64,000 nucleotides of DNA. It comes from Halorientalis litorea. GTDB taxonomy: Archaea; Halobacteriota; Halobacteria; Halobacteriales; Haloarculaceae. A program made the translations under genes and the position numbers. Below, in pieces: positions 1-64,000 of this stretch (positions within the stretch are counted from its first letter, which is position 1; every line of letters begins with the position of its first letter). The stretch lies in contig NZ_CP095482.1 of NCBI RefSeq assembly GCF_023028225.1, positions 2,294,001 to 2,358,000 of the forward strand. Reading direction: 5' to 3'. The notes below the pieces were generated by a model, which saw only the letters and a list, made by a program, of their open reading frames with translations, was not told the origin of the DNA and did no database searches.

Positions 1-1
1 G

Positions 2-106
2 ACGTACCGCCGACGGACGGACGCGCTCGAATCCATCGCGTCGTCGCTGGCGACGATGGTCGAACGCGAGGACGACGGTACGGGTGGGGACGACGCCAAC
101 CCGTGA
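2..106 (+). CDS. C-terminal end of an unidentified protein (5' truncated by window edge)
   Basis: An open frame runs from the window edge to a TGA at 104-106 and gives the last 34 residues of a protein, rich in Arg/Thr at first and ending in an acidic, Gly-rich tail (EDDGTGGDDANP). Codon use is the usual haloarchaeal GC-rich third position. Too little is present to name a family. It lies in the same direction as the threonine-synthase-like gene 47 bp downstream. Confidence 0.5.
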   Translation, partial: TYRRRTDALESIASSLATMVEREDDGTGGDDANP

Positions 107-153
107 GGACGCGAACGGACAGGGATTAGTCCGTCGCGCCCGGAGGGACGCTC

Positions 154-1344
154 ATGCACACGTCTCCGGCAGTCCGCGGCGTGACCTGTGACGACTGCGA
201 TGCGACGTTCGACCCCGCCGAGGCGACGGGCCGCTGTCCCGACTGTGGCGGTTCGCTCGCCGTCGAGTACGACCACGGCGTGATGTCCGTCTCCCGCGAG
301 ACGCTCGCCGACGAGCGGTTCGATGGCGTCGCCCGCTACGCCGACCTCCTGCCGTTCGACCGGGACGCCCTCGTGACGATGGACGAGGGCGCGACGCCGC
401 TGGTCGGGTCGCCGCGACTCGCCGACGAACTCGGCGTGGCCGAAGTGTACATCAAAGACGAGGGGGCGAACCCCACGGGGAGCGTCACCGACCGCGGCCT
501 CGCGCTGGCCGTGACGGCCGCACACGAGGCAGGGGCCGACGCCGTCGCCCTCCCGACGCCGGGTCCGGCCGGCCAGTCGGCCGCCGCCTACGCCGCCCGC
601 GCTGACCTCGACTCTCACTCGTTCGTCCCGTCGCGCACGCCGTTCGACCACAAGGCGATGATAAACGTTCACGGCGGCGAGATGAACGTCGTCGGCGGCC
701 GCTACGGCGACGCCGTCGACGCGTTCGCGGACGCCGTCGCCGACGAACCGTGGCACTCACTCGCCGCCTTCGACCAACCGTATCGGCGGGAGGGTGCCAA
801 GACCCTCGCGTACGAACTCGCCGAGCAACTCGACTGGTCACCCCCGGACGCGGTGGTCTACCCGACCGGCGAGGGCGTCGGCCTCACCGGCGTCCGCCGT
901 GGGATGGCCGACCTGCGGGAACTCGGCCTGGTCGAAGACGTGCCCGCTCTCTACGCCGCACAGGCCGCGGACTGTGCCCCCGTCGCCGAGGCGTTCGAGG
1001 CGGGCGAGGACGACACCGAGGCGTGGGAGCGGCCGGACACCATCTGTGGCGGTGTCGAGGTAGCCGACCCAGCCGGTGGGGCCACGGTGCTGGAGGCGGT
1101 CCGGGCGACAGACGGGGGTGCCGTCGCCACCGACGACCCGGATATCCTCGACAGTGCCGTCACCGTGGCACAGGCCGAGGGCGTCGAGATGGCGGCCAGT
1201 GCCGGACCCGCCGCCAGCGGTGCGTGGGAACTGAGCGAGTCGGGGGCGTTCGACGCCGACGACACCGTCGTCCTCGTGAACACGCTCGCCGGCGGTGTCG
1301 AGGCCGACCTCCTCCGCAGTCACCTGATGAGCAAGGGCATCTGA
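154..1344 (+). CDS. Threonine-synthase-like PLP-fold protein lacking the PLP lysine
   Basis: 396 residues. The N-terminus has a zinc-ribbon of the type seen in archaeal threonine synthases (CDDC near residue 11 and CPDCGG near residue 28). The family then normally carries NPTGSFKDRG, whose Lys forms the Schiff base with PLP; here the segment reads NPTGSVTDRG, so the Lys is Thr. The usual SSGN loop that holds the cofactor ring is also changed (PTPGPAGQSAAAYAARA). The phosphate-loop region is partly kept (YPTGEGVGLTG). The overall fold is therefore recognisable, but normal beta-replacement chemistry should not be possible without another lysine. It may be a non-catalytic paralogue or bind a different ligand. 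The ATG at 154 is followed 2 bp after its stop by the LysE gene, suggesting one transcript. Confidence 0.8.
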   Translation: MHTSPAVRGVTCDDCDATFDPAEATGRCPDCGGSLAVEYDHGVMSVSRETLADERFDGVARYADLLPFDRDALVTMDEGATPLVGSPRLADELGVAEVYIKDEGANPTGSVTDRGLALAVTAAHEAGADAVALPTPGPAGQSAAAYAARADLDSHSFVPSRTPFDHKAMINVHGGEMNVVGGRYGDAVDAFADAVADEPWHSLAAFDQPYRREGAKTLAYELAEQLDWSPPDAVVYPTGEGVGLTGVRRGMADLRELGLVEDVPALYAAQAADCAPVAEAFEAGEDDTEAWERPDTICGGVEVADPAGGATVLEAVRATDGGAVATDDPDILDSAVTVAQAEGVEMAASAGPAASGAWELSESGAFDADDTVVLVNTLAGGVEADLLRSHLMSKGI

Positions 1345-1346
1345 GC

Positions 1347-2072
1347 ATGACAGCGGGTGACCCGCTCGCGACGGCACTGGCGGGGGCGGTGTTCGGACTG
1401 GCACTCGCCGCACCGCCGGGGCCGATGAACGCCGTCATCGCCGAGGAGAGCGTCGTCCAAGGGTGGCTCGCGGGCTTCGTCGCCGGTGTCGGTGCGATGG
1501 TCGCCGACGCGTGCTTCCTCCTCCTCGCGCTGGTCGGCGTCGTCGCCGTCGTCCAGCGGCAACCGACCGTTCGGGGTGTGATGGTTCTCGCCGGTGGCTG
1601 TCTCATGTTGTATTTCGCGTACGCCACAGTCGGCGACGCCCGCCGAGCGTTCGGCGTGGCGGCGGCGGATGGGACGGACACCCAGCAGTCCGACACGGGG
1701 GCGGGGCCGTGGGACGCGGCCCGTGGCTTCCGACGGGCGTTCCTGCTCGCCATCACGAACCCGTATCAGGTCGCCTTCTGGCTGACCGTCGGCGTCGGCC
1801 TGCTCGAACCGGGCACCGTGGACGTCCTCGCACAGACGCCGTACGTGGGCGCGTCGCTGGCCGACCTCCTCGTCGTCAGGACGGGCAGCCCGCTCCTCAT
1901 CGCGGGGCTGTTCGGCGGTATCGTCGTCTGGATAACGGGGTTCCCGGCGGTGCTGGTGGCGGCCGGGCGACGCGTCGACAGACTCGGCCCGGCCGTCGCG
2001 CTCGGGAGCGCGGTGGTACTCGCTGGGTTCGGACTCTTCTTCCTCGCCGACGGGCTGACGACGCTGCGTTAG
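1347..2072 (+). CDS. LysE/RhtB family amino-acid exporter
   Basis: 241 residues with about six hydrophobic segments, the size and topology of LysE-family translocators. The N-terminal signature region LALAAPPGPMNAVIAEES matches the GPxxxxv motif in the first helix of the family, and ITNPYQVAFWLTVG resembles the conserved NPK/NP motif that begins the central hydrophobic part. A charged and polar loop around residues 107-128 separates the two halves. The family exports amino acids or similar small solutes by proton exchange; the substrate cannot be read from sequence. Its ATG lies 2 bp after the preceding stop, and its 3' end overlaps the convergent HD gene by 4 bp. Confidence 0.85.
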   Translation: MTAGDPLATALAGAVFGLALAAPPGPMNAVIAEESVVQGWLAGFVAGVGAMVADACFLLLALVGVVAVVQRQPTVRGVMVLAGGCLMLYFAYATVGDARRAFGVAAADGTDTQQSDTGAGPWDAARGFRRAFLLAITNPYQVAFWLTVGVGLLEPGTVDVLAQTPYVGASLADLLVVRTGSPLLIAGLFGGIVVWITGFPAVLVAAGRRVDRLGPAVALGSAVVLAGFGLFFLADGLTTLR

Positions 2073-2794
2073 TCGTCGGCGTCCATCTCGGCGGGCACGT
2101 CGGGGACCACGTCGCCCTCCGTTTCGCCCATCTCGGCGACTTCCATCTCCAGCCACTCGCGGAACCACCGAACACGCTTGAGTCGCTGGTGGACGATGCT
2201 CTCGGCGGTGTCGCTCTCGACGCGCTCTGCGGCGTCGTGGCCGCGTTCGAGGACGCGGCCGACCATCTCCGAGGCGTCCATGTGCGTCCGGGACTCGTAG
2301 CCCATCCGCAACAGCATCAGTGCCGTGCCGTTGGCACCCACCTTGTCGAGGAGGTCCGCCTCGATGAGACACTGCGTCTCCAGCGGCAAGTTCGAGAGGT
2401 CACCCTGGTACGAGTGGTCCCGGACGGCCGCACACACCTCGTCGACGAACGACTGCGGGTAGTCACACCGGGTCGTCAAGTATTCGCGCGCGATGCGGGC
2501 ACCCTCCTCGGCGTGGACGTCCTGGTCGGCTTCGAGTTTGGCGATGTCGTGGAACAGGGCCGCGACCCGAGTCACGTCGGCGTTCGCGCCCTCCTCGCGG
2601 GCGATGTCGGCGGACAGTTCGACCACGTTCATGATGTGGTTGAACCGGTACTCCGCGGAGTGCCACGGGTACCACCGCATCCGTCCACCCTCGTCCTCTG
2701 CCTCGACAGACGCCGCGAGATAGTCGTGAACGAAGGTCTGCATCTCCTCGAAATCCGCGTCCGAGACGGGTGATTCCCGTATCTCAACACCCAC
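2069..2794 (-). CDS. HD-domain phosphohydrolase
   Basis: 241 residues, GTG start. The metal-binding HD signature is visible: a first His in the segment HIMNVVELSADIA, then the diagnostic His-Asp pair in VAALFHDIAKLE, a further His in DQDVHAEEGARIA and an Asp in VCAAVRDHSYQG. These are the spacing and order of small stand-alone HD hydrolases, which cleave phosphate esters of nucleotides or related compounds; the substrate is unknown. The region around residues 200-241 is acidic and probably a haloarchaeal extension. A TATA-like element at 2834-2843 and an inverted repeat at 2808-2822 lie upstream. The gene ends 4 bp inside the LysE gene. Confidence 0.85.
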   Translation of the reverse strand: MGVEIRESPVSDADFEEMQTFVHDYLAASVEAEDEGGRMRWYPWHSAEYRFNHIMNVVELSADIAREEGANADVTRVAALFHDIAKLEADQDVHAEEGARIAREYLTTRCDYPQSFVDEVCAAVRDHSYQGDLSNLPLETQCLIEADLLDKVGANGTALMLLRMGYESRTHMDASEMVGRVLERGHDAAERVESDTAESIVHQRLKRVRWFREWLEMEVAEMGETEGDVVPDVPAEMDADD

Positions 2795-2807
2795 GGAACC
2801 ACCCCCA

Positions 2808-2822
2808 AACGAATCGTTCGTT
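2808..2822 (-). promoter_or_regulatory. Inverted repeat over the predicted start site of the HD gene
   Basis: AACGAA-TCG-TTCGTT is a perfect 6-bp-arm inverted repeat. On the minus strand a TATA-like TTTTATATCC lies at 2834-2843, which places the expected transcription start near 2811, inside the repeat. That is where archaeal repressors commonly act. No regulator can be assigned. Confidence 0.4.
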
Positions 2823-3062
2823 GTTCATCTTACGGATATAAAAGCGTCAACAGGCCTTTAGCGTTACGACAACCGGAAAACTATCGTCCACTCCCGTCGT
2901 CGACCACGGCTTGGCACGCTGAGGCGGCCCCGTCGGTGGCGTTCGGTCCCAGCGGTGCCGTGCCATCCACCCCGGACACACGACTGCCCGACGGCGGTGA
3001 ATCCGGTTTCGGTGACGACCGATTGACGTACATTTATGCCAGTTACTACCATACTGTCCCAC

Positions 3063-3794
3063 ATGGAAGTCCGAGAAGCGACTCTGGACGATCAGTCGGC
3101 GATACAGGAGATAGCCGAACGGTCGTTGCAGGCGTCCTACACACTCAGCCCGCAGACTATCGAGGGGACGGTGCATCAGTGGTACGACAACGACAAATTC
3201 ACCGAGAAACTGGACCGCGAGGACATGCTCATCCTCGTCGCCGAAGAGGGCGGCGACGCCGTCGGCTTCAGCGAAGTCGTCATCCACGACGACGAGGCCG
3301 GAGCGGACTTGCTCTGGCTCCACGTCCACCCGGACCACCGCGGCGGCGGTATCGGATCGGACCTGTTCGAGGCGGTTCGCTCTCGGCTACAGGACCGCGG
3401 TATCCCACAGTTGCGGGGTCGCGTGCTCTCGATGAACGAAATCGGTAACGCCTTCTACGACGACCACGGCTTCGAGAAGGTCGGCGAGGGAGAAGTCGAA
3501 ATCGACGGGCGGACCTACACCGAGGCACTGTACGTCGAGGCCGAGCCGACCGGCCTCCAGCCGATTACGACGCCGGAGGGAAAGACGGTGTACGTCGACC
3601 ACGACGACGTGGATCAAGGCTCCATCGACGTGTTCCACGTCGTCTACAACGACGAGGCCCGCACGGAACAGTACGGGTACTACTGCGCGAAGTGTGAGTC
3701 GCTGGCGAACGCGATGGACGCCATGGGTCGCATCGAGTGTGACACGTGTGGTAACAGCCGAAAACCGACGCGCTGGGACGCCGCCTACATGTAG
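3063..3794 (+). CDS. GNAT acetyltransferase fused to a C-terminal zinc ribbon
   Basis: 243 residues. Residues 1 to about 160 are a GNAT fold: the acetyl-CoA loop is LHVHPDHRGGGIGSDLFEAV, followed by the typical NEIGNAFYDDHGFEKVGE C-terminal half. A second part (from about 165) contains YYCAKCESL and IECDTCGNS, a four-cysteine zinc ribbon preceded by a conserved beta-rich stretch that I recall as the haloarchaeal DUF5816. The substrate is unknown. The ATG at 3063 is preferred over one at 3036 because a TATA-like CATTTATG at 3030-3037 places the transcript start at the ATG (leaderless), and because the GNAT fold begins here (MEVREATLDD). Confidence 0.85.
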   Translation: MEVREATLDDQSAIQEIAERSLQASYTLSPQTIEGTVHQWYDNDKFTEKLDREDMLILVAEEGGDAVGFSEVVIHDDEAGADLLWLHVHPDHRGGGIGSDLFEAVRSRLQDRGIPQLRGRVLSMNEIGNAFYDDHGFEKVGEGEVEIDGRTYTEALYVEAEPTGLQPITTPEGKTVYVDHDDVDQGSIDVFHVVYNDEARTEQYGYYCAKCESLANAMDAMGRIECDTCGNSRKPTRWDAAYM

Positions 3795-4451
3795 TCACGC
3801 CGCGGATGTCTCACTCTCGGCCGCGAGTGTCGCTATCTCCTCCTGCCGTTCCTCGATGCCCGTCGTCACGATGAGGCGGACGCCCCGGCGGACGCTGATG
3901 TCCACGTCGTGAACCCGGCTCTCGGGAACCATGATGAGTCGCCCGCCGGTCGGGTTCGGACTGTTGGGCATGTACACGTTGTACGTCTGCTCGCCCGTGA
4001 TGTCACCCACCGGCTCCGGGCTGTCGCCGGTGATGAACCCGAGCGCGTACACGCCGTCGCGCGGGTACTCCACGAGAACGACGCTCTCGAACCGGTCGGA
4101 CTGCTCCAGCAGTGCGGTCGACACCTGCCGGACACTCGAATAGATGACCCTGACCAGCGGGACGACACCGATACCACGGTCGAGGAGGGCGAACAGTCGT
4201 TCGCCGGAACTCCGCTGTGCGAAGTAGCCGAGGAGCGCGACGGCGATTGCGATGAGGACGATGGCGAGTAGCTGTGCCACCACCTCGTAGTTAGCCGTGT
4301 ACTGCGCCAGCCGCGTCCCTTGGACGAGGGGGTTTATCGCCGACGTGACCCATCCAACGAGCAACTGGAGCGCGAACAGCGTCACCGCGAGCGGTGCGAC
4401 GAGCGCGACGCCCGCGACGAAACTGCTCCGCAGTGTCGACCAGAGACGCAT
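3795..4451 (-). CDS. DUF502 family membrane protein
   Basis: 218 residues. Two transmembrane helices near the N-terminus (about 10-32 and 55-80) are followed by a soluble domain with the family landmarks GIGVVPLVRVIYSSVRQVS, a VVLVEYPRDGVYALGFITG strand pair and VYMPNSPNPTGGRLIMVP. DUF502 proteins are widespread in bacteria and haloarchaea with no assigned biochemical role. The longer upstream reading frame (to 4673) adds a low-complexity stretch; the ATG at 4451 fits the family start (MRLWSTLRSSFVAGV). The stop codon abuts the stop of the convergent GNAT gene. Confidence 0.85.
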   Translation of the reverse strand: MRLWSTLRSSFVAGVALVAPLAVTLFALQLLVGWVTSAINPLVQGTRLAQYTANYEVVAQLLAIVLIAIAVALLGYFAQRSSGERLFALLDRGIGVVPLVRVIYSSVRQVSTALLEQSDRFESVVLVEYPRDGVYALGFITGDSPEPVGDITGEQTYNVYMPNSPNPTGGRLIMVPESRVHDVDISVRRGVRLIVTTGIEERQEEIATLAAESETSAA

Positions 4452-4536
4452 GCTCTTCCCCTGTCGGGCCGCGGACAAAAGCGTAGCGTCCGGGTCGACC
4501 ACGAACCACTTTGTTGCTCGCGCCCGTACCGGGTGT

Positions 4537-5052
4537 ATGACCGACGACGCCGCCGACCGCGTGGCGGCCGACGGGGACGACCGCACGGCGACCGGGACGC
4601 TCCCGTTCCCCACGACCGGGCCGTGGGACGGCGACCGCACGACCGAATTCCTCACCGACGCGCTCGTCCCCATCCGCCTCGCCTGTCACACGCCCAGCGG
4701 TGGCCTCTGGATGCTCTCGCTGTGGTACCTCTACCGCGACGACCAGTTGTGCTGTGCGACCGCGAACGAGGCCGACGTCGTCGACTTCCTCCGTGCGGAC
4801 CCGGAACTGGCGTTCGAGGTGTCAGTGAACGACCCGCCGTACATGGGCGTCCGCGGACAGGGAACGGCGACCGTCGAACCCGACGACGACAAGGTGACGC
4901 TCGAAGCACTCATCGACCGCTACCTCGGGGGGACCGACAACTCGCTGGCGACCCGTCTCCTCGCCGAGGACCGCGAGGAAGTCGTCATCCGTATCGACCC
5001 CACCCGCGTCTCGACGTGGGACTTCTCGGACCGGATGGACGACGTGGCCTGA
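4537..5052 (+). CDS. Pyridoxamine 5'-phosphate oxidase-like (split-barrel flavin-binding) protein
   Basis: 171 residues. After an acidic N-terminal lead of about 40 residues, the sequence shows the split-barrel pattern of the PNPOx-like superfamily: IRLACHTPSGGLWMLSLWYLYRDDQLCCATA, then a helix (NEADVVDFLRADPELAFEV) and a second barrel half containing MGVRGQGTATVEPDD. Proteins of this group bind FMN, F420 or haem; which applies here cannot be read from sequence, and a vitamin B6 role should not be assumed. The ATG at 4537 follows GGTGT and is the first ATG of the frame that yields the fold. Confidence 0.75.
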   Translation: MTDDAADRVAADGDDRTATGTLPFPTTGPWDGDRTTEFLTDALVPIRLACHTPSGGLWMLSLWYLYRDDQLCCATANEADVVDFLRADPELAFEVSVNDPPYMGVRGQGTATVEPDDDKVTLEALIDRYLGGTDNSLATRLLAEDREEVVIRIDPTRVSTWDFSDRMDDVA

Positions 5053-5053
5053 G

Positions 5054-5206
5054 TCAGTCGGCTCCCTGCCGCCCCCCACCGACGTAGTACCGCAACGCCA
5101 GCAGGTACAGTCCCACGAGGACCACCCCGAAACCGACGCCTACTGCCGCGTCCACGAGGACGTGGCCCGGGTCGGTCGGACCTGCGTGTGCGACGACGCC
5201 GAACAT
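5054..5206 (-). CDS. Small single-span membrane protein
   Basis: A 50-residue frame from ATG at 5206 to TGA at 5054. After a short polar start (MFGVVAHAGPTDPGH) there is one continuous hydrophobic helix of about 22 residues (AAVGVGFGVVLVGLYLLALRYY) and a short polar end. GC-rich codon use and full use of the gap between the PNPOx-like and DUF2237 genes support it as real. No family recognised; function unknown. Confidence 0.55.
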   Translation of the reverse strand: MFGVVAHAGPTDPGHVLVDAAVGVGFGVVLVGLYLLALRYYVGGGRQGAD

Positions 5207-5284
5207 AGTCGGTTGCTACTCGATTCCCCATCGGGTCGCCACACTCTTGAATCGTGCCGATACCGACCGACACCCTCTGATTCG

Positions 5285-5656
5285 TTACTGTGTCGCGGCG
5301 TCGTACTCTTTGAGTGTCTCGACAGCCACGTCGTCGAGGACGGCCTCCGCCGTCGCCTCCAGCACGACGGGCGGCGCGACGCCCGCCTCGTGGGCCTCGA
5401 CCCACCGCGGCACACAGAGACACCACCGGTCGCCCGGTTCGAGGCCCGGAAACCCCAAATCCGGCCGGGGCGTCACGAGGTCGTTCCCCTGTGCCCTGCT
5501 GAACTGGAGGAACTCCTCGGTCACCACCGCACACACCTCGTGTCGGCCGGGGTCTCGTTGCAGGTGTCGACAGTACCCGTCCCGGAGATAGCCCGTCTCC
5601 GGGTCCCCGCTACAGCGTTCGAGGGCCGTTCCGAGGACGTTACGCTCGTCGCTCAT
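5285..5656 (-). CDS. DUF2237 family protein
   Basis: 123 residues, matching the family over the whole length: NVLGTALERCSGDPETGYLRDGYC near the start, then VCAVVTEEFLQFSRAQGNDL, PGLEPGDRWCLCVPRW and EAGVAPPVVLEATAEAVL. Several cysteines are in conserved positions (about 14, 29, 42 and in WCLC). The family is found in bacteria, archaea and some eukaryotes and has no firmly assigned activity. ATG 5656 gives the family start; the frame also extends upstream into the intergenic region, without homology. A TATA-like GGATACTTTT about 25-30 bp upstream suggests a near-leaderless transcript. Confidence 0.85.
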   Translation of the reverse strand: MSDERNVLGTALERCSGDPETGYLRDGYCRHLQRDPGRHEVCAVVTEEFLQFSRAQGNDLVTPRPDLGFPGLEPGDRWCLCVPRWVEAHEAGVAPPVVLEATAEAVLDDVAVETLKEYDAATQ

Positions 5657-5725
5657 AGTCGTGTTCGGGGCGGGAACCTGAAAAGTATCCCGAGCGGTAA
5701 CTTGGGCTGTAGGAGTGATATATAC

Positions 5726-5744
5726 TCCCGGGCGGATTCGAACC
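5726..5744 (-). repeat. Copy of the tRNA-Gln 3' end (possible integration scar)
   Basis: The 19-mer tcccgggcggattcgaacc at 5726-5744 is identical to 5827-5845, the T-arm and acceptor 3' strand of the tRNA-Gln gene, displaced by 101 bp on the downstream side of the tRNA. There is no matching acceptor 5' strand upstream of it, so it is not a second tRNA. Such duplicated tRNA 3' ends are the usual footprint of site-specific integration; the roughly 80 bp left between the copies would be the remnant. A 10-bp-stem hairpin fills 5747-5770. Confidence 0.55.
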
Positions 5745-5824
5745 TTGACGGCACGAATCCTCGCGCCGTCTGCTTCGAATCCACCGTCGGCTATTTGCTC
5801 CTCACGTCCGTTCGTCGCAAAAGT

Positions 5825-5942
5825 AGTCCCGGGCGGATTCGAACCGCCGTCAACGGCTGACCTCACAGCACAACCCAGCGAGCGGTTGCTCGGATTGAAC
5901 TGCTCCAAAGGCCGCTATGATTGGCCACTACACCACGGGACT
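5825..5942 (-). tRNA. tRNA-Gln (anticodon UUG) with intron
   Basis: On the minus strand, the acceptor 5' strand AGUCCCG (5942-5936) pairs with CGGGACU (5831-5825); the T-arm is GGCGG-UUCGAAU-CCGCC; the anticodon stem GCGGC pairs with GCCGU when 46 nt are removed. The 7-nt loop is CUUUGGA with anticodon UUG (complement of 5906-5908), reading CAA = Gln. The mature tRNA would be 72 nt without CCA, which is not encoded. An intron after position 37 is the standard archaeal site, and an intron in tRNA-Gln(UUG) is known in Haloferax. Confidence 0.9.
5859..5904 (-). other. Intron in tRNA-Gln
   Basis: 46 nt inserted between nucleotides 37 and 38 of the anticodon loop. The boundaries were set by restoring the anticodon stem. 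The flanks (GUUGUGCUGUGAGGUC on the 3' side) should form the bulge-helix-bulge cut by the archaeal splicing endonuclease; the exact bulges need a folding calculation. Confidence 0.75.
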
Positions 5943-5976
5943 GCAATTAGTGGCACTGGCTGAATGGGTAAGAGTG

Positions 5977-6741
5977 TTACTCTTGAACGCCATCCGGCAG
6001 GGTGACTGAAATATCGATACGCCCATCTTCCACTTCGTGGTGACACGACCGACAGAGTGCGACGAGGTTCTCCATCGTGTGTGCATCCTGCGCGTTCTCG
6101 AACGCCCGCATCGGAGTGATATGATGTACGTCTGGATTCTGCCCGAGCTCTTCGGCTTCGACTCCACAAACCTGGCAACGGTATCCGTCACGCGCGAGGA
6201 CCTTGCGGCGGATCGAGCACCAACGACCGTAGTACCCCTCGTCTCCACCTTGCCACTGCTGATGCTTCTTACCGCGCCGGTTCTCGGACATCCATTCGGA
6301 CAGACACTCACGAGAACAAAAACGGCCCATACCGTACCGACGATTGCACTCGAGAACCGTTATCTCCGTACTGCAGTAGTCACAGTTCCTAGTTACTCTG
6401 TCGGCGTCGACGGTTTCAGCGTACGGTGTCCCCAGAAACTCGTCGGCTTCTTCGACACATTCCGAACAGTATACCCCTTTCTTATTTGAGGGATAAAAAT
6501 CGAACTCGTCACCGCACCGTCCGCACTCTGTCGCCTCTTTCGCGCCTTTCCAGTTGCCGTTGTTCTCTCCCCCATTCGGGTTACAGTCGTCGCAATATTC
6601 GAGGCGCGCCTTTGGGTCATAAAAACCAGTCCCGCACCCTGAGCACTCTCGGTTCGGCAACGGATCATCGTGGACTTTGGTGTGATGCTGTCGCATTCCA
6701 CGCTCCGTCGAGAGTCTCTTTCCACAGGTGGGACACTCCAT
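5977..6741 (-). CDS. HNH endonuclease with several zinc fingers
   Basis: 254 residues from ATG 6741 (a TTG at 6768 would add 9). N-terminal C2H2 finger CPTCGKRL...HHTKVH, then Cys pairs in CSGCGTGF...CDDC, CGRCGDEF...CSEC and CDYCSTEI...CSREC. The C-terminal HNH nuclease domain is RDGYRCQVCG ... DVHHITP ... ENLVALCRSCHH, with all metal-binding cysteines and the His-His/Asn/His core intact. Short NGNWKG and HQQWQGG motifs resemble DNA-contacting repeats of phage HNH enzymes. Base composition is visibly less GC-rich than neighbours. Position immediately 5' of tRNA-Gln suggests acquisition; it is a free-standing homing-type or phage-derived nuclease rather than a housekeeping gene. Confidence 0.85.
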   Translation of the reverse strand: MECPTCGKRLSTERGMRQHHTKVHDDPLPNRECSGCGTGFYDPKARLEYCDDCNPNGGENNGNWKGAKEATECGRCGDEFDFYPSNKKGVYCSECVEEADEFLGTPYAETVDADRVTRNCDYCSTEITVLECNRRYGMGRFCSRECLSEWMSENRRGKKHQQWQGGDEGYYGRWCSIRRKVLARDGYRCQVCGVEAEELGQNPDVHHITPMRAFENAQDAHTMENLVALCRSCHHEVEDGRIDISVTLPDGVQE

Positions 6742-6801
6742 AGCTGGAACTGCACCTCCATCCGACAAATATCTCCGTCTGACGGGGTGAAATAATATCT
6801 G

Positions 6802-7239
6802 TCAGTCCGCCGGGTCGGGGTCGGCTTCGACATCTAGCAGGCCGCATACGTCCTCTTCAGGGGCGAAGCAGTCCGGGCACTGCGGGGCGCGGTCGATAAT
6901 CGTGTCGAGGCGTTCGGCCACTGTCTCGTCGATGACCGGTTCGAGTTGCTTGGCCTCGGTACGAAACTCCTCGACGTCGAGCACTTCGAGCAGAAACCGC
7001 TCGATGATACAGTACGTCTGGAGTGCCTCGCGGGCCGCGACGATGCCCTCGTCGGTGAGCGTGACGCCCTTGTACTTCTCGTGGTCGAGCAGCTCGCGCT
7101 CTTCGAGTTTGCCGATCATCTCGTTGGCACTCGCGGGACTGACCTCCAGCATGTCCGCGACGCGACCCGTCGACGCTGGCCCGTCCTCCTGTTCCTGTAC
7201 GAGGTAGATGGCCTTGAGGTACTGGTCGGCGGTGTTCAT
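6802..7239 (-). CDS. DtxR/MntR-family metal-dependent transcriptional regulator
   Basis: 145 residues. N-terminal winged helix: QYLKAIYLVQEQEDGPASTGRVADMLEVSPASANEMIGKLEERELLDHEKYKGVTLTDEG, the canonical DtxR start. The dimerisation/metal-binding helix follows (CIIERFLLEVLDVEEFRTEAKQLEPVIDETVAERLD) with a Cys and Glu at the expected metal-1/2 sites, although the classic HHRL-type His pair is not obvious (IIERFL). The C-terminus holds CPDCF and a later Cys, common in haloarchaeal members. It lacks the SH3 domain of full-length DtxR. Next to a ferritin-like gene and the suf operon, it is a good candidate for the regulator acting on the TTAGG-N4-CCTAA boxes at 11544 and 53184. Confidence 0.85.
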   Translation of the reverse strand: MNTADQYLKAIYLVQEQEDGPASTGRVADMLEVSPASANEMIGKLEERELLDHEKYKGVTLTDEGIVAAREALQTYCIIERFLLEVLDVEEFRTEAKQLEPVIDETVAERLDTIIDRAPQCPDCFAPEEDVCGLLDVEADPDPAD

Positions 7240-7294
7240 CGGTTCCCCTCCCGTCGGTCACACCAGTTCGCGGCGGTGTCTCGCTTGTTTCGTG

Positions 7295-7783
7295 TCATGC
7301 TCCCGTCTCCATGAGTTCCGTGACCTGTTCGACGCCGTCGGCCTCGTCCTCGCGGATGGCTTCGAGCGTGTCGAGTAGTTCCCCGCGGTCGATGCTGAAC
7401 TCGGCGTCGGAGTCCTCGACGGCTCCGATGAGGTCGTCGTAGAACTTGTAGGCGGTCTCCTCGTTACAGAGTTGGTCGTAGAGGACGCCGTCGAAGTCCG
7501 CCTCGGCCTCGTACTGCTGTGCGACTAACCCCTTTATTTCCTCGAACGGAATCGTGTCGGCGTCGAGTTGGTCGATGACGCCTTCCAGTCGCTCGCGGTG
7601 GGCGGCCGACTCCGCGGCGGCCTCGTCCAACAGTGCCTCCACGTCCGGGTCGGTCGTCTCCAGCGATTTGGCGTGTTCGCCGGCACGTGCTTCGACCACC
7701 TCTTCAAGGACGACGCCGATCTGGAGCAGGCGCGCGAGTTGGTGGTCCCCCGACACCGACTGCTGGATGCTCACGGCGACCAC
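7295..7783 (-). CDS. Ferritin-like four-helix protein
   Basis: 162 residues, GTG start. Four long helices are predicted, with metal-ligand type residues spaced as in ferritin-like folds: LLQIGVVLEEVVEARAGEHAKSL (Glu and His), then ESAAHRERLEGVI, and later QQYEAEADFDGVLYDQLCNEETAYKFYDDLI (Glu-rich). It is probably an iron-binding or oxidoreductase protein related to rubrerythrin/DUF-type ferritin-like proteins. GTG 7783 is chosen because GGAG lies 5 nt upstream; GTG 7774 would give MSIQQSV. Transcription from a TATA-like element at 7827-7836 would begin near an 11-codon frame (7771-7806) that overlaps this start. It lies between the DtxR-type regulator and sufD. Confidence 0.75.
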   Translation of the reverse strand: MVAVSIQQSVSGDHQLARLLQIGVVLEEVVEARAGEHAKSLETTDPDVEALLDEAAAESAAHRERLEGVIDQLDADTIPFEEIKGLVAQQYEAEADFDGVLYDQLCNEETAYKFYDDLIGAVEDSDAEFSIDRGELLDTLEAIREDEADGVEQVTELMETGA

Positions 7784-7892
7784 CCCGACTCCTGTCCGTC
7801 TACCATACCTACAGTCCGAGAGGCGGAAACTTAAGTCCCGTGTCCTGTGGCCCTCCGGACTGTCACGGGCAAAACGGGAGTACCGGCGCGGG

Positions 7893-9104
7893 TCAGTTCC
7901 GCAACCGAACCGCGATACGCTCTTGGAGGTCCTCGCGGAGTTCCGCGACTTCGACCTCTTCGAGGACGGGCACGAAGAAGCCCTCGACCAGCATGTTGCG
8001 AGCGGTTTCCGTGGGGATGCTCCGCGAGGTCATGTAGAACATGTCCTCCTCGTCGACCTGTCCGACGGTTGCGGAGTGGCTCGCCTCGGTGTCGTGGTTG
8101 TTGATGATGAGTTTCGGCGAGGCGTCGGCCTCGCTCTCGTCGCTCAACATCAGCGTGTTCTCGCGCTGGTAGGAACTCGTGTCCCACGCTTCGCGGCCCA
8201 CGTCTTGGACGCCCTCGTAGACCGACCGGGCACTGTCGTCCAGCACGCCCCGGGTCACGAGGTCGGCCGTCGTGTGTTCGGCCTCGTGCCAGACGCGGGA
8301 GGCGATGTCGAAGTGCTGGTCCTCGTGGCCGAAGAACGCGCCGACGATTTTCGACTCCGAGGAGTCACCGAGCAGTCGCGTCTCGACGCTCGTCTTCGTG
8401 AGTCGGGAACCGATGTTCCCCTCTATCCAGTTGACGGTGCCGTACTGCTTCGCGTGGCCGCGCTTGACCGAGAAGTTGTACGTCTCCTCGTCGAGTGTCT
8501 GGAGCGCGCCGTACTGGATGTGTGCGTTCTCCCCGGCGACTGCCTCGACGACGCCGCTGTAGTATCGCTTCCCGTCGATATCCTCGCCGGTCCCCTGCCG
8601 TTCGAGGATGGTCACCGACGCCGACTCCTCGGCGACGACGAGGGTGTAGTTGAACAGCGACTGGCTGTTCATCCGCGTCCGAATCTTCACGTCCTCGGCG
8701 TCGACGCCCTCGGGGACGTAGACGACTGTTCCGGCCGAGAACAGGGCCGTCGAGAGCGCGGTGAGGTAGTCCCGCTGTGGGTCGACGACGCTCCCGAAGT
8801 AGTCCTCTATCAGGTCGCCGTGCTCGTCGAGCGCGTCGGCCCAGCCGAGGACATCGACGCCCTCGGCCTCGATTCGGTCTTTCTCCTGTGCGCGGTCCAG
8901 CGGGTCGACGAACGACTCGTACTCGAGTGCGTCGAGGTTCGTCCACTCGCGGCCCGGCGTCCTGATGACGTCGGGCATCGCCGCCGTATCGAGGGCGTCG
9001 AGGGCGTCGAGTCGCGTCTCCAACAGCCACTCGGGTTCGCCGAGGTCCTCGCTGATTTGGGTTACCTGCTCCTCCGTGAGGTTCGCGTGTACCTGCGTAC
9101 TCAT
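7893..9104 (-). CDS. sufD: Fe-S cluster assembly protein SufD
   Basis: 403 residues. The N-terminal helical part is followed by the right-handed beta-helix core typical of SufB/SufD, with YVPEGVDAEDVKIRTRMN, FNYTLVVAEESASVTILE and the C-terminal SDESEADASPKLIINNHDTEASHSATVGQVDEEDMFYMTSRSIP region that contains the conserved SHSATVG-type motif. SufD pairs with SufB and the ATPase SufC in the scaffold complex that builds Fe-S clusters. It lacks the Cys/Glu cluster-building site expected of SufB and aligns with archaeal SufD. It is last of the sufCBD run, 15 bp after sufB, so is co-transcribed. Confidence 0.92.
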   Translation of the reverse strand: MSTQVHANLTEEQVTQISEDLGEPEWLLETRLDALDALDTAAMPDVIRTPGREWTNLDALEYESFVDPLDRAQEKDRIEAEGVDVLGWADALDEHGDLIEDYFGSVVDPQRDYLTALSTALFSAGTVVYVPEGVDAEDVKIRTRMNSQSLFNYTLVVAEESASVTILERQGTGEDIDGKRYYSGVVEAVAGENAHIQYGALQTLDEETYNFSVKRGHAKQYGTVNWIEGNIGSRLTKTSVETRLLGDSSESKIVGAFFGHEDQHFDIASRVWHEAEHTTADLVTRGVLDDSARSVYEGVQDVGREAWDTSSYQRENTLMLSDESEADASPKLIINNHDTEASHSATVGQVDEEDMFYMTSRSIPTETARNMLVEGFFVPVLEEVEVAELREDLQERIAVRLRN

Positions 9105-9119
9105 GGTAGCCTCCGGGGG

Positions 9120-10550
9120 TTACCCGAGCGAGCCCTCCATCTCGAGTTCGATGAGTCGGTTCATCTCGACCGCGTACTCGATGGGCAGTTCCTCCGTGAG
9201 CGGCTCGATGAAGCCAGCGACGATCATCTGCTTTGCGTCGTCGTCGTCCAGGCCGCGGCTCTGGAGGTAGAACACGTCCTCGTCGCCGATTTTGCCGACG
9301 GTAGCCTCGTGGGCCACGTCCACCTGATTCTCCTGAATCTCCATGTACGGCATGGTGTCGGAAGTGGACTCGTTGTCGAACATCAGCGCGTCACACTCGA
9401 CGGACGTGGAGGCGTCCTCCGCGCCGTCGGCGATGTGGACGAGGCCGCGGTAGTTCGTGCGGCCGCCGTCCTTGGAGATGGACTTGGACTCGATGGTCGA
9501 CTTCGTGTCGGGCGCGTTGTGGTACACCTTCGCACCGGTGTCGATGTTCTGTCCTTCGCCAGCCATGGCGATGGTGATGTGGTTGTCCGTCGCGCCGGGC
9601 CCCTTGAGGATGGTCGAGGGGTACAGCATCGTCGCCTTCGAGCCCATGGACCCGGACACCCACTCCATCGTGGCGTCCTCCTCGGCGATGGCGCGTTTGG
9701 TGTTGAGGTTGTAGGTGTTCTTCGACCAGTTCTGCACTGTCGAGTACTGAACGTGAGCGTTCTCCTTGACGAACACCTCGACGCCACCGCTGTGGAGGTT
9801 GAACGCCGAGTACTTCGGCGCGGAACAGCCCTCGATGTAGTGAACTTCGGAGTTCTCCTCGGCGACGATGAGCGTGTGCTCGAACTGGCCCATCCCGTCG
9901 GAGTTCATTCGGAAGTACGCCTGGACGGGCATGTCGACGCTCGTGTCCTCGGGGACGTAGACGAACGAACCGCCCGACCAGATGGCACCGTGCAGTGCCG
10001 CGAACTTGTTGTCGCTGGGCGGCACGGCCTTGGTCATGAAGTACTCCTTGACGATGTCTTCGTGCTCCTGGACCGCCTTGTCCATGTCACAGAAGATGAC
10101 GCCTTGCTCCTCCCACTGCTCCTGCATGTTCTGGTAGACGATTTCGGACTCGTACTGGGCACCGACGCCAGAGAGGGCGTTCTTCTCGGCTTCCGGGATG
10201 CCCAGTTTGTCGAACGTGTCCTGAATCTCCTCGGGGAGGTCATCCCAGTTCTCGGCTCCGCCGCGCGTCTCGATGTCCGGGCGAATGTAGGGAACGATTT
10301 CGTCGACATCGACTTCGCTCAGGTCGGGTGCGCCCGGCCAGCCGTCGGGCATCGGCATCTGCTTGAATTGCTGGAGTGCGCGGAGACGCCGCTCGAGCAT
10401 CCACTCTGGCTCGTCCTTGTCGTCCGAGATGACCCTGATCGTCTCCTCGTCGAGGCCTTTCTCGGCCTGGAACGCGGAGTTCTCTTCTTTCTTGAATTCG
10501 AACCGCTTCTCGGTGTCCGTATCCTTGAGATGGTCTTGATCTGAACTCAT
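9120..10550 (-). CDS. sufB: Fe-S cluster assembly protein SufB
   Basis: 476 residues, the usual SufB length. Landmarks: KMPMPDGWPGAPDLSEVD-type N-terminus, FYVPEDTSVDMPVQAYFRMN strand (here SFVYVPEDTSVDMP), EGCSAPKYSAFNLHSGGVEVFVKENAHVQYSTVQNWSKNTYNLNTKRA, with the Cys in EGCSAP that is the conserved SufB site, and the C-terminal ECDALMFDNESTSDTMPYMEIQENQVDVAHEATVGKIGDEDVFYLQSRGL. SufB is the scaffold on which the cluster is assembled, with SufC as the energising ATPase. A 57-bp AT-rich gap separates it from sufC and may hold an internal promoter. Confidence 0.95.
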   Translation of the reverse strand: MSSDQDHLKDTDTEKRFEFKKEENSAFQAEKGLDEETIRVISDDKDEPEWMLERRLRALQQFKQMPMPDGWPGAPDLSEVDVDEIVPYIRPDIETRGGAENWDDLPEEIQDTFDKLGIPEAEKNALSGVGAQYESEIVYQNMQEQWEEQGVIFCDMDKAVQEHEDIVKEYFMTKAVPPSDNKFAALHGAIWSGGSFVYVPEDTSVDMPVQAYFRMNSDGMGQFEHTLIVAEENSEVHYIEGCSAPKYSAFNLHSGGVEVFVKENAHVQYSTVQNWSKNTYNLNTKRAIAEEDATMEWVSGSMGSKATMLYPSTILKGPGATDNHITIAMAGEGQNIDTGAKVYHNAPDTKSTIESKSISKDGGRTNYRGLVHIADGAEDASTSVECDALMFDNESTSDTMPYMEIQENQVDVAHEATVGKIGDEDVFYLQSRGLDDDDAKQMIVAGFIEPLTEELPIEYAVEMNRLIELEMEGSLG

Positions 10551-10607
10551 TGTTGGTGTATATTGTTTATTTCTGCTTACGTATTAGTCTGTGCTAGCCG
10601 TTTACGA
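10551..10607 (-). promoter_or_regulatory. AT-rich sufC-sufB spacer, possible internal promoter
   Basis: The spacer is far richer in A/T than its surroundings and, on the minus strand, contains AAATAAACAATATAC close to the sufB ATG. It could be a weak internal promoter or an mRNA processing region. No clear terminator is seen. Confidence 0.3.
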
Positions 10608-11540
10608 TTACGCGGCCTCGTAGACTTCCTCGCGCACCCAGTCGTACCCCTTGTCCTCCAGTTTCTCTGCCAGCGACGCGTCGCCGGACTTGGCGATTTC
10701 GCCGTCTATCATGACGTGGACGTGGTCCGGTTCGACGTAGTCGAGAATGCGCTGATAGTGGGTAATCTGGAGGATGCCCGCGCCCTCCTCGTCACGGAGT
10801 GCGTTGATGCCGTTGGAGACGTCCTGCAGGCGGTCGATGTCGAGCCCCGAGTCGATTTCGTCGAGCACGGCGACGGACGGTTCGAGGATGGCGGCCTGCA
10901 GCACCTCGTTTTGCTTCTTCTCGCCGCCGGAGAAGCCGGCGTTGAGGTATCGCTGGGCGAACCGCTCGTCCATGTCCAACTGTTCCATCTTCTCCTGGAG
11001 AATTTCCTGGAACTCGGCGACGCCGATGTCACCCTCGTCGGCGGGGCCTTCCATCGGGGACGTGTCGTAGCCGGCGGCGTCCTCGTTCGTCTCCTCTTCG
11101 CTCTCGGCCTCGACTTCGTCCTCGTCTTCGAACAGTTCCTCGCGCTCTTCGAGTTTGGCGTTCAGCGCGGTCCGGAGGAAGTTGACCATCGTGACGCCTT
11201 CGATTTCGGCGGGGTACTGGAAGCCGAGGAAGATGCCGAGCGCGGCGCGCTCGTTCGGCTCCAGTTCCAGTAGATTCCACGTCTGCAGGTCCTCGGGAAT
11301 TTCCTCGTCCATGTCTCCGAACTCGTCGGCGTCGAGGTGGAGCAGAACCTCGCCGTCGGTCACCTCGTAGGCCGGGTGGCCGGCGATGACCTTCGCAGTC
11401 GTCGACTTCCCGCTTCCGTTCGGCCCCATCAACGCGTGAATCTCACCGGACTGTACTTCGAGGTCGACGCCGCGCAGAATGGTTTCGCCGCCCTCTTCGG
11501 CGACTTCCGCATGAAGGTTCGATATTTCGAGTGTTGCCAT
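10608..11540 (-). CDS. sufC: Fe-S assembly ATPase SufC (with acidic insertion)
   Basis: 310 residues, against about 250 in bacterial SufC. Walker A is GPNGSGKST (about 39-47), the ABC signature is [15 protein letters not shown], Walker B is [17 protein letters not shown] and the H-loop is ITHYQRIL. The extra length is mostly an acidic stretch around residues 120-165 ([17 protein letters not shown]...), inserted before the signature helix; such insertions are common in salt-adapted proteins. SufC hydrolyses ATP to drive conformational change in SufB-SufD. It is first in the operon sufC-sufB-sufD, with an iron-box-like repeat 4 bp upstream of its ATG. Confidence 0.93.
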
Positions 11541-11543
11541 AAT

Positions 11544-11557
11544 TTAGGGTCACCTAA
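11544..11557 (-). promoter_or_regulatory. TTAGG-N4-CCTAA inverted repeat before sufC (putative iron/metal operator)
   Basis: TTAGG (11544-11548), GTCA, CCTAA (11553-11557). The half-sites match the TTAGG/CCTAA core bound by DtxR/IdeR-type regulators in bacteria and resemble motifs reported for haloarchaeal Idr proteins. A TATA-like AGTATTATG at about 11587-11595 on the minus strand puts the expected start near 11563, so the box lies between the start site and the sufC ATG, a repressor position. The same half-sites with the same spacing occur at 53184. Confidence 0.6.
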
Positions 11558-11814
11558 GTCATCTGCACATCGGGCTGTGGCACGCATAATACTTTCGGAT
11601 TTTCCCGTATTGGTTTGGGTCTGTGAAACTCGATTTTGTAGAGTCTAAAACCACCGCCCGCAGCGCAAACCTGCGGTCGCCCTGTCTCCACTGACTGGTA
11701 CAACCGGCGTTTGGGACGACATCAACCCCGGGCCGGTACGGGCGTGCCGTAGCATTGCTCTCCTGCCCGAAAGGCCCGCAATATTCATAAATGTTCACGA
11801 CACACTGACAGACA

Positions 11815-13575
11815 GTGTTACAATTTAGTTGGGTGTTGGCTCCGTTCGTCGCACCTATCGTCCTTCTGCCGCCGATTCTCTGGGTTCTCTACCAGAATCG
11901 GGACCATCCTCGACTATCTGTCGAGACGGTTATGCTGTTGGCGACCGCTGCGGTCTTCTGGAGCCTCTCCGACGCGGTTCGCCTCGCAGTCACGGACGCC
12001 GTCCTGAAACGGTGGCTCTACACTGCCTACTTCCTCAGTGCGTTCGTCGTCATCGTCTCGCTGTTCGCGTTCGCCGTCGACTACAGCGACCGCAAGGAGT
12101 GGCGGCACCCACGTCGGTTCGTCCCACTGCTCGCACCGTTTACTATCGCCGGCCTGCTGGCTATCCTCGACATCGGGAACCTCACCTTCCGTAACCTCCG
12201 AACGGCGACGGTGAACGGCCTGTCCGTCCTCGTCGTCGACTGGGGGCCGATGTTCTACGTCGCCCACTTGGCCGCGTACGTCGCTATCGCTGTCGCCGCG
12301 TTCCTGTTCCTCTCCTACGAGCGGACGAACCGTCACTACCGCGGACAGGTCGCCTCGATTATCGGTGCCGCGGCGGTCCCGTGGGGACTCAACGCCGCGT
12401 ACTTGCTGGGACTAACACAGGTCAACTACACCGGTGCCGGGTTCGCTCTCTCGCTGCCGCTCGCGTCGCTGATGATATTCCGGTACCGTATTCTCGACAT
12501 CGTTCCCGTCGCCCGAACCGCCGTCGTCGACCAGATGCAGACCGGATTTCTCGTCCTCGACTACAACGGGACCGTCGTCGACCTGAACGACCGGGTCTGT
12601 GACATCCTCGGTGTAGATACCGAGACACTGCTCGGCAAGAGTCTGCGCGAACTCTCGATGGCGTACCCGGTAATCGGCGACGCCCACGACAGGGGAGAAC
12701 ACGGGACGTTCACCGTCGAACGCGACGACGATACGAGACACTACCAGGTCGATGTCTCACAAGTCACCGACCAAGCCGGCGAGGGCCGTGGCTCTATCGT
12801 CCTCTTCCAAGACGTTACCAGACTCGCGCGCGCTCGCGCGAAGCTCCGGGACCGGACGGCGGAACTCGAAGAGCAGAACGAACGCCTCGAAGACTTCGCA
12901 CACATGCTCTCTCACGACCTGCGGAACCCACTCTCCATCGCGCGCGGACAACTCGAACTCGCCCGTATCGACCGTGAGGACGACGAACGCCTCGAAAAGG
13001 TCGCCGACGCCCACGCCCGCATCGACGAACTCATCGACGACGTTCTGGCACTCGCGCGCCAAGGGCAGGCCGTCACCGACCCCGAACGCCTCGACCTCGG
13101 AACCGTCGCCGAGACGGCGTGGGAGAACGTCGACACGAGACAGGCGACGCTGCAAGTGCTAGCCGACGATGACGTGGCCGCCGACGAGTCGCAGTTGACA
13201 CAACTGTTCGAGAACCTCTTTCGCAACGCAATCCAACACGGCGGTGACGCGGTTACCGTCTCCGTCGGTGACCTCCCCAAAGGGTTCTACGTCGAAGACG
13301 ACGGCCCCGGTATCCCCGAGAACGAACGCGACAAGGTCCTCGACAAGGGCTACACGACGGACGCCGACGGGACCGGCATGGGGCTGACCATCATCCAAAC
13401 GGCCGCCGAGGCCCACGACTGGGAGGTCACCATCACCGAGGGAACGGACGGCGGTGCGCGCTTCGAGTTCGTCGGCGTCGCGGCCGACCCGTCTCAGGTC
13501 GAGGACGACGACGCGGGTGAAACCGACCCCGCAGAGACTGTCAGCGACGGCGGGACACCACGCGACGGCGGATAG
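11815..13575 (+). CDS. Membrane histidine kinase: 7TM sensor, PAS, HisKA, HATPase
   Basis: 586 residues, GTG start. Residues 1 to about 230 hold about seven hydrophobic helices of the N-terminal 7TM histidine-kinase sensor type. A PAS domain follows (about 235-345; GFLVLDYNGTVVDLNDRVCDILG). The phosphoacceptor is His367 in MLSHDLRNPLSIARG (HisKA). The ATPase domain has the N box (NLFRNAIQHGG), G1 (EDDGPGIP) and G2 (GTGMGLTII). The C-terminus is acidic. No response regulator gene is adjacent, so the partner is unknown; haloarchaeal kinases are often orphan. A TATA-like TATTCATAAATG lies about 30 bp upstream, within the 274-bp region shared with the divergent suf operon. Confidence 0.9.
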   Translation: MLQFSWVLAPFVAPIVLLPPILWVLYQNRDHPRLSVETVMLLATAAVFWSLSDAVRLAVTDAVLKRWLYTAYFLSAFVVIVSLFAFAVDYSDRKEWRHPRRFVPLLAPFTIAGLLAILDIGNLTFRNLRTATVNGLSVLVVDWGPMFYVAHLAAYVAIAVAAFLFLSYERTNRHYRGQVASIIGAAAVPWGLNAAYLLGLTQVNYTGAGFALSLPLASLMIFRYRILDIVPVARTAVVDQMQTGFLVLDYNGTVVDLNDRVCDILGVDTETLLGKSLRELSMAYPVIGDAHDRGEHGTFTVERDDDTRHYQVDVSQVTDQAGEGRGSIVLFQDVTRLARARAKLRDRTAELEEQNERLEDFAHMLSHDLRNPLSIARGQLELARIDREDDERLEKVADAHARIDELIDDVLALARQGQAVTDPERLDLGTVAETAWENVDTRQATLQVLADDDVAADESQLTQLFENLFRNAIQHGGDAVTVSVGDLPKGFYVEDDGPGIPENERDKVLDKGYTTDADGTGMGLTIIQTAAEAHDWEVTITEGTDGGARFEFVGVAADPSQVEDDDAGETDPAETVSDGGTPRDGG

Positions 13576-13587
13576 CGACCCCGCCGG

Positions 13588-16500
13588 TCACATGAAGTTG
13601 CCCAGCCCCGTCTGCTCCTGCCCGCTTTTGACCTCGTCCCACGACACGTCCAGTGCCTCCAGAATCCGCTCGATTGGCCCCTTCAGTGTCTTTTCGAGCA
13701 TCTTGTCCCAGTCCACCTCGAACTCTTCGGGTATCTGGTCCTCGTACTCGAAGCAGATGACGTCGGGGTCACGTCGAAACTCCCCGTAGAGGGGGTCTTC
13801 GGCCGGGTCGAGTCCTCGCTCGGCCTCCACACGGTCCCAGAAGTCCGAGTGAATCCGCCGGAGGTAGAGCCGCTTTGGCTTGGACCCGCTGTTGAAGTTC
13901 GTCCCCAACAGGAGGTTGGCGTACTTCGCCCCCCGAACTTGGGCGGTGTCGGTGTCGTAGTTGTCCAGTTTCTTCCCGATACCGCCCGGGATGCCCACGT
14001 CGTCTAAGCTGACGTTCCCCTCCTCGAAGTCCTCGATCACCTCGTGGACGTACTCTTTGATGTTCTCGACGTCGTCGCCCGTGACGATGCGGTCGATGAC
14101 TTCCTTCTGGACCTCCTTGGTAATCGGCGCGATGTCCGACCGCTGGTACTCGAAGCCCGTGATGTCGATGTCGTCGACGTCTTTCCCCTCCTTCCAGACG
14201 ATGTGTCCGGCGTAGCGTTTCTTCTTGCCTGCTTGGAAGAACCGCCGGTAGAGCTTCTCGAACTCGATTTCGAAGCGGTGGAACTCTGCGTCCAGTTGTT
14301 CGAGTGCGAACTCGTCGTACGATTCGTTGATGACCTCCTCCAACTCGAAGCCCTTGCGGATGGTCGCGGCAATCTGGCGGAGTTCCTCGTCGTCCATCTC
14401 CGGATGCTTCTCGCGCATGGCGTCGGTAACCTCAACGTCGCCCTCGACATCATCTGGTCCGACGCCACCAACCTCCAGCATCACCGAGTCGGTGTCACCG
14501 TAGATTACTTCGTACCCCTCGTTCTCGACGACTTCGTCAGTGTACTCGATGACTTCCCGTCCGGTGGCAGTGACCGCCGCGCCCATCTCCTTGTCGTACA
14601 GGCGGAATCGGTCCCACCCGAGAACGCCGTAGAGTGATTGACCGACGAACTGGAACTTGCCGTTCCTGCCCGCTAACAGCGTATGATTGTCCTCGACGGT
14701 GACACAGTAGACGCCGTCGTCGGCCGTCGAGCGTTCCGCACTCCGGTGCATCCGGAGCGTGTTCTTGCTGTCCTCGGTGACGTAGATGCGGTACGTCCCG
14801 CTGTCCTCGTTGTAACTGGCTGTGAGGCCGAGGTGGGCGCAGAGACGGAGCACGTCGTCACGGAGTCGCTCGCTCGCAGTACTATACCGCCACGAGTTCG
14901 TCTGCCAGTCTCCGTCACCATCGATGAGTGTATCGAGGAAGCGGCGTTTCTGGCGGTCGCTCACTTCGAAGACGAACTCGGGGATCCGCTTCTCGAAGCT
15001 GTCGGCTCCACAGGTTGTTTCGAGCCACTCACCGAGCAGTCTAGACGTGAACTGGTACCCCTTCTCGTCGACGTACGGGTCGAAACCCATCCGGTCGAGG
15101 AGGCTCCCGATGGCAGTATGGTCGTCGGCCGCTCCGCCGTCCGCGATAGCATCTTGAGCTACCTGCACAGTTGTCGCGCTCCCACGGAAATTCTCGCCAA
15201 ACTGCTTGTCCTCGGACGTGTGGACCGACCCTTCGGTAATGTACCAGGCGAGCAGTTCGAGGAAATCGTCACCGTCGAAGAACCGCGGAATCCACTTCCG
15301 GCCACGCTCACCGTGGACATAGAACTCCGAACAGACCCCGTCCAGATATTCTCGGTGTTCCTCGAACTCGTCGGCGGTAAACACGTATCCCGTATCGTCC
15401 ACCTCTTGTCGAACTATCTTGTCGGGATACCAGCCGACTTCGGACGCGAGTGTGTGCCCGTGAACGTCGTTGTTTGCCCACACCTCGAACTCACAATCCA
15501 GTAGTTCGGTAAAGTCTACTTCACTGAGTTCTTGGCCGTCCGGTCCGCTCCAGTCGTGCGGGAGTTCGTAGTTCGTCGCGTCGTCCAGTTCACCAGCTTC
15601 GACGAAGTCATACTCGTCCTCCGTAATGCCGTTCGTCTCGTTTTTCCGAACGAGCATCCGGTGGTTCGGCGTCACGTTGAAGTCGATTTCGCTCGTCTCG
15701 ATGTCGACCACCTCACCGCGGTAGTCGGGATACGCGTGGGTTTCGACGACGGGCTTCACCTCCATCTGCATCGTTTCGGGGTCCAACGAGTATACCTCGT
15801 CACCGACACCGAGGTCCCGGATGTTCTGGACACCCTCGGGAGTCAGCACGTCAGTATCCGGGGTGAAGCAGTTCATAATTACCTTGACAGCTGCCTGCTG
15901 TCGGTCGAACCGCTCGTACTCTCGGCTGTCCGGGTCGTAGTCGTTCCGGCGGGCCTTCTTCTCCTCGCGTTCGGTGAGGAGTTCGTCGACCATCTCCCGG
16001 ATGGCCCCGTCTGGTTCCTTGCGGAAGTGCTGGCCGTTAGGGGCTCTGAAACTCTCGCCCTCGTAGGTATCGGGGTCGACCTTGGTCTCGGGGCTCGCGT
16101 TGATGGTGACCATGCACATCGGGTAGAGCGATTGACCGATCCACTGGAAGTTCCCATTTCGACCAGCGAGGACGACGTGGTTGTCCTCTGCAGTAATACA
16201 GTGGACGTTGCCGTCGTGTTCTTCGACGGTCGCGTTCGTCGATTTCTTGAACGATCCTCGCTTGCCAACAGAGACGTACCACGTTCCATCAGACTGTTTC
16301 GAGACCGTCGGTTTGTGGCCACAGCGAACAGCGACGGTGGCGATTCCGTCCTTGAGCGATTCACTTTTGGTCCAGAACTTTCCGAGCCCGGAGTCCGCGC
16401 GGCTCCCGTCACCCCGAATCATCGTGTTCAGGAGGACCGTCAGGAGTTCGCCGTCGAAATCGAAGACCCACTCCGGAAGCCGTTTTTCACTGTATCCTTT

Positions 16501-18873
16501 CCCGCAGTTCTCGACGAACCAGTCGAGGAGATATTCGTTGGAAACATTGACTCCGGTCTCGTCGACATTGTAGTTGATGCCCATCTCGTCGAGGAGACGA
16601 CAGATTGCCTCCCGTTCCGAGTCTGTGTCCTGATGAATGACGATCCGACCGGCAGCACGGTCTGCACTTCCCTCGGTGACGTACCAGCCGACGAGTTCGA
16701 GCCAATTAGCCATCTCGAAAGAGAGGGGAGTCTCCCGGTGTTGTGCATCGTACTTGAGGAACACTTCGTCGGCGTGTTCATCGATGACATTCCGATATTC
16801 GCGGTAGACCGGCAGTGGTACTAGATACTTCCCGACCTTCTTCTGGAGCCCCATCGCCTCCGAGGTACCGTGAACGAGGTCGAGTGAGTCCGTGACCTGC
16901 TCCGGCATCCGATGGCGGAACTCCCGGAGGTCGTCCTCGTAGTAGGCAACGACGTGTCCACCGTCGATCTCGTCGATCAGGTCGAATGTTTCCGGCGAAC
17001 GGCCAGCCATCGCCTCGTGCTGGGGGAACGCATATCGTTCGTATTCGGGGACATCCCGGTACTCCGCGAACTCGAAATCCGCCGGGTCCTGTTCGTCCCA
17101 GCCACGTTCCTTCGAGTAGAGCATCCGGTGGTTCTCGGTGATCTTGAAGTCGTGCGTGTTGCCCGAGAGGTGGTGAAGTTCGCCGAATTTGTTCTCGTAC
17201 TCGTGGGTTTCTGCGACGGGTTTGACCTCACACTCGAACGTGTCGGGGTCCAGCGTGTACACGTCCTCCCCCTCGTCGATTTCGGTGATACTCTTGGGCC
17301 CATCCGGCGTGAGAACGTCAGTATCCGGACTGAAGCATTTCAAGTCCAGCACTGTCACCATGTCGCGCACGCCCGTGATGGGGTCGAACACCGCACCGCC
17401 CTCGTAGTCCTCGGCGTCGTGTTGCCCCTTCGAGGGGAGGGCGAACTCGCCGTGGAGTTTGTGGAGGACGTACATGTCCACGGCGTCACCGGGGGTGGTC
17501 GCGTCTTCGAGTTTACAGCCGACGAAAGAGGCCACCTCCTGCCAGAACGGGATGATGTCCTGTTGCTCGTTCAACTCGACACAGAGTTCCACGTCGCGGA
17601 GATTGTACTCCAGCAGTCGCTCCGGGTCGTCCTCCCAGAGGTCACCGATGTCGCCGGGGTAGCGTTCCTTGCCGACGCCCAGTTCCTGCTCGCCGACGGC
17701 GTCCAGCCGATACGAGTCGAGTTCGGTGAACTTGGTTCGCTGGTACGCGTACAGCAGGTCGAACACCACCCGCCCCTTCACGTTCGGGCCTTGCCAGTCG
17801 TCGCGCCACACCTCGTCGACCCGCGAGAGGCGGTCGATGGAGAGGTCGTGGTCGTGGTGGGGACCTTGTAGCTCCTCCATGCGGTCGAGCAGATAGGGCG
17901 CGTCGAAGTCGGTGAAGTTCCACCCCGTCACGAGGTCCGGGTCGGTGTCCTCGATGTAGGTGACGAACGCGTCGAGCATCGCTTCCTCCGTCTCGAAGAC
18001 GCGCACGTCGGCCTCGAAGTCGTCCTCGATGGGGTCGTAGCCGTCGAGGGACTCCGGGGCGTCGGTCCCCGCGTCAGCGTCGGCCAGCCACGCGACGTAC
18101 TCGTCGTCGTCGGAGTCGTGGGAGGTGAGACAGACGATTGGCTCCTCGCCGTCCTCGGGGAAGCCGTGCCGGTCCTCGACTTCGATGTCGAAGGTGTTCA
18201 CGCGCGGTTCGGCGTGGGCGTCGACGGCCCGGACCTCCTCGTGTGGCACGCGAAGGGGGCCGTCGTCGCCGTCGCCCTCGCGGCGCGTCGGGACCCGAAT
18301 CCCGCTGGTCACGTCCTTGTCGATGAGGAACCGGTTGGGAAACAGGATGTCGGCCTCGTAGTGGTCGAACTCGTCGCGCATCTGCCCCACGTCGCGGGGC
18401 GTCTGGCCGAATATCTTGGTCAGGTGTTCGCCCCGAATCGACTCGTAGGGGTCGCCGTCCCCGTCGGTCTCCTCGTAGCCCGTGATGGCACCGCGCTCCA
18501 AGTCCGCGGGGTCGAGCGAGTCGGTCGGCGCGTAGAAGTACGGGCGGAACTCGTACACCTCGACGTGGACCGTCTCGCGGTTATCGGGAGTGCGACCGAA
18601 GACGTGGATGACGGGGTACTCTTCGCCGTCGGCACTGTACTCGACGGTGTAGTCGACCTGCGTCACCGCGAGCGTCGTCTCGCCGTCGGCCTCGGGATAC
18701 TTGAACTCGTCTACGTCGACGACCTCGAACGACGACCCGCCGCGGCCGGCGACGGCCCGCGCCTCGGCCTCCGCGTCACGGGTGGCGTCGGCGGCCGCTT
18801 CGTCGCCGTCGCCGCCGCTCCCGCCTGCGAAATCGCCGAGTCCTGTCTGTCCGTTTGCCCCGGTCCCGTCCAT
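13588..18873 (-). CDS. polB: Family B DNA polymerase with two inteins
   Basis: 1761 residues as translated; 948 after removal of two inteins (residues 513-914 and 1002-1412). Exonuclease motifs: Exo I FDIEVEDRHG, Exo II TGWNFTDFDAPYL, Exo III YNLRDVELC. Polymerase motif A is VLDLK|SLYPMCM (split by intein 1 before Ser), motif B is VKVIMN|SLYGVLG (split by intein 2 before Ser), motif C is YGDTDSVML, uninterrupted. All catalytic Asp residues are present, so the polymerase should be active once spliced. The C-terminal thumb region is intact and the protein ends in a short GLGNFM tail resembling a PCNA-binding peptide; the N-terminus carries a matching GLGDF. A minus-strand TATA-like GATTTTAGTC at about 18898-18907 implies a leaderless mRNA. 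Confidence 0.95.
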   Translation of the reverse strand: MDGTGANGQTGLGDFAGGSGGDGDEAAADATRDAEAEARAVAGRGGSSFEVVDVDEFKYPEADGETTLAVTQVDYTVEYSADGEEYPVIHVFGRTPDNRETVHVEVYEFRPYFYAPTDSLDPADLERGAITGYEETDGDGDPYESIRGEHLTKIFGQTPRDVGQMRDEFDHYEADILFPNRFLIDKDVTSGIRVPTRREGDGDDGPLRVPHEEVRAVDAHAEPRVNTFDIEVEDRHGFPEDGEEPIVCLTSHDSDDDEYVAWLADADAGTDAPESLDGYDPIEDDFEADVRVFETEEAMLDAFVTYIEDTDPDLVTGWNFTDFDAPYLLDRMEELQGPHHDHDLSIDRLSRVDEVWRDDWQGPNVKGRVVFDLLYAYQRTKFTELDSYRLDAVGEQELGVGKERYPGDIGDLWEDDPERLLEYNLRDVELCVELNEQQDIIPFWQEVASFVGCKLEDATTPGDAVDMYVLHKLHGEFALPSKGQHDAEDYEGGAVFDPITGVRDMVTVLDLKCFSPDTDVLTPDGPKSITEIDEGEDVYTLDPDTFECEVKPVAETHEYENKFGELHHLSGNTHDFKITENHRMLYSKERGWDEQDPADFEFAEYRDVPEYERYAFPQHEAMAGRSPETFDLIDEIDGGHVVAYYEDDLREFRHRMPEQVTDSLDLVHGTSEAMGLQKKVGKYLVPLPVYREYRNVIDEHADEVFLKYDAQHRETPLSFEMANWLELVGWYVTEGSADRAAGRIVIHQDTDSEREAICRLLDEMGINYNVDETGVNVSNEYLLDWFVENCGKGYSEKRLPEWVFDFDGELLTVLLNTMIRGDGSRADSGLGKFWTKSESLKDGIATVAVRCGHKPTVSKQSDGTWYVSVGKRGSFKKSTNATVEEHDGNVHCITAEDNHVVLAGRNGNFQWIGQSLYPMCMVTINASPETKVDPDTYEGESFRAPNGQHFRKEPDGAIREMVDELLTEREEKKARRNDYDPDSREYERFDRQQAAVKVIMNCFTPDTDVLTPEGVQNIRDLGVGDEVYSLDPETMQMEVKPVVETHAYPDYRGEVVDIETSEIDFNVTPNHRMLVRKNETNGITEDEYDFVEAGELDDATNYELPHDWSGPDGQELSEVDFTELLDCEFEVWANNDVHGHTLASEVGWYPDKIVRQEVDDTGYVFTADEFEEHREYLDGVCSEFYVHGERGRKWIPRFFDGDDFLELLAWYITEGSVHTSEDKQFGENFRGSATTVQVAQDAIADGGAADDHTAIGSLLDRMGFDPYVDEKGYQFTSRLLGEWLETTCGADSFEKRIPEFVFEVSDRQKRRFLDTLIDGDGDWQTNSWRYSTASERLRDDVLRLCAHLGLTASYNEDSGTYRIYVTEDSKNTLRMHRSAERSTADDGVYCVTVEDNHTLLAGRNGKFQFVGQSLYGVLGWDRFRLYDKEMGAAVTATGREVIEYTDEVVENEGYEVIYGDTDSVMLEVGGVGPDDVEGDVEVTDAMREKHPEMDDEELRQIAATIRKGFELEEVINESYDEFALEQLDAEFHRFEIEFEKLYRRFFQAGKKKRYAGHIVWKEGKDVDDIDITGFEYQRSDIAPITKEVQKEVIDRIVTGDDVENIKEYVHEVIEDFEEGNVSLDDVGIPGGIGKKLDNYDTDTAQVRGAKYANLLLGTNFNSGSKPKRLYLRRIHSDFWDRVEAERGLDPAEDPLYGEFRRDPDVICFEYEDQIPEEFEVDWDKMLEKTLKGPIERILEALDVSWDEVKSGQEQTGLGNFM
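14638..15870 (-). other. Intein 2 of PolB (motif B), LAGLIDADG type
   Basis: 411 residues (PolB 1002-1412). It begins with Cys in CFTPDTDVLTPEG (splicing block A), has a block B-like NVTPNHRMLV, and ends in NHTLLAGRNGKFQFVGQ followed by Ser+1 (SLYG). The last residue is Gln, not the usual Asn, and the penultimate residue is Gly, not His. The endonuclease part keeps both LAGLIDADG helices: FLELLAWYITEGS and RFLDTLIDGDGD, each with its acidic residue, so the homing endonuclease may be active. Confidence 0.88.
16132..17337 (-). other. Intein 1 of PolB (motif A), LAGLIDADG type
   Basis: 402 residues (PolB 513-914). It starts with Cys in CFSPDTDVLTPDG, has block B KITENHRMLY, and ends in NHVVLAGRNGNFQWIGQ before Ser+1 (SLYP). 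As in intein 2, Gln replaces the terminal Asn. LAGLIDADG helices are WLELVGWYVTEGS and LLNTMIRGDGS with acidic residues kept. The ends of the two inteins are so alike that they are probably recent paralogues or share a source. Confidence 0.88.
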
Positions 18874-18950
18874 GCTGTCACTCCGTTCGGGACCGCCGAC
18901 TAAAATCCCGGTGGTCGGCCGCCCGGTCGTAGCTTTGACACTCCCACAAG

Positions 18951-18990
18951 GTATATACTGTGTGTACTATTACCATGGTGTGAAGACCAT
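18951..18990 (+). promoter_or_regulatory. TATA box and inverted repeat before the 64-residue gene
   Basis: GTATATAC at 18951-18958 is a strong TATA-like element about 36 bp before the ATG at 18991. Between them lies ATGGT-GTGAAG-ACCAT (18975-18979 and 18986-18990), a 5-bp-arm inverted repeat overlapping the expected transcription start. The same 117-bp gap must also serve polB on the other strand. Confidence 0.4.
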
Positions 18991-19185
18991 ATGACGGACC
19001 GCGCACGCGAACGTCGGTCGGAGTCGGACAGCGCGATGGAACCACGGGCGGGGGCCGGCGACCCGGACGGTGTCGAGACGATAGAAGCCTACGAGACCGA
19101 CGACGGTGTCGTCCTCTACGACGCGGAGAACCCCCTCGCGTGGGTACAGACGACCCGAGCGGTCACACTCGAAGACGCGGCGTAG
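18991..19185 (+). CDS. Small acidic haloarchaeal protein of unknown function
   Basis: 64 residues. The first 28 are polar and probably disordered; the second half (ETIEAYETDDGVVLYDAENPLAWVQTTRAVTLEDAA) looks like a small beta hairpin domain. I recognise it as a conserved haloarchaeal hypothetical family, function unknown. A strong TATA box upstream supports expression. Five T residues at 19195-19199, 10 bp after the stop, may terminate transcription. It is divergent from polB. Confidence 0.7.
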   Translation: MTDRARERRSESDSAMEPRAGAGDPDGVETIEAYETDDGVVLYDAENPLAWVQTTRAVTLEDAA

Positions 19186-19194
19186 CGCGGAAGG

Positions 19195-19199
19195 TTTTT
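19195..19199 (+). terminator. Short T-tract terminator
   Basis: Five T residues after GG, 10 bp downstream of the stop of the 64-residue gene. Archaeal RNA polymerase can terminate at such T runs without a hairpin. The next gene starts 26 bp further on, so termination is probably partial. Confidence 0.3.
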
Positions 19200-19224
19200 C
19201 TCGCCGGTCGCCCGACCCCCGACA

Positions 19225-19572
19225 GTGACCAGTTCCGACGCCGGGGGCCCCGAGGACCCGTGGCCCGACGAACCCGACGACCCCGGGGCGTCCGAGGAGA
19301 TGGACCCGTTGGCGGACATCGGCCCCGACGTCCCGGAGGTGTCGGTCCCGGACGCCCCTGACCCCTCGGAGAACGAGGTGTCCGCGGACCTCGTGCGCGC
19401 CTTCTGGAAACTCGTCGCTATCTTCAACGTCGCGTTACTCGCCCTCTCGCTCGGCCCGATGCTGGCGTTCTTTCGCGGCGAGTGGGTCGCCGGCGGGTTC
19501 GTCTTCCTCGTCGGCATCGCCTTCTTGATTCACGGCTATCTCGGCTACCGACGACACGACCCCGCTCGGTGA
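19225..19572 (+). CDS. Acidic protein with two C-terminal membrane helices
   Basis: 115 residues, GTG start at 19225. The first 60 residues are Pro/Asp/Glu-rich and probably disordered. Two hydrophobic helices follow (about 66-85 and 90-108: LVAIFNVALLALSLGPMLAFF and WVAGGFVFLVGIAFLIHGYLGY), ending in a short basic tail, so the acidic N-terminus is probably cytoplasmic or both ends are on one side. Conserved haloarchaeal hypothetical; no function known. It lies between two other small genes in the same direction. Confidence 0.65.
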   Translation: MTSSDAGGPEDPWPDEPDDPGASEEMDPLADIGPDVPEVSVPDAPDPSENEVSADLVRAFWKLVAIFNVALLALSLGPMLAFFRGEWVAGGFVFLVGIAFLIHGYLGYRRHDPAR

Positions 19573-19616
19573 CTCGCAACACAACGGCTAACCCGCTCGA
19601 CCGGCTACGGACGGGT

Positions 19617-20036
19617 ATGCGTAGCGTCCGCGACGAATCCGGCACGCACTATCTCTTGCTGAAGCGGTCGGGCGACTCCGCCCGTGTCCGTGACCCCGAG
19701 ACCGGTGAGGAGCAGTACCTCCCCAACGACAGGCTCGAACCCGTCGAGGGGGAGTCGCCCCTCGTGACCGCCGCCCGAGGCGTCCCCGAGTCCGTCCGTG
19801 CCGTCGTCACCGCCGCACCCGACGACCGCTCGCTCGGCCTCTTGCTGGACGTCGACGCGGACGGCCCGCTCCCGGTGCGGACGCTCCTCGACCGGTACGA
19901 CCTCTGTGAGAGTGACCTGCACGGACTGCTCGCGGAGTTCCGCGCCGCCGGACTGCTCGCCGAGGCGACCGTCGCCGGGGAGCGGGGCTACGAGACGACC
20001 GAAATGGCGACCGACGCGCTCGCCCGTCTCCGGTAG
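19617..20036 (+). CDS. Conserved haloarchaeal protein with C-terminal helix-turn-helix-like region
   Basis: 139 residues from ATG 19617. The N-terminal third (HYLLLKRSGDSARVRDPETGEEQYLPNDRLEPVEG) looks like a small beta-barrel; the C-terminal part (VRTLLDRYDLCESDLHGLLAEFRAAGLLAEATVAGERGYETTEMATDALARLR) has the helix pattern and terminal wing of a winged helix. It could be a DNA-binding regulator. The same small-gene order beside rad50 is, to my recollection, common in haloarchaea. Its stop is 10 bp from the convergent rad50 stop. Confidence 0.65.
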   Translation: MRSVRDESGTHYLLLKRSGDSARVRDPETGEEQYLPNDRLEPVEGESPLVTAARGVPESVRAVVTAAPDDRSLGLLLDVDADGPLPVRTLLDRYDLCESDLHGLLAEFRAAGLLAEATVAGERGYETTEMATDALARLR

Positions 20037-20045
20037 CGCGCCCCG

Positions 20046-22721
20046 CTAATCGAGCGCGGGCAGTGCGTCGATGTCGGCGTCCGCGCGGGTCACCGTCGAG
20101 CGGTTCGTCGTCGCGTCCTTCCTGACGGTCACGAGGTCGTCGGCCACGCCGACCAACTCCTCGTCGTGACTGACGACGACGATCTGCTCGACGCCCAACT
20201 CGCGCATGGAGTCGATGAGTTCGACGAGTTGTGAGACGTGCCCCGAGTCGAGGAAGACGGTCGGTTCGTCGAGGATGAGCGGCGGGGTCGGTGCCGCGCC
20301 CTCGATGCCCTCCGCGAGCAGGCGATAGATTGCACACCGGAGGCTCAAGTTGAACAGCGCGCGCTCGCCGCCCGAGAGTTGTTCGGGGTCGAGCGGTCCG
20401 CCGTCTTTCTGGTAGACCGTCAGTTCGTACTCCCCGTCGAGTTCGATACGCGAGTAGGAGTCGTTCTGGTAGACCAAGTCGAACGTCTCGTTGAGCATCC
20501 GTTCGAGGCTCTCGACGTTGCGCTGGCGCAGTTCCGCCCGGAGTTGCCCGTACATCTCCTGTAACTGCTCGGCTTCCTCGTACAGCGTGTCGAGGCGGTC
20601 GACCGTCGCCGCGAGGTCGTCGCGCTGTTCTCGGAGGTTCTCCAACGCTTCGATTTCGTTTTTCACACCCCCGATACGACCGGTCAGGTCGTCGCGCTCC
20701 TCGCGCAGTTCGTCCAGTTTCGGGTCGACCTTCTCGATGTAGTCCGTTGCCCGCTCGCGCTCGTTGCGGGCTGTCTCGATGGCCGACTCGTCGAACTCGG
20801 CTTCGAGGTCTTCCTCCCGGTCACGCATGTCCGCCAGCCGGTCGCGGCGTTCGTCGTTGAGGTCGGCTTTGTTCTCGCGCTGCTCGCGCAGTCGCGCCAC
20901 GTCGGCCTCGATGTCGCTCTCGCGCTCGAACGTCTCGACGACCGATTCGAGACGGTCGCGCCGGTCGACCGCGTTCTCGCGTTCGGTCTCGGCCTCGGCG
21001 AGTGCCTCGCGTCGCTCATCGGCTGTCGTCTCGGCCTCCGCCGCCGCCTCCCGCTTCTCGGCGGCCTCGGCGTCGAGTTCCTCGGCCGCCTCGCGCGCCT
21101 CCGCTATCTGGGTCTCTGTCTCCGCGACGCCCTCGGACTGCTCTTCGACCAGTTGTGCGATGTTCTCCCGGTTCGACCGGAGTTGCTGGAGGTCGTTCGC
21201 CGCGTCTACGAGGTCGTTCGCGCGGTCCAGTTCCTCCTCCAGCCGCTCGCGCTCGCTTCGTACGTCCACGAGTTCGTCCTTGCAGTCGGCGACGCGCTCG
21301 CGGTACTCGTCGATGGCCGCGACGTGTGGCGAGTCCTCGACCGGTTGCCCGCACTCGGGACACTTCCCGGCGTCGAGCAGTTCCTCCGCCTCCTCTAGGG
21401 ACGCTTCGGCGTTTTTCAGTTCCGTCTCCAGTTCGGCCTCGCGTTCGCGCTGTTCGTTCACCTCCTCGGCCAGTTCGTCCCAGTGGTCCTCGGCTGCGTC
21501 CGGGTCGACTGGCGCGTCCGCGAACGTCTCTTCTGCCGCCTCGATTTGCTCGTCCAGCGTCGCCAGTTTCTCCCGGCGGTCGGCCAGTTTCTCCCGGGTC
21601 GCGTCGAGGTCACGCTCCAGTTCGTCGGCCCGGTCCCGCTTCTCGGTCGCCCGCTGTTCGCGGTCGGCGGCGTCCTCGCGGAGACTCTCGGCCTCGCGCT
21701 CGTGGTTCTGGACGGCGAGGCGGTGGTCCTCGATGTCTTCGCGTAGGTCTTCGATTCGCTCGTCTATCGCCGTCAGACGCTCCTCGACTGCCTCCCTGTC
21801 CGGGTCCGAGAGGTCCGTCTCCGCGAGGAGAGTCTCGCGGCGGTCGCGCACGTCGTCGACCTCGTCGTTCAGGTTCCGGATGCGGTCGGCCAACTCGTCG
21901 CGCTCGCGTTCCGTCGCCTCGATTTCCTCGCGCAAGTCGGTGACGCGCTCGCGCAGGTCTTCGAGTTCCTCACGCCGCTGTTCGTACTCGTCGAGTATCG
22001 ACTGGGCCTCCTCGCGGGTCTGGACGGCCTCCTCGCGGTTCTCCTCGTAGCGGTCTATCTCCGCCTCGACTTCGGTGAGCCGCGATTCGAGACTGTTCAG
22101 GGTCCCGTGGAGGTCCTTCTCCTCCCGGCGTTCTATCTCCGTCTCCCTGTCTTCGAGCAGTTCGCGCTTGCCATCTCGGACGTGTTTGACGCCGAGCCGG
22201 GCCTTACTCGCGCGCTCGCGGTACGCTTCGAGTTTCCCGAGTTGGAGCAAGTCGTCTATCATGTCCTGCCGGTCGCCCGGCGAGGCGTTGATGAGTTTGT
22301 TCACCTCGCCCTGTCGGACGTACGCGCAGTTGACGAACGCCTCGGCGTCCATCCGGAGTAGTTCGGTGACGTGTTCCCGAACGTCGCGCGCGCCTTCGTA
22401 CGTTCCCCCGGGGGTTTCGAGGACGCACTTCCAGTTGGAGGCACTGTCGCCGCTGACGCGAATCCGACGCTCGACGTGGTAGGACTCGCCGCCGTGGGCG
22501 AACCAGAGTTCGACGGTTGCCTCCTCCGCGCCGATGGTCACCACCTCGTCGAGCGTGCTGTCGAGTGCCGTCGACCCGTAGAGTGCGAAGAAACACGCCT
22601 CCAACAGTGAGGACTTCCCGCTCCCGTTCAACCCGTGGATGACGGTCACGCCCTCGTCCAGCCGCAAGTCGGCGTCGTCGTAGCACTTGAAGTTCTCCAG
22701 CCGAATCCGCTCGAATTTCAT
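20046..22721 (-). CDS. rad50: DNA repair ATPase Rad50
   Basis: 891 residues. Walker A is GLNGSGKSSLLEA near residue 30; the Q-loop region follows; a very long heptad-repeat coiled coil rich in Glu/Arg occupies about 170-720, broken by the zinc-hook CPECGQPV (Cys454 and Cys457) at its midpoint; the ABC signature is LSGGERALFNLSLR and Walker B is PLILDEPTVFLD, followed by the VVSHDEEL switch His. Rad50 with Mre11 processes and tethers DNA double-strand breaks. Its ATG overlaps the mre11 stop by 4 bp (ATGA), so the two are translationally coupled. Confidence 0.97.
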   Translation of the reverse strand: MKFERIRLENFKCYDDADLRLDEGVTVIHGLNGSGKSSLLEACFFALYGSTALDSTLDEVVTIGAEEATVELWFAHGGESYHVERRIRVSGDSASNWKCVLETPGGTYEGARDVREHVTELLRMDAEAFVNCAYVRQGEVNKLINASPGDRQDMIDDLLQLGKLEAYRERASKARLGVKHVRDGKRELLEDRETEIERREEKDLHGTLNSLESRLTEVEAEIDRYEENREEAVQTREEAQSILDEYEQRREELEDLRERVTDLREEIEATERERDELADRIRNLNDEVDDVRDRRETLLAETDLSDPDREAVEERLTAIDERIEDLREDIEDHRLAVQNHEREAESLREDAADREQRATEKRDRADELERDLDATREKLADRREKLATLDEQIEAAEETFADAPVDPDAAEDHWDELAEEVNEQREREAELETELKNAEASLEEAEELLDAGKCPECGQPVEDSPHVAAIDEYRERVADCKDELVDVRSERERLEEELDRANDLVDAANDLQQLRSNRENIAQLVEEQSEGVAETETQIAEAREAAEELDAEAAEKREAAAEAETTADERREALAEAETERENAVDRRDRLESVVETFERESDIEADVARLREQRENKADLNDERRDRLADMRDREEDLEAEFDESAIETARNERERATDYIEKVDPKLDELREERDDLTGRIGGVKNEIEALENLREQRDDLAATVDRLDTLYEEAEQLQEMYGQLRAELRQRNVESLERMLNETFDLVYQNDSYSRIELDGEYELTVYQKDGGPLDPEQLSGGERALFNLSLRCAIYRLLAEGIEGAAPTPPLILDEPTVFLDSGHVSQLVELIDSMRELGVEQIVVVSHDEELVGVADDLVTVRKDATTNRSTVTRADADIDALPALD

Positions 22722-23938
22722 TCGTACTCACCCATGGTTACCTGTCCGTCGCCGTCCTCGGCCGAACCGTCGCTTTCCTCGCCGGTGGCCGCCGCCCCGT
22801 CGTCCGTTCCGTCCGTCTCCGCATCGGCACCGTCGGTGGCGACCCCCTCGCCGCCGTCGAGTCGCTCCCGGACGCGGCGTTCCACCGCCTCGGTCACCTT
22901 CGAGTCTGGCGTCTTGCTCGCCCGGACCGTCTCGTCGATGTCGCGGGCGGCGTCACTCAGTTCGAGTTCGCGCACGCGCTCGCGGACGGCATCGTCCGGG
23001 TCGGCGAAACTCACCTCAACGTCTTCGGTGTCGGCCACCTCCCGGTGGTCGGTGACGCGAGCGACTAGCGCGCCTGCCTCGTCGGCGTACTCCTCGATGC
23101 GGGCGGGCGACACCGGGTCGCCGTCGCCCTCGACGTGGACGACGACCACCGCGTCTTCGAGGTCGTACTGTCCGACCTGTTCCCGGACGCGCTCGACGCC
23201 TTCCCCCTCGCCCAGTTCCACGTCGACGAAGACGAACTCACGGGTCGGCAGGCCACGTCGTCGGATGGACACCTCCTCCTCGAACTCGACGATGTTGTAC
23301 CCTCGCTCGTCGCGCTCGTCCGCGCTCGCCCGCTCGGTGGACCCGCAGTAGGTGACCCACGTGCCGTCCATCTCCACTGTATCGGGCGCGTGGTTGTCGC
23401 CGAGCAGGAGCGCGTCGAAGTCGACGGACGACGCTTCGAGGAGGCGTTCGGTGTCCCAGTCGGCGAAGTCGAACGGTTCGAAGAGGCCGTGTGCGACCAG
23501 CGCGGCGTGGTCGGCGTCGTGGCCCGCGAAGTCGTAGTCGAGGTCGGCCCGCTTCGACCGGGGAACGAAGTCGAGTCCGTAGAAGGCCGTGTTCCCGACG
23601 GTCGCCGGTTCGGCACCGAGTCTAGTGGCGAGGCCGAGGGACTCGAACAGGTCGAGCCACTGTGCGTCGCGTTTCGTCTCGTGGTTCCCGACGATGGCGA
23701 GGAAGGGTACATCCGCGTCGGCGAGCGTCCGAAGGACCGACAGCGTCCCGAGAATGTCCGGGAGTGCGGGGCGTCGGTCGTGGAACAGGTCCCCGGCGTG
23801 GACGACGGCGTCGACATCGTCCTCGATGGCGTCGGTGGCGACCTGTCGGAAAGCGTCGAGGAAGTCCTCGCGACGCTCCGGGCGGTGGTACTGCTGGTAG
23901 CCCAGATGCGTATCGCCGGTGTGCAACACCCGCGTCAT
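22718..23938 (-). CDS. mre11: DNA double-strand break nuclease Mre11
   Basis: 406 residues. Metallophosphoesterase motifs in order: GDTHLGY, HAGDLFHDRRP, IVGNHETK, VAHGLFEP and LLGDNHAP, giving the two-metal site for 3'-5' exonuclease and endonuclease activity. The C-terminal 60 residues are acidic and low in complexity (DGADAETDGTDDGAA...), which is usual in haloarchaea. It forms the M2R2 complex with Rad50 encoded directly downstream. The mre11 stop and rad50 start overlap. Confidence 0.96.
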   Translation of the reverse strand: MTRVLHTGDTHLGYQQYHRPERREDFLDAFRQVATDAIEDDVDAVVHAGDLFHDRRPALPDILGTLSVLRTLADADVPFLAIVGNHETKRDAQWLDLFESLGLATRLGAEPATVGNTAFYGLDFVPRSKRADLDYDFAGHDADHAALVAHGLFEPFDFADWDTERLLEASSVDFDALLLGDNHAPDTVEMDGTWVTYCGSTERASADERDERGYNIVEFEEEVSIRRRGLPTREFVFVDVELGEGEGVERVREQVGQYDLEDAVVVVHVEGDGDPVSPARIEEYADEAGALVARVTDHREVADTEDVEVSFADPDDAVRERVRELELSDAARDIDETVRASKTPDSKVTEAVERRVRERLDGGEGVATDGADAETDGTDDGAAATGEESDGSAEDGDGQVTMGEYE

Positions 23939-24038
23939 TTGACCTGTGGTTGGGAACCCCGGTGTATAGTGGTTCCGCGACCGAGGTGAAAGTGAACGAC
24001 GGCGGGGCAGGACCGGTGTGCGTGCGGTTACGGGTCGT

Positions 24039-24311
24039 TCAGGCCGCTTCCTCGATGGTCAGCGCGTAGACGCGCTTGCGGGCGTCGGAGAAGGAAAACC
24101 GCGAGTCGACGACGCCGACCTCTTCGAGTCGGTTCAACGCGTACCGGACCGTCCGAGGTGGGAGGAGCGTCTCCTCGGCCAACTGACTCTGGGTCAGCGT
24201 GTCGTTGTATTCGAGCGTCTTCGCCACGAGTTTCGCGCTCGGCGGTAGGTCGCGCACGTCGTCCCAGTCACCCTGTTCCGCGTCTCCTTGTGTGGACTCC
24301 GAGACACTCAT
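24039..24311 (-). CDS. Winged-helix transcriptional regulator (MarR/TrmB-like)
   Basis: 90 residues. After a 25-residue acidic lead, the winged helix is PPSAKLVAKTLEYNDTLTQSQLAEETLLPPRTVRYALNRLEEVGVVDSRFSFSDARKRVYALT, with recognition helix PPRTVRYALNRLEEVG and a clear wing. No ligand domain, so it is a DNA-binding module alone. It is divergent from the PAN gene with a 177-bp gap; an inverted repeat TATCC-TTGC-GGATA sits at its expected start site, suggesting self-regulation. Confidence 0.82.
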   Translation of the reverse strand: MSVSESTQGDAEQGDWDDVRDLPPSAKLVAKTLEYNDTLTQSQLAEETLLPPRTVRYALNRLEEVGVVDSRFSFSDARKRVYALTIEEAA

Positions 24312-24316
24312 GTGCC

Positions 24317-24330
24317 TATCCTTGCGGATA
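24317..24330 (-). promoter_or_regulatory. Inverted repeat at the promoter of the winged-helix gene
   Basis: TATCC (24317-24321), TTGC, GGATA (24326-24330), immediately upstream of the ATG at 24311. A TATA-like AAATATTATTA at about 24333-24344 on the minus strand puts the transcription start within or beside the repeat. Candidate autoregulatory operator. Confidence 0.4.
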
Positions 24331-24488
24331 CAGGCTAATAATATTTCTTGTTCTACTTTATTACTAAAGAGAATACCACCGTGGGGCTCCCCGGTAAGAT
24401 ACGCTGCCCGAAATCACCGGCAAACGCCGCCGCTTCGGTGGCTGTGGCTACCCGAAACCTCTTATTACTACATCTGCTAGTGCGGGCA

Positions 24489-25703
24489 ATGACTGACACT
24501 GTGGACGACGTCGAACTCCCGTACGACGGGGACGCGTCTCAACAGGAGAAGATCAACGCGCTCCAGGAGCAGTTGGAAGTGCTGGAGTCGCAGAACGAGG
24601 AGATGCGGGACAAACTGCTGGACGCCAACGCCGAGAACAACAAGTACCAGCAGAAACTCGAACGGCTGACGCACGAGAACAAGAAGCTCAAGCAGTCCCC
24701 GCTGTTCGTCGCCACAGTCCAAGAGATAACCGACGAGGGCGTCATCATCAAACAGCACGGGAACAATCAGGAAGCTCTCACCGAGGTCACCGACGAGATG
24801 CGCGCGGACCTCGAACCGGACAGCCGCGTCGCCGTCAACAACTCGCTGTCCATCGTGAAGTCGCTGGACGACGAGACGGACGTGCGCGCTCGCGTCATGC
24901 AGGTCGAACAGAGCCCCGACGTGACCTATCAGGACATCGGCGGCATCGAGGAGCAGATGGACGAGGTCCGCGAAACCGTCGAGATGCCCCTCAAGAGCCC
25001 CGAGATGTTCGACGACGTGGGCATCGACCCGCCGAGCGGGGTGCTCCTGCACGGGCCGCCGGGGACGGGCAAGACGATGCTGGCAAAGGCCGTCGCTAAC
25101 CAGACCGACGCCACGTTCATCAAGATGGCCGGCTCGGAGCTAGTCCACAAGTTCATCGGCGAGGGCGCGAAACTCGTCCGTGACCTCTTCGAGTTGGCCA
25201 GCCAGCACGAACCGGCCGTCCTCTTCATCGACGAGATAGACGCCATCGCGGCCAAGCGGACCGAGTCCAAGACCAGCGGGGACGCGGAGGTCCAGCGGAC
25301 GATGATGCAACTGCTCAGCGAGATGGACGGCTTCGAGGACCGCGGCGAGATTCGCATCATCGCCGCCACCAACCGCTTCGACATGCTCGACCGCGCGATT
25401 CTGCGCCCCGGCCGGTTCGACCGCCTCATCGAAGTCCCCAAGCCCGATATCGGGGGCCGCGAGCAGATATTCGAGATTCACACGCGTGACATGAACGTCG
25501 CCGACGACGTGGACTACGCGGCACTCGCCGAGATGGCCGAGGAGGCGTCGGGGGCCGACGTGAAGGCAATCTCGACGGAAGCCGGGATGTTCGCCATCCG
25601 CGACGACCGCACCGAGGTCAGGATGGCCGACTTCGAGAACGCGTGGGAGAAAATCCAGCAGGACGCGGACGAAACCGACGACGTGTCGGTGACGTTCGCG
25701 TAG
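24489..25703 (+). CDS. pan: Proteasome-activating nucleotidase PAN
   Basis: 404 residues from ATG 24489. N-terminal coiled coil (about 15-70, QEKINALQEQLEVLESQNEEMRDKLLDANAENNKYQQKLERLTHENKKLK), OB domain, then AAA+ ATPase with Walker A GPPGTGKTMLAKA, Walker B AVLFIDEIDAIA, sensor 1 AATNR and arginine-finger region LRPGRFDR. PAN unfolds substrates and feeds them to the 20S proteasome. Its C-terminus reads VTFA, so the HbYX gate-opening motif, normally hydrophobic-Tyr-any, would be TFA with Phe for Tyr. A TATA-like CTTATTAC at about 24461-24468 fits a leaderless transcript. No proteasome subunit is in the window. Confidence 0.95.
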   Translation: MTDTVDDVELPYDGDASQQEKINALQEQLEVLESQNEEMRDKLLDANAENNKYQQKLERLTHENKKLKQSPLFVATVQEITDEGVIIKQHGNNQEALTEVTDEMRADLEPDSRVAVNNSLSIVKSLDDETDVRARVMQVEQSPDVTYQDIGGIEEQMDEVRETVEMPLKSPEMFDDVGIDPPSGVLLHGPPGTGKTMLAKAVANQTDATFIKMAGSELVHKFIGEGAKLVRDLFELASQHEPAVLFIDEIDAIAAKRTESKTSGDAEVQRTMMQLLSEMDGFEDRGEIRIIAATNRFDMLDRAILRPGRFDRLIEVPKPDIGGREQIFEIHTRDMNVADDVDYAALAEMAEEASGADVKAISTEAGMFAIRDDRTEVRMADFENAWEKIQQDADETDDVSVTFA

Positions 25704-25788
25704 CGTTCCGTCTCGCTTCTCTCCTCGCCGTCGCCACCGAGTTAGTGCCCCGCAAAGTATTTGCCTCGCATGGGACTTGGTGGTGACA

Positions 25789-28233
25789 ATGACGACACGC
25801 GCGGTCGAGCAGGTCGACGGCTGGGACTCCCGCTCGTTCTCGGGCGGCTACCGTGGTCTGCACGACCTGTCAGCTGACGGTTTCTCGGGCATCGTCACGG
25901 CAGGACCGACGCGGCTGTGTATGACGAAGGGCAAAGTCGTGGGGGTTCTCGACGGCGACATCGAGGACTTCGAGGACGCCTCGGGCCCTGCCTACAGAGC
26001 ACCCTCGCCGGCACTCCCGCTGCTCGCCGTCATGCAGGCGCGGGGCGACGAGGTTCGCGCCCAGTACTACACCGAGGACACGCCGCTCGAAGAGGTCGAC
26101 CGCACGCTCGCGGACGGCAACTTCACCGGCTACGTCGAACTCTCCGAGAACGTCCTCAGTGGCGACTACTACCAAGTGTACCACGCAGGCCAGTCGATGA
26201 GCGTCGCCTTCGTCGGCGCGCACGGGGAACTCCTCACCGACGACGAGGCCTTCGAGAAGGCCAACGACGAGGTTGGCATCTACAAAGTGTATCAGGTCGA
26301 CATCGACATCGTCGAGATTCCCGAACCCGAAGAGCCCGCCGACGAGACGGGTGGGACCGCGGCGGCCGCGGGGACGGCGGCTGATTCGGAGACCGATGCC
26401 GGCCAGTCACAGCCAGCGGAGTCCGGTTCCGACGACGCGCCTTCCGCGCCCCCGACGGAGGCGGAGACGGCAGACGACGACGCCGGGGGAGACGCTACCC
26501 CCGACCGCCCGCACCCGGGAGACACGGGCCAGTCGAGCGACCGCGGGTCGAACACCGAGCCTATCAGTACCGCAGACGACTCGGACAGCGAGACACAGCC
26601 ACCCAGCCGAGAGGTCGACGAGCAGTCCACGGCGACCCAGGGGGCGGATGCCCGACAGCGCGAGACGAACCGGGACGTGGACGACCAGCAACGCGAGGAG
26701 GCCCGCGATGCGGACGACTCTCGGACCGACACCGGACGCGAGCGGACAGGTGACGCCGACACGTCGGCATCCCGCCGGGGTCACGCTGCGTCGGACACCG
26801 GGTCCGAGCGTCGCCGCGAGCAGTCGGACAGCGGCCGACAACCCGGCGAGGCGCGGTCGACCGGTCGAAACGAAAGTCCCGCGAACGGACGCGCCGGGGG
26901 GCCACAATCACCGACCAGGGGTGGCGAGAGCCGAGGGGGGTCCCGCGGTGGCGGACCGGCCGGTGGCAGCGGTGTCTCCGACCTCGAAACGCGCTCGATA
27001 CCGTCGCTCGACCCCGACCGGACGAGCCTCGCCGACGACGACCCGTCGGCGGGTGCCGGTGGCGTCGGCGGAGAGACACAGGCCGACTCGACACCCGCCC
27101 GACAGCCATCGACACAGCGAAGCGACGACGCGCGTGGCGAACACGATACCGGCGGCCAGGCGACCGGTCGGCGTTCGCGTGACCCACAGGGCGACCAACC
27201 TCCGGCGGAGCGGGCGGAGACGCCACAGCACGAATCGACAGAACAGCCACAGGGCGGCGTGTCACGCGGGTCCGAGCCACCTGCGGACATCGAGCGACTC
27301 GAAGCCGAACTCGACGAGCGCGAGGACGAAATCGAGCGGCTGGAGTCCGAACTGGAGACCGTCGAAGGCGAACGCGACGAACTCCAGTCGGAACTGGCGG
27401 CGGTGCGGGAGGAACGCGACGAGCTCGAAGCACAGGTCGAGTCGCTGGAACGTCGGATAGACGAACTTCGCACCGACGACGGTGGCGACTCGGTCGTCGA
27501 CCGCCAACGGCTGAGTCCCGGTGAGGCTATCGACGAGACGAACCTGTTCGTCCGCTACAAATCCAAGGGCGAAGCCACGCTCGAAGCCGCCCACGACGGC
27601 CGCGCGGAGGCCGGCGCGGTCAACGACAACCTCGAACTCCAGTATCACACGCAGTTCGACGCCGACGCGGTGGAAGTCGACGGCGAACCGTTCGAGGCGT
27701 TCCTCACCGACACCATCCAGTACCGCTTCGTGGAGTGGGTTGCGCGCGTCCTCCCGTACGAAATCCGGGACACGGGCCACGAGGGGGCACTCAAGGACAT
27801 CTACGACGCACTCCCTCGTCTCGACCGGGCGGAACTGAACGGCACCATCTCGGTGCAGTATCAGGAAGACGGCGAGACCCACCGGAGTCAGGAGCGGTTC
27901 GACGTGGTGTTGCGCGACCGGATGGGCAACCCCCTGGCGGTGGCGAACATGAACGAGTCGCGCGACCCGGCGACCGGCGACATGATGGAGTCACTCATCG
28001 CGGCCGCACAGCGCGTCGGCGAGTCCAAGGGCTCGCTCGCCGGCGGGTTCCTCGTCACGTCGAGTTTCTTCGAACCGGACGCCATGGAAGCGGCGTCGGC
28101 CGCGACGGGTGGCGGGTTGCTCAGTCGGGACAGTCGGGAAAGCTACGTGCGTCTGTCGAGAAAAGACGGCTTCCACCTCTGTCTAGTCGAGGCCCGCGGA
28201 CAGAAATTCAATCTCTCAGTGCCGGAAATCTGA
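25789..28233 (+). CDS. Large three-part haloarchaeal protein of unknown function
   Basis: 814 residues from ATG 25789 (a GTG 12 bp earlier is possible). Part 1 (1 to about 180) is folded and seems to hold two related halves beginning FSGIVTAGPTRLCMTKGKVVGVL and FTGYVELSENVLSGDYYQVYHAGQ, reminiscent of the FxGxlel pattern of DUF4388/PATAN domains. Part 2 (about 180-500) is disordered, rich in Asp, Ser, Gln, Arg and Gly; a 65-residue heptad coiled coil follows (DIERLEAELDEREDEIERLE...). Part 3 (about 580-814) is a conserved alpha/beta domain; the order strand (RFDVVLRD), strand (PLAVANMN), helix, strand (GGFLVTSSF) resembles a restriction-endonuclease-like fold without the usual ExK. No signal or membrane segment. 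Convergent with a winged-helix gene. Confidence 0.75.
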   Translation: MTTRAVEQVDGWDSRSFSGGYRGLHDLSADGFSGIVTAGPTRLCMTKGKVVGVLDGDIEDFEDASGPAYRAPSPALPLLAVMQARGDEVRAQYYTEDTPLEEVDRTLADGNFTGYVELSENVLSGDYYQVYHAGQSMSVAFVGAHGELLTDDEAFEKANDEVGIYKVYQVDIDIVEIPEPEEPADETGGTAAAAGTAADSETDAGQSQPAESGSDDAPSAPPTEAETADDDAGGDATPDRPHPGDTGQSSDRGSNTEPISTADDSDSETQPPSREVDEQSTATQGADARQRETNRDVDDQQREEARDADDSRTDTGRERTGDADTSASRRGHAASDTGSERRREQSDSGRQPGEARSTGRNESPANGRAGGPQSPTRGGESRGGSRGGGPAGGSGVSDLETRSIPSLDPDRTSLADDDPSAGAGGVGGETQADSTPARQPSTQRSDDARGEHDTGGQATGRRSRDPQGDQPPAERAETPQHESTEQPQGGVSRGSEPPADIERLEAELDEREDEIERLESELETVEGERDELQSELAAVREERDELEAQVESLERRIDELRTDDGGDSVVDRQRLSPGEAIDETNLFVRYKSKGEATLEAAHDGRAEAGAVNDNLELQYHTQFDADAVEVDGEPFEAFLTDTIQYRFVEWVARVLPYEIRDTGHEGALKDIYDALPRLDRAELNGTISVQYQEDGETHRSQERFDVVLRDRMGNPLAVANMNESRDPATGDMMESLIAAAQRVGESKGSLAGGFLVTSSFFEPDAMEAASAATGGGLLSRDSRESYVRLSRKDGFHLCLVEARGQKFNLSVPEI

Positions 28234-28237
28234 CTCG

Positions 28238-28543
28238 TCAGCCCTCTATCTCCGCAACGTCTTCGATTTTCATCGCTTCGAGTTTCTCGATGATGTGGTC
28301 TATCTTCTCGTCGAGGTCGTCGACGAACTCGGAGGTCTGCTCCGTCGTAATCGCACCCTGACTCGACGGCTCGATGAGGTTCTCCTCTTCGAGAACGCGG
28401 AGAGAGTAACGGACTTTGTGATGTGGGTAGCCGGTCTCGTTCGACATCTTGACGATGCCGATAGGCTCGTTCTCGATGACCATCCGCAGTACCTGCAGAT
28501 GGCGTTCGAGCATGTCTACTTCCTTCTCAAGCCTGTCTATCAT
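28238..28543 (-). CDS. Winged-helix regulator with flanking helices
   Basis: 101 residues from ATG 28543. Order: an N-terminal helix MIDRLEKEVDMLERHLQVLRMVIENEPIG, a winged helix IVKMSNETGYPHHKVRYSLRVLEEENLIEPSSQGAITTEQT, and a C-terminal helix FVDDLDEKIDHIIEKLEAMKIEDVA likely to dimerise. This layout is found in small haloarchaeal regulators; target unknown. On the minus strand CTTTAAAAC at about 28570-28578 is a good TATA box, giving a short or no leader. Its stop is 5 bp from the stop of the three-part protein. Confidence 0.75.
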   Translation of the reverse strand: MIDRLEKEVDMLERHLQVLRMVIENEPIGIVKMSNETGYPHHKVRYSLRVLEEENLIEPSSQGAITTEQTSEFVDDLDEKIDHIIEKLEAMKIEDVAEIEG

Positions 28544-28591
28544 GGCAATTGTTAACTTGTGTTCGCGGGTTTTAAAGGTTGCTGTCGGGCG

Positions 28592-28728
28592 GTATTTAAA
28601 GAGAGACCGCGTTATGTTGGCTCCCCGGCCACGAAACAAAGGCTTTGTGGTGCCAACACACGCCAACGGGTCGTGTTTCGTCCCGTCCGACGGGAAGGAA
28701 TTGTGAGGGGACCGTAATCGGTTTATCG
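28592..28728 (+). promoter_or_regulatory. Leader region of purA: two TATA-like elements and two hairpins
   Basis: A TATA-like GTATTTAAA at 28592-28600 and a second, GGTTTATC at about 28720-28727; the second puts transcription start on the purA ATG (leaderless). Between them are a stem GTTGGC/GCCAAC (28616-28621 with 28652-28657) containing an inner CCAC/GTGG pair, and TCCCGT-CCG-ACGGGA (28681-28695). If the first promoter is used, a structured leader of about 130 nt would form. It does not match a purine riboswitch I know. Confidence 0.35.
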
Positions 28729-28749
28729 GGGTGTGCGCAATCCCCGGTG

Positions 28750-30075
28750 ATGACCGTAACTATCGTTGGGTCGCAACTCGGCGACGAGGGCAAAGGGGGC
28801 ATCGTCGACCTCTATGGCGATGCCGCCGACGTCGTTGCCCGGTATCAGGGTGGCGACAACGCGGGCCACACCGTCGTCGAAGGGGGCGAGGAGTACAAAC
28901 TCTCGCTCGTCCCCAGCGGTGCTATCCGCGGCAAGGTCGGCGTCCTCGGGAACGGCTGTGTCGTCAACCCACGGACGCTGTTCGACGAAATCGACACGCT
29001 CCGCGAACGCGGCCTCGACCCCGACGTTCGCGTCGCCCAGCGCGCCCACGCCATTCTCCCGTACCACCGCGTACTGGACGGCATCGAAGAGGAAGCGAAG
29101 AGCGACTCCGACCTCGACGCCGGAACGACCGGCCGCGGCATCGGCCCAACGTACGAGGACAAGGCCGGCCGCCGCGGCGTCCGCATCGGTGACCTGCTGG
29201 ACCCGGAGACCCTCCGTGACCGACTGGAGTACGTCGTCCCGCAGAAGCGGGCACTCGTCGAGGACGTGTACGGCATGGAGGCCGGCGAGGAGTTCGACAT
29301 CGACGCCCTCCACGAGGAGTTCAGCGAGTACGGCCGCCGCCTCCGCGAGAACGACATGACGGTCAACGCCGGGGAGTTCCTGACCGACCACGTCGAGGCC
29401 GGTGACAACGTGATGTTCGAGGGCGCGCAGGGGACCTCTATCGACATCGACCACGGTATCTACCCCTACGTCACCTCCTCGAACCCCACCGCCGGCGGGG
29501 CCTGTACCGGCACCGGCGTCGGCCCAACAACCATCGGGCAGGGCGAGATTATCGGCATCGTCAAGGCCTACCTCTCCCGGGTCGGGACCGGGCCGCTCCC
29601 GACGGAACTGAAAGGCGACGACGAGAGCGAGGACCTCGCCGAGTACATCCGCGAGGAGGGCGGCGAGTACGGTACCGTCACCGGCCGTCCGCGACGAGTC
29701 GGGTGGCTCGACATGCCGATGCTCCGCCACGCCGCCCGCACCAGCGGGTTCACCGGCATCGCCGTCAACCACCTCGACGTACTCGGCGGGCTAGACGAGG
29801 TGAAGGTCGGGCACACCTACACGCTCGACGGCGAGGAGACGGAGACGATGCCCCCGACGACGGAGCGGTGGGGCGACTGTGACCCGACCTACCGGACGTT
29901 CGATGGCTGGCCCGACGCCGACTGGGAAGCGGTCGCCGCCGACGGCTACGACGCGCTCCCGGACAACGCACAGGCGTACCTCGACTACATCAGCGACGAA
30001 CTCGACACACCGGTGTACGCCGTCGGCATCGGCCCGGGCCGGGACGAGACCATCGTTCTCGACCGGCCGTTCTGA
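28750..30075 (+). CDS. purA: Adenylosuccinate synthase
   Basis: 441 residues, normal PurA length. The GTP/IMP-binding start VTIVGSQLGDEGKGGIVDLYG contains the catalytic Asp and the P-loop-like GDEGKG; NAGHTVV supplies the catalytic His; TTGRGIGPTYEDKAGRRG and EGAQGTSIDIDHGIYPYVTSSN are family signatures; KxD-like base recognition is in AVNHLDVLGGLDEVKV. It condenses IMP and aspartate with GTP hydrolysis to adenylosuccinate, the first step from IMP to AMP. Other purine genes are not near. GTG-ATG context and TATA at about 28720 support ATG 28750. Confidence 0.96.
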   Translation: MTVTIVGSQLGDEGKGGIVDLYGDAADVVARYQGGDNAGHTVVEGGEEYKLSLVPSGAIRGKVGVLGNGCVVNPRTLFDEIDTLRERGLDPDVRVAQRAHAILPYHRVLDGIEEEAKSDSDLDAGTTGRGIGPTYEDKAGRRGVRIGDLLDPETLRDRLEYVVPQKRALVEDVYGMEAGEEFDIDALHEEFSEYGRRLRENDMTVNAGEFLTDHVEAGDNVMFEGAQGTSIDIDHGIYPYVTSSNPTAGGACTGTGVGPTTIGQGEIIGIVKAYLSRVGTGPLPTELKGDDESEDLAEYIREEGGEYGTVTGRPRRVGWLDMPMLRHAARTSGFTGIAVNHLDVLGGLDEVKVGHTYTLDGEETETMPPTTERWGDCDPTYRTFDGWPDADWEAVAADGYDALPDNAQAYLDYISDELDTPVYAVGIGPGRDETIVLDRPF

Positions 30076-30076
30076 G

Positions 30077-31030
30077 TCAGGCAGTCAGCGTCTCGACGAT
30101 TTCTCGCTCGTTCTCGACGAACGCCGAGAGGTGTCCGAGGTCCGGGCCGTAGTGTTCCGTCGCGGTCGGAATCCGGTCGGCCAGATACCGCCCCATCGCC
30201 GGTGGGACGACGGTATCCGCACCGCCGTACCAGAGCGTCACGGGCACCTCGATGGCCGAGAGGTCGATCCCCCACGGCCGGCCGAACAGTGCCGTCTCGG
30301 TGACGAGCGGGGCGAGACCGTGGTGGCGGCGTGCCTCGACCATGCTCGCGTGTGTGACTTTCCCGACCGGTCCGGTCCAGAGGGCGGCGTCGGCGTCGGA
30401 CCGGCTCTCGGCGAGGGACTGGAGGAAGGCATCGCGGTCCACGAGTGCCTGCCGACCGGCCGCCCACAGCAGCAGTTTCGTCAGCGGTCCCGCACCGCGG
30501 GCCGTGTAGTACCAGAGCCGGTCACGGACGCCGACGGCCGCCATCGGCCCGAGACCGGACGCGATGCCCGCGTGGTCGACGCGTTCCGGGAGCAGTGCCG
30601 CCGAAGCCGCCGCGTACGGTCCACCGCCGGAGACGCCGAGGACGGGACTGCTGTCGAGGCCGAGTCCGTCGAGGAAGTCCGCGAGGTCCGTCGGCCAGTC
30701 GAGGAGTCTGCGGTCGGGGTCGGGGTCCGAGACACCGAACCCCGGGCGGTCGGGTGCGAGGATTCGGACGCCCTGTTCGCGACCGATGGCGTCGAACACC
30801 ACGCCGAAGACTCGCGAGTTGGGGAACCCGTGGAACACGACGAGCGGCGTGCCGTCGGGGTCACCGACGTCGGCGTAGCCCAGCTGTCGCCCGTCCCGGA
30901 GCGTGACAGTCTCGGGGTTCTCCATCACGTCCCGTGCGAGTTCGAGCGTGGGGTCGTCGGCGACGATGGCGTCCTCCCACTCCGGCGTGGGGGCCACCCG
31001 GTCGACGAGTGCGTCGGTGAGTCTTCCCAT
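30077..31030 (-). CDS. Alpha/beta hydrolase
   Basis: 317 residues. The alpha/beta hydrolase fold shows the oxyanion segment VVFHGFPNSR, the strand APDRPGFGVSDPDPDRRLLDWPTDLADFLDGLGLD, nucleophile elbow GVSGGGPYAAA (Ser), acid in YGGADTVVPPAMG and the catalytic His in DLGHLSAFVEN. The triad is complete, so it should be an active esterase, lipase or epoxide/haloalkane-type hydrolase; substrate not inferable. The N-terminal 50 residues are a helical lead common in haloarchaeal members. Its stop lies 1 bp from the purA stop. Confidence 0.88.
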   Translation of the reverse strand: MGRLTDALVDRVAPTPEWEDAIVADDPTLELARDVMENPETVTLRDGRQLGYADVGDPDGTPLVVFHGFPNSRVFGVVFDAIGREQGVRILAPDRPGFGVSDPDPDRRLLDWPTDLADFLDGLGLDSSPVLGVSGGGPYAAASAALLPERVDHAGIASGLGPMAAVGVRDRLWYYTARGAGPLTKLLLWAAGRQALVDRDAFLQSLAESRSDADAALWTGPVGKVTHASMVEARRHHGLAPLVTETALFGRPWGIDLSAIEVPVTLWYGGADTVVPPAMGRYLADRIPTATEHYGPDLGHLSAFVENEREIVETLTA

Positions 31031-31081
31031 GCGTGGTCCGTTCCCGCCCGGGATCAAATAGCCGACCCACCGGCGGCGGCC

Positions 31082-31723
31082 TCAGCCGAAGTTCTCGACT
31101 TTCGCTCGGTCGGAGTCCCCCCCGGCCGCCTCGACGGCCGCGGTGGCCGAATCGAGGAAGTCCGCGAACCCGTAGACGAACACCTGCTCGTCGTCCGTCC
31201 CGGCCAGCACGTCACGCACGGCGTCGGTCATGTCCGCGTCGCTATCGAGAACGTGGACCGTCGCGCCCGCCGCTTCGATGTCGTCCAGTGCCGCCCCGTG
31301 GATGGGGGCGCCGTCGCGGTAGACGACGGCGGCCTCGTTGCCGTCGGCCAGCGCGCGGCGAGCGATGCCGATGGCCGGGCCGACGCCGGGGCCGCCCGCG
31401 AGGACGACGACGCGCGGTTCGTCCTCGTAGTAGGCGTTGCCGTACGGGCCGGACATCGTGAGCGTGTCGCCGGGTTCGAGCGCGTCGAGGTACGGGCCGA
31501 GTTCGCCCTCGGGGTCGATTTCGACCGTCACCTCGAATCGGTCGGCAGTGTCGGGCGAGGAGATAGTGTAAAAGCGGTTGTGTTCCTCGCCGTCGACGAC
31601 GGCACCCAACTTGACGAACTGACCGGGGCGAGCGTCGAACGTCTCGGGTGACTCGATGGCGATGGCGACGGCGTCGGCACCGACGGACTCGATGTCGGCG
31701 ACGGTGACGGTAGCGTCTTCCAT
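31082..31723 (-). CDS. Ferredoxin-NAD(P)+ reductase-like flavoprotein
   Basis: 213 residues. N-terminal FAD-binding barrel with the RxYS-type motif RFYTISS (flavin contact) and DARPGQFVKLG; the NAD(P)-binding half has VVVLAGGPGVGPAIGIARRALADG, then VVYRDGAPIHGAALDDIEAAG and a VFVYGFADFLDSATAAVEAAGG C-terminus. A typical FNR family protein passes electrons between NAD(P)H and a carrier such as ferredoxin. Its divergent neighbour is korA, which makes reduced ferredoxin, so a functional link is plausible but is only context. The ATG at 31723 is set by family start (MEDATVTVADIES). Confidence 0.8.
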   Translation of the reverse strand: MEDATVTVADIESVGADAVAIAIESPETFDARPGQFVKLGAVVDGEEHNRFYTISSPDTADRFEVTVEIDPEGELGPYLDALEPGDTLTMSGPYGNAYYEDEPRVVVLAGGPGVGPAIGIARRALADGNEAAVVYRDGAPIHGAALDDIEAAGATVHVLDSDADMTDAVRDVLAGTDDEQVFVYGFADFLDSATAAVEAAGGDSDRAKVENFG

Positions 31724-31867
31724 ATTGGTGCTGTCACTCCCCACCAAGCAAGGGGCTTTCGTTCCTGTCAGAACGGTATTTGTAACGTTCTTTCGGGCGA
31801 TTCTCACAGAAACAGAGGTGTGGTTGCGAAGGGTTTTTGCTCCGCGGGTTGGTACTCGGGTGGTAGT

Positions 31868-33634
31868 ATGCCCGAGGACCTCAACTGGGCCATCGGCGGC
31901 GAAGCTGGCGACGGGATCGACTCCACGGGCAAGATTTTCGCGCAGGCTCTCTCCCGTGCCGGTCGCCACGTCTTCACGTCGAAGGACTTCGCGTCGCGTA
32001 TCCGTGGTGGATACACGGCCTACAAGATACGGACCTCGGTCGACCGCGTCGAGAGTGTCGTCGACAGCCTCGACGTACTCATCGCGTTGACCGAGCGCAC
32101 GATTCACGAAAACACCGACGAACTGCACGAGGGGAGTGTCATCATCTACGATGGCGAGCGGACCACGATGCAGGACGTCGAGATACCCGAAGGGATGGTC
32201 GGACTCGACGTCCCCCTGAAGTCGCTGGCCGAGGACGCCGGCGGTGCCATCATGCGCAACGTCGTCGCCCTCGGTGCGGCCTGCGAGGTGGCGGAGTTCC
32301 CCATCGAGAACTTAGACGAGTCCCTCGAGAAGCGCTTTTCCGACAAGGGACAGGCCATCGTCGAGAACAACAAGAAGGCCGCCCGTCTCGGACAGGAGTA
32401 CGTCGCCGAGGAGTTCGCGGACACGGACTTCGACTACTCGCTGGAGACGACCGACAACGACTATGTCCTCCTGAACGGCGACGAGGCCATCGGGATGGGT
32501 GCCATCGCCGCCGGCTGTCGGTTCTACGCCGGCTACCCCATCACCCCCGCGACGGACGTGATGGAGTATTTGACCGGCCGTCTCGAATCGTTCGGCGGCA
32601 AAGTCGTCCAAGCGGAGGACGAACTCGCGGCGATCAACCTCGCGCTGGGCGCGGCACGGGCGGGCGCGCGCTCGATGACCGCAACCTCCGGTCCCGGTAT
32701 CGACCTGATGACCGAGACGTTCGGCCTCGTGGCGACCAGCGAGACGCCGATGGTCATCTGTGACGTGATGCGCTCGGGTCCCTCGACGGGGATGCCGACC
32801 AAGCAGGAACAGGGCGACTTGAACCAGATGCTGTACGGCGGCCACGGCGAGATTCCGCGGTTCGTCGTCGCGCCGACAACCGTCGCGGAGTGTTTCTGGA
32901 AGACGGTCGAGGCGTTCAACTACGCCGAGAAGTACCAGACGCCGGTGTTCCTCGTCGCGGACCTCGCGCTGGCCGTGACGGAACAGACGTTCCCGCCCGA
33001 GACGTTCGACATGGACGAGGTGGAAATCGACCGCGGCAAAGTCGTCGACGAGGACCACATCGACGGCTGGCAGAACGAACAGGGTCAGTTCCAGCCCCAC
33101 TTCCCGGCGGCCGACGGCGTCAGCCCCCGGGCGTTCCCCGGCGTCGAGGGCGGTGCCCACATGACGACCGGCCTCGAACACGACGCGCTCGGTCGGCGGA
33201 CGGAGGACACCGAGGTACGCGTCGAGCAGGTGGACAAACGCCAGCGGAAGGTCGAGACGGCCCGCGAGGAGGAGGAGTGGGACTACCGCGAGTTCGGTGA
33301 CCCCGACTCCGACAACCTCGTCCTCTCGTGGGGCTCGAACGAGGGCGCGATGCGGGAAGCCCTCGAATTCTTGGACGAGTCCGGGACGGACGTGCGCTTC
33401 ATCTCGGTACCGTATCTGTTCCCCCGGCCGGACTTATCCGAGGAGATAGAAGCGGCAGACGAGGTAATCGTGGTCGAGTGTAACGCGACCGGACAGTTCG
33501 CGGACGTCGTCGAACACGACGCGCTGACACGCGTGAAGCGTGTCAACAAGTATGACGGCGTGCGATTCAAGGCCGACGAACTCGCAGAGGCAATCGAGGA
33601 GAAACTCGCGGCACCCGCGGAGGCACACACATGA
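31868..33634 (+). CDS. korA: 2-oxoacid:ferredoxin oxidoreductase, fused gamma-alpha subunit
   Basis: 588 residues. The gamma domain comes first (1 to about 185; WAIGGEAGDGIDSTGKIFAQALSRAGRHVF, SRIRGGYTAYKIR), then the alpha/pyrimidine domain (about 205 on) with GCRFYAGYPITPATDVMEYL and AEDELAAINLALGAARAGARSMTATSGPGIDLMTE. This gamma-alpha fusion is the haloarchaeal form of the coenzyme-A-acylating oxidoreductases that replace 2-oxoacid dehydrogenases and reduce ferredoxin. The substrate may be 2-oxoglutarate or pyruvate; I use korA because of the closer resemblance to 2-oxoglutarate forms. ATG 31868 overlaps no promoter; the stop overlaps the korB ATG by 4 bp. Confidence 0.9.
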   Translation: MPEDLNWAIGGEAGDGIDSTGKIFAQALSRAGRHVFTSKDFASRIRGGYTAYKIRTSVDRVESVVDSLDVLIALTERTIHENTDELHEGSVIIYDGERTTMQDVEIPEGMVGLDVPLKSLAEDAGGAIMRNVVALGAACEVAEFPIENLDESLEKRFSDKGQAIVENNKKAARLGQEYVAEEFADTDFDYSLETTDNDYVLLNGDEAIGMGAIAAGCRFYAGYPITPATDVMEYLTGRLESFGGKVVQAEDELAAINLALGAARAGARSMTATSGPGIDLMTETFGLVATSETPMVICDVMRSGPSTGMPTKQEQGDLNQMLYGGHGEIPRFVVAPTTVAECFWKTVEAFNYAEKYQTPVFLVADLALAVTEQTFPPETFDMDEVEIDRGKVVDEDHIDGWQNEQGQFQPHFPAADGVSPRAFPGVEGGAHMTTGLEHDALGRRTEDTEVRVEQVDKRQRKVETAREEEEWDYREFGDPDSDNLVLSWGSNEGAMREALEFLDESGTDVRFISVPYLFPRPDLSEEIEAADEVIVVECNATGQFADVVEHDALTRVKRVNKYDGVRFKADELAEAIEEKLAAPAEAHT

Positions 33635-34494
33635 GCTCAGACGTACGATTCACCGACTTCAAATCCGACAAGCAACCGACGTGGTGTCCCGGCTGTGGCG
33701 ACTTCGGGACGATGAACGGCATGATGAAGGCACTGGCGACCACCGGGAACGACCCGGACAACACGTTCGTCGTCGCCGGCATCGGCTGTTCCGGGAAAAT
33801 CGGCACATACATGCACAGCTACGCGCTCCACGGCGTTCACGGCCGCGCACTGCCCGTGGGCATGGGCGTGAAACTAGCCAACCCGAACCTCGAAGTGATG
33901 GTCGCTGGCGGCGACGGCGACGGCTACTCCATCGGTGCGGGTCACTTCATCCACGCCGTCCGCCGGAACGTGGACATGTCCTACATCGTCATGGACAACC
34001 GCATCTACGGCCTGACGAAGGGACAGGCCTCGCCCACCTCGCGCGAGGACTTCGAGACGTCGACGTCCCCGGAGGGACCGAAACAGCCCCCGGTCAACCC
34101 CCTCGCGCTCGCGCTCGCGGCGGGCGGGACGTTCATCGCCCAGTCGTTCAGTTCGGACTCCCAACGGCACACCGAAATCGTTAAGAAGGCCATCGAACAC
34201 GACGGCTTCGGCTTCGTCAACGTCTACTCGCCCTGTGTCACGTTCAACGACGTGGACACCTACGACTACTTCCGTGACACCATCGTGGACCTCAGCGAGA
34301 CGGACCACGACCCGACGGACTACGACGACGCCAAGTCCGCCATCCTCGACGCCGACAAGGAGTATCAGGGCGTCATCTATCAGGACGAGGGCTCGGTACC
34401 GTGGGACGAACGCGAAGGCCTGACCGACAGCATGGCCGACATCCCGGACGGCGCGCCCGAGGGCGCGATGGACCTCGTTCGCGAGTTCTACTAA
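33631..34494 (+). CDS. korB: 2-oxoacid:ferredoxin oxidoreductase, beta (TPP-binding) subunit
   Basis: 287 residues. The N-terminus has WCPGCGDFGTMNGMMKAL and GIGCSGKIGTYMHSYALHGVHGRALPVGMGVKLANP; thiamine diphosphate-Mg binding is in VMVAGGDGDGYSIGAGHFIHAVRRNVDMSYIVMDNRIYGLTKGQ (GDGD...N). It also keeps NVYSPCVTFN near residue 195. These are the defining motifs of KorB/PorB-type beta subunits. It partners with korA directly upstream, with start and stop overlapping (ATGA), so the two are made in fixed ratio. Confidence 0.93.
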   Translation: MSSDVRFTDFKSDKQPTWCPGCGDFGTMNGMMKALATTGNDPDNTFVVAGIGCSGKIGTYMHSYALHGVHGRALPVGMGVKLANPNLEVMVAGGDGDGYSIGAGHFIHAVRRNVDMSYIVMDNRIYGLTKGQASPTSREDFETSTSPEGPKQPPVNPLALALAAGGTFIAQSFSSDSQRHTEIVKKAIEHDGFGFVNVYSPCVTFNDVDTYDYFRDTIVDLSETDHDPTDYDDAKSAILDADKEYQGVIYQDEGSVPWDEREGLTDSMADIPDGAPEGAMDLVREFY

Positions 34495-34500
34495 ACGACC

Positions 34501-34614
34501 TTTTTACTTCGGCGGGTTCGCTCCGCGAACCCACCTCGCAAAAAGCTCGGCCAAAAACCACTCCACGCTCACTCCGTTCGCGTGGAGGGAACCGCGCTCG
34601 CTCCGCGAGCGCGG
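34501..34614. repeat. T-tract and three consecutive hairpins after korB (REP-like intergenic element)
   Basis: A T5 run at 34501-34505 (terminator) is followed by GGGTTCGC-TCC-GCGAACCC (34514-34532), CTCCACGC...GCGTGGAG (34561-34568 with 34580-34587) and CCGCGCTCGC-TCC-GCGAGCGCGG (34592-34614). The shared loop/half-loop CTCCG and the GCGAG/CTCGC arms are the style of haloarchaeal intergenic repeats. They lie between convergent genes and may act as bidirectional terminators. Confidence 0.55.
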
Positions 34615-34642
34615 ATGCTCGCCGTACCGCCCACGCGCCGCT

Positions 34643-35131
34643 TCACAGCCGTGTGACCATCTCGACGTGGGGCATCCCCGCCTCCGCGAAGACGTCGCTG
34701 ACCGTCTCGTAGCCGAGTCGCTCGTAGAACCCTTCGACGCGAGTTTGCCCGTGGAGCACGAGCACCGCGTGGCCGCGTTCGCGGCTCTCGTCCTCGATAG
34801 CCGCCATCAGCCGCCGTCCCCACCCCTCGCCGCGGCGGGACTCCCGGACCGCCACGCGCTCGACTTTCCCCACGGGTGTCCCGTTCCCGAGCACCGCGTC
34901 GGGTTCGACGAGGGCGTCGCCGTCGCTCTCGCCGAGTTCGCGCAGGCGGGCGGTACCCACCACGTCGTCGCCCTCACGAGCGAGGAAGTGCGTCGCTTCG
35001 GCGTCCTTGCCGTCCAGTTCGCGCTCCTCGGCGACGCCTTGGCCCTCGACGAACACCGCACGCCGCACGTCGAGGGCGGCGTCGGGGACTCGACTCCTCA
35101 CCACCGAAACCGCCCCCTCGTGGCCGGTCAT
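34643..35131 (-). CDS. GNAT family acetyltransferase (ElaA-like)
   Basis: 162 residues from ATG 35131. Layout: DAALDVRRAVFVEGQGVAEERELDGKDAEATHFLARE (typical of ElaA/YjcF-type GNATs, 'R..VFV.EQ'), DDVVGTARLR strand, acetyl-CoA loop KVERVAVRESRRGEGWGRRLMAAIE, and the C-terminal HGQTRVEGFYERLGYETVSDVFAEAGMPHVEMVTRL. The final FxExGIPH-like motif is characteristic of this subgroup. Acceptor unknown. An upstream extension of the frame to 35212 is not family-like. Confidence 0.85.
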   Translation of the reverse strand: MTGHEGAVSVVRSRVPDAALDVRRAVFVEGQGVAEERELDGKDAEATHFLAREGDDVVGTARLRELGESDGDALVEPDAVLGNGTPVGKVERVAVRESRRGEGWGRRLMAAIEDESRERGHAVLVLHGQTRVEGFYERLGYETVSDVFAEAGMPHVEMVTRL

Positions 35132-35162
35132 ACGAACGGTAACGGCCGGACCGGCAAAACGG

Positions 35163-36125
35163 TCAGGCCTCGTGAATCTGCTCGGCCACCTCGTCGATGC
35201 CGTCGTAGGCACGGTCGACGATGCCCTCCATGTTGAGGAAGCCGTGAATCATCGACTCGTAGTTGGTGTACTCCACGTCGACGCCGGCCTCGGCGAGTTC
35301 GACGGCGTAGGCGTGTCCCTCGTCGCGGAGCGGGTCGTAGCCACAGGTCATGACGAACGCCGGCGGCGTCTCGGCGAGGTACTCCGGCCGTGCGTTCATC
35401 GGGAACGCCCACGGGTTGTGCGCGTCGAACTCGTCGGCCATGTACTGGGCGGCGAACCAGAGCAAGTCGTGTGACGTGATGAAGTAACCGTCGCCGTTCT
35501 GTGCGCGCGACTGCATCGGGTCCATGTACGTCGTCGCCGGGTACAGGAGCAGTTGACGGTCGATGTCGGGCATCCCCCGGTCGACGGCCATCAGCGAGAC
35601 GACTGCCGAGAGGTTCCCGCCGGCACTGTCACCGGCGAGGACGAGGGTGTCGCCGTCGCCACCGTACTCCTCGGCGTTGCTCTGTGCCCACCGAGCGGCG
35701 ACGTAGGCGTCCTTCGGTGCGGCGGGCCACGGGTCCTCCGGTGCCTTGCGGTACTCGACGGAGACGACGGTGGCCTCGGCCCGCTTACAGAGCAGGCGAC
35801 AGAGGTTGTCGTGCGTGTCGACGCTGCCGGTGACGAACCCGCCGCCGGGGTAGTACACGACGGTCGGAAACGGGCCGGTCCCCGTGGGTTCGTAGACGCG
35901 GGCCGGAATCGCCGGTTGGTCGGGCGCGTCGCCCGGAATCTCCACGTCGGTGACTGCCCCCACCTCCTCCGGTTCGGTCCCGGAGAGGTCTGTCAGCACT
36001 TCGAGCTGTTGTCGCGCCATCTCGGGTGTACTCGCAGAGAGACTGATATCGTACTCGTTGAGCAAGTCGAGTACGTTCTCGACGTGGTCGTCGAGGTCCC
36101 CCCGCACTGGTCGGTCGTCGAACAT
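35163..36125 (-). CDS. Alpha/beta hydrolase, hormone-sensitive-lipase type esterase
   Basis: 320 residues from ATG 36125. The HSL family markers are VVYYPGGGFVTGSVDTHDNLCR (oxyanion-hole HGGG, here with Pro in place of His), VSVEYRKAPEDPWPAAPKDAYVAARW, nucleophile elbow LAGDSAGGNLSAV, acid in CGYDPLRDEGHAYA and His in SMIHGFLNM. The triad Ser-Asp-His is complete, so an active carboxylesterase is expected; the HGGG change may alter but not abolish the oxyanion hole, which is mainly made by backbone amides. An N-terminal cap region of about 85 residues precedes the core. Divergent from the flavoprotein at 36268. Confidence 0.87.
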   Translation of the reverse strand: MFDDRPVRGDLDDHVENVLDLLNEYDISLSASTPEMARQQLEVLTDLSGTEPEEVGAVTDVEIPGDAPDQPAIPARVYEPTGTGPFPTVVYYPGGGFVTGSVDTHDNLCRLLCKRAEATVVSVEYRKAPEDPWPAAPKDAYVAARWAQSNAEEYGGDGDTLVLAGDSAGGNLSAVVSLMAVDRGMPDIDRQLLLYPATTYMDPMQSRAQNGDGYFITSHDLLWFAAQYMADEFDAHNPWAFPMNARPEYLAETPPAFVMTCGYDPLRDEGHAYAVELAEAGVDVEYTNYESMIHGFLNMEGIVDRAYDGIDEVAEQIHEA

Positions 36126-36267
36126 TGTCCACTGTTGGCACACACTCCGGTTTCAATCTTTCACAATCGATGCGAGGCGTGAGATAAAGGGGGGCGGCTT
36201 CCGACGAATCGGCGTGCCCGTCGCTGATACGTTCTTTTTTTATGAGATGGAATGTAATCAGTGTCCA

Positions 36268-37500
36268 ATGACCGAGCAGTTCGACGTGGTTGTCGCCGGT
36301 GCAGGTCCCGCTGGCGCACAATGTGCCCGCGACGTGGCGGAGCGGGGGTACGACGTTCTCGTCCTCGAGACGGAGGCCGAAGACGAGTTCCCTCGCCAGA
36401 GCAACAAGTCGACTGGCGGGACGTTCCCGTCGATGATGGCGTCGTTCAACGTCCCGGACGACGTGGTGATGCAGTTTACCGATAGCGTGGTGTTGGAATC
36501 GCCGAACGAACACTTCGTCCGCGACATGGCCGGCGCGGTGTTGGAGTTCGCCGACTTCAAACAGTGGCTCGTCGACGCGGGCCGCGAGGCCGGCGCACAG
36601 TACCGGTTCGACGCCCGCGTGTCGGGGCCAGTGCTAGAGGGTGGTGAAATCGTCGGCGTCGAGTACAACGGCGGCGAGCAGGTATACGGCGACATCGTGG
36701 TCGACGCCACCGGCCCGTCCGCGCCGCTGGCACAGGAACTCGGCGTGGCCAACCTCGAACGCCGCAATCAGGCCATCGGCGTCGAGTACGAGTTCGAGGG
36801 TGTCGATTTGGACCACCCAGACTACGCCGACCTGACCGACGCGATGATGCTCCGTCTCGACCACGAACTCGCGCCTGGCGGCTACTCGTGGATATTCCAC
36901 ACCGGCGCGGACACGGCGAAGGTCGGCCTCTGTTACATTCAAAACGACGAGTTCAGGCGACACGCCACCGCCGACCGGACCATCGACGGCTACCTCGACT
37001 ACTGGCTCGAGCGGGACCCACGCTTCGAGAACGCCGAGCGCATCGCGGGGAAACAACACCGTGGCTCGGCCCACATCCAGCCCCCGGACAGCATGAGCAC
37101 GGCCAACTTCATGGCCATCGGCGACACGGTACCGACTATCGACCCGCTCTGGGGCGAAGGCATCCACAAGTGCATGGAGTCGGGACGGGCCGCCGCCATC
37201 ACCGCGGACCGGTGTCTCACTCCGGCGACCCCGGACACGTCAGCCGAGGAGATGGCGATATACGACGAACTGTGGCACGACCGGGTCGCACCGAAGATGC
37301 GGACCCGACTGCTGATGACGCGACTCCTCTACTTCGCGCCGAACGACCGCTACGACAGGCTGATGCGTGACCTCCAGCGTGCCGACGACGACACCCTCGC
37401 CCGGGTGAACAACGGCGACAAGATGGCGATGCGGAAGATGTTCCACCTTTCGGACCTCCCGATGTTGGCACAGTTCGCCCGCCAACACGTCGGGAGTTGA
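36268..37500 (+). CDS. Geranylgeranyl-reductase-type FAD-dependent oxidoreductase
   Basis: 410 residues. The dinucleotide-binding start is FDVVVAGAGPAGAQCARDVAERGYDVLVLE (GxGxxG and terminal acidic residue). A second motif, DIVVDATGPSAP, and the C-terminal FAD motif FMAIGDTVPTIDPLWGEGIHKCMESGRAAA follow. These are the three conserved regions of the digeranylgeranylglycerophospholipid reductase/ChlP group, which saturates isoprenoid chains of archaeal lipids or quinones. Several paralogues occur per haloarchaeal genome, so the substrate is uncertain. TATA-like TTTTTTTATGAG at about 36233-36244 supports ATG 36268 in a nearly leaderless transcript. Confidence 0.85.
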   Translation: MTEQFDVVVAGAGPAGAQCARDVAERGYDVLVLETEAEDEFPRQSNKSTGGTFPSMMASFNVPDDVVMQFTDSVVLESPNEHFVRDMAGAVLEFADFKQWLVDAGREAGAQYRFDARVSGPVLEGGEIVGVEYNGGEQVYGDIVVDATGPSAPLAQELGVANLERRNQAIGVEYEFEGVDLDHPDYADLTDAMMLRLDHELAPGGYSWIFHTGADTAKVGLCYIQNDEFRRHATADRTIDGYLDYWLERDPRFENAERIAGKQHRGSAHIQPPDSMSTANFMAIGDTVPTIDPLWGEGIHKCMESGRAAAITADRCLTPATPDTSAEEMAIYDELWHDRVAPKMRTRLLMTRLLYFAPNDRYDRLMRDLQRADDDTLARVNNGDKMAMRKMFHLSDLPMLAQFARQHVGS

Positions 37501-37567
37501 CCGACGACGGCCGGTCCGACGTAGTTCCCCCAAGCTACTAATGAGAAAACGGTCATTGAACGGGTAG

Positions 37568-38344
37568 ATGAGCGTTTCGTGTCCGTCCTGTGGGGACCGG
37601 GTGGAGAACACGTACAACTGTCGTGACTGTGGGGACGCCTTCTGCGTGGACTGCCGACTTCCCGGCGACCACGATTGTGTTTCCGAAGGGGGCAACGACT
37701 CGTCGGAGCCAGCGTCGGCGTCCGATGACTCGTTCTGGGCGTCAGTCGAAGAGTCGCTCGCGCCGTTTCACGACGCGATGCGACCGCTCGCGCGCGGGTG
37801 GCGAAAGATACCGTGGCCGATACCGGTCGTGCTGTCTGTCGTCGTCGTTCCGCTCTCGTGGTTCATCTTCGCGGCGCACGTCTACGCCGAACGGTTGGGA
37901 CCGGACGGTCCGGTTTGGACGCCGAGTCGCGTGTACTACTTCCCGACGGCGGCGACAGTCTTCCTCGGCGTCTTCCCGCTCGTCGGCCTCGGCATCACGG
38001 CCGTCATGGGGTACCCCCTCCTGTTCGTGACCGTCTTGGTGTACGCGGTTCGGCGCGCTCGTAACTCCGGTCCGGACAGCGACGCGGACGCGGACACTGA
38101 TTCGGAGACGACCGACGACGAGGTGACCACACTCTTGGACGAGGCACGGACTGAGGCCGGGGTGGCACGCGAGGCGGCCGACGACGGCGACCACGAACGC
38201 GCCGCCGACCGCTACGACCGCGCTATCGACCGGGCGGAACGCGCCCGTGAGATGGCCACCGACGCCTTCCCAGACCGAATCCCCGAGATAGAGGAGTACC
38301 TCTCGACGCTCCGACGACGCCGCGAGGACGTACCGGACGAGTAG
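37568..38344 (+). CDS. AN1-type zinc finger membrane protein
   Basis: 258 residues. N-terminal zinc finger CPSCGDRV...CRDCGDAFCVDCRLPGDHDC (residues 5-37) has the Cys/His spacing of AN1 fingers. A polar linker leads to two hydrophobic segments (about 82-101 and 120-155, the second long enough for two passes), then a cytoplasmic helical tail (about 180-258) with tetratricopeptide-like DGDHERAADRYDRAIDRAERARE. AN1-finger membrane proteins are common in haloarchaea, often beside rhomboid-type genes; role unknown. No protease domain is seen here. Confidence 0.75.
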   Translation: MSVSCPSCGDRVENTYNCRDCGDAFCVDCRLPGDHDCVSEGGNDSSEPASASDDSFWASVEESLAPFHDAMRPLARGWRKIPWPIPVVLSVVVVPLSWFIFAAHVYAERLGPDGPVWTPSRVYYFPTAATVFLGVFPLVGLGITAVMGYPLLFVTVLVYAVRRARNSGPDSDADADTDSETTDDEVTTLLDEARTEAGVAREAADDGDHERAADRYDRAIDRAERAREMATDAFPDRIPEIEEYLSTLRRRREDVPDE

Positions 38345-38416
38345 CCGCCCGTTCGGCCGCGAGCCATCGGCAGGTCCACAATTCCTTTGAGCCCTGGACT
38401 CGTCCTGTCTTTCGAG

Positions 38417-39253
38417 ATGTCTCACCAGGACACCGGGACCGAGAGCGCGCCGCGTGCCAGCGGGATGCCGATGCTCGGCCTCGGAACGTGGCAAAACGAC
38501 GAACCCGGCCAGTGCGCCGAGAGCGTACAGACTGCCCTCGAGATGGGCTACAGACACGTCGACACCGCACAGGCCTACGGGAACGAGGCCGCCGTCGGCG
38601 AGGGCATCGCGGCGGCGGACGTGGACCGCGAGGACGTGTTCCTCGCCACGAAGGTCTGGATTTCGCGCCTCGCTCACGACGACGTGCTCTCCTCGACCGA
38701 GGAGAGTCTCGACAAACTCGGCGTCGACAGTCTGGACCTGCTCTACATCCACTGGCCCGCCCGCGAGTACGACCCCGAGGGGACGCTCGCGGCGTTCGAG
38801 CAGCTACACGACGAGGGTAAAATCGAGCACTTCGGCGTCTCGAACTTCGAACCGGAGCACATCGAGGCGGCGCGCGACCACACCGACATCCCGATATTCG
38901 CCAATCAGGTCGAACTCCACCCGCTACTCCCACAGGAGGAGTTGCGGGAGTACGCCGCCGAAACCGGCCTCGAACTGGTGGCGTACTCGCCGCTGGCACG
39001 CGGTCGGGTGTTCGACAACGACACCATCACCACAATCGCCGAGAAACACGACGCCAGCGCGGCACAGGTCAGTCTCGCGTGGCTTCGCGAGAAGGGCGTG
39101 ACCGCCATCCCGAAGGCGACGGGCGAGGCACACATCCGCGACAACTGGGCGTCGCTGTCGCTCGACCTCTCAGAGGACGACATCGCCGCCATCGACGCCA
39201 TCGACGAGACGGACCGGCAGGTCCACCCGGACTTCGCACCGGACGCGTGGTGA
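38417..39253 (+). CDS. Aldo/keto reductase
   Basis: 278 residues. The AKR tetrad is visible: Asp and Tyr in YRHVDTAQAYGNEAAVG, Lys in VFLATKVW and His in DLLYIHWPA. Later NADP-contact motifs are HFGVSNFEPEHIEAA, NQVELHPLLPQEEL and AIPKATGEAHIRDNW. It reduces aldehydes or ketones with NADPH; the 2,5-diketogluconate reductase-like subgroup (about 270-280 residues) is the closest by length and motif. The frame extends 10 codons upstream, but ATG 38417 gives the normal N-terminus. Confidence 0.92.
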   Translation: MSHQDTGTESAPRASGMPMLGLGTWQNDEPGQCAESVQTALEMGYRHVDTAQAYGNEAAVGEGIAAADVDREDVFLATKVWISRLAHDDVLSSTEESLDKLGVDSLDLLYIHWPAREYDPEGTLAAFEQLHDEGKIEHFGVSNFEPEHIEAARDHTDIPIFANQVELHPLLPQEELREYAAETGLELVAYSPLARGRVFDNDTITTIAEKHDASAAQVSLAWLREKGVTAIPKATGEAHIRDNWASLSLDLSEDDIAAIDAIDETDRQVHPDFAPDAW

Positions 39254-39319
39254 CCGGAACCCACCGACGGAACGGGCGAGCCAGAATGGTTATACCCGGG
39301 GCGTCGCAACGCGAGAGAT

Positions 39320-40066
39320 ATGAGCGCGGGTAGTCAGACGGGAATTGTCGGCGGAATCCGCTACGACGTGCGGCGGATGCACGAGACGTGGATGGAGTTG
39401 TTCTTCCCGCGGCAGTTCGAGGCGTCGAACTCGGTGCTCGGGAAGTGGGAGCCACAGACCGCACGCGAGAAAGTCACGTACAACAGTTGGTACTATCTCG
39501 GCGTGCCCGTCATCGCGCTCCTCTACCCGCTCGTGCTGACGGGCTACTTCCTCCGGTTCCAGACCCGCCGTCTCGACCGGACGGCGATGCGACTCGGGAC
39601 CATCGGCGTCGCCGTCCTTCTGCTCCTGTTCTGGGGTGGACTTACAGCGTACGCCCGTCTCCAGTTCACGCCCGCGGGATTCTTCGCCGTCGCGGCGGCG
39701 TCCATCGTCGCCATCGTCGCCTCGGCACTCGGCCTGCTGTTCCGTCGCGTCGGCGGGCGCGTGACGACGGTGGTGTTCGCCTACCCCTTCGCGATGACTG
39801 CCATCTTCCTCCCGCCAGTCGTCGCGGCACTGTACTCGCCCACCGTCGCCGACTACGTGCTCCCCCAGAGCGAGAACATCGCGATTCGCCTGCTCAACGG
39901 CCCGCTCGCGTTCGTGGGGCTGGAGGAGTACCTCCGGCGGACCTACGACCTCCGGGGCGTCGCCTACGCCGGGATGTGGTTCGGCATCGCCGTCCCCGTC
40001 GGATGGCTCCTCGGCATCCTCGTGACGCTCGCGGACCTCGTTCGCCCCACGGCCGACGAAGACTGA
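39320..40066 (+). CDS. Multi-pass membrane protein of unknown function
   Basis: 248 residues with about five hydrophobic segments (roughly 57-77, 90-112, 118-138, 147-170, 212-238) after a charged N-terminal domain of about 50 residues (RYDVRRMHETWMELFFPRQFEASNSVLGKWEPQTAREKVTYNSWYYLG). I do not recognise a family with a function; it looks like a haloarchaeal-specific protein. TATA-like GTTATACC at about 39289-39296 places transcription start at the ATG (leaderless). Confidence 0.7.
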   Translation: MSAGSQTGIVGGIRYDVRRMHETWMELFFPRQFEASNSVLGKWEPQTAREKVTYNSWYYLGVPVIALLYPLVLTGYFLRFQTRRLDRTAMRLGTIGVAVLLLLFWGGLTAYARLQFTPAGFFAVAAASIVAIVASALGLLFRRVGGRVTTVVFAYPFAMTAIFLPPVVAALYSPTVADYVLPQSENIAIRLLNGPLAFVGLEEYLRRTYDLRGVAYAGMWFGIAVPVGWLLGILVTLADLVRPTADED

Positions 40067-40135
40067 GGCAAGGGGAACGGATGGCTTGCGGGCGGCAAGC
40101 GCAATCCTAATTTCGGTCGCGTCCGTCCCGTACGT

Positions 40136-40333
40136 ATGGAGTTCGACCTCACCAAGACGGCGGTCATCTTCGCGGCGATAATCGCTGTCGGCGTCGGCGG
40201 CCTCATCGCCGCACCGATTCCGATGGAGACCGGCACGATTCTGATGATGGTGTTGCCGTCGACAGTCGTCTTCGGCGTCGTCTGCCTCGCACTGGGCGTC
40301 AAATACGGCGAGTACCGGGCGCGGTCAGTCTAA
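40136..40333 (+). CDS. Small two-helix membrane protein
   Basis: 65 residues: a short polar start (MEFDLTKT), a hydrophobic helix AVIFAAIIAVGVGGLIAAP, a PIPMETG turn and a second helix TILMMVLPSTVVFGVVCLALGVKYG, ending YRARSV. Conserved haloarchaeal hypothetical type. The stop lies inside the 3' end of the convergent PUA-like gene (9-bp overlap). Confidence 0.7.
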   Translation: MEFDLTKTAVIFAAIIAVGVGGLIAAPIPMETGTILMMVLPSTVVFGVVCLALGVKYGEYRARSV

Positions 40334-40825
40334 CTCTCGGCGTCGCCCCTTCGGAATCTGCGAGCGGAGTTCTCCGTGTAGATAGAGACCGACACCGAGC
40401 GGTTCGGTCGTCCCGGCGATGTCGTGGGCGGCGACGAGGTACCCCCAGTCGCCGTCCCAGTCGAGCGGTTGGTCCTCGCCCGCGACGAACGTCTCGGCCT
40501 CCGCCCGTGAGAGTTCCACCACGTTCTTCGTCGCGTACTTGCCGAACCGCTGGGCGGCGTTCGTCGTCGGTTTCCAGTGTTCGCCGCGGGTCCGGAGGAC
40601 GCTCATCCCGAGACTCTCGACGCGGACCGGCGAGTCCACGTCGGCGCGAAACGCCCACACCTTCCCTTTCCCCTTCTCCCAGAACGTGTACTCGGCGAAG
40701 AACTCCGGGTCGATGCCGAACCGCTCGTCCCACCACGCGAGGACCGCTGTGCGGGTCGGCCGCCGGTCGAGTTCGCGGTCCGCCGCCGTCTCGGGGAGTC
40801 GGTCGAACTGTTGGCCGTCGTTCAC
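40325..40825 (-). CDS. NOL1/NOP2/fmu-type ribosome biogenesis (PUA-like) protein
   Basis: 166 residues, GTG start. The sequence resembles the C-terminal domain found attached to RsmF-type rRNA m5C methyltransferases in bacteria, and stand-alone in archaea (COG3270-type): FGIDPEFFAEYTFWEKGKGKVWAFRADV, then GKYATKNVVELSRAEAETFVAGEDQPLDW and GYLVAAHDIAGTTEPLGVGLYLHGELRSQIPKGRRREL, a PUA-like RNA-binding end. It follows the methyltransferase gene at 41855-40947 in the same direction, which supports it as the RNA-binding partner in the same rRNA or tRNA modification step. Confidence 0.72.
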   Translation of the reverse strand: MNDGQQFDRLPETAADRELDRRPTRTAVLAWWDERFGIDPEFFAEYTFWEKGKGKVWAFRADVDSPVRVESLGMSVLRTRGEHWKPTTNAAQRFGKYATKNVVELSRAEAETFVAGEDQPLDWDGDWGYLVAAHDIAGTTEPLGVGLYLHGELRSQIPKGRRRELD

Positions 40826-40946
40826 GCGAACCCCCTCCAGCGGTGAGTGTGAGCAGGGAGTGGGAGACGAGCGAGCGATGCGAGCGAGTGGGAACGACCG
40901 TGTTCACGCGAGCGGAGCGAGCGTGCCGCGAACGACGTGAGCGGGC
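40826..40946. repeat. Spacer of degenerate GAGCGAG/CGAGCG repeats
   Basis: The 121-bp gap between the methyltransferase and PUA-like genes contains multiple near-copies of gcgagcg/gagcgag, plus cacgcgagcggagcgagcgtg, of the same style as the hairpins after korB. No gene is visible. It probably forms RNA hairpins between two co-oriented genes. Confidence 0.45.
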
Positions 40947-41855
40947 TCATCCCGTCACCTCCAGTTTCGCACAGAAGAAGCCGCCCGTGTCGTTGCGATG
41001 GGGGTAGATGCGGCGTGCCTTCGCGACGCTGCCGTCGAACGTCTCGCCCTGCCACTCCGTCACGCCCGGTGCGGTGTCGAGTGACAGGTCGAACTCGACG
41101 AGGCGGCAGTCCTCCTCGGTGAGGACGTGGTCGAGGACGGCCTCGTTCTCCTCGGGCGCGAACGTACAGGTCGAGTAGACGACGGTGCCGCCCTCGCGTG
41201 TCGCCTGTACGGCACGGGTGAGGATACCCTGCTGGACCGTCGCGATACTCTCCACGTGGTCGAGCGACCACTCCTCCAGCGTGTCCGGGTTCTTCCGTAC
41301 TGTCCCCTCACAGGAACAGGGCGCGTCGACCAGCGCGCGGTCGTACTCTTCCCCACCCCACGGCTTCAGCGAGTGGACGCGGGCGTCCTCGTTCGTGATG
41401 CCGAGGTTCGTCACGCCCAGTCGCTCGGCGTTCGAGCGGAGCGCGGAGATGCGTCCGAGGTTGCTGTCGGTCCCCACGAGCAGGCCGCCGTCGTCCATCA
41501 GCGCGGCGAGTTGCGTGGTCTTGCTCCCCGGCGCGGCGCAGGCGTCCCACACCCGCTCGCCCGGTTGCGGGTCGAGGACGGTGGCTGGAACCGCCGAGAC
41601 TTCCTCCTGCCCGTGGAGCCACCCGTGGTAGTACGGCCAGTTGGCACCGGGTTGTGTCTCGGGGAGTTTCAGCAGGCCGGGGTGCCAGTCACACGGCTCG
41701 AACGCGATGGCTTCCTCGTCGAGGGCGCGCCGGGCGCGCTCGACTGTCGTCTTGATGGTGTTGACCCGGACGACCGACGGGAGCGGACGCTCACAGGCCG
41801 CAGTGAACGCCTCGAAATCGTCGAGGAGTGACTCGTACCGCTCCAGTACCTCCAT
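40947..41855 (-). CDS. RsmB/NOP (NSUN) family RNA m5C methyltransferase
   Basis: 302 residues. An N-terminal RNA-binding lead (PLPSVVRVNTIKTTVERARRALDEEAIAFEPCDWHPGLLKL) is followed by the SAM-binding domain: DACAAPGSKTTQLAALM (motif I), VGTDSNLGRISALRSNAERLG, and the two cysteine motifs DAPCSCEGTVRKNP (IV) and VYSTCTFAPEENEAVL (VI), the latter pair giving the nucleophile and release Cys. It ends DTGGFFCAKLEV, the typical final motif. It methylates cytosine C5 in tRNA or rRNA; target not determined. Confidence 0.93.
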   Translation of the reverse strand: MEVLERYESLLDDFEAFTAACERPLPSVVRVNTIKTTVERARRALDEEAIAFEPCDWHPGLLKLPETQPGANWPYYHGWLHGQEEVSAVPATVLDPQPGERVWDACAAPGSKTTQLAALMDDGGLLVGTDSNLGRISALRSNAERLGVTNLGITNEDARVHSLKPWGGEEYDRALVDAPCSCEGTVRKNPDTLEEWSLDHVESIATVQQGILTRAVQATREGGTVVYSTCTFAPEENEAVLDHVLTEEDCRLVEFDLSLDTAPGVTEWQGETFDGSVAKARRIYPHRNDTGGFFCAKLEVTG

Positions 41856-41897
41856 TGCCTGCCCGTTCGAGACGGGGGGTAAAAACCTCGGCTATCC

Positions 41898-42209
41898 TCA
41901 GTACGTCTCGTCGGCCAACTCTTCGAGGTGGGACTCGATTTCCGGGAACTTCGCCGTGTCCACGAACCCGTACTCACCCCCGCCGTAGAACGACTCGGGA
42001 ATCTCCGTGTCCACGAGGAGCGTCTCCGCGTCGCCGTCGACGTGATTCACTTTGTCCAGTGGCACGATGCGGACGAGCGTCCCCTCGTCGTCGTGTCGGT
42101 CCGCCTCGTCCGCACGCTCGACACAGACGGCCGCGCGCTCTCGGACCAGCACTGCATCGAACGTCTGGCCCTCGTACTCGTTCGTCGTAAACAGTTTGAC
42201 GCGTCCCAT
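41898..42209 (-). CDS. Small conserved haloarchaeal protein
   Basis: 103 residues from ATG 42209. Predicted mostly beta: MGRVKLFTTNEYEGQTFDAVLVRERAAVCVERADE, then TLVRIVPLDKVNHVDGDAETLLVDTEIPESFYGGGEYGFVDTAKFPEIESHLEELADE. I believe it belongs to a haloarchaeal DUF (DUF5796-like), with no known function. It sits between the methyltransferase and the divergent PAC2 protein, 42 bp from the former. Confidence 0.65.
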   Translation of the reverse strand: MGRVKLFTTNEYEGQTFDAVLVRERAAVCVERADEADRHDDEGTLVRIVPLDKVNHVDGDAETLLVDTEIPESFYGGGEYGFVDTAKFPEIESHLEELADETY

Positions 42210-42328
42210 ACCGCACCCGACGGCGGCGAGACACAAAACGTTCTCGCGGCCACCGGGTGACGGCGACCGGACGCCCACGCCGCCCTCGCGCCCCGCGGTG
42301 TTATGTATCCCGACAGTCTGGTTGTACT

Positions 42329-43063
42329 ATGGCACACGTTCAGATTCACGACGACACCATCGACCTCCAATCACCTGTTCTCGTGGAAGGGCTCCCCGGT
42401 GTCGGGTTGGTCGGCAAGCTAGCGACGGACCACCTCGTAGAGCACCTCTCGATGACACACTACGGGTCCTGCTTCTGTGACGGACTCCCGGACGTGGCGG
42501 TCTATCAGGAGGACTCTGGAGCGGTCCAACCGCCGGTCCGCATCTACGCGGCCCCCGACCACGATTTGCTCGCCCTCCAGAGCGATGTCCCCGTCTCGCC
42601 TTCCGAGGCCGCCGAGTTCGCCACCTGTCTCACGGGGTGGCTCGCAGAGCAGAACGCCCTCCCGCTGTATCTCAGCGGCCTCCCCACCGAGAAGGACGGC
42701 CGTCCGAAACTCCACGGCATCTCGACCGGTGACGCCGATACACTCCTCGACGACCACGACATCGGCACGCCCCGTCAGGGCGGCCTAGTTTCTGGCCCGA
42801 CCGGTGCGTTGCTCCACCAGGCCTACCGCAGTGACCTCGATTCCCTCGGCCTCGTCGTCCAGTCGAACAGGCAGTTTCCCGACCCGGAGGCCGCCCGCGT
42901 CCTTCTAGTGGACGCCATCCAGCCAATCGCCGGCGTCGATACGCCGACCGATTCGCTCGTCGAACAGGCCGAAGAAGTCGCGGACGCCCGCCAGCAACTC
43001 GCCGAGCAGATGAGTCAGGCCACCGAGGAGAGCAGTCAGGCCCAACCGCTCGGGTTCCAGTAG
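42329..43063 (+). CDS. PAC2 family (proteasome assembly chaperone-like) protein
   Basis: 244 residues. The PAC2 signature is at the start: SPVLVEGLPGVGLVGKLATDHLVEHL; then PPVRIYAAPDHDLLALQSDVPVSPSEAAEFATCLTGWL, LYLSGLPTEKDGRPKLHGISTGDADTLLDDH and GLVSGPTGALLHQAYRSDLDSLGLVVQS. The archaeal members (COG2047/1938 type) fold like the eukaryotic proteasome chaperone PAC2, but their role in archaeal proteasome assembly is not settled. The C-terminus is a helical Gln/Glu-rich tail. The stop is followed by T5 at 43068-43072. Confidence 0.85.
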   Translation: MAHVQIHDDTIDLQSPVLVEGLPGVGLVGKLATDHLVEHLSMTHYGSCFCDGLPDVAVYQEDSGAVQPPVRIYAAPDHDLLALQSDVPVSPSEAAEFATCLTGWLAEQNALPLYLSGLPTEKDGRPKLHGISTGDADTLLDDHDIGTPRQGGLVSGPTGALLHQAYRSDLDSLGLVVQSNRQFPDPEAARVLLVDAIQPIAGVDTPTDSLVEQAEEVADARQQLAEQMSQATEESSQAQPLGFQ

Positions 43064-43067
43064 TACC

Positions 43068-43072
43068 TTTTT
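43068..43072 (+). terminator. T-tract after the PAC2 gene
   Basis: TACCTTTTTGCC begins 1 bp after the TAG; five T residues form a minimal archaeal terminator. The rest of the gap to 43219 is C-rich on this strand and holds no gene that I can support. Confidence 0.4.
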
Positions 43073-43219
43073 GCCGCGCTGGCTCCGTTCCGCACCGCGG
43101 CCGCCCTGCTTTGTCCTCTGCAACCGCCCCGCAACCGCTTCACGCCGCCACTACTCGGCCCAGCACCGCCCCGCCGCCACTCCGCAACCTTCACCCGCGT
43201 GCCGTCCGCACTCACAACC

Positions 43220-43363
43220 ATGACCGACGCAGACGAACGCCTCGCGGCGTTTCTCGGCGAGGCGGAGACCGTCTTCGAGGAGTACGACCAGGGATACATG
43301 GACGCCGACGCCGCCCTCCGGCGGCTTCGGAGCCACATCGACGAGCTGCGCGAGGAGGACTGA
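43220..43363 (+). CDS. 47-residue acidic helical protein
   Basis: ATG 43220 to TGA 43361-43363: MTDADERLAAFLGEAETVF, then EEYDQGYMDADAALRRLRSHIDELREED. It is predicted to be two amphipathic helices with a strongly acidic end, and codon bias matches real genes. It is 55 bp upstream of the aminotransferase in the same direction. No family recognised with a function. Confidence 0.55.
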   Translation: MTDADERLAAFLGEAETVFEEYDQGYMDADAALRRLRSHIDELREED

Positions 43364-43418
43364 ACACGCGCCGCTCTGGAGCGGGACGCTTTAGAGGGCA
43401 GAGGCCGCGGTAGCGGGT

Positions 43419-44540
43419 ATGACAGAGTTCTCGCACCGCATCGAGCAAGTCTCCATCTCGGGCATCCGCGAGGTGTTCGAGGCCGCCGGTGAGGACGCCA
43501 TCAACCTCGGTCTCGGGCAACCGGACTTCCCGACGCCCGACCACGCGCGGCAGGCCGCCATCGACGCCATCGAGGCCGGAAAGGCCGACGGCTACACCTC
43601 GAACAAGGGCACGCTCGAACTCCGTGAGGCACTCTCGGCGAAGTACGACCGCGATTACGGGCTGGCCCTCGACCCCGAGCAGTTCATCGCCACCGCCGGC
43701 GGGAGCGAAGCCCTCCACGTCGCGCTGGAAGCTCACGTCGACCCGGGCGAACAGGTCATCTATCCCGACCCCGGGTTCGTCTCCTACAACGCGCTCACCC
43801 ACCTCGCCGACGGCGAGCCTAAGCCGGTACCGCTGCGCGAGGACCTGACGATGGACCCGGCCACCGTCGAGGAGGCTATCACCGACGAGACGGCCGTGTT
43901 CGTCGTCAACAGCCCCGCCAATCCGACGGGGGCGGTGCAGTCGCCCGAGGACATGCGCGAGTTCGCTCGCATCGCCGACGAACACGACGTACTCTGTCTC
44001 TCCGACGAGGTGTACGAACACATCGTCTTCGAGGGCGAACACCGCTCGCCGCTGGAGTTCGCCGAAACGGACAACGTGGTCGTCGTCGGTGCCTGCTCGA
44101 AGACGTACTCGATGACGGGCTGGCGGCTCGGCTGGGTGACCGGCAGCGAGCGACGCGTCGAGCGGATGCTTCGCGCCCACCAGTACGGGCAAGCCTGCGC
44201 GACGGCGGCCTCCCAGTACGCCGCCGAAGCCGCACTCTCCGGGCCGCAGGACCCCGTGGCGGAGATGGTCACTGCCTTCGAGGAGCGGCGGGACGTGTTG
44301 CTGGACGGCCTCGAAGACATGGGACTGGACTGTCCGACGCCGAAGGGCGCGTTCTACGCGATGCCGTCGGTCCCCGAGGGCTGGGTCGACGAAGTCATCG
44401 ACCACGGTGTCGTCGTCGTCCCGGGCGACGCCTTCGGCGGGGGCGGGGCAGGGTCCGCTCGCATCTCCTACGCTGTCGGCACCGAGACGCTGAAGGAGGC
44501 ACTGGAACTCATGGGCGACGCCACGGCCGCCGTCCGCTGA
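43419..44540 (+). CDS. PLP-dependent aminotransferase, class I/II (aspartate aminotransferase-like)
   Basis: 373 residues. Family landmarks: INLGLGQPDFPTPDHARQAAIDAI, AGGSEALHVALEAHVDPGEQVIYPDPGF, NSPANPTGAV (the Asn that contacts PLP), LCLSDEVYEHIVF (Asp to the pyridine N), and the PLP lysine in VVGACSKTYSMTGWRLGWV, with the terminal substrate Arg in SARISYAVG. All are intact. Close to archaeal aspartate/aromatic aminotransferases; amino-acid preference cannot be read off. Confidence 0.93.
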   Translation: MTEFSHRIEQVSISGIREVFEAAGEDAINLGLGQPDFPTPDHARQAAIDAIEAGKADGYTSNKGTLELREALSAKYDRDYGLALDPEQFIATAGGSEALHVALEAHVDPGEQVIYPDPGFVSYNALTHLADGEPKPVPLREDLTMDPATVEEAITDETAVFVVNSPANPTGAVQSPEDMREFARIADEHDVLCLSDEVYEHIVFEGEHRSPLEFAETDNVVVVGACSKTYSMTGWRLGWVTGSERRVERMLRAHQYGQACATAASQYAAEAALSGPQDPVAEMVTAFEERRDVLLDGLEDMGLDCPTPKGAFYAMPSVPEGWVDEVIDHGVVVVPGDAFGGGGAGSARISYAVGTETLKEALELMGDATAAVR

Positions 44541-44614
44541 GGCGGGTCACTCCCGGTGACTGGAGAGCCGTTGTGCGGTCTACATTTATCTTCGTCCGAC
44601 CCGTGGTAGTGTCT

Positions 44615-45463
44615 ATGGCACTCTCCCGCCACGGAACGGGCGTCGGTGCGGCGGTTCGCGCCTTCAGGTCGCAGGTTCACCCGGTGTTCATGCTCCCGCC
44701 GGTGGCCGCGTCGTGGTTCGGCGCGGTGTTGTCGGGCCGACTCTCGATCCCGCTCGGCGCGCTCCACGCGACGGCCGTCTTCGCGGCACTGTACACCGCC
44801 CACGTCAAGGACGGCTACGTCGACTTCCACGTCCGTGGCGAGGACGACGACCACCCGTTGACGGCTGCTGGCTGTCGGTCCGCCCTCGCCGGCGCGACGC
44901 TCGTGTTCGGTGCGTGCTTCGTCGCCATCGCCGTTCTTGTCGGCCCAGTTGCCGCCCTGCTGACCGCCCCGGGGTGGGTCATCGGCTACCTCCACGCGCC
45001 ACAACTCGACATGAATCCCGTCACCGCGACGGCGGGCTATCCGGCCGGCATCGCCCTCGCCCTCGTCGGCGGGTACTACGTACAGGTACAGGCACTCTCC
45101 GCGACAGTCGTCGCGTTCGCCGCCGTCTTCCTCGTCGTCCTCTCGGGCATCAAGGTGATAGACGACGCCAAGGACTACGACTACGACCGCACCATCGGCA
45201 AGCGCACCGTCGCCGTCGTCCTCGGCCGGTCACGCGCCCGGACGACGGCGTACCTCCTGATGGCCGTCGGAATGGGGGGCGTCCTCGCGCTGGCGGTGGC
45301 GTCCGTGTTCCCGCCCGGCACCGCCCTCGCGCCCGTCGTCTTCGGCGGCGTGGCCCTGCTGACCGTCCGTGCCGGCCCCGAGCGGTCGACGATGCTCCTC
45401 ATCAGGGGGTCGTACCTGTTCCTCGCAGTGCTGGTCGCGTCGGTGTGGTTCCGGCCGCTATGA
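44615..45463 (+). CDS. UbiA family prenyltransferase
   Basis: 282 residues with about eight hydrophobic helices. The two Asp-rich motifs of the UbiA superfamily are in the cytoplasmic loops: a variant first motif, VKDGYVDFHVRGEDDD, and a canonical second, IDDAKDYDYDRTIGKRT. These bind Mg-diphosphate of a polyprenyl donor. Acceptor unknown; haloarchaeal members make lipid ethers, menaquinone or haem. The first motif lacks the usual NDxxD. TATA-like CATTTATC at about 44583-44590 gives transcription start near the ATG (leaderless). Its end overlaps the convergent GTPase gene by 6 bp. Confidence 0.83.
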   Translation: MALSRHGTGVGAAVRAFRSQVHPVFMLPPVAASWFGAVLSGRLSIPLGALHATAVFAALYTAHVKDGYVDFHVRGEDDDHPLTAAGCRSALAGATLVFGACFVAIAVLVGPVAALLTAPGWVIGYLHAPQLDMNPVTATAGYPAGIALALVGGYYVQVQALSATVVAFAAVFLVVLSGIKVIDDAKDYDYDRTIGKRTVAVVLGRSRARTTAYLLMAVGMGGVLALAVASVFPPGTALAPVVFGGVALLTVRAGPERSTMLLIRGSYLFLAVLVASVWFRPL

Positions 45464-46639
45464 CGCGGTACTGACGATTCTGATGACGTCGCCCTCTTCG
45501 AGTTCGTGGTCGTCGCTCACGTCCCGCTTGGAGCGGGCGTCGACGGCGTGGAGGTAGCCGTCGCCGATGTCCGAGTGGACGGCGTAGGCGAGGTCCGTCG
45601 GCGTCGCTCCCTCCGGGAGCAGGTGCGCGTCGGGGAGGACGTTACCGGTGCCGTCGGTCCACTTCGACTCGTTCTGGACCGGGTAGACGGTAATCTGGTC
45701 GAGCAAGTCGTAGACAGCCGTGTCCAGAGCCGTCTGGACGCCGGTGCCACCCCACTGTGCCATCACGTCGCGGATGCGTTCGAGACCCTCCCGTTGGCCG
45801 TCACTCACGTCGCCGACCACCTCGAAATCCGCGTCGCCGGGGTCGTAGTCCACGACGCCCGCCTCGGCCCCGTTGCGGAGGGCCAACTCGCCGTCGGCGG
45901 TGGCGGGGACGACGTACTCGGCGGCCTCGCGCAGGCGTTCGACGTTACCCTCCGGCGCGATGTCCGCCTTGTTCGCGACGACGACGATGGGCTTGGTGCG
46001 CTCGCGGATGTCCCGGGCCAGTGCCTCGCGGTGCTCGTCGGTCCACGCGATGGGGTCCTCGGGGTACTCCAGCGCTCGGAGCGACCGGGCCACGTCCAAG
46101 TCAGTCGCGCCGACGCCTGTCAGCAACTCGGCGAGTGCCTCGTCGATGTCGAAGTCGGGCGACCGGGACTGGCGTTCGACCGTCTCCCAGTTGCGGTCGA
46201 CGATGCTCGCCAGCCAGAGGTTCATCTCCTCCTCGACGAAATCCACGTCCTCGACCGGGTCGTGTTCACCCACCTCGACGGGTTCGCCCTCCTCGTTGGT
46301 CGCGCCGGCGGCGTCCACGACGTTGAGAATCACGTCGGCGTTCGAGAGTTCGTCGAGGAACTGGTTGCCCAACCCCCGCCCCTCGTGGGCACCGGGGACC
46401 AGTCCGGCCACGTCGAGCAGTTCCACGGGGACGTAGCGTTTCCCGTCACGGCAGTTCTCGTTGCCACAGTGCTCGTCGCGCTCCAGACATGGGCACTCCG
46501 TGCGGACGTGGCTGACGCCACGGTTCGGGTCGATGGTGGTAAACGGGTAGTTCCCCACGTCAACTTCGGCCCGTGTCGCGGCCGTGTAAAACGTCGACTT
46601 CCCGGCGTTTGGTTTGCCGGCGAGCGCGACCGAAAGCAT
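45458..46639 (-). CDS. YchF/OLA1-type Obg-like GTPase/ATPase
   Basis: 393 residues. G1 is LAGKPNAGKSTFY, G3 region LLDVAGLVPGAHEGRGLGNQFLDE, G4 variant VVVANKADI, all in OLA1-like order. The archaeal insertion with CPCLERDEHCGNENCRDGK may bind zinc. The C-terminal TGS domain is DGTGNVLPDAHLLPEGATPTDLAYAVHSDIGDGYLHAVDARSKRDVS. Proteins of this group bind ribosomes and are involved in translation or stress control; exact role in archaea is unknown. NKAD in G4 suggests guanine specificity, unlike the NxxE of bacterial YchF, so GTP is the likelier substrate. Confidence 0.9.
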   Translation of the reverse strand: MLSVALAGKPNAGKSTFYTAATRAEVDVGNYPFTTIDPNRGVSHVRTECPCLERDEHCGNENCRDGKRYVPVELLDVAGLVPGAHEGRGLGNQFLDELSNADVILNVVDAAGATNEEGEPVEVGEHDPVEDVDFVEEEMNLWLASIVDRNWETVERQSRSPDFDIDEALAELLTGVGATDLDVARSLRALEYPEDPIAWTDEHREALARDIRERTKPIVVVANKADIAPEGNVERLREAAEYVVPATADGELALRNGAEAGVVDYDPGDADFEVVGDVSDGQREGLERIRDVMAQWGGTGVQTALDTAVYDLLDQITVYPVQNESKWTDGTGNVLPDAHLLPEGATPTDLAYAVHSDIGDGYLHAVDARSKRDVSDDHELEEGDVIRIVSTAS

Positions 46640-46691
46640 GCCCGGTCGTACCCGGGAGGAGAGGAAGGGGCTTTCGGTCTCGCCGACCGCG

Positions 46692-47846
46692 TCAGGCCTG
46701 CGAACCGGGTTCGACCGGTCCCTCGTGGCCGTTCTCGCGGTAGTCGTCCTCCGATGCAGTCACACGCTCCTCGCGGTCCGGTTCGGACTCGTCGTCGGGC
46801 ACAGTGTCGGCCGTCTCGTCGTCAGCGTCGTCAGCGTCGTCTGCCGTCGTCTCGTCGTCAACGTCGTCTGCCGTCATCTCGTCGTCAGCGTCGTCCTCGT
46901 CGGTATTGGCGTCCGTCGACGACGCTTCGTCTTCGTCCTCGGCATCGCTCTCGTCGGTTTCGCCGTCCGTCTCCGGTACTGCGTCGGCGTCTCTGTCGTC
47001 GGCCAAGTCGTCGTCACGGACCAGCATCGTCTCGCCGCGCGCCCGAATCGACCCCTCGACGACGGCGTCCTCGTGGAGGCGCACGTCGTGGCCGGACACG
47101 TCGCCACGGATGCGGGCACCGGCCGCGACGTGAACGGTCCCGTCGCGGGTGGTGACGTTCCCGGTAATCTCCGTCCCGCTGTCGATGTGTACGTCTTCCC
47201 GGGCACGGAGGCTGCCGAAAATCTCGTTGTCCGTGCCCACGGAGAGGGACGTGGCGCGGATGTTCCCGTGTAGTCGGCAGTCGTCGCCGACCGTCGCGGG
47301 CGTCGAGACACGCCACGCGTCGTCGCTGACGCGGCTACTGCGCGGGATGAGAACCGGGTCGTTGCCGTGGTCGTCACCGTCTGTGAGGTCTGCCATCACG
47401 TCCTCGGCGGCCTCCTCCTCGCCGATGCGCAACAGGTGTGAGAGGTAGACGAACAGGAATACCACCGTCGGCATCGGGTTGCGGATGACTATCCAGCCGT
47501 TGGCCTCGAAGCCGTCTTCGATGTCGACGTCGTCGCCGATGTCGAGGTCGCCCGAGACCATCAACTGCCCGTCGATGTGGACGCGTTCGCCGAGGTAGGC
47601 GTTCTCCCCGACGAGGACGTTTCCGGCCACGTCACTCCACATGTCGAGGCGGCAGTCGCCTTCGGCCTCGATGTCGCCGCCGAAGCGTACGCGCTCGCCG
47701 CCGATGACCGAGTGACCGCGGACGCCGAACTCGACGGTGCTCTGCCCGCCGACGACCACGTCCCCGTCGGTCACGAGGTCGTGTTCCTCGACGGTCGTCC
47801 CGTCCGGAATCTGCAGTTCGTCGAGCGGGTCCGAGCGCAGCGGCAC
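46692..47846 (-). CDS. Bactofilin-like polymer-forming protein with acidic tail
   Basis: 384 residues, GTG start. Two stretches of short beta-helix repeats (about 25-115, e.g. GDVVVGGQSTVEFGVRGHSVIGGERVRFGGDIEAEGDCRL, and about 180-270, e.g. TVGDDCRLHGNIRATSLSVGTDNEIFGSLRAREDVHIDSGTEITGNV) resemble bactofilin/polymer-forming cytoskeletal domains. Between them is a hydrophobic segment (PMPTVVFLFVYLSHLLRIG, about 124-142) that may anchor it at the membrane. The last 100 residues are Asp/Glu/Thr/Ala repeats (DDETADD, TADDADDADDE). Haloarchaeal relatives exist, including shape-related halofilins, but I cannot assign this one. Confidence 0.75.
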   Translation of the reverse strand: MPLRSDPLDELQIPDGTTVEEHDLVTDGDVVVGGQSTVEFGVRGHSVIGGERVRFGGDIEAEGDCRLDMWSDVAGNVLVGENAYLGERVHIDGQLMVSGDLDIGDDVDIEDGFEANGWIVIRNPMPTVVFLFVYLSHLLRIGEEEAAEDVMADLTDGDDHGNDPVLIPRSSRVSDDAWRVSTPATVGDDCRLHGNIRATSLSVGTDNEIFGSLRAREDVHIDSGTEITGNVTTRDGTVHVAAGARIRGDVSGHDVRLHEDAVVEGSIRARGETMLVRDDDLADDRDADAVPETDGETDESDAEDEDEASSTDANTDEDDADDEMTADDVDDETTADDADDADDETADTVPDDESEPDREERVTASEDDYRENGHEGPVEPGSQA

Positions 47847-47986
47847 GCCCGAACGTCCGACGCCACCGATATTAAATCCACAGGCGGCGTCTGACGCCCG
47901 TCAGACGTTCCGTCCAGCGGTTACGGCGTCAGCGGGCGTCTCCCGCACCCACAGACTTACCCCCAGTGGCCCGGACAGCCTCGGAC

Positions 47987-48373
47987 ATGGAGCGCTCGGT
48001 CCGGGACGTGGCCGCGAGCGCGGTGTTCGTCGCCGTCGCGGGCACGGTGGTGTGGCCGCCCGTGGAGGCGTACCTCGTGTGGTCCCGACTCCCGGCCCTC
48101 GCCGGACTGGGCGACGCCGTCGTCCTGCCCGTCGTGTTGGTCGCCGTCGCGCTCGGGGCTGCCTTCGGTCGCGTGACCGGAATCGGGCCGCGGCCGTTCG
48201 CCGCCGGGACGGTCGTCGCCTACGTCGCCGGGATGGTCGCCCTCGAACTCCTCCTGTCGCCGGCGAGTCCCGTCCACCTCCTCTTGTACGGGGTACTCGC
48301 CGTCGGGTTCGGTGCCGGTGTCGCCGGCGTAGCCGTGCTCGGGCACCCGGGACGGCCCGCGCCGGACCGGTGA
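47987..48373 (+). CDS. Small four-helix membrane protein
   Basis: 128 residues from ATG 47987. Four hydrophobic segments are seen: about 8-30 (AASAVFVAVAGTVVWPPVEAYLV), 38-60 (AGLGDAVVLPVVLVAVALGAAFG), 70-90 (AAGTVVAYVAGMVALELLL) and 95-118 (LLLYGVLAVGFGAGVAGVAVL). No charged motif suggests a transport site. Unknown function; haloarchaeal type. Confidence 0.65.
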   Translation: MERSVRDVAASAVFVAVAGTVVWPPVEAYLVWSRLPALAGLGDAVVLPVVLVAVALGAAFGRVTGIGPRPFAAGTVVAYVAGMVALELLLSPASPVHLLLYGVLAVGFGAGVAGVAVLGHPGRPAPDR

Positions 48374-48428
48374 CGCAACTGTCGCGCTTATCGCGTCGCT
48401 TTTTGTGCCCGGCCGACTACCGCACGGT

Positions 48429-48626
48429 ATGACCGTTCTATCTTTCGACGAGCAAGGCGTCGATGTTGTCTATCAGGGCACGGATTTCAGGCTGGAGAAG
48501 GAACTCGTCGAGGAGGCAATCGGAAAGTCCTATCCCGACGTGACGGACCACGAGGTGTTGCAAATCGTCGAGGAAGAGCCGACGCTGTCGGGGGAGCCAC
48601 GCCGCATCGCCGAGATACTCGCCTGA
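48429..48626 (+). CDS. DUF5800-type small haloarchaeal protein
   Basis: 65 residues. MTVLSFDEQGVDVVYQGTDF is a beta hairpin and RLEKELVEEAIGKSYPDVTDHEVLQIVEEEP a helix pair; I recognise the haloarchaeal DUF5800 pattern. Function unknown. A TATA-like CGCTTATCGC followed by CTTTTTG about 25-35 bp upstream supports the ATG at 48429. Confidence 0.7.
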   Translation: MTVLSFDEQGVDVVYQGTDFRLEKELVEEAIGKSYPDVTDHEVLQIVEEEPTLSGEPRRIAEILA

Positions 48627-48670
48627 GCCGAGTCGGTACAACTAAATTTCACGGGTCGAATGAATCGAGC

Positions 48671-48808
48671 ATGATGGACATACGCGAGAAGTTCGACCAC
48701 CCGTCGTGGTTCTCCGTCGGCGGTGCCGCGTTCGGCTACCTAGCAATGCTCATCCTGATGTTCGTCCTGCTGTTCGTCGTCCCCTTCGCGTTCTTCTACT
48801 TCACGTAG
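48671..48808 (+). CDS. 45-residue single-span membrane protein
   Basis: ATG 48671 to TAG 48806-48808. A charged start (MMDIREKFDHPSWFSVGG) leads to one strong hydrophobic helix (YLAMLILMFVLLFVVPFAFFYF). ACTAAATTT at about 48641-48650 is a TATA-like element at the right distance for a leaderless start. Its stop codon abuts the stop of the epimerase gene. No family known to me. Confidence 0.6.
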   Translation: MMDIREKFDHPSWFSVGGAAFGYLAMLILMFVLLFVVPFAFFYFT

Positions 48809-49195
48809 TCAGTGTTCGACGAACTCGACGAGGATGCCGCCGGTGTCCTTCGGGTGGAGAAACGCCACCTCGTGCCCCCACGCGCCGGGCCGTGGCTCCT
48901 CGTCGATACGCTCGACACCCATCCCGTCGGCCCGCCGTAGTGCCGCCTCGATGTCGTCCGTCGCGAGCGCGACGTGGTGGATGCCCGGCCCGTTCTCGTC
49001 GAGGAACCGCGTGACAGCGGCGTCGTCGTCGAGCGGTTCGAGCAACTCGAAGTAGCCGTCGCCGGTGTCGAGAAAGACGACGGCCATACCCTCGAACGTC
49101 TCGCGGTGGGCGACCGGTACGTCGAGCAGTTCGCTGTACGTCTCCGCCAGTGTGTCCGCGTCGTCGGTGACGATACCAGCGTGGTCGAAGTGCAT
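48809..49195 (-). CDS. mce: Methylmalonyl-CoA epimerase
   Basis: 128 residues from ATG 49195. Vicinal-oxygen-chelate fold with the metal ligands in MHFDHAGIVTDD (His), YFELLEPLDDD (Glu/Gln-type), GIHHVALATDD (His) and GGILVEFVEH (Glu). It interconverts (S)- and (R)-methylmalonyl-CoA. The mutase large subunit is encoded 1.6 kb away (52457-50778), separated by the GNAT and XRE/DUF2178 genes, which agrees with a propionyl-CoA to succinyl-CoA route. Confidence 0.9.
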   Translation of the reverse strand: MHFDHAGIVTDDADTLAETYSELLDVPVAHRETFEGMAVVFLDTGDGYFELLEPLDDDAAVTRFLDENGPGIHHVALATDDIEAALRRADGMGVERIDEEPRPGAWGHEVAFLHPKDTGGILVEFVEH

Positions 49196-49308
49196 ACGCA
49201 CACGTCCGGCACGGAGGGTACATAGCGGTGTGGGGTCGAACCACGGCCAACTATGATGTGTGGTAACTTACACCAAGAATAAGTGTCTCAACCGCGAATG
49301 GGCGTGGT

Positions 49309-50037
49309 ATGGAGTCGCTGGAGCCAGTGGACCTGACCGACGAGAGACAGCGCGTCTACGAGTACGTCGAGCGTCACGGCGGCGTCGAACCGGCCCGGGT
49401 TCGGGACGCACTCGGGTTCGAACCGCGGCGGTTCGGGCACCACCTCTCGATGCTCAAACGGGACGGCTATCTCGCGGAGCGCGACGGGAAACTCGAAATC
49501 GCGCTCGAAGTCGGCGACGAGAGGGAGGTGGACTGTGACGGAATCGCGGTGACCATCCGGCCCGCCCGGCAGGACGACATTGCGGGCATCGTCGGCACGG
49601 TCCGGCAGGTGGCACGCGAGGGGACGTACATCGAGGCGGAGAACGTCGCCCAGCAACTCGACTACGAGGAGTCGCTGTTGCGGCACAACGAGTTCGAGTC
49701 CCGGGTGTTCTTCGTCGCCACCGTCGAGGACGAGGTAGTTGGCTGGGTCCACCTCGACGTGCCCGAAATCGACAAACTCGAACACACCGCCGAACTGACG
49801 GTCGGCATCGTCGAGGAGTACCGGGGTCACGGCATCGGGAGCAGACTCCTCGAACGCGGGTTGGAGTGGGCCGCCGACGCGGGCCTCTCGAAGGTGTACA
49901 ACAGTTTCCCGGCGACCAACGAGGCCGCAATCGAGTTCTTCGAGGACCACGGCGGCGACATCGAGGCCGTGCGGAGCGACCACTACCGCATCGACGGCGA
50001 CCCGGTGGACGAGGTGATGATGGGTATCGAGGTGTAG
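49309..50037 (+). CDS. Winged-helix/GNAT acetyltransferase fusion
   Basis: 242 residues. Residues 8-70 form a small winged helix (LTDERQRVYEYVERHGGVEPARVRDALGFEPRRFGHHLSMLKRDGYLAERDGKLEIAL). A GNAT domain follows (about 80-242): VTIRPARQDDIAGI, FFVATVEDEVVGWVHLDV, acetyl-CoA loop LTVGIVEEYRGHGIGSRLLERGLEWA, and SFPATNEAAIEFFEDHG. A DNA-binding acetyltransferase is implied, perhaps one that acetylates itself or a transcription component; substrate unknown. The end is 1 bp from the convergent XRE gene. Confidence 0.82.
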   Translation: MESLEPVDLTDERQRVYEYVERHGGVEPARVRDALGFEPRRFGHHLSMLKRDGYLAERDGKLEIALEVGDEREVDCDGIAVTIRPARQDDIAGIVGTVRQVAREGTYIEAENVAQQLDYEESLLRHNEFESRVFFVATVEDEVVGWVHLDVPEIDKLEHTAELTVGIVEEYRGHGIGSRLLERGLEWAADAGLSKVYNSFPATNEAAIEFFEDHGGDIEAVRSDHYRIDGDPVDEVMMGIEV

Positions 50038-50235
50038 TCACACCCCCGCCGGGTCGAAGATGTCCTCGATGTGGCAGTCGAAAAACGCCGCGAGCTCGAA
50101 GGCCAACTCCAGCGACGGGTCGTACCGCTCCCGCTCGATGGAGTTTATCGTCTGGCGGGTCACGCCGACTTCGGCACCGAGGTCAGCCTGACTCAATCCC
50201 GCCCGCTCGCGTCGCTCGCGTAGGTCGTTTTTCAT
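50038..50235 (-). CDS. XRE-family helix-turn-helix regulator
   Basis: 65 residues: MKNDLRERRERAGLSQADLGAEVGVTRQTINSIERERYDPSLELAFELAAFFDCHIEDIFDP. This is the compact YozG/HTH-XRE type that pairs with membrane proteins in bacteria and archaea. Its ATG overlaps the stop of the DUF2178 gene (ATGA), so the two are one operon. The operator array at 50661-50709 in front of that operon is the natural candidate target. Confidence 0.9.
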   Translation of the reverse strand: MKNDLRERRERAGLSQADLGAEVGVTRQTINSIERERYDPSLELAFELAAFFDCHIEDIFDPAGV

Positions 50236-50645
50236 GTGCGGTAGCGGTAGTAGAGGTACGCGACACCCCACGACAAGTACAGTCCGGCGAACGCGTATAT
50301 CCCACCCCAGACGACGGGGGGTATCGTGTAGTAGCCGATGGCGTCGAGCAGGTACAGGCCGATGATAGCGGGCAGGCCGACGTAGGCGAACAGCATGACG
50401 ATGAAGCCGCTGGTTCGCTCGTGCAACTGCTGTTCACGCTCGTCGACTAACTCGACCGAACTCACGAACTGCAGGTACAGCAGGGCCGCGACGCCGCCGA
50501 GACCGGTGACCGCGTACACGACGAGTCCGGCGAAGGTCCGGTCCAGCCACATTCCGGCGAAGAAGCTCAGGAACCCGACCGCGAAGACGGCCGTGATGAT
50601 GCGATTGTAGTGCTGTCCTCTCTGTACTGGATGGCGTTGCGTCAT
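50232..50645 (-). CDS. DUF2178 family membrane protein
   Basis: 137 residues with four hydrophobic helices (about 17-36, 41-62, 83-103, 110-132) and the cytoplasmic segment SSVELVDEREQQLHERTSGF between helices 2 and 3, which is the family signature (xDER...ER). The DUF2178/XRE pair is widespread in haloarchaea and some bacteria; the function is unknown, possibly a membrane sensor or antagonist of the XRE repressor. It is the first gene of its operon, below the GTAAAGC array. Confidence 0.85.
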   Translation of the reverse strand: MTQRHPVQRGQHYNRIITAVFAVGFLSFFAGMWLDRTFAGLVVYAVTGLGGVAALLYLQFVSSVELVDEREQQLHERTSGFIVMLFAYVGLPAIIGLYLLDAIGYYTIPPVVWGGIYAFAGLYLSWGVAYLYYRYRT

Positions 50646-50660
50646 GGGTTTCAGGGCGGT

Positions 50661-50709
50661 GTAAAGCGTCCGTTCCGTAAAGCTCGCTTTACAGTAAAAC
50701 GTACTTTAC
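50661..50709 (-). promoter_or_regulatory. Tandem GTAAAGC operator array at the DUF2178-XRE promoter
   Basis: Two 16-bp palindromes: GTAAAGC-TC-GCTTTAC (50677-50692, perfect 7-bp arms) and GTAAAAC-GT-ACTTTAC (50694-50709, imperfect), plus a further GTAAAGCG half-site at 50661-50668. Starts are 16 and 17 bp apart. On the minus strand AATTAAGTA at 50715-50723 is a TATA box, so transcription should begin near 50692 and the array covers the start site and the space up to the TATA box. This is the classic layout for autorepression, probably by the XRE protein of this operon. Confidence 0.7.
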
Positions 50710-50777
50710 ACTCGTACTTAATTCTGTCGCCGCCGCTCGTCACACCGACAGCCGCCGAAAACGAGCGAGCGCGCCGC

Positions 50778-52457
50778 TCAGATGCCGCCGCCCTGATACT
50801 CGCCGAACACGTCCCGCATCGCGTCACAGATTTCGCCCGTCGTCGCGTACACTTTCACCGCGTCGATGAGGTACGGCATGATGTTCTCGTCGCTCCGGGC
50901 GGCCTCCCGGACGGCGTCGAGTTTCGCTTCGACGGCCTCCTCGTCGCGCGACTCGCGGAGTTGCGCGACGGACTCGCGCTGTGTCTGTTCGAGTTCCTCG
51001 TCCACCTCCTCTATGTCGTCGTCGCCCTCCTCCTCGACCTGATACTCGTTGACGCCGACGATGATACGCTCGCCCGCCTCCTGTTCGCGCTGGCGTTCGA
51101 AGGCCACGTCCTGAATCTCGCGCTGGACGTACTGGTTCTCGATGGCCGAGAGCATCCCGCCCCGGTCGTCGATGGTGTCGAGGATGTCGAAGGCTTCGGC
51201 CTCGATGTCGTCGGTCAGGGACTCGACGTAGTAACTGCCGCCCAGCGGGTCGATGGTGTCGGCCGCACCCGACTCGTGGGCGAGAATCTGCTGGGTGCGC
51301 AGGGCCGTCCGGACGCTCTCCTCGGTGGGCAGACCGATGGCCTCGTCTTTCCCGTTCGTGTGGAGGCTCTGGGTGCCGCCCAGCACCGCCGCCAACGCCT
51401 GATAGGCCACGCGGACCACGTTGTTCTCTATCTGCTGGGCGGTCAGCGTCGACCCGGCAGTCTGGGTGTGGAACTTGAGCTGTTTCGACTTGGGGTTCTC
51501 GGCGTCGAACCGCTCTTCCATTATCTTGTACCACATCCGCCGGGCGGCCCGGAACTTGGCCACCTCTTCGAGGACGTTGTTGTAGGACGCGAAGAAGAAG
51601 GACAGTTGGGGCGCGAACTCGTCCACGTCGAGTCCTGCGTCGATGGCCGCCTGCACGTACTCGATGCCGTTGCCGAGGGTGAACGCGATTTCCTGTGCCG
51701 CAGTGGACCCGGCCTCCCGGATGTGATAGCCCGAGATGGAGATGGTGTTGAAACTCGGCGTCTCGGCGGCACAGAACTCGAAGATGTCCGTGATGATACG
51801 CATCGACGGCTCCGGCGGGTAGATGTAGGTGTTCCGCGCGATGTACTCTTTGAGCACGTCGTTCTGGATGGTGCCGCGCAACTCCTCGCGGTCGACGCCC
51901 TGCCGGTCGCCCACGGCGATGTACATCGCCAACAGGACCGACGCGGGCGCGTTGATGGTCATGCTGGTCGATACCTCGTCCAGCGGGATACCGTCGAAGA
52001 CAGTCTCCATGTCGTCCAGCGAATCGATGGCGACGCCGGTCTTCCCGACTTCGCCGGTGGCCATGGGGTTGTCCGAGTCGTAGCCCATCTGTGTCGGCAG
52101 GTCGAACGCCATCGAGAGGCCGGTCTGTCCCTCGTCGAGCAGGTAGTTGAACCGCTCGTTGGTCTCCCGTGCGGTGCCCATCCCCGCGTACTGGCGCATC
52201 GTCCACAACCGACCGCGGTACCCGGTCGAGTAGACGCCGCGGGTGTAGGGGGCCTCGCCGGGGAAGCCGAGGTCCTCGTCGTAGTCGATGTCGCCGATGT
52301 CGTCGGGCGTGTAGAGTCGCTTTACGCTGTGGCCCTCGGTGTCGGTCGTGAACTCCGCTTTACGCTCGCCGAACCGCTCTACGGTCGGGCCGACCGTCTC
52401 CTCGTCCCACTCGGCTTTAGCCGAGCGGATTTCCCGGAGGTCCGCCTCGTCGAACAT
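50778..52457 (-). CDS. mcmA1: Methylmalonyl-CoA mutase large (catalytic) subunit
   Basis: 559 residues. The TIM-barrel substrate domain is complete: [142 protein letters not shown]. It lacks the C-terminal B12-binding domain, as in archaeal two-gene forms; that partner subunit is not in this window. It isomerises methylmalonyl-CoA to succinyl-CoA. A minus-strand TATA-like GCTTATGCC at about 52483-52491 implies a leaderless start at 52457. Confidence 0.94.
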
Positions 52458-52519
52458 ACGATACTCTCACGCGTGGCCGGGCATAAGCATTGGCTGATAC
52501 GGTCGCCGGGACTCGCGTC

Positions 52520-53101
52520 TCAGCGTCCGGTGTCGTACTTGTACGTCGCCTCCTCCGGGTCGATACCGAAGTCCTCCGGGCCTTCCTCGGGTTCGTCGCT
52601 CCCCTCGTCGGCGGCGGCGTGCTTGAACGCGTCGCGGAACCGCGCGGGCACCTCGAAGTCCACGACCGGCAGGGCCATCGGGACCGCCTCGGGTGCCGAC
52701 TTCTCGCGCTTGTCGGCGAGGCGAGCCTGTAACTTCTCCGGGAGGGCACTCTCCTCGACGCGCTCGAAGCCGAACTGCGCGAGGTAGTCGGGTGCGTCAC
52801 TCAACGAGTACACCGTCTCGAACCCCTCGTCGCCGGCCTTCTGGACGAGACGTTCGACGACGTGCGCGCCGACACCCTGCCCGCGCCAGCCGCCGAGCAC
52901 ACCGATGGACGTGAGTTCGCAGTGTTCGCCGTCGTCGGTCTTGTGAACCCGGATGCGACCGAACCCAGCCTTCTCGTTGGTCTCCTCGTCGATTGCGATG
53001 ACGTAGTCGCGCGACCGGAAGGCCGTCTCGTCCAGGCCCATCTCCTCGATGTGGTCCAGCAACCAGACCTCCTCACGGTTTTTCGCGTCCCGGACGTACA
53101 T
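52520..53101 (-). CDS. GNAT acetyltransferase with acidic C-terminal extension
   Basis: 193 residues. The GNAT core occupies about 1-125: VIAIDEETNEKAGFGRIRVHK, acetyl-CoA loop CELTSIGVLGGWRGQGVGAHVVERLVQKAGDEGF, then SDAPDYLAQFGFERVEE. The C-terminal 65 residues (LPEKLQARLADKREKSAPEAVPMALPVVDFEVPARFRDAF...) are not part of the standard fold and end in an acidic tail. This type is frequent in haloarchaea; acceptor unknown. TATA-like ACCCTTATCC at about 53126-53135 suggests a leaderless start. Confidence 0.83.
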   Translation of the reverse strand: MYVRDAKNREEVWLLDHIEEMGLDETAFRSRDYVIAIDEETNEKAGFGRIRVHKTDDGEHCELTSIGVLGGWRGQGVGAHVVERLVQKAGDEGFETVYSLSDAPDYLAQFGFERVEESALPEKLQARLADKREKSAPEAVPMALPVVDFEVPARFRDAFKHAAADEGSDEPEEGPEDFGIDPEEATYKYDTGR

Positions 53102-53181
53102 ACGGGACTATAGCCCCCCCGTGTGGATAAGGGTTTACTGCGTGCCCGTCCCCTCGACCGTAAGGTACTTTGACGACATCG

Positions 53182-53199
53182 TTTTAGGCTGACCTAAAA
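53182..53199 (+). promoter_or_regulatory. TTTTAGG-N4-CCTAAAA inverted repeat on a start codon (putative iron/metal operator)
   Basis: TTTTAGG (53182-53188), CTGA, CCTAAAA (53193-53199): perfect 7-bp arms with a 4-bp centre, the last A being the first base of the ATG at 53199. It shares TTAGG-N4-CCTAA with the box before sufC (11544). The position over the expected start site and start codon is suited to repression. A weak TATA-like AAGGTACTTT lies at 53162-53171. Confidence 0.65.
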
Positions 53200-54074
53200 T
53201 GCTTGGTGACACACTCTCCAACATCCGGGACCGCATCGACACGCTCGCCGTGCCCGACGGCGAGTACTGCGTCGTCTGTGGGCGGACGGGGGCACGGCCG
53301 GTGCCAGTCTGCGGGAAGCGGTTCCGCGACCGCAAGACGGCGCGGGCGGCGGCCGAGACGGCGACGGCGTACCGGGACGCACTCCGGCAGTGGGACCCGC
53401 AGGCACCGTGTTACGACTTCATCGTCTGTGAGGTTCCCGCGACAGTCGACGGCACTCCGGAGACGACGCGGCCGTCGCCCGGGCCGACCGACGCACTGTC
53501 GGATGCCTCGCTCACCGGGTTCTGCCACAACGTCGCCGCCGCGGTGTTCCAGACGCTCTCTGCCGAGGGATACGACGGCGTCGAGTCGGCCGTGATGGAC
53601 GTCTACTGTGAGTCCGCCACGTCGGTCACGGACCCGGACGACCTGTGTCTCCACCTGCTCAGGACGCTGGCGAACGAACTCGACGAGCGGTTGCCGCCGA
53701 TGGCACAGGATACCGTCCTCGAACGGGCGGCCGCGGCGTTCCCCGCCCCGGCGTCGACGGACGAACCGCTGACCGCGACGTTCGGCCGCCTCGAACGGGT
53801 CGGCCTCCTCGGCGACCACAGCCTCACGCCGCACCGTGAGGCGGTACTCGGCCGCCAGTCGTGGACGGTCACGCTGACGGCGTACCCGCTCGCGACGGCG
53901 GGCGACTGCTTCCCGACGCTACCGCTCGTCGTCGACCTCCGCAGGCGACTCCCGGAGACGGTCATTTCGCTGTCCTCGGCCGCACCGGCAGGCTCCGACC
54001 GGTGGGAGTTCGACCTCGCCGTCACCGAGACGGGGACGCCGAGCGGACTGACACGCGTCCCCGTCATCCCGTAG
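53199..54074 (+). CDS. Conserved haloarchaeal protein with N-terminal cysteine motif, under a putative iron box
   Basis: 291 residues. The N-terminus LGDTLSNIRDRIDTLAVPDGEYCVVCGRTGARPVPVCGKRF holds three Cys (about 24, 27, 38) that could bind metal. Then come ARAAAETATAYRDALRQWDPQAPCYDFIVCEVPA, a helical middle (ASLTGFCHNVAAAVFQTLSAEGYDGVESAVMDVYCES), and a C-terminal beta-rich part. I recognise a haloarchaeal family (I believe DUF7551) of unknown function. The TTTTAGG-N4-CCTAAAA repeat ends on its ATG, so its expression probably follows iron or manganese. No membrane segment or signal peptide. Confidence 0.72.
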   Translation: MLGDTLSNIRDRIDTLAVPDGEYCVVCGRTGARPVPVCGKRFRDRKTARAAAETATAYRDALRQWDPQAPCYDFIVCEVPATVDGTPETTRPSPGPTDALSDASLTGFCHNVAAAVFQTLSAEGYDGVESAVMDVYCESATSVTDPDDLCLHLLRTLANELDERLPPMAQDTVLERAAAAFPAPASTDEPLTATFGRLERVGLLGDHSLTPHREAVLGRQSWTVTLTAYPLATAGDCFPTLPLVVDLRRRLPETVISLSSAAPAGSDRWEFDLAVTETGTPSGLTRVPVIP

Positions 54075-54140
54075 CCATCGCCGGGTTCGGGTCGCCCGTG
54101 GGACACAACTACTTTGTCACCCGTCCACGAGGGACAGGAT

Positions 54141-56159
54141 ATGGCATCGGAGTCCCTCGAAGACATCGACCAGGTGGTGCACGAACCGGACCGCGAGTTC
54201 GTCGAGTCGACGAACGTCTGGGAGTTCATGCAGACCCACGACATCGACGACTACGAGGACCTCATCCGGCGGACGACGACAGACATCGACGGCATCGACG
54301 CCTCGGGCGTCGACTGGTTCTGGGACGAACTGGTCGACTACCTCGGCATCGACTTCTACGAGGAGTACGACACCGTCCGGGACGACACCGACGGCCCGCA
54401 GTTCAGCGACTGGTACCCCGGCGGGTCCATCAACGTCGCCCACAACGTCGTCGACAGACACGCCGCTCCCGACAGCGAGACGCGCAACAAGGTCGCCTGC
54501 ATCTGGGAGGGCGAGGACGGCGACGTGCGGGAACTCACCTTCCACGAACTCAAGCGACAGTCCAATCAGGTGGCGAACGCCCTCGAAACGCGCGGCATCG
54601 AGACGGGCGACACCGTGGGCCTGTACATGCCGATGGTCCCCGAAGTCATCTCCATCCTGTACGGCTGTTTCAAAGTCGGTGCCATCGCGGTGCCCATCTT
54701 CTCCGGGTTCGGCGTCGACGCCACCGCGACACGCATCGAGGACCCGGAATGTTCGGTCCTGTTCACCGGCGACGGCTTCCTCCGACGGGGCGACCCGGTG
54801 ACGCTGAAGGAGACGGCCGACGCGGCCATCGAACAGGCCGACACCGACGTGGAGTCCGTGGTGGTCTTCGACCGACTGGGCGCGAGCGACCCGGACGCGG
54901 ACCTCTCGATTCCCATGACGGAGGGCCGCGACGAGTGGTGGACCGACGCCGTCGCCACGGAGGCAGACGAGTACGACACGAAGGAACTGCCCAGCGACCA
55001 GGAGTCGATGCTGCTGTACTCCTCGGGGACGACGGGTAAGCCCAAGGGCATCGTCCACACCCACGCCGGCGTCCAGATGCAGTGTGCCAAGGAACTGTAC
55101 TTCGGGTTCGACCTCAAGCCCAGCGACCGCTTCTTCTGGGTCAGCGACATCGGCTGGATGATGGGGCCGTGGACGCTCATCGGCAACCACACCTTCGGCG
55201 GGACGATGTTCATGTACGAGGGCGCGCCCGACCACCCCGAACCCGACCGGTTCTGGGAGATGATAGACCGCCACTCGCTCACGCAGTTCGGCATCTCCCC
55301 GACTGCCATCCGCGCGCTCCGGAAGAAGGGTGACGAGTGGGTCGAGGGCCACGACCTCTCCTCGCTCCGGTTGCTCGGGTCGACGGGCGAACCGTGGGAC
55401 CCCGAGTCGTGGCAGTGGTTCTACGAGAACGTCGGCGGCGGCGACACGCCCATCATCAACATCTCCGGCGGCACCGAAATCTGTGGCTGTTTCCTCATGC
55501 CGATGCCCATCAACTCCCTCAAGCCCTGCACGCTCGGCGGGCCGGGACTCGGAATGGACATCGACATCGTGGATTCAGCGGGCGAGTCCATCGCCGATAC
55601 CCACGAACGCGGGTTCCTCGTCGCGCGTGACTCCTGTCCGTCCATGACCAAATCCCTGTGGAGCGGCGACGAGCGGTATCTGGAGGAGTACTGGAGTTCC
55701 TTCGACGACATGTGGGACCACGGCGACTGGGCACAGAAGGACGAGGACGGGTTCTGGTTCCTCCACGGCCGGGCCGACGACGCCCTGAACGTCGCGGGCC
55801 GGAAGGTCGGTCCCGCGGAAGTCGAGGGCGCGGCGATGGACCACGAGGGCGTCAATCAGGCCGCCGCGGTGGGCGTCCCGGACGACACCACTGGGACGGC
55901 CGTCGTCCTCTACGTCATCACCGAAGACGGGTGGACGGAGGACGACGACTTGCGTGAGGAAGTCCGCGCGATGGTCGGCGAGGAACTGGGCAAGCCGTTC
56001 CGCCCCCGTGAGGTGCTGTTCGTCGACGAGTTCCCGAAGACCCAGTCGGGCAAGATAATCCGGCGGGCCGTCGAGGCCACCTACACCGGCGAGGACCTCG
56101 GCGACATGTCCAGCATCGAGAACCCCGGCGCGCTCGACGCTATCGATAACGCGCGGTAG
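54141..56159 (+). CDS. Acetyl-CoA synthetase-like AMP-forming acyl-CoA ligase
   Basis: 672 residues from ATG 54141 (a GTG at 54114 is also in frame). ANL-family motifs: adenylation P-loop SMLLYSSGTTGKPKGIVHTHAG, ISGGTEICGCF (A5 region), GDWAQKDEDGFWFLHGRADDALNVAGRKVGPAEVEG (A7-A8 hinge) and the catalytic Lys in FPKTQSGKIIRRAVEA. The N-terminal FYEEYDTVRDDTDGPQFSDWYPGGSINVAHNVVD is like acetyl/propionyl-CoA synthetases. It activates a short-chain acid with ATP and CoA. Given the methylmalonyl-CoA genes nearby, propionate is possible, but context is the only support. Confidence 0.92.
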   Translation: MASESLEDIDQVVHEPDREFVESTNVWEFMQTHDIDDYEDLIRRTTTDIDGIDASGVDWFWDELVDYLGIDFYEEYDTVRDDTDGPQFSDWYPGGSINVAHNVVDRHAAPDSETRNKVACIWEGEDGDVRELTFHELKRQSNQVANALETRGIETGDTVGLYMPMVPEVISILYGCFKVGAIAVPIFSGFGVDATATRIEDPECSVLFTGDGFLRRGDPVTLKETADAAIEQADTDVESVVVFDRLGASDPDADLSIPMTEGRDEWWTDAVATEADEYDTKELPSDQESMLLYSSGTTGKPKGIVHTHAGVQMQCAKELYFGFDLKPSDRFFWVSDIGWMMGPWTLIGNHTFGGTMFMYEGAPDHPEPDRFWEMIDRHSLTQFGISPTAIRALRKKGDEWVEGHDLSSLRLLGSTGEPWDPESWQWFYENVGGGDTPIINISGGTEICGCFLMPMPINSLKPCTLGGPGLGMDIDIVDSAGESIADTHERGFLVARDSCPSMTKSLWSGDERYLEEYWSSFDDMWDHGDWAQKDEDGFWFLHGRADDALNVAGRKVGPAEVEGAAMDHEGVNQAAAVGVPDDTTGTAVVLYVITEDGWTEDDDLREEVRAMVGEELGKPFRPREVLFVDEFPKTQSGKIIRRAVEATYTGEDLGDMSSIENPGALDAIDNAR

Positions 56160-56867
56160 TCACGGTGCCGCGTCGTCGGGACTGACGACCGTTGTTTCGG
56201 GTGCGTCGCCGTCAGCGACCGCAACCGTCCCGGTCTGGTCGGTGCCGGGTAACAGGAGCTCCGCGCCGACCGACAGTGGCGCGAGTACCCCCGCGACGAC
56301 GGTTCCGGGATGAGCGAGCGGAGCTCTGACCGCGACGGCGTCTCCGTCGTCTATCCCCGTCGAATCGACGACGCGTGCTGCTGCCCCCAGTAGGTCGGCG
56401 TGACTGTACGCCGCCTCTGCAGTCGTCAGCACCGTCGCCTCGGGCGAGGGCTGGTCAGGCGGCATCGTCGGGTTCTCGCTCCAGATGTCCCGCTCGAAGT
56501 GAATCACGTCTGGACTCTCCGGTTCGCCGCCGATGGCGACGCGTTTCAGGCCGCCGTCCGGTGGCAGGGGCTCGACTGCCGCGACTGGGCCGACGGCCAC
56601 CCGTGCGTCCGTCGCCGGCGGGAAGCCGAACCGCGCGCTCGACCCGATCAGGGCCGCACCGAAGAACGCCAGCAGCGTCTGTGGCCGCGCCTCGTCCGCG
56701 AGTGCGACGGGCCGCCCGTCCCCGACGCCGTGGTAGCGAAAGAGGTTCGCCGCCTTCCACGCGTCCGTACAGAACTTGTGTGCGGTGTAGGGCTGTGACG
56801 CCGCCGAGTACACGAGTGGCTCCTTGGCCCGCCGCTCGCGCGCTACGAGGTCACCGAGAACGTCCAT
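56160..56867 (-). CDS. Half-size relative of AMP-forming acyl-CoA ligases (no catalytic motifs)
   Basis: 235 residues. The N-terminal part (RRAKEPLVYSAASQPYTAHKFCTDAWKAANLFRYHGVGDGRPVALADEARPQTLLAFFGAALIGSSARFGFP) resembles the first subdomain of ANL ligases, and a later stretch (TVLTTAEAAYSHADLLGAAARVVDSTGIDDGDAVAVRAPLAHPGTVVAGVLAPLSVGAELLLPG) the second. The ATP-binding SSGTTG loop is reduced to TTAEAAYSHADLL, and the C-terminal lid domain with the catalytic Lys is missing. It cannot adenylate in the normal way. Not obviously a pseudogene: no stop or frameshift and normal codon use. It abuts the synthetase stop to stop. Confidence 0.7.
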   Translation of the reverse strand: MDVLGDLVARERRAKEPLVYSAASQPYTAHKFCTDAWKAANLFRYHGVGDGRPVALADEARPQTLLAFFGAALIGSSARFGFPPATDARVAVGPVAAVEPLPPDGGLKRVAIGGEPESPDVIHFERDIWSENPTMPPDQPSPEATVLTTAEAAYSHADLLGAAARVVDSTGIDDGDAVAVRAPLAHPGTVVAGVLAPLSVGAELLLPGTDQTGTVAVADGDAPETTVVSPDDAAP

Positions 56868-56911
56868 ACTGGATGTAGCCGCCCCGGGCGTTTAAGCCGT
56901 CTGGAGCGCGC

Positions 56912-58075
56912 TCAGAAGGTGTTCTTCAACCGCTCGAAGAAGCCCTGCTCGACTTCGACTTCCTCGCCGCCCGCCTCGGCGAACGCTTCGAGGGCTTCGC
57001 GTTGCTCGTCGTTGAGGCTCTCGGGGGTGACCACCTGCACGCGGACGTAGAGGTCGCCGTTGCCGCGGCGGCGCAAGCGTGGCATCCCCTTGCCGTCGAG
57101 GCGGAACACCTCGCCGCTCTGGGTTCCCGCGGGCACGTCGAGTTCTACGTCGCCGGACAGGGTCGGGACGGTGACGGTGTCGCCGAAGACGGCCTGCGGG
57201 AACGAGATGGCGTGTCGGTAGTAGAGGTCCTCGCCCTCGCGGTCGAAGTCGGGATGGTCCGCGACGGAGACCTCGATGAGCAGGTCCCCGCGCGGGCCGC
57301 CGTTCTCGCCGGGCGCGCCCTCTCGCTCCATCCGGAGCGTCTGTCCGTCCTGTATGCCCGCCGGCACCTCGACGGAGAGACTCACCTCATCGCGGACCTG
57401 CCCCTCGCCGCGACAGGTCGAACACCGCTCGTCGTACAGCGTCCCTTCGCCGTTGCACCGGCGACAGGTCGTGGTCTGCTGGACGCGCCCCATCGCCGTC
57501 TGCTGGACTTGGGTGACCTGCCCGCGGCCCTCACACTCGGGACAGGTCTCGGCGTCGGACCCCGGCGGGTGCCCGGTTCCCTCGCAGTCGCCGCACGTCT
57601 CGGGTCGGGTGATGGTTACCTGCTTTTCCATACCTTCGTGGGCATCTGACAGGGATATCTCCATCGTCGTCCTGAGGTCTGCACCCTGCCGTGGGCCGTC
57701 TTGACGGCCGCCGCCACCGCCGAAGAACTGCTCGAAGATGTCGCTCATGTCGCCGAACGGGCCGCCGCCACCGCCGCCGCCGAACGGGTTGCCGCCGCCG
57801 GCACCGCGGCCACCCGCGCCAGCACCGCCGTCGAACCCACCCTGTTTCTGTGCCTGCTTGAACCGCTCGTGGCCGAGGCGGTCGTACGCCTGGCGTTTCT
57901 CCTCGTCGCTCAGCACCTCCTTTGCGGTCTGTACCTTCTTGAATTTCTCCTCGGCGTTCGGGTCGTCGCTCACGTCGGGGTGGTACTCCTGTGCCTTCTC
58001 CCGATAGGCCCGCTGTATCTCGTCCTCGCTGGCGTCCCGGGAGACGCCCAGCACCTCGTAGAAGTCCTCGCTCAT
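56912..58075 (-). CDS. dnaJ: Co-chaperone DnaJ
   Basis: 387 residues from ATG 58075. J domain (1-70) with the HPD motif in YHPDVSDD; Gly/Phe-rich linker (GGFDGGAGAGGRGAGGGNPFGGGGGGG); zinc region with four CxxCxGxG repeats (CGDCEGTG, CPECEGRG, CRRCNGEG, CSTCRGEG); C-terminal substrate domains with FPQAVFGDTVTVPTLSGDVELDVPAGTQSGEVFRLDGKGMP. A full class A DnaJ that stimulates DnaK. dnaK and grpE are usually adjacent in haloarchaea but are not in this window; the gene between 56160 and 56867 is on the downstream side. Confidence 0.96.
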   Translation of the reverse strand: MSEDFYEVLGVSRDASEDEIQRAYREKAQEYHPDVSDDPNAEEKFKKVQTAKEVLSDEEKRQAYDRLGHERFKQAQKQGGFDGGAGAGGRGAGGGNPFGGGGGGGPFGDMSDIFEQFFGGGGGRQDGPRQGADLRTTMEISLSDAHEGMEKQVTITRPETCGDCEGTGHPPGSDAETCPECEGRGQVTQVQQTAMGRVQQTTTCRRCNGEGTLYDERCSTCRGEGQVRDEVSLSVEVPAGIQDGQTLRMEREGAPGENGGPRGDLLIEVSVADHPDFDREGEDLYYRHAISFPQAVFGDTVTVPTLSGDVELDVPAGTQSGEVFRLDGKGMPRLRRRGNGDLYVRVQVVTPESLNDEQREALEAFAEAGGEEVEVEQGFFERLKNTF

Positions 58076-58166
58076 TCGTTGCCCAACCCTACTGTGTTGA
58101 GACACTTGAAAAGAACGGGTCGGCGGTTCCGGGGCACTTACGGCCGTGGCACACGCCCGTGGTGAC

Positions 58167-58271
58167 ATGAAACTCCGTCAGGACCGAACCGCGCTCGTCT
58201 CCGTCGAGCGACTGGTGGTCTGGGTGGTCGCCCTCCTCCTCGCCGGCGGCGTGGCGTGGGTCACCATCTGA
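58167..58271 (+). CDS. 34-residue membrane peptide
   Basis: ATG 58167 to TGA 58269-58271. A basic start (MKLRQDRTALVSVER) then one hydrophobic helix (LVVWVVALLLAGGVAWVTI), which is the end of the protein. Positive-inside charge suggests the N-terminus is cytoplasmic. Too short to classify; supported only by codon bias and hydrophobicity. Confidence 0.4.
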   Translation: MKLRQDRTALVSVERLVVWVVALLLAGGVAWVTI

Positions 58272-58357
58272 CCGGCCCTCGTCGTGACGACGCGCATATG
58301 TGGGTCCGACCCGTAAGCTGGTCCGATGCAACCGACCGACACGTTGGAGGGGAACCG

Positions 58358-58450
58358 ATGAGCAACGGTGGCTGGCTGTTCCTGCTGGTCGGGACTGCGG
58401 TGGCCGTCTTCACCGTCGGTGTCGCGGCCGTCGTCGTCCTCGCCGGGTGA
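58358..58450 (+). CDS. 30-residue membrane peptide
   Basis: ATG 58358 to TGA 58448-58450, preceded by GGAGGGGAACCG, a strong Shine-Dalgarno-like GGAGG 9 nt upstream of the ATG. The product (MSNGGWLFLLVGTAVAVFTV and ten further hydrophobic residues) is a single membrane helix. The strong ribosome site is unusual in a genome where many genes are leaderless and makes this tiny gene credible. Confidence 0.5.
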   Translation: MSNGGWLFLLVGTAVAVFTVGVAAVVVLAG

Positions 58451-58483
58451 GCGAGGCGGGGGTGCCGCCGGTGGTCGGTACCG

Positions 58484-59365
58484 TCAGTAGTGCCGCGCCT
58501 CGACGCGCTGGTCGAACAGTCGCGTCAGCAGTTTCGTCATCGGGCCGGTGCCGACATCGATGCCGTCGACGGTATCGACCGGGCGTATCTCCCACGTCGA
58601 GTTCGTCAGGAACGCCTCGTCCGCGCCGCGCACGTCCCCGACGCTGTACTGTCCGGGTTCGACAGGGAACTCCTCCTCGCGAGCGAGGTCTAGCACCACG
58701 TCCCGCGTCACGCCCGGAAGAATGTCACAATCCTCGCTCGGCGTCTTGAGAATCCCGCTGTCGACGAAGAAGACGTTGCTCGTCGCCCCCTCCGCGACGT
58801 GGCCGTCGACTGTCCGCAGGAGTGACTCGTCGGCCCGGTACTCCTCGGTCGCCGCCCGCCGGAGTTCGAGGCGGGCACGGACGCCGTTCAGGTAGTTGTG
58901 GGTCTTGGCATTCGCGGGAACGGCGTCGTCGGGGACGCGGCGGGTCTTCACCGTCTGGACGGTGGCGTGGTCGTCCCACGGCGTCGTCCCGTCGACGCCG
59001 CCTCGGGGCAGTTCGTTCACGAGGACGACCACCGTCGGGTCGGCGTCCGGGTCGGGGGTGAGTTTCCCGGGTTGGACGCCCCGCGTGACCGAGAGCCGGA
59101 CGTACGCCTCGGTCAGGTCGTTGGCCGCGAGCGTTTCCTCGACGCGCTCGCGTAAGTCGTCGGGCACTGCGTCGGCGAACCCCAACAGCTCGCAGGTCTG
59201 TCGCAACCGCTCGGCGTGGGCGGACCACTCGAAGGGGGTCCCGCCGTAGGCCCGCAGTGTCTCGAACGCCGCGTCGCCGTACATGAACCCCCGGTCCCGG
59301 ACGCTCACCGTCGCGTCCGCGGCCGGGACGAGGGACCCGTCTACGTGGTACTGGTACTCTGACAT
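58484..59365 (-). CDS. pabC: Class IV aminotransferase, probable aminodeoxychorismate lyase
   Basis: 293 residues. Fold type IV PLP enzyme: SVRDRGFMYGDAAFETLRAYGGTPFEWSAHAERL at the start, the PLP lysine in NAKTHNYLNGVRARLEL, EGATSNVFFVDSGILKTP and ILPGVTRDVVLDLA. Branched-chain aminotransferases and ADC lyase share these motifs; assignment to PabC rests on the operon, where it overlaps the glutamine amidotransferase gene by 25 bp after pabB-pabA. It would release 4-aminobenzoate and pyruvate from aminodeoxychorismate. Confidence 0.82.
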   Translation of the reverse strand: MSEYQYHVDGSLVPAADATVSVRDRGFMYGDAAFETLRAYGGTPFEWSAHAERLRQTCELLGFADAVPDDLRERVEETLAANDLTEAYVRLSVTRGVQPGKLTPDPDADPTVVVLVNELPRGGVDGTTPWDDHATVQTVKTRRVPDDAVPANAKTHNYLNGVRARLELRRAATEEYRADESLLRTVDGHVAEGATSNVFFVDSGILKTPSEDCDILPGVTRDVVLDLAREEEFPVEPGQYSVGDVRGADEAFLTNSTWEIRPVDTVDGIDVGTGPMTKLLTRLFDQRVEARHY

Positions 59366-59988
59366 GTGTCACAGAAGGTCGCCAACAGTCGTTTGCCCGT
59401 GTCCGTCAGGATGCTCTCGGGGTGGAACTGTACGCCGAAGTGTGGTCTCTCGCGGTGTCTGACGCCCATCACGACGTGCCCCTCGCGGTGACTGGTCTCG
59501 GCCCCGCCAGCCGTCCACGCCGTCTCCGTCAACGAGTCCGGTAGCTCGGCCCGTTCGACGGCCAGCGAGTGGTAGCGGCCCACCTCGAACCGTTCCGGGA
59601 GGTCGGCGTACAGGCCGCGCCCGTCGTGTTCGACCATCGAGGGCTTGCCGTGGACGACCGCTTCGGCGTGGCCGACGGTGGCCCCGTGTGCCGCACACAA
59701 CGCTTGATGGCCGAGACAGACACCCAGCGTCGGGTAGTCGAGGTCCGCGAACACGGCCGTCGAGACGCCCGCGTCGGCGGGCGTGCCCGGGCCGGGTGAG
59801 ACGACGATGCCGTCTGGGTCCAGCTCGCGGATGTCGGCGGGTGTCACGGCGTCGTTGCGGTGGACGAGAACGTCGCCTGCGTCGGGCGCGTCCACTACGC
59901 CCCACGCGGGGTCGGTCACCACCTCGCCGACGTACTGGACGAGGTTGTAGGCGAACGAGTCGTAGTTGTCCACGACGAGTACCTTCAC
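59341..59988 (-). CDS. pabA: Glutamine amidotransferase, aminodeoxychorismate/anthranilate synthase component II
   Basis: 215 residues, GTG start. Class I amidotransferase triad: Cys in [14 protein letters not shown], His and Glu in [10 protein letters not shown]. The N-terminal [20 protein letters not shown] and [17 protein letters not shown] are the usual TrpG/PabA motifs. It supplies ammonia from glutamine to the chorismate-binding subunit encoded just upstream (4-bp overlap). Whether the product is aminodeoxychorismate or anthranilate depends on that subunit. Confidence 0.9.
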
Positions 59989-61508
59989 GTGTCCTCACCC
60001 TCCTCGGAGCGCGATACTGCCCGTCCGCCGTCCGACGCGACCGTGAGGTCGCCGCGTTGGCCCAACGCCTCGTCCACCGCAGTCACCAGCGCGCGGGCCT
60101 TGTCGAGCGTCTCCGCGTACTCCCGCTCGGGGTCCGAATCGTGGACGACGCCCGCACCGACCCGGAGGTGGTACTGCTCGCGGTACCGAACTAGCGTCCG
60201 GATGACGATGGACAGCGTCGCCCGCCCGTCGAACCCGAAGATGCCGATGCTTCCGGTGTAGGGGCCGCGGCGGGTCGCCTCCACCTCGTCGATTATCTCC
60301 ATCGTCCGGGGTTTCGGTGCCCCGGTGATGGTCCCGCCCGGAAAGACGGCCGCGATGGCGTCGCCCAAGTCCGCACCCTCGCGCAGTCGCCCTTCCACTT
60401 CCGAGACGAGGTGCATCACCTCGCTGTAGCGGTCGACCCGACGGTAGTCCGTCACCTCGACGCTCCCGAACTCGCTGACTTTCCCGAGGTCGTTGCGCTC
60501 CAAGTCGACCAGCATCGCGTGTTCGGCCCGCTCTTTCTCGTCCACCCGGAGGTCCGTCTCCAACCGCTCGTCGGCTTCGGGAGTCTCCCCGCGGGGTCGC
60601 GTCCCGGCGATGGGTTCGGTGACGATGCGGTCCCCGTCCCGCGCCAAGAGCAGTTCGGGACTGGCACTCACGAGGTCCACGCCGGGGAACTCCACCAGCG
60701 CGGAGTAGGGTGCGGGGTTCACCGCTCGGAGGGCGTCGAACGCCGCGACGGGGTGGACCGCCGCCGGGGCCGTCAGCCGCTGGGAGACGTTCGCCTGAAA
60801 CGTATCGCCGTCACGGACGTACTCCTTGACGCGACGCACGCGGTCCGCGAACGCAGTCTTCCCGCAGTCGCTCTCGAACCGCGCGGCGGGGGCGTCGACC
60901 GGTGGGTCCCCGACCGTCGGGTCCCCCTCGGTGGCGCGTTCCGCGAGCCAGCGGGCGCGGGCGACCCCCTCGTCGTAGGCGTCGCCGGGCGGCGACCCCG
61001 CATCGCCCGCAGGGTCGACGCGGGGACACGCCGTGATTCGGAGCGTCGTCGGCGACTCGCGTGGTTCTTCCCACGCGGCGAGGCAATCGTAAGCCGCCAT
61101 CTGGAGGCGCGGCAGGGCGCGGTCCCTGTTGGCGTCAGCCGGGAGTGCCTCCAGTTCCCGTGCCACGTCGTAGGAGAGCCAGCCGATTGCACCGCAGGGG
61201 TAGGGGACGGCACAGTCGCCGCGTTCGAGCGAGTCTGCGGCGAGCCGGTCGGTCAGCGCGGCGAGCGCGGACCCGTCGTCGGGGCCGACGCTGATGCGGT
61301 CTATCGGGTCGACGCCGAAGTAGCCCCACCCGGACTGCCCGCCGGTCGTCGCGAGGTAGGCGTCGCCACCGTCACCGCGTCGGGCACGGCGATAGGCCGT
61401 GAACGGGTCCGAGACGGTGACCCGAAGTTCGACGGGGACGCGCGTCCCGGGACTGACTGCCGCTGCCGTGTCCCGGTAGTCGTCCCTGTCAGTTACGACC
61501 GCCTGCAT
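59985..61508 (-). CDS. pabB: Chorismate-binding synthase component I (PabB/TrpE type)
   Basis: 507 residues from ATG 61508. The chorismate-binding domain has [113 protein letters not shown] and [35 protein letters not shown]. The PIAGT motif has Ala where E. coli PabB has the nucleophilic Lys (PIKGT); TrpE enzymes have Ala. The operon with a PabC-like gene argues for 4-aminobenzoate synthesis, the motif leaves anthranilate possible. N-terminal 60 residues are divergent. Confidence 0.85.
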
Positions 61509-61548
61509 GGACGAAGGAAGGAGAACTGAACGTAATCGTCTTGCGGTT

Positions 61549-62049
61549 CTACTCGTCGCCGCGGGCCGTCGCGACCCACCCGGTGACGCGCTTCTCCGAG
61601 AGGTCCGAGCGGGTGGCCACGTCCGCCGGGTCGGCCGCCGCGAGGTCACCGACCGTCTCGATGCCCGCCTCGCCGAGTCGTTCGGCGTAGGACGGTCCGA
61701 TGCCGGAGACGGTGTCGACGTCGTCGTCCGAATCGAGGTCGGGGGCGACGGTGACGGCCGCGTCGTCGCTCTCCTCGTCACCTGTCGTGTCCTCGTCGGC
61801 CGCAACGTCTTCGGCCGCTTCCTCGTCCTCGGTCACGCCCTCGACGGCCGCAGCTTCGGCCTCCTCGAAGGCTTCGGCGTCCGGTTCGACCGAGAGGTCG
61901 TCACCGGTGCCTTTGACGGCATCTTCGCTCTCCGTGTCCGGTTCGTGCTCGACTGTCACGTCTACGTCGTCGTGGTTGGTTCTGCCAGTACGCGACTCCG
62001 ACCCCGTACCGAGCCCCATGACCGTCTTCACTAGACTGAACAATCCCAT
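61549..62049 (-). CDS. Acidic protein with C-terminal helix-hairpin-helix domain
   Basis: 166 residues. A short hydrophobic start ([16 protein letters not shown]) leads to about 90 residues rich in Glu, Asp, Ala and Val, probably disordered. The last 55 residues are a helix-hairpin-helix of the DUF4332/RNAP-alpha-like kind: [53 protein letters not shown]. Such domains bind DNA non-specifically or proteins. Similar proteins are common in haloarchaea. It lies between aroE and pabB, 25 bp and 40 bp away, all co-directional. Confidence 0.75.
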
Positions 62050-62074
62050 GTCCCGATGTAGTTATCCCGCCCCC

Positions 62075-62872
62075 TTAAATTCGCTCCCGCAGAACACTGT
62101 TCATTTTATCAACCGGAGCGGCCTCGTCGGTCCATCGCTCGAAGGCTTCGACCCCCTGATACAGGAGCATCCACGCGCCGTCGACCGTCGTCGCCCCGGC
62201 GGCCTCGGCGTCCCGGAGTAGGCGTGTGTTAATCGGGTCATACACCGCATCGAGCACCGCGAGGTCCGCGTGGAGTGCGTCGGCCGGGACCGGTGACCGG
62301 TCTTCCTCCATCCCGACGCTCGTCGCGTTGACGAGCACGTCCGCCTCTGCGACCAGTTCGTCGAGGCCGTCGAGACCGTGAGCGGTCGCGCCCGGGACCT
62401 CCGCGGCCAACTCCGTCGCGCGTTCGACCGTCCGGTTGGCGATTGCCACGTCCATGCCTTCGTCGGCGAGACCGAACGCGACGGCCCGGCCTGCACCGCC
62501 AGCACCGACGACGACTGCCCGTCCGGCGAGGCCGACACCGTGATGAGTAAGCGCGCGTGTGGCACCGACCGCGTCGGTGTTGTAGCCGGTCGGTGGGTCC
62601 GTGCTGAAATCGATGGTGTTCACCGCACCGATGCGGGCCGCCATGTCGGCCGGGTCGACCGCATCGAGTACGTCCTGTTTGAACGGGATGGTGACGTTCA
62701 ACCCCGCGACACCGAGCGTCTCGGCGGCCGTGACCGCGGCTCCGCCGGCGTCGGCGGGCGGTTCGAAGGTGACGTATCGCGCGTCCAGTCCGACTACCTC
62801 GTACGCCGCTTCGTGCATCGGTGGCGAGAGGGAGTGGCCGACCGGGTTCCCGACGAGTCCGTACACGTCCAT
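62075..62872 (-). CDS. aroE: Shikimate dehydrogenase
   Basis: 265 residues from ATG 62872 (upstream in-frame starts would add a non-conserved lead). Motifs: [23 protein letters not shown] (shikimate binding SxS), [16 protein letters not shown] (catalytic Lys in PFK), [20 protein letters not shown] (Asp), [26 protein letters not shown] (NADP loop), [18 protein letters not shown]. It reduces 3-dehydroshikimate to shikimate. Followed by the HhH gene and pabBAC, giving an aromatic branch cluster. Confidence 0.95.
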
Positions 62873-62957
62873 GTCAGACGCCACCGACGGGACCGACATG
62901 AACGCACCGCTCGAAGTTCCGTAAGACACTCGTGCGGGTGTTGTCTCACTCCGTGTA

Positions 62958-64000
62958 GTGACCCGTCTCCGTCATCCGCTCGTCGCGGTGGCCGGCGCGA
63001 TGCTACTGACACTGCCGTGGGTCGTCGTCGCCGCGACCGGCCTCGCTCTCGGTCTCGGCACGGTCGTAGCCGTCAGCGGACTCTCCATTCTCGGGGCGTC
63101 GTTCCTCCTCGCGTGGGGTGCCGAGACGGCCGAGAAGGACGTGCCCCGAGCCTTCGCCATCGCCGTCCTCGCGGTGCTGGCCGTCGCACCCGAGTACGCG
63201 GTTGACGCCCTGTACGCGTGGAACGCCGGGGCTGGCGGCGCGACGACGGCGGCCTGCGGGCAGTTGACCGCCGCCCAGATAGAAGCACAGGCGACGCCGC
63301 TGGCGGAGGCGTGCCACAAAGCCAACCTCGCCATCGCCAACATGACTGGCGCGAACCGCATCCTCATCGGCATCGGCTGGGCCGGCATCGCCGTCTTTAC
63401 GGTCTGGCGCGCCACCCGGACGAAGGACCCCGCCGTGCAGAAGCGGCCGGGGCGGTTCACCGACGCCGTACAACTCGACACCGACATCGCAACCGAAATC
63501 GCCTTTCTCACGCTCGCCACACTGTGGGCGTTTCTCGTCCCGCTGGGCGGCGGCATCGGCCTGTTCGATACCTTGTTCCTCGTCGGCCTGTACGTCGCCT
63601 ACATCGGTCTGGTCCTGAAATCCGACGTGGAACCCTCCGAACACACCGTCGGCGTCCCCAGGTATCTGCAAGAGTGGTCCGTGCCGTGGCGACCGCTCGC
63701 CGTCCTCGTCCTCTTTGGCTACTCCGGCGCGATGATATTCAGTGCCGTCGAACCGTTCGCGCACGGACTGGAGGAAATCGGTATCCAGAACGGCATCCCC
63801 GAGTTCTTCATGATTCAGTGGGTCGCGCCGCTCGCCAGCGAGTCGCCGGAACTCATCGTCGTCGCCGTCCTCGTCAACAAGGCCCGCTCGACGGCGGGGT
63901 TCAACGCCCTCATCTCCTCGAAGCTGAACCAGTGGACGCTCCTCATCGGGACCATCGCCGTGGTGTACTCCATCGCCCTCGGACAGTACGGCACCCTCCC
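62958..64000 (+). CDS. Na+/Ca2+ exchanger family transporter (3' truncated by window edge)
   Basis: GTG 62958; 347 codons to the window edge with no stop. About nine hydrophobic helices are seen. The first alpha repeat is [48 protein letters not shown] (the Glu in PEYA is the ion ligand), followed by [19 protein letters not shown], the GxN-type half; the second repeat contains [49 protein letters not shown]. The loop near residues 92-120 (ACGQLTAAQ...[11 protein letters not shown]) has two Cys and may be external. It exchanges sodium or protons for calcium or another cation across the membrane. Confidence 0.87.

Follow-up and report, generated by a model that had tools for sequence, protein, structure and literature searches.

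A TTAGG-N4-CCTAA operator at the start codon of a DUF7552-DUF7551 gene points to membership in a haloarchaeal DtxR-type iron regulon

In a stretch of 64,000 nucleotides of the Halorientalis litorea genome (contig NZ_CP095482.1, positions 2,294,001 to 2,358,000; hereafter, the window), a palindrome runs directly into the start codon of a gene whose two domains, DUF7552 and DUF7551, have no function given in Pfam, which raises the questions of what this site controls, which protein binds it and what the gene product does. The palindrome, TTTTAGG-CTGA-CCTAAAA (53182..53199, no strand assigned), consists of a left arm, TTTTAGG, at 53182-53188, a spacer, CTGA, at 53189-53192, and a right arm, CCTAAAA, at 53193-53199, and its final A doubles as the first letter of the ATG (53199-53201) of a plus-strand ORF (53199..54074). 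Direct reading bore out the original prediction of perfect 7-bp arms reaching the ATG, of a 291-residue protein behind the box, and of a TTAGG-N4-CCTAA twin before sufC. The window holds two perfect sites, starting at 11544 and 53184; the former (11544..11557, no strand assigned) lies 17 bp before the ATG of sufC (10608-11540, minus strand), in the same layout as the box at 53182. The further statement that there is no third copy is true of the window, whereas the genome holds 17. Allowing two mismatches gave a number of sites at chance level for the window, so that the perfect form alone is informative. Upstream of the box, a BRE/TATA-like element, ccgtaa-g-gtactttg (53158..53172, plus strand, by direct reading), ends 26 bp before the ATG, a position that would fit a leaderless transcript. 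Elsewhere in the window, a family-B DNA polymerase ORF of 1761 aa (13588-18873, minus strand) appears by eye to carry two intein insertions.

Across the 3.2-Mb genome, the 17 perfect TTAGG-N4-CCTAA sites compare with 2 for a reversed-pattern control, and an extended form of the box, TTTAGGYNNRCCTAAA, occurred 232 times in 58 related genomes, against a single occurrence of its reversed control. None of the 17 sites falls inside a gene; each precedes a called start, most of them by 15-30 bp. Sites were assigned to genes using fetched genome stretches and a simple ORF caller, whose start calls may be off by some codons. This promoter search, which had been proposed along with the original prediction, recovered siderophore-uptake genes in addition to sufC: boxes precede genes for a Peripla_BP_2 binding protein, a FecCD permease, an ABC ATPase and an SBP_bac_6 binding protein, as well as for an RGP-like protein, a YqcI/YcgG protein, a metallo-beta-lactamase, a DUF5059-plastocyanin protein, a Gluconate_2-dh3/GMC pair, and ComA and MmgE/PrpD homologues. 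Members of the FecCD and Peripla_BP_2 families generally handle ferric siderophores, and because siderophore-uptake genes and sufC carry the box, iron would be the most likely signal for this regulon, with the ComA, MmgE/PrpD and metallo-beta-lactamase genes, which have no evident iron role, as a point against that reading. A paralogue of the 53199-54074 protein, encoded on contig 2, is preceded by two boxes. Behind another box, in the same genome (positions 5602-7365 of locus L047) and in two relatives, a DUF7547 gene is followed by two HTH_63 genes; these three genes are candidates for further uncharacterised members of the iron regulon. The same trio adjoins a boxed siderophore operon in two other relatives (L065, L066, L134 and L136 being relatives' loci).

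The site is kept before orthologues of the target gene, as the original prediction had asked to see. The gene was present in all seven other Halorientalis genomes searched, each time with a perfect box at -15/-16. Of the named homologues from haloarchaea, 53 in number, 40 likewise carry a perfect box no more than 300 bp away, where 0.01 would be expected from simulated sequences of the same dinucleotide composition. Of the 570 other genes at these loci, 34 have such a box, including genes that share a promoter region with regulon genes. The -15 position is common to Halorussus and Halosimplex, the Haloferax homologues have the box at -86/-87, and in Natrinema and its relatives tandem boxes 36 bp apart lie upstream of the homologue. 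Two homologues had no perfect box in the fetched stretch and one had only a one-mismatch box; several homologues without a box of their own stand downstream of a boxed gene for a siderophore-binding protein, in many cases separated from it by an FAD oxidoreductase gene. In 15 promoters where the box sits at -15, TTTAGG, CCTAAA and the start codon show no change at all, conservation at the four letters of the spacer is 33-60%, and the first of these is always a pyrimidine. Most of the remaining positions are poorly conserved, apart from a BRE/TATA-like stretch between about -41 and -28, where C/T-rich and A/T positions are kept. The sufC box, for comparison, is kept at -16/-17 in 4 of the 5 other Halorientalis genomes examined, and less so further away. 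Tandem pairs are frequent upstream of both DUF7551 genes and siderophore-binding operons (nine loci, in addition to two in the H. litorea genome), with starts 34-37 bp and mostly 36 bp apart, a regularity that suggests cooperative binding.

A chance palindrome, which the chance-level two-mismatch count in the window might have favoured, is ruled out as next to impossible by the enrichment of perfect matches in the genome, the fixed position and diverging spacer of the box, and its conservation before orthologues (40 found against the 0.01 expected). Membership of the DUF7552-DUF7551 gene in a haloarchaeal DtxR-type iron regulon is strongly supported by the comparison of genomes, in line with its nomination as a candidate new member of the iron regulon in the original prediction: the box is kept before its orthologues, and the other boxed genes include those for ferric-siderophore uptake and sufC.

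The same comparison bears on the possibility that the box controls a divergent gene for a GNAT acetyltransferase (52520-53101, minus strand) instead of, or besides, the DUF7552-DUF7551 gene. Seen from the GNAT gene, the box is upstream of the start at a distance of 82 bp, within the range seen for some other boxed genes, but it stays at -15 of the DUF7551 gene at three loci in which other genes separate the GNAT gene from it, and it is also kept in other genera with different neighbours. Gene order in the relatives therefore rules out the GNAT gene as the conserved target, and we consider any such role of the box very unlikely.

The protein most likely to bind the box is a DtxR-family regulator of 145 aa encoded in the same window (6802..7239, minus strand), which matches both PF01325 (64.5 bits) and PF02742 (38.1 bits), the DNA-binding and dimerisation domains, above the cut-off. 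Close orthologues of this protein, defined by at least 60% identity, were found in 50 of the 58 genomes compared, and extended boxes occurred in 47 of these 50 versus 3 of the 8 genomes without an orthologue (Fisher p 0.0006, a value that overstates the evidence since the 8 genomes are partly small or incomplete and mutually related). In canonical DtxR, the metal ligands are His79, His98, Cys102 and His106. These are mostly absent from the 6802-7239 protein, which has Y76, R93, K97 and P101 at the aligned columns, and its close orthologues likewise lack most of them (loci L143-L162 compared). Instead, this protein and its close orthologues keep four cysteines, namely C77 and those of the tail CPDCF-x7-C (C121, C124 and C132), which suggests that the regulator may sense a metal or Fe-S through another site. 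Two distant homologues combine intact canonical ligands with the cysteine tail.

These features also bear on an alternative in which the box is a DtxR-type operator bound by another protein, or one that responds to manganese rather than iron. The genome encodes a second clear DtxR-family protein (G000:C1:524805), and the best NCBIfam scores of the 6802-7239 protein, which lacks most canonical metal ligands, are to MntR-type models, all far below the cut-off. However, the second gene has at its own start a palindrome, TTAGACGTGTCTAA, unlike the TTAGG-N4-CCTAA box, and the palindrome TTTAGACGTGTCTAAA, just before that start, is possibly an autoregulatory site of different specificity. Furthermore, the boxes track the close orthologue of the 6802-7239 regulator, and the targets are ferric-siderophore and Fe-S genes. 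On balance, binding by the second protein or a response to manganese seems unlikely, and the 6802-7239 protein with iron as the signal remains the preferred assignment.

What the boxed gene contributes can be approached from its domains and its neighbours. Its product is a full member of two Pfam families, with DUF7552 at residues 5-79 (112.6 bits versus a gathering cut-off of 27) and DUF7551 at residues 106-288 (196.4 versus 52.6); the link to the iron regulon is added here. A literature text search for DUF7551 gave no match. The original prediction pointed out three N-terminal cysteines; their reading as a metal motif is ruled out by an alignment of 47 homologues, in which C27 is kept in 44, but C24 in only 2 and C38 in only 1 (C77 is kept in 29). 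Five residues, C109, H110, Y136, C150 and Y229, are invariant across the 47. In other haloarchaea, the homologue is encoded together with siderophore-binding proteins, FecCD permease and ATPase, and a thioredoxin-reductase-like FAD enzyme; among 77 non-redundant DUF7552 genes, 24 are encoded alongside a siderophore-binding protein or an FAD oxidoreductase, and in 21 a DUF7260 gene comes next. Because of this co-occurrence with siderophore-binding, FecCD and FAD-enzyme genes, the product would most likely be a cytosolic accessory of ferric-siderophore or iron acquisition.

The predicted structure offers a second line of evidence on function. The full-length model has a mean pLDDT of 89.4, and that of the C-terminal domain alone 94.2, with a pTM of 0.90. 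The best structural matches of the latter are Nostoc H-NOX (probabilities 1.00 and 0.99, E 1.7e-3 and 6.7e-3, TM 0.43-0.45), with BcsD also heading the list and MopR sensor domains lower down; the likeness to the H-NOX, V4R and BcsD folds lies in five helices followed by a beta-beta-alpha-beta-beta arrangement. DUF7551 may accordingly be described as resembling H-NOX/V4R-type folds, a resemblance that falls below certainty and below a safe fold assignment. None of the 47 members matched HNOB or V4R in Pfam (HNOB at E values up to 10), profile searches of PDB sequences, one of them with the full profile, gave no match to any chain, and a viral structure library held no meaningful match. In H-NOX proteins, the proximal haem-binding histidine sits in a late helix before the sheet, whereas the only invariant histidine of DUF7551, H110, belongs to the domain's first helix and is not at the haem-binding position. 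Neither the sequence searches (the HNOB and PDB profile searches) nor the position of the histidine supports membership in the H-NOX family. The helix order of the model puts C109-H110 at the N-terminal end of helix one and C150 at that of helix three, which should bring them close together; they could hold iron or an iron ligand.

This structural likeness suggests another reading, in which the product senses or regulates the iron response through a ligand-binding H-NOX/V4R-like domain and takes no part in iron acquisition itself. The folds nearest to the C-domain model, those of Nostoc H-NOX and of the sensor domain of MopR, are of the sensor type, which argues for such a role; in Pfam searches, however, the protein showed no DNA-binding or kinase domain, and the genes that share its operons are for transport and redox functions. 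We regard a sensor as rather doubtful and favour the accessory of iron acquisition. The chemistry proposed for this accessory is itself speculative and can be put forward only tentatively. A bolder synthesis, which we think improbable in its entirety, would make DUF7551 a divergent H-NOX/V4R-type domain in archaeal iron acquisition, a cytosolic protein in which the invariant Cys-His/Cys site acts jointly with the co-encoded FAD oxidoreductase to draw iron, or a ligand of iron, from incoming ferric siderophores, while the DtxR metal site of the regulator has been swapped for a four-cysteine one. Should the protein help to free siderophore-bound iron, an open step in the uptake of iron by archaea would be filled.

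Taken as a whole, the best explanation, which we hold to be very probable, is that the box is a DtxR-type operator, that its regulator is likely the 6802-7239 protein, and that the product is an accessory of iron acquisition. As the same operator precedes uptake genes, repression is expected in iron-replete cells, and the role in iron storage that had been among the suggestions is not supported; most likely, the gene would be repressed when iron is plentiful and is probably on when it is scarce. Under this model, the operator falls between the TATA-like element and the ATG of what is probably a leaderless gene, a metal-loaded dimer of the regulator on the box would keep RNA polymerase from starting, and when iron falls, the regulator would leave the box and the gene would be expressed. 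The idea that the box blocks both transcription and the start codon survives in part, restated as a block of transcription start at a leaderless promoter; a block of translation itself does not, since the repressor would be bound to DNA. For a protein family found repeatedly in haloarchaea and listed in Pfam without a function, the analysis offers a first lead to a function, and it describes a regulon in which the operator sits between TATA-like element and start codon.

The operator type is already known in haloarchaea, whereas the family of the target protein is uncharacterised. Leyn and Rodionov reportedly described a FerR regulon signal in haloarchaea in 2015. The 6802-7239 protein may correspond to TroR, judging from its suf-gene neighbourhood. 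The TroR motif is described as lying about 100 nt upstream of start codons, whereas the boxes described here are mostly 15-30 bp before the start, with the Haloferax homologues of the target gene at -86/-87. Haloferax volcanii is reported to use TroR, SirR and Idr, and there the regulon signal stands before all fhu siderophore-uptake genes or operons (PMC11349517). A DUF7552 gene is also present in H. volcanii. With this FerR/TroR/Idr/SirR regulon, the present one shares DtxR-family regulators and siderophore-uptake targets, a likeness drawn from regulator family and targets.

The operator consensus of bacterial DtxR/IdeR is an inverted repeat with TTAGG half-sites. Compared with the bacterial proteins, the likely regulator here lacks the third (SH3-like) domain and most canonical metal ligands. 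The common ground is the TTAGG inverted-repeat half-sites together with a DtxR-family regulator, but the haloarchaeal box is a shorter core palindrome, with a 4-bp spacer, set in an archaeal promoter context.
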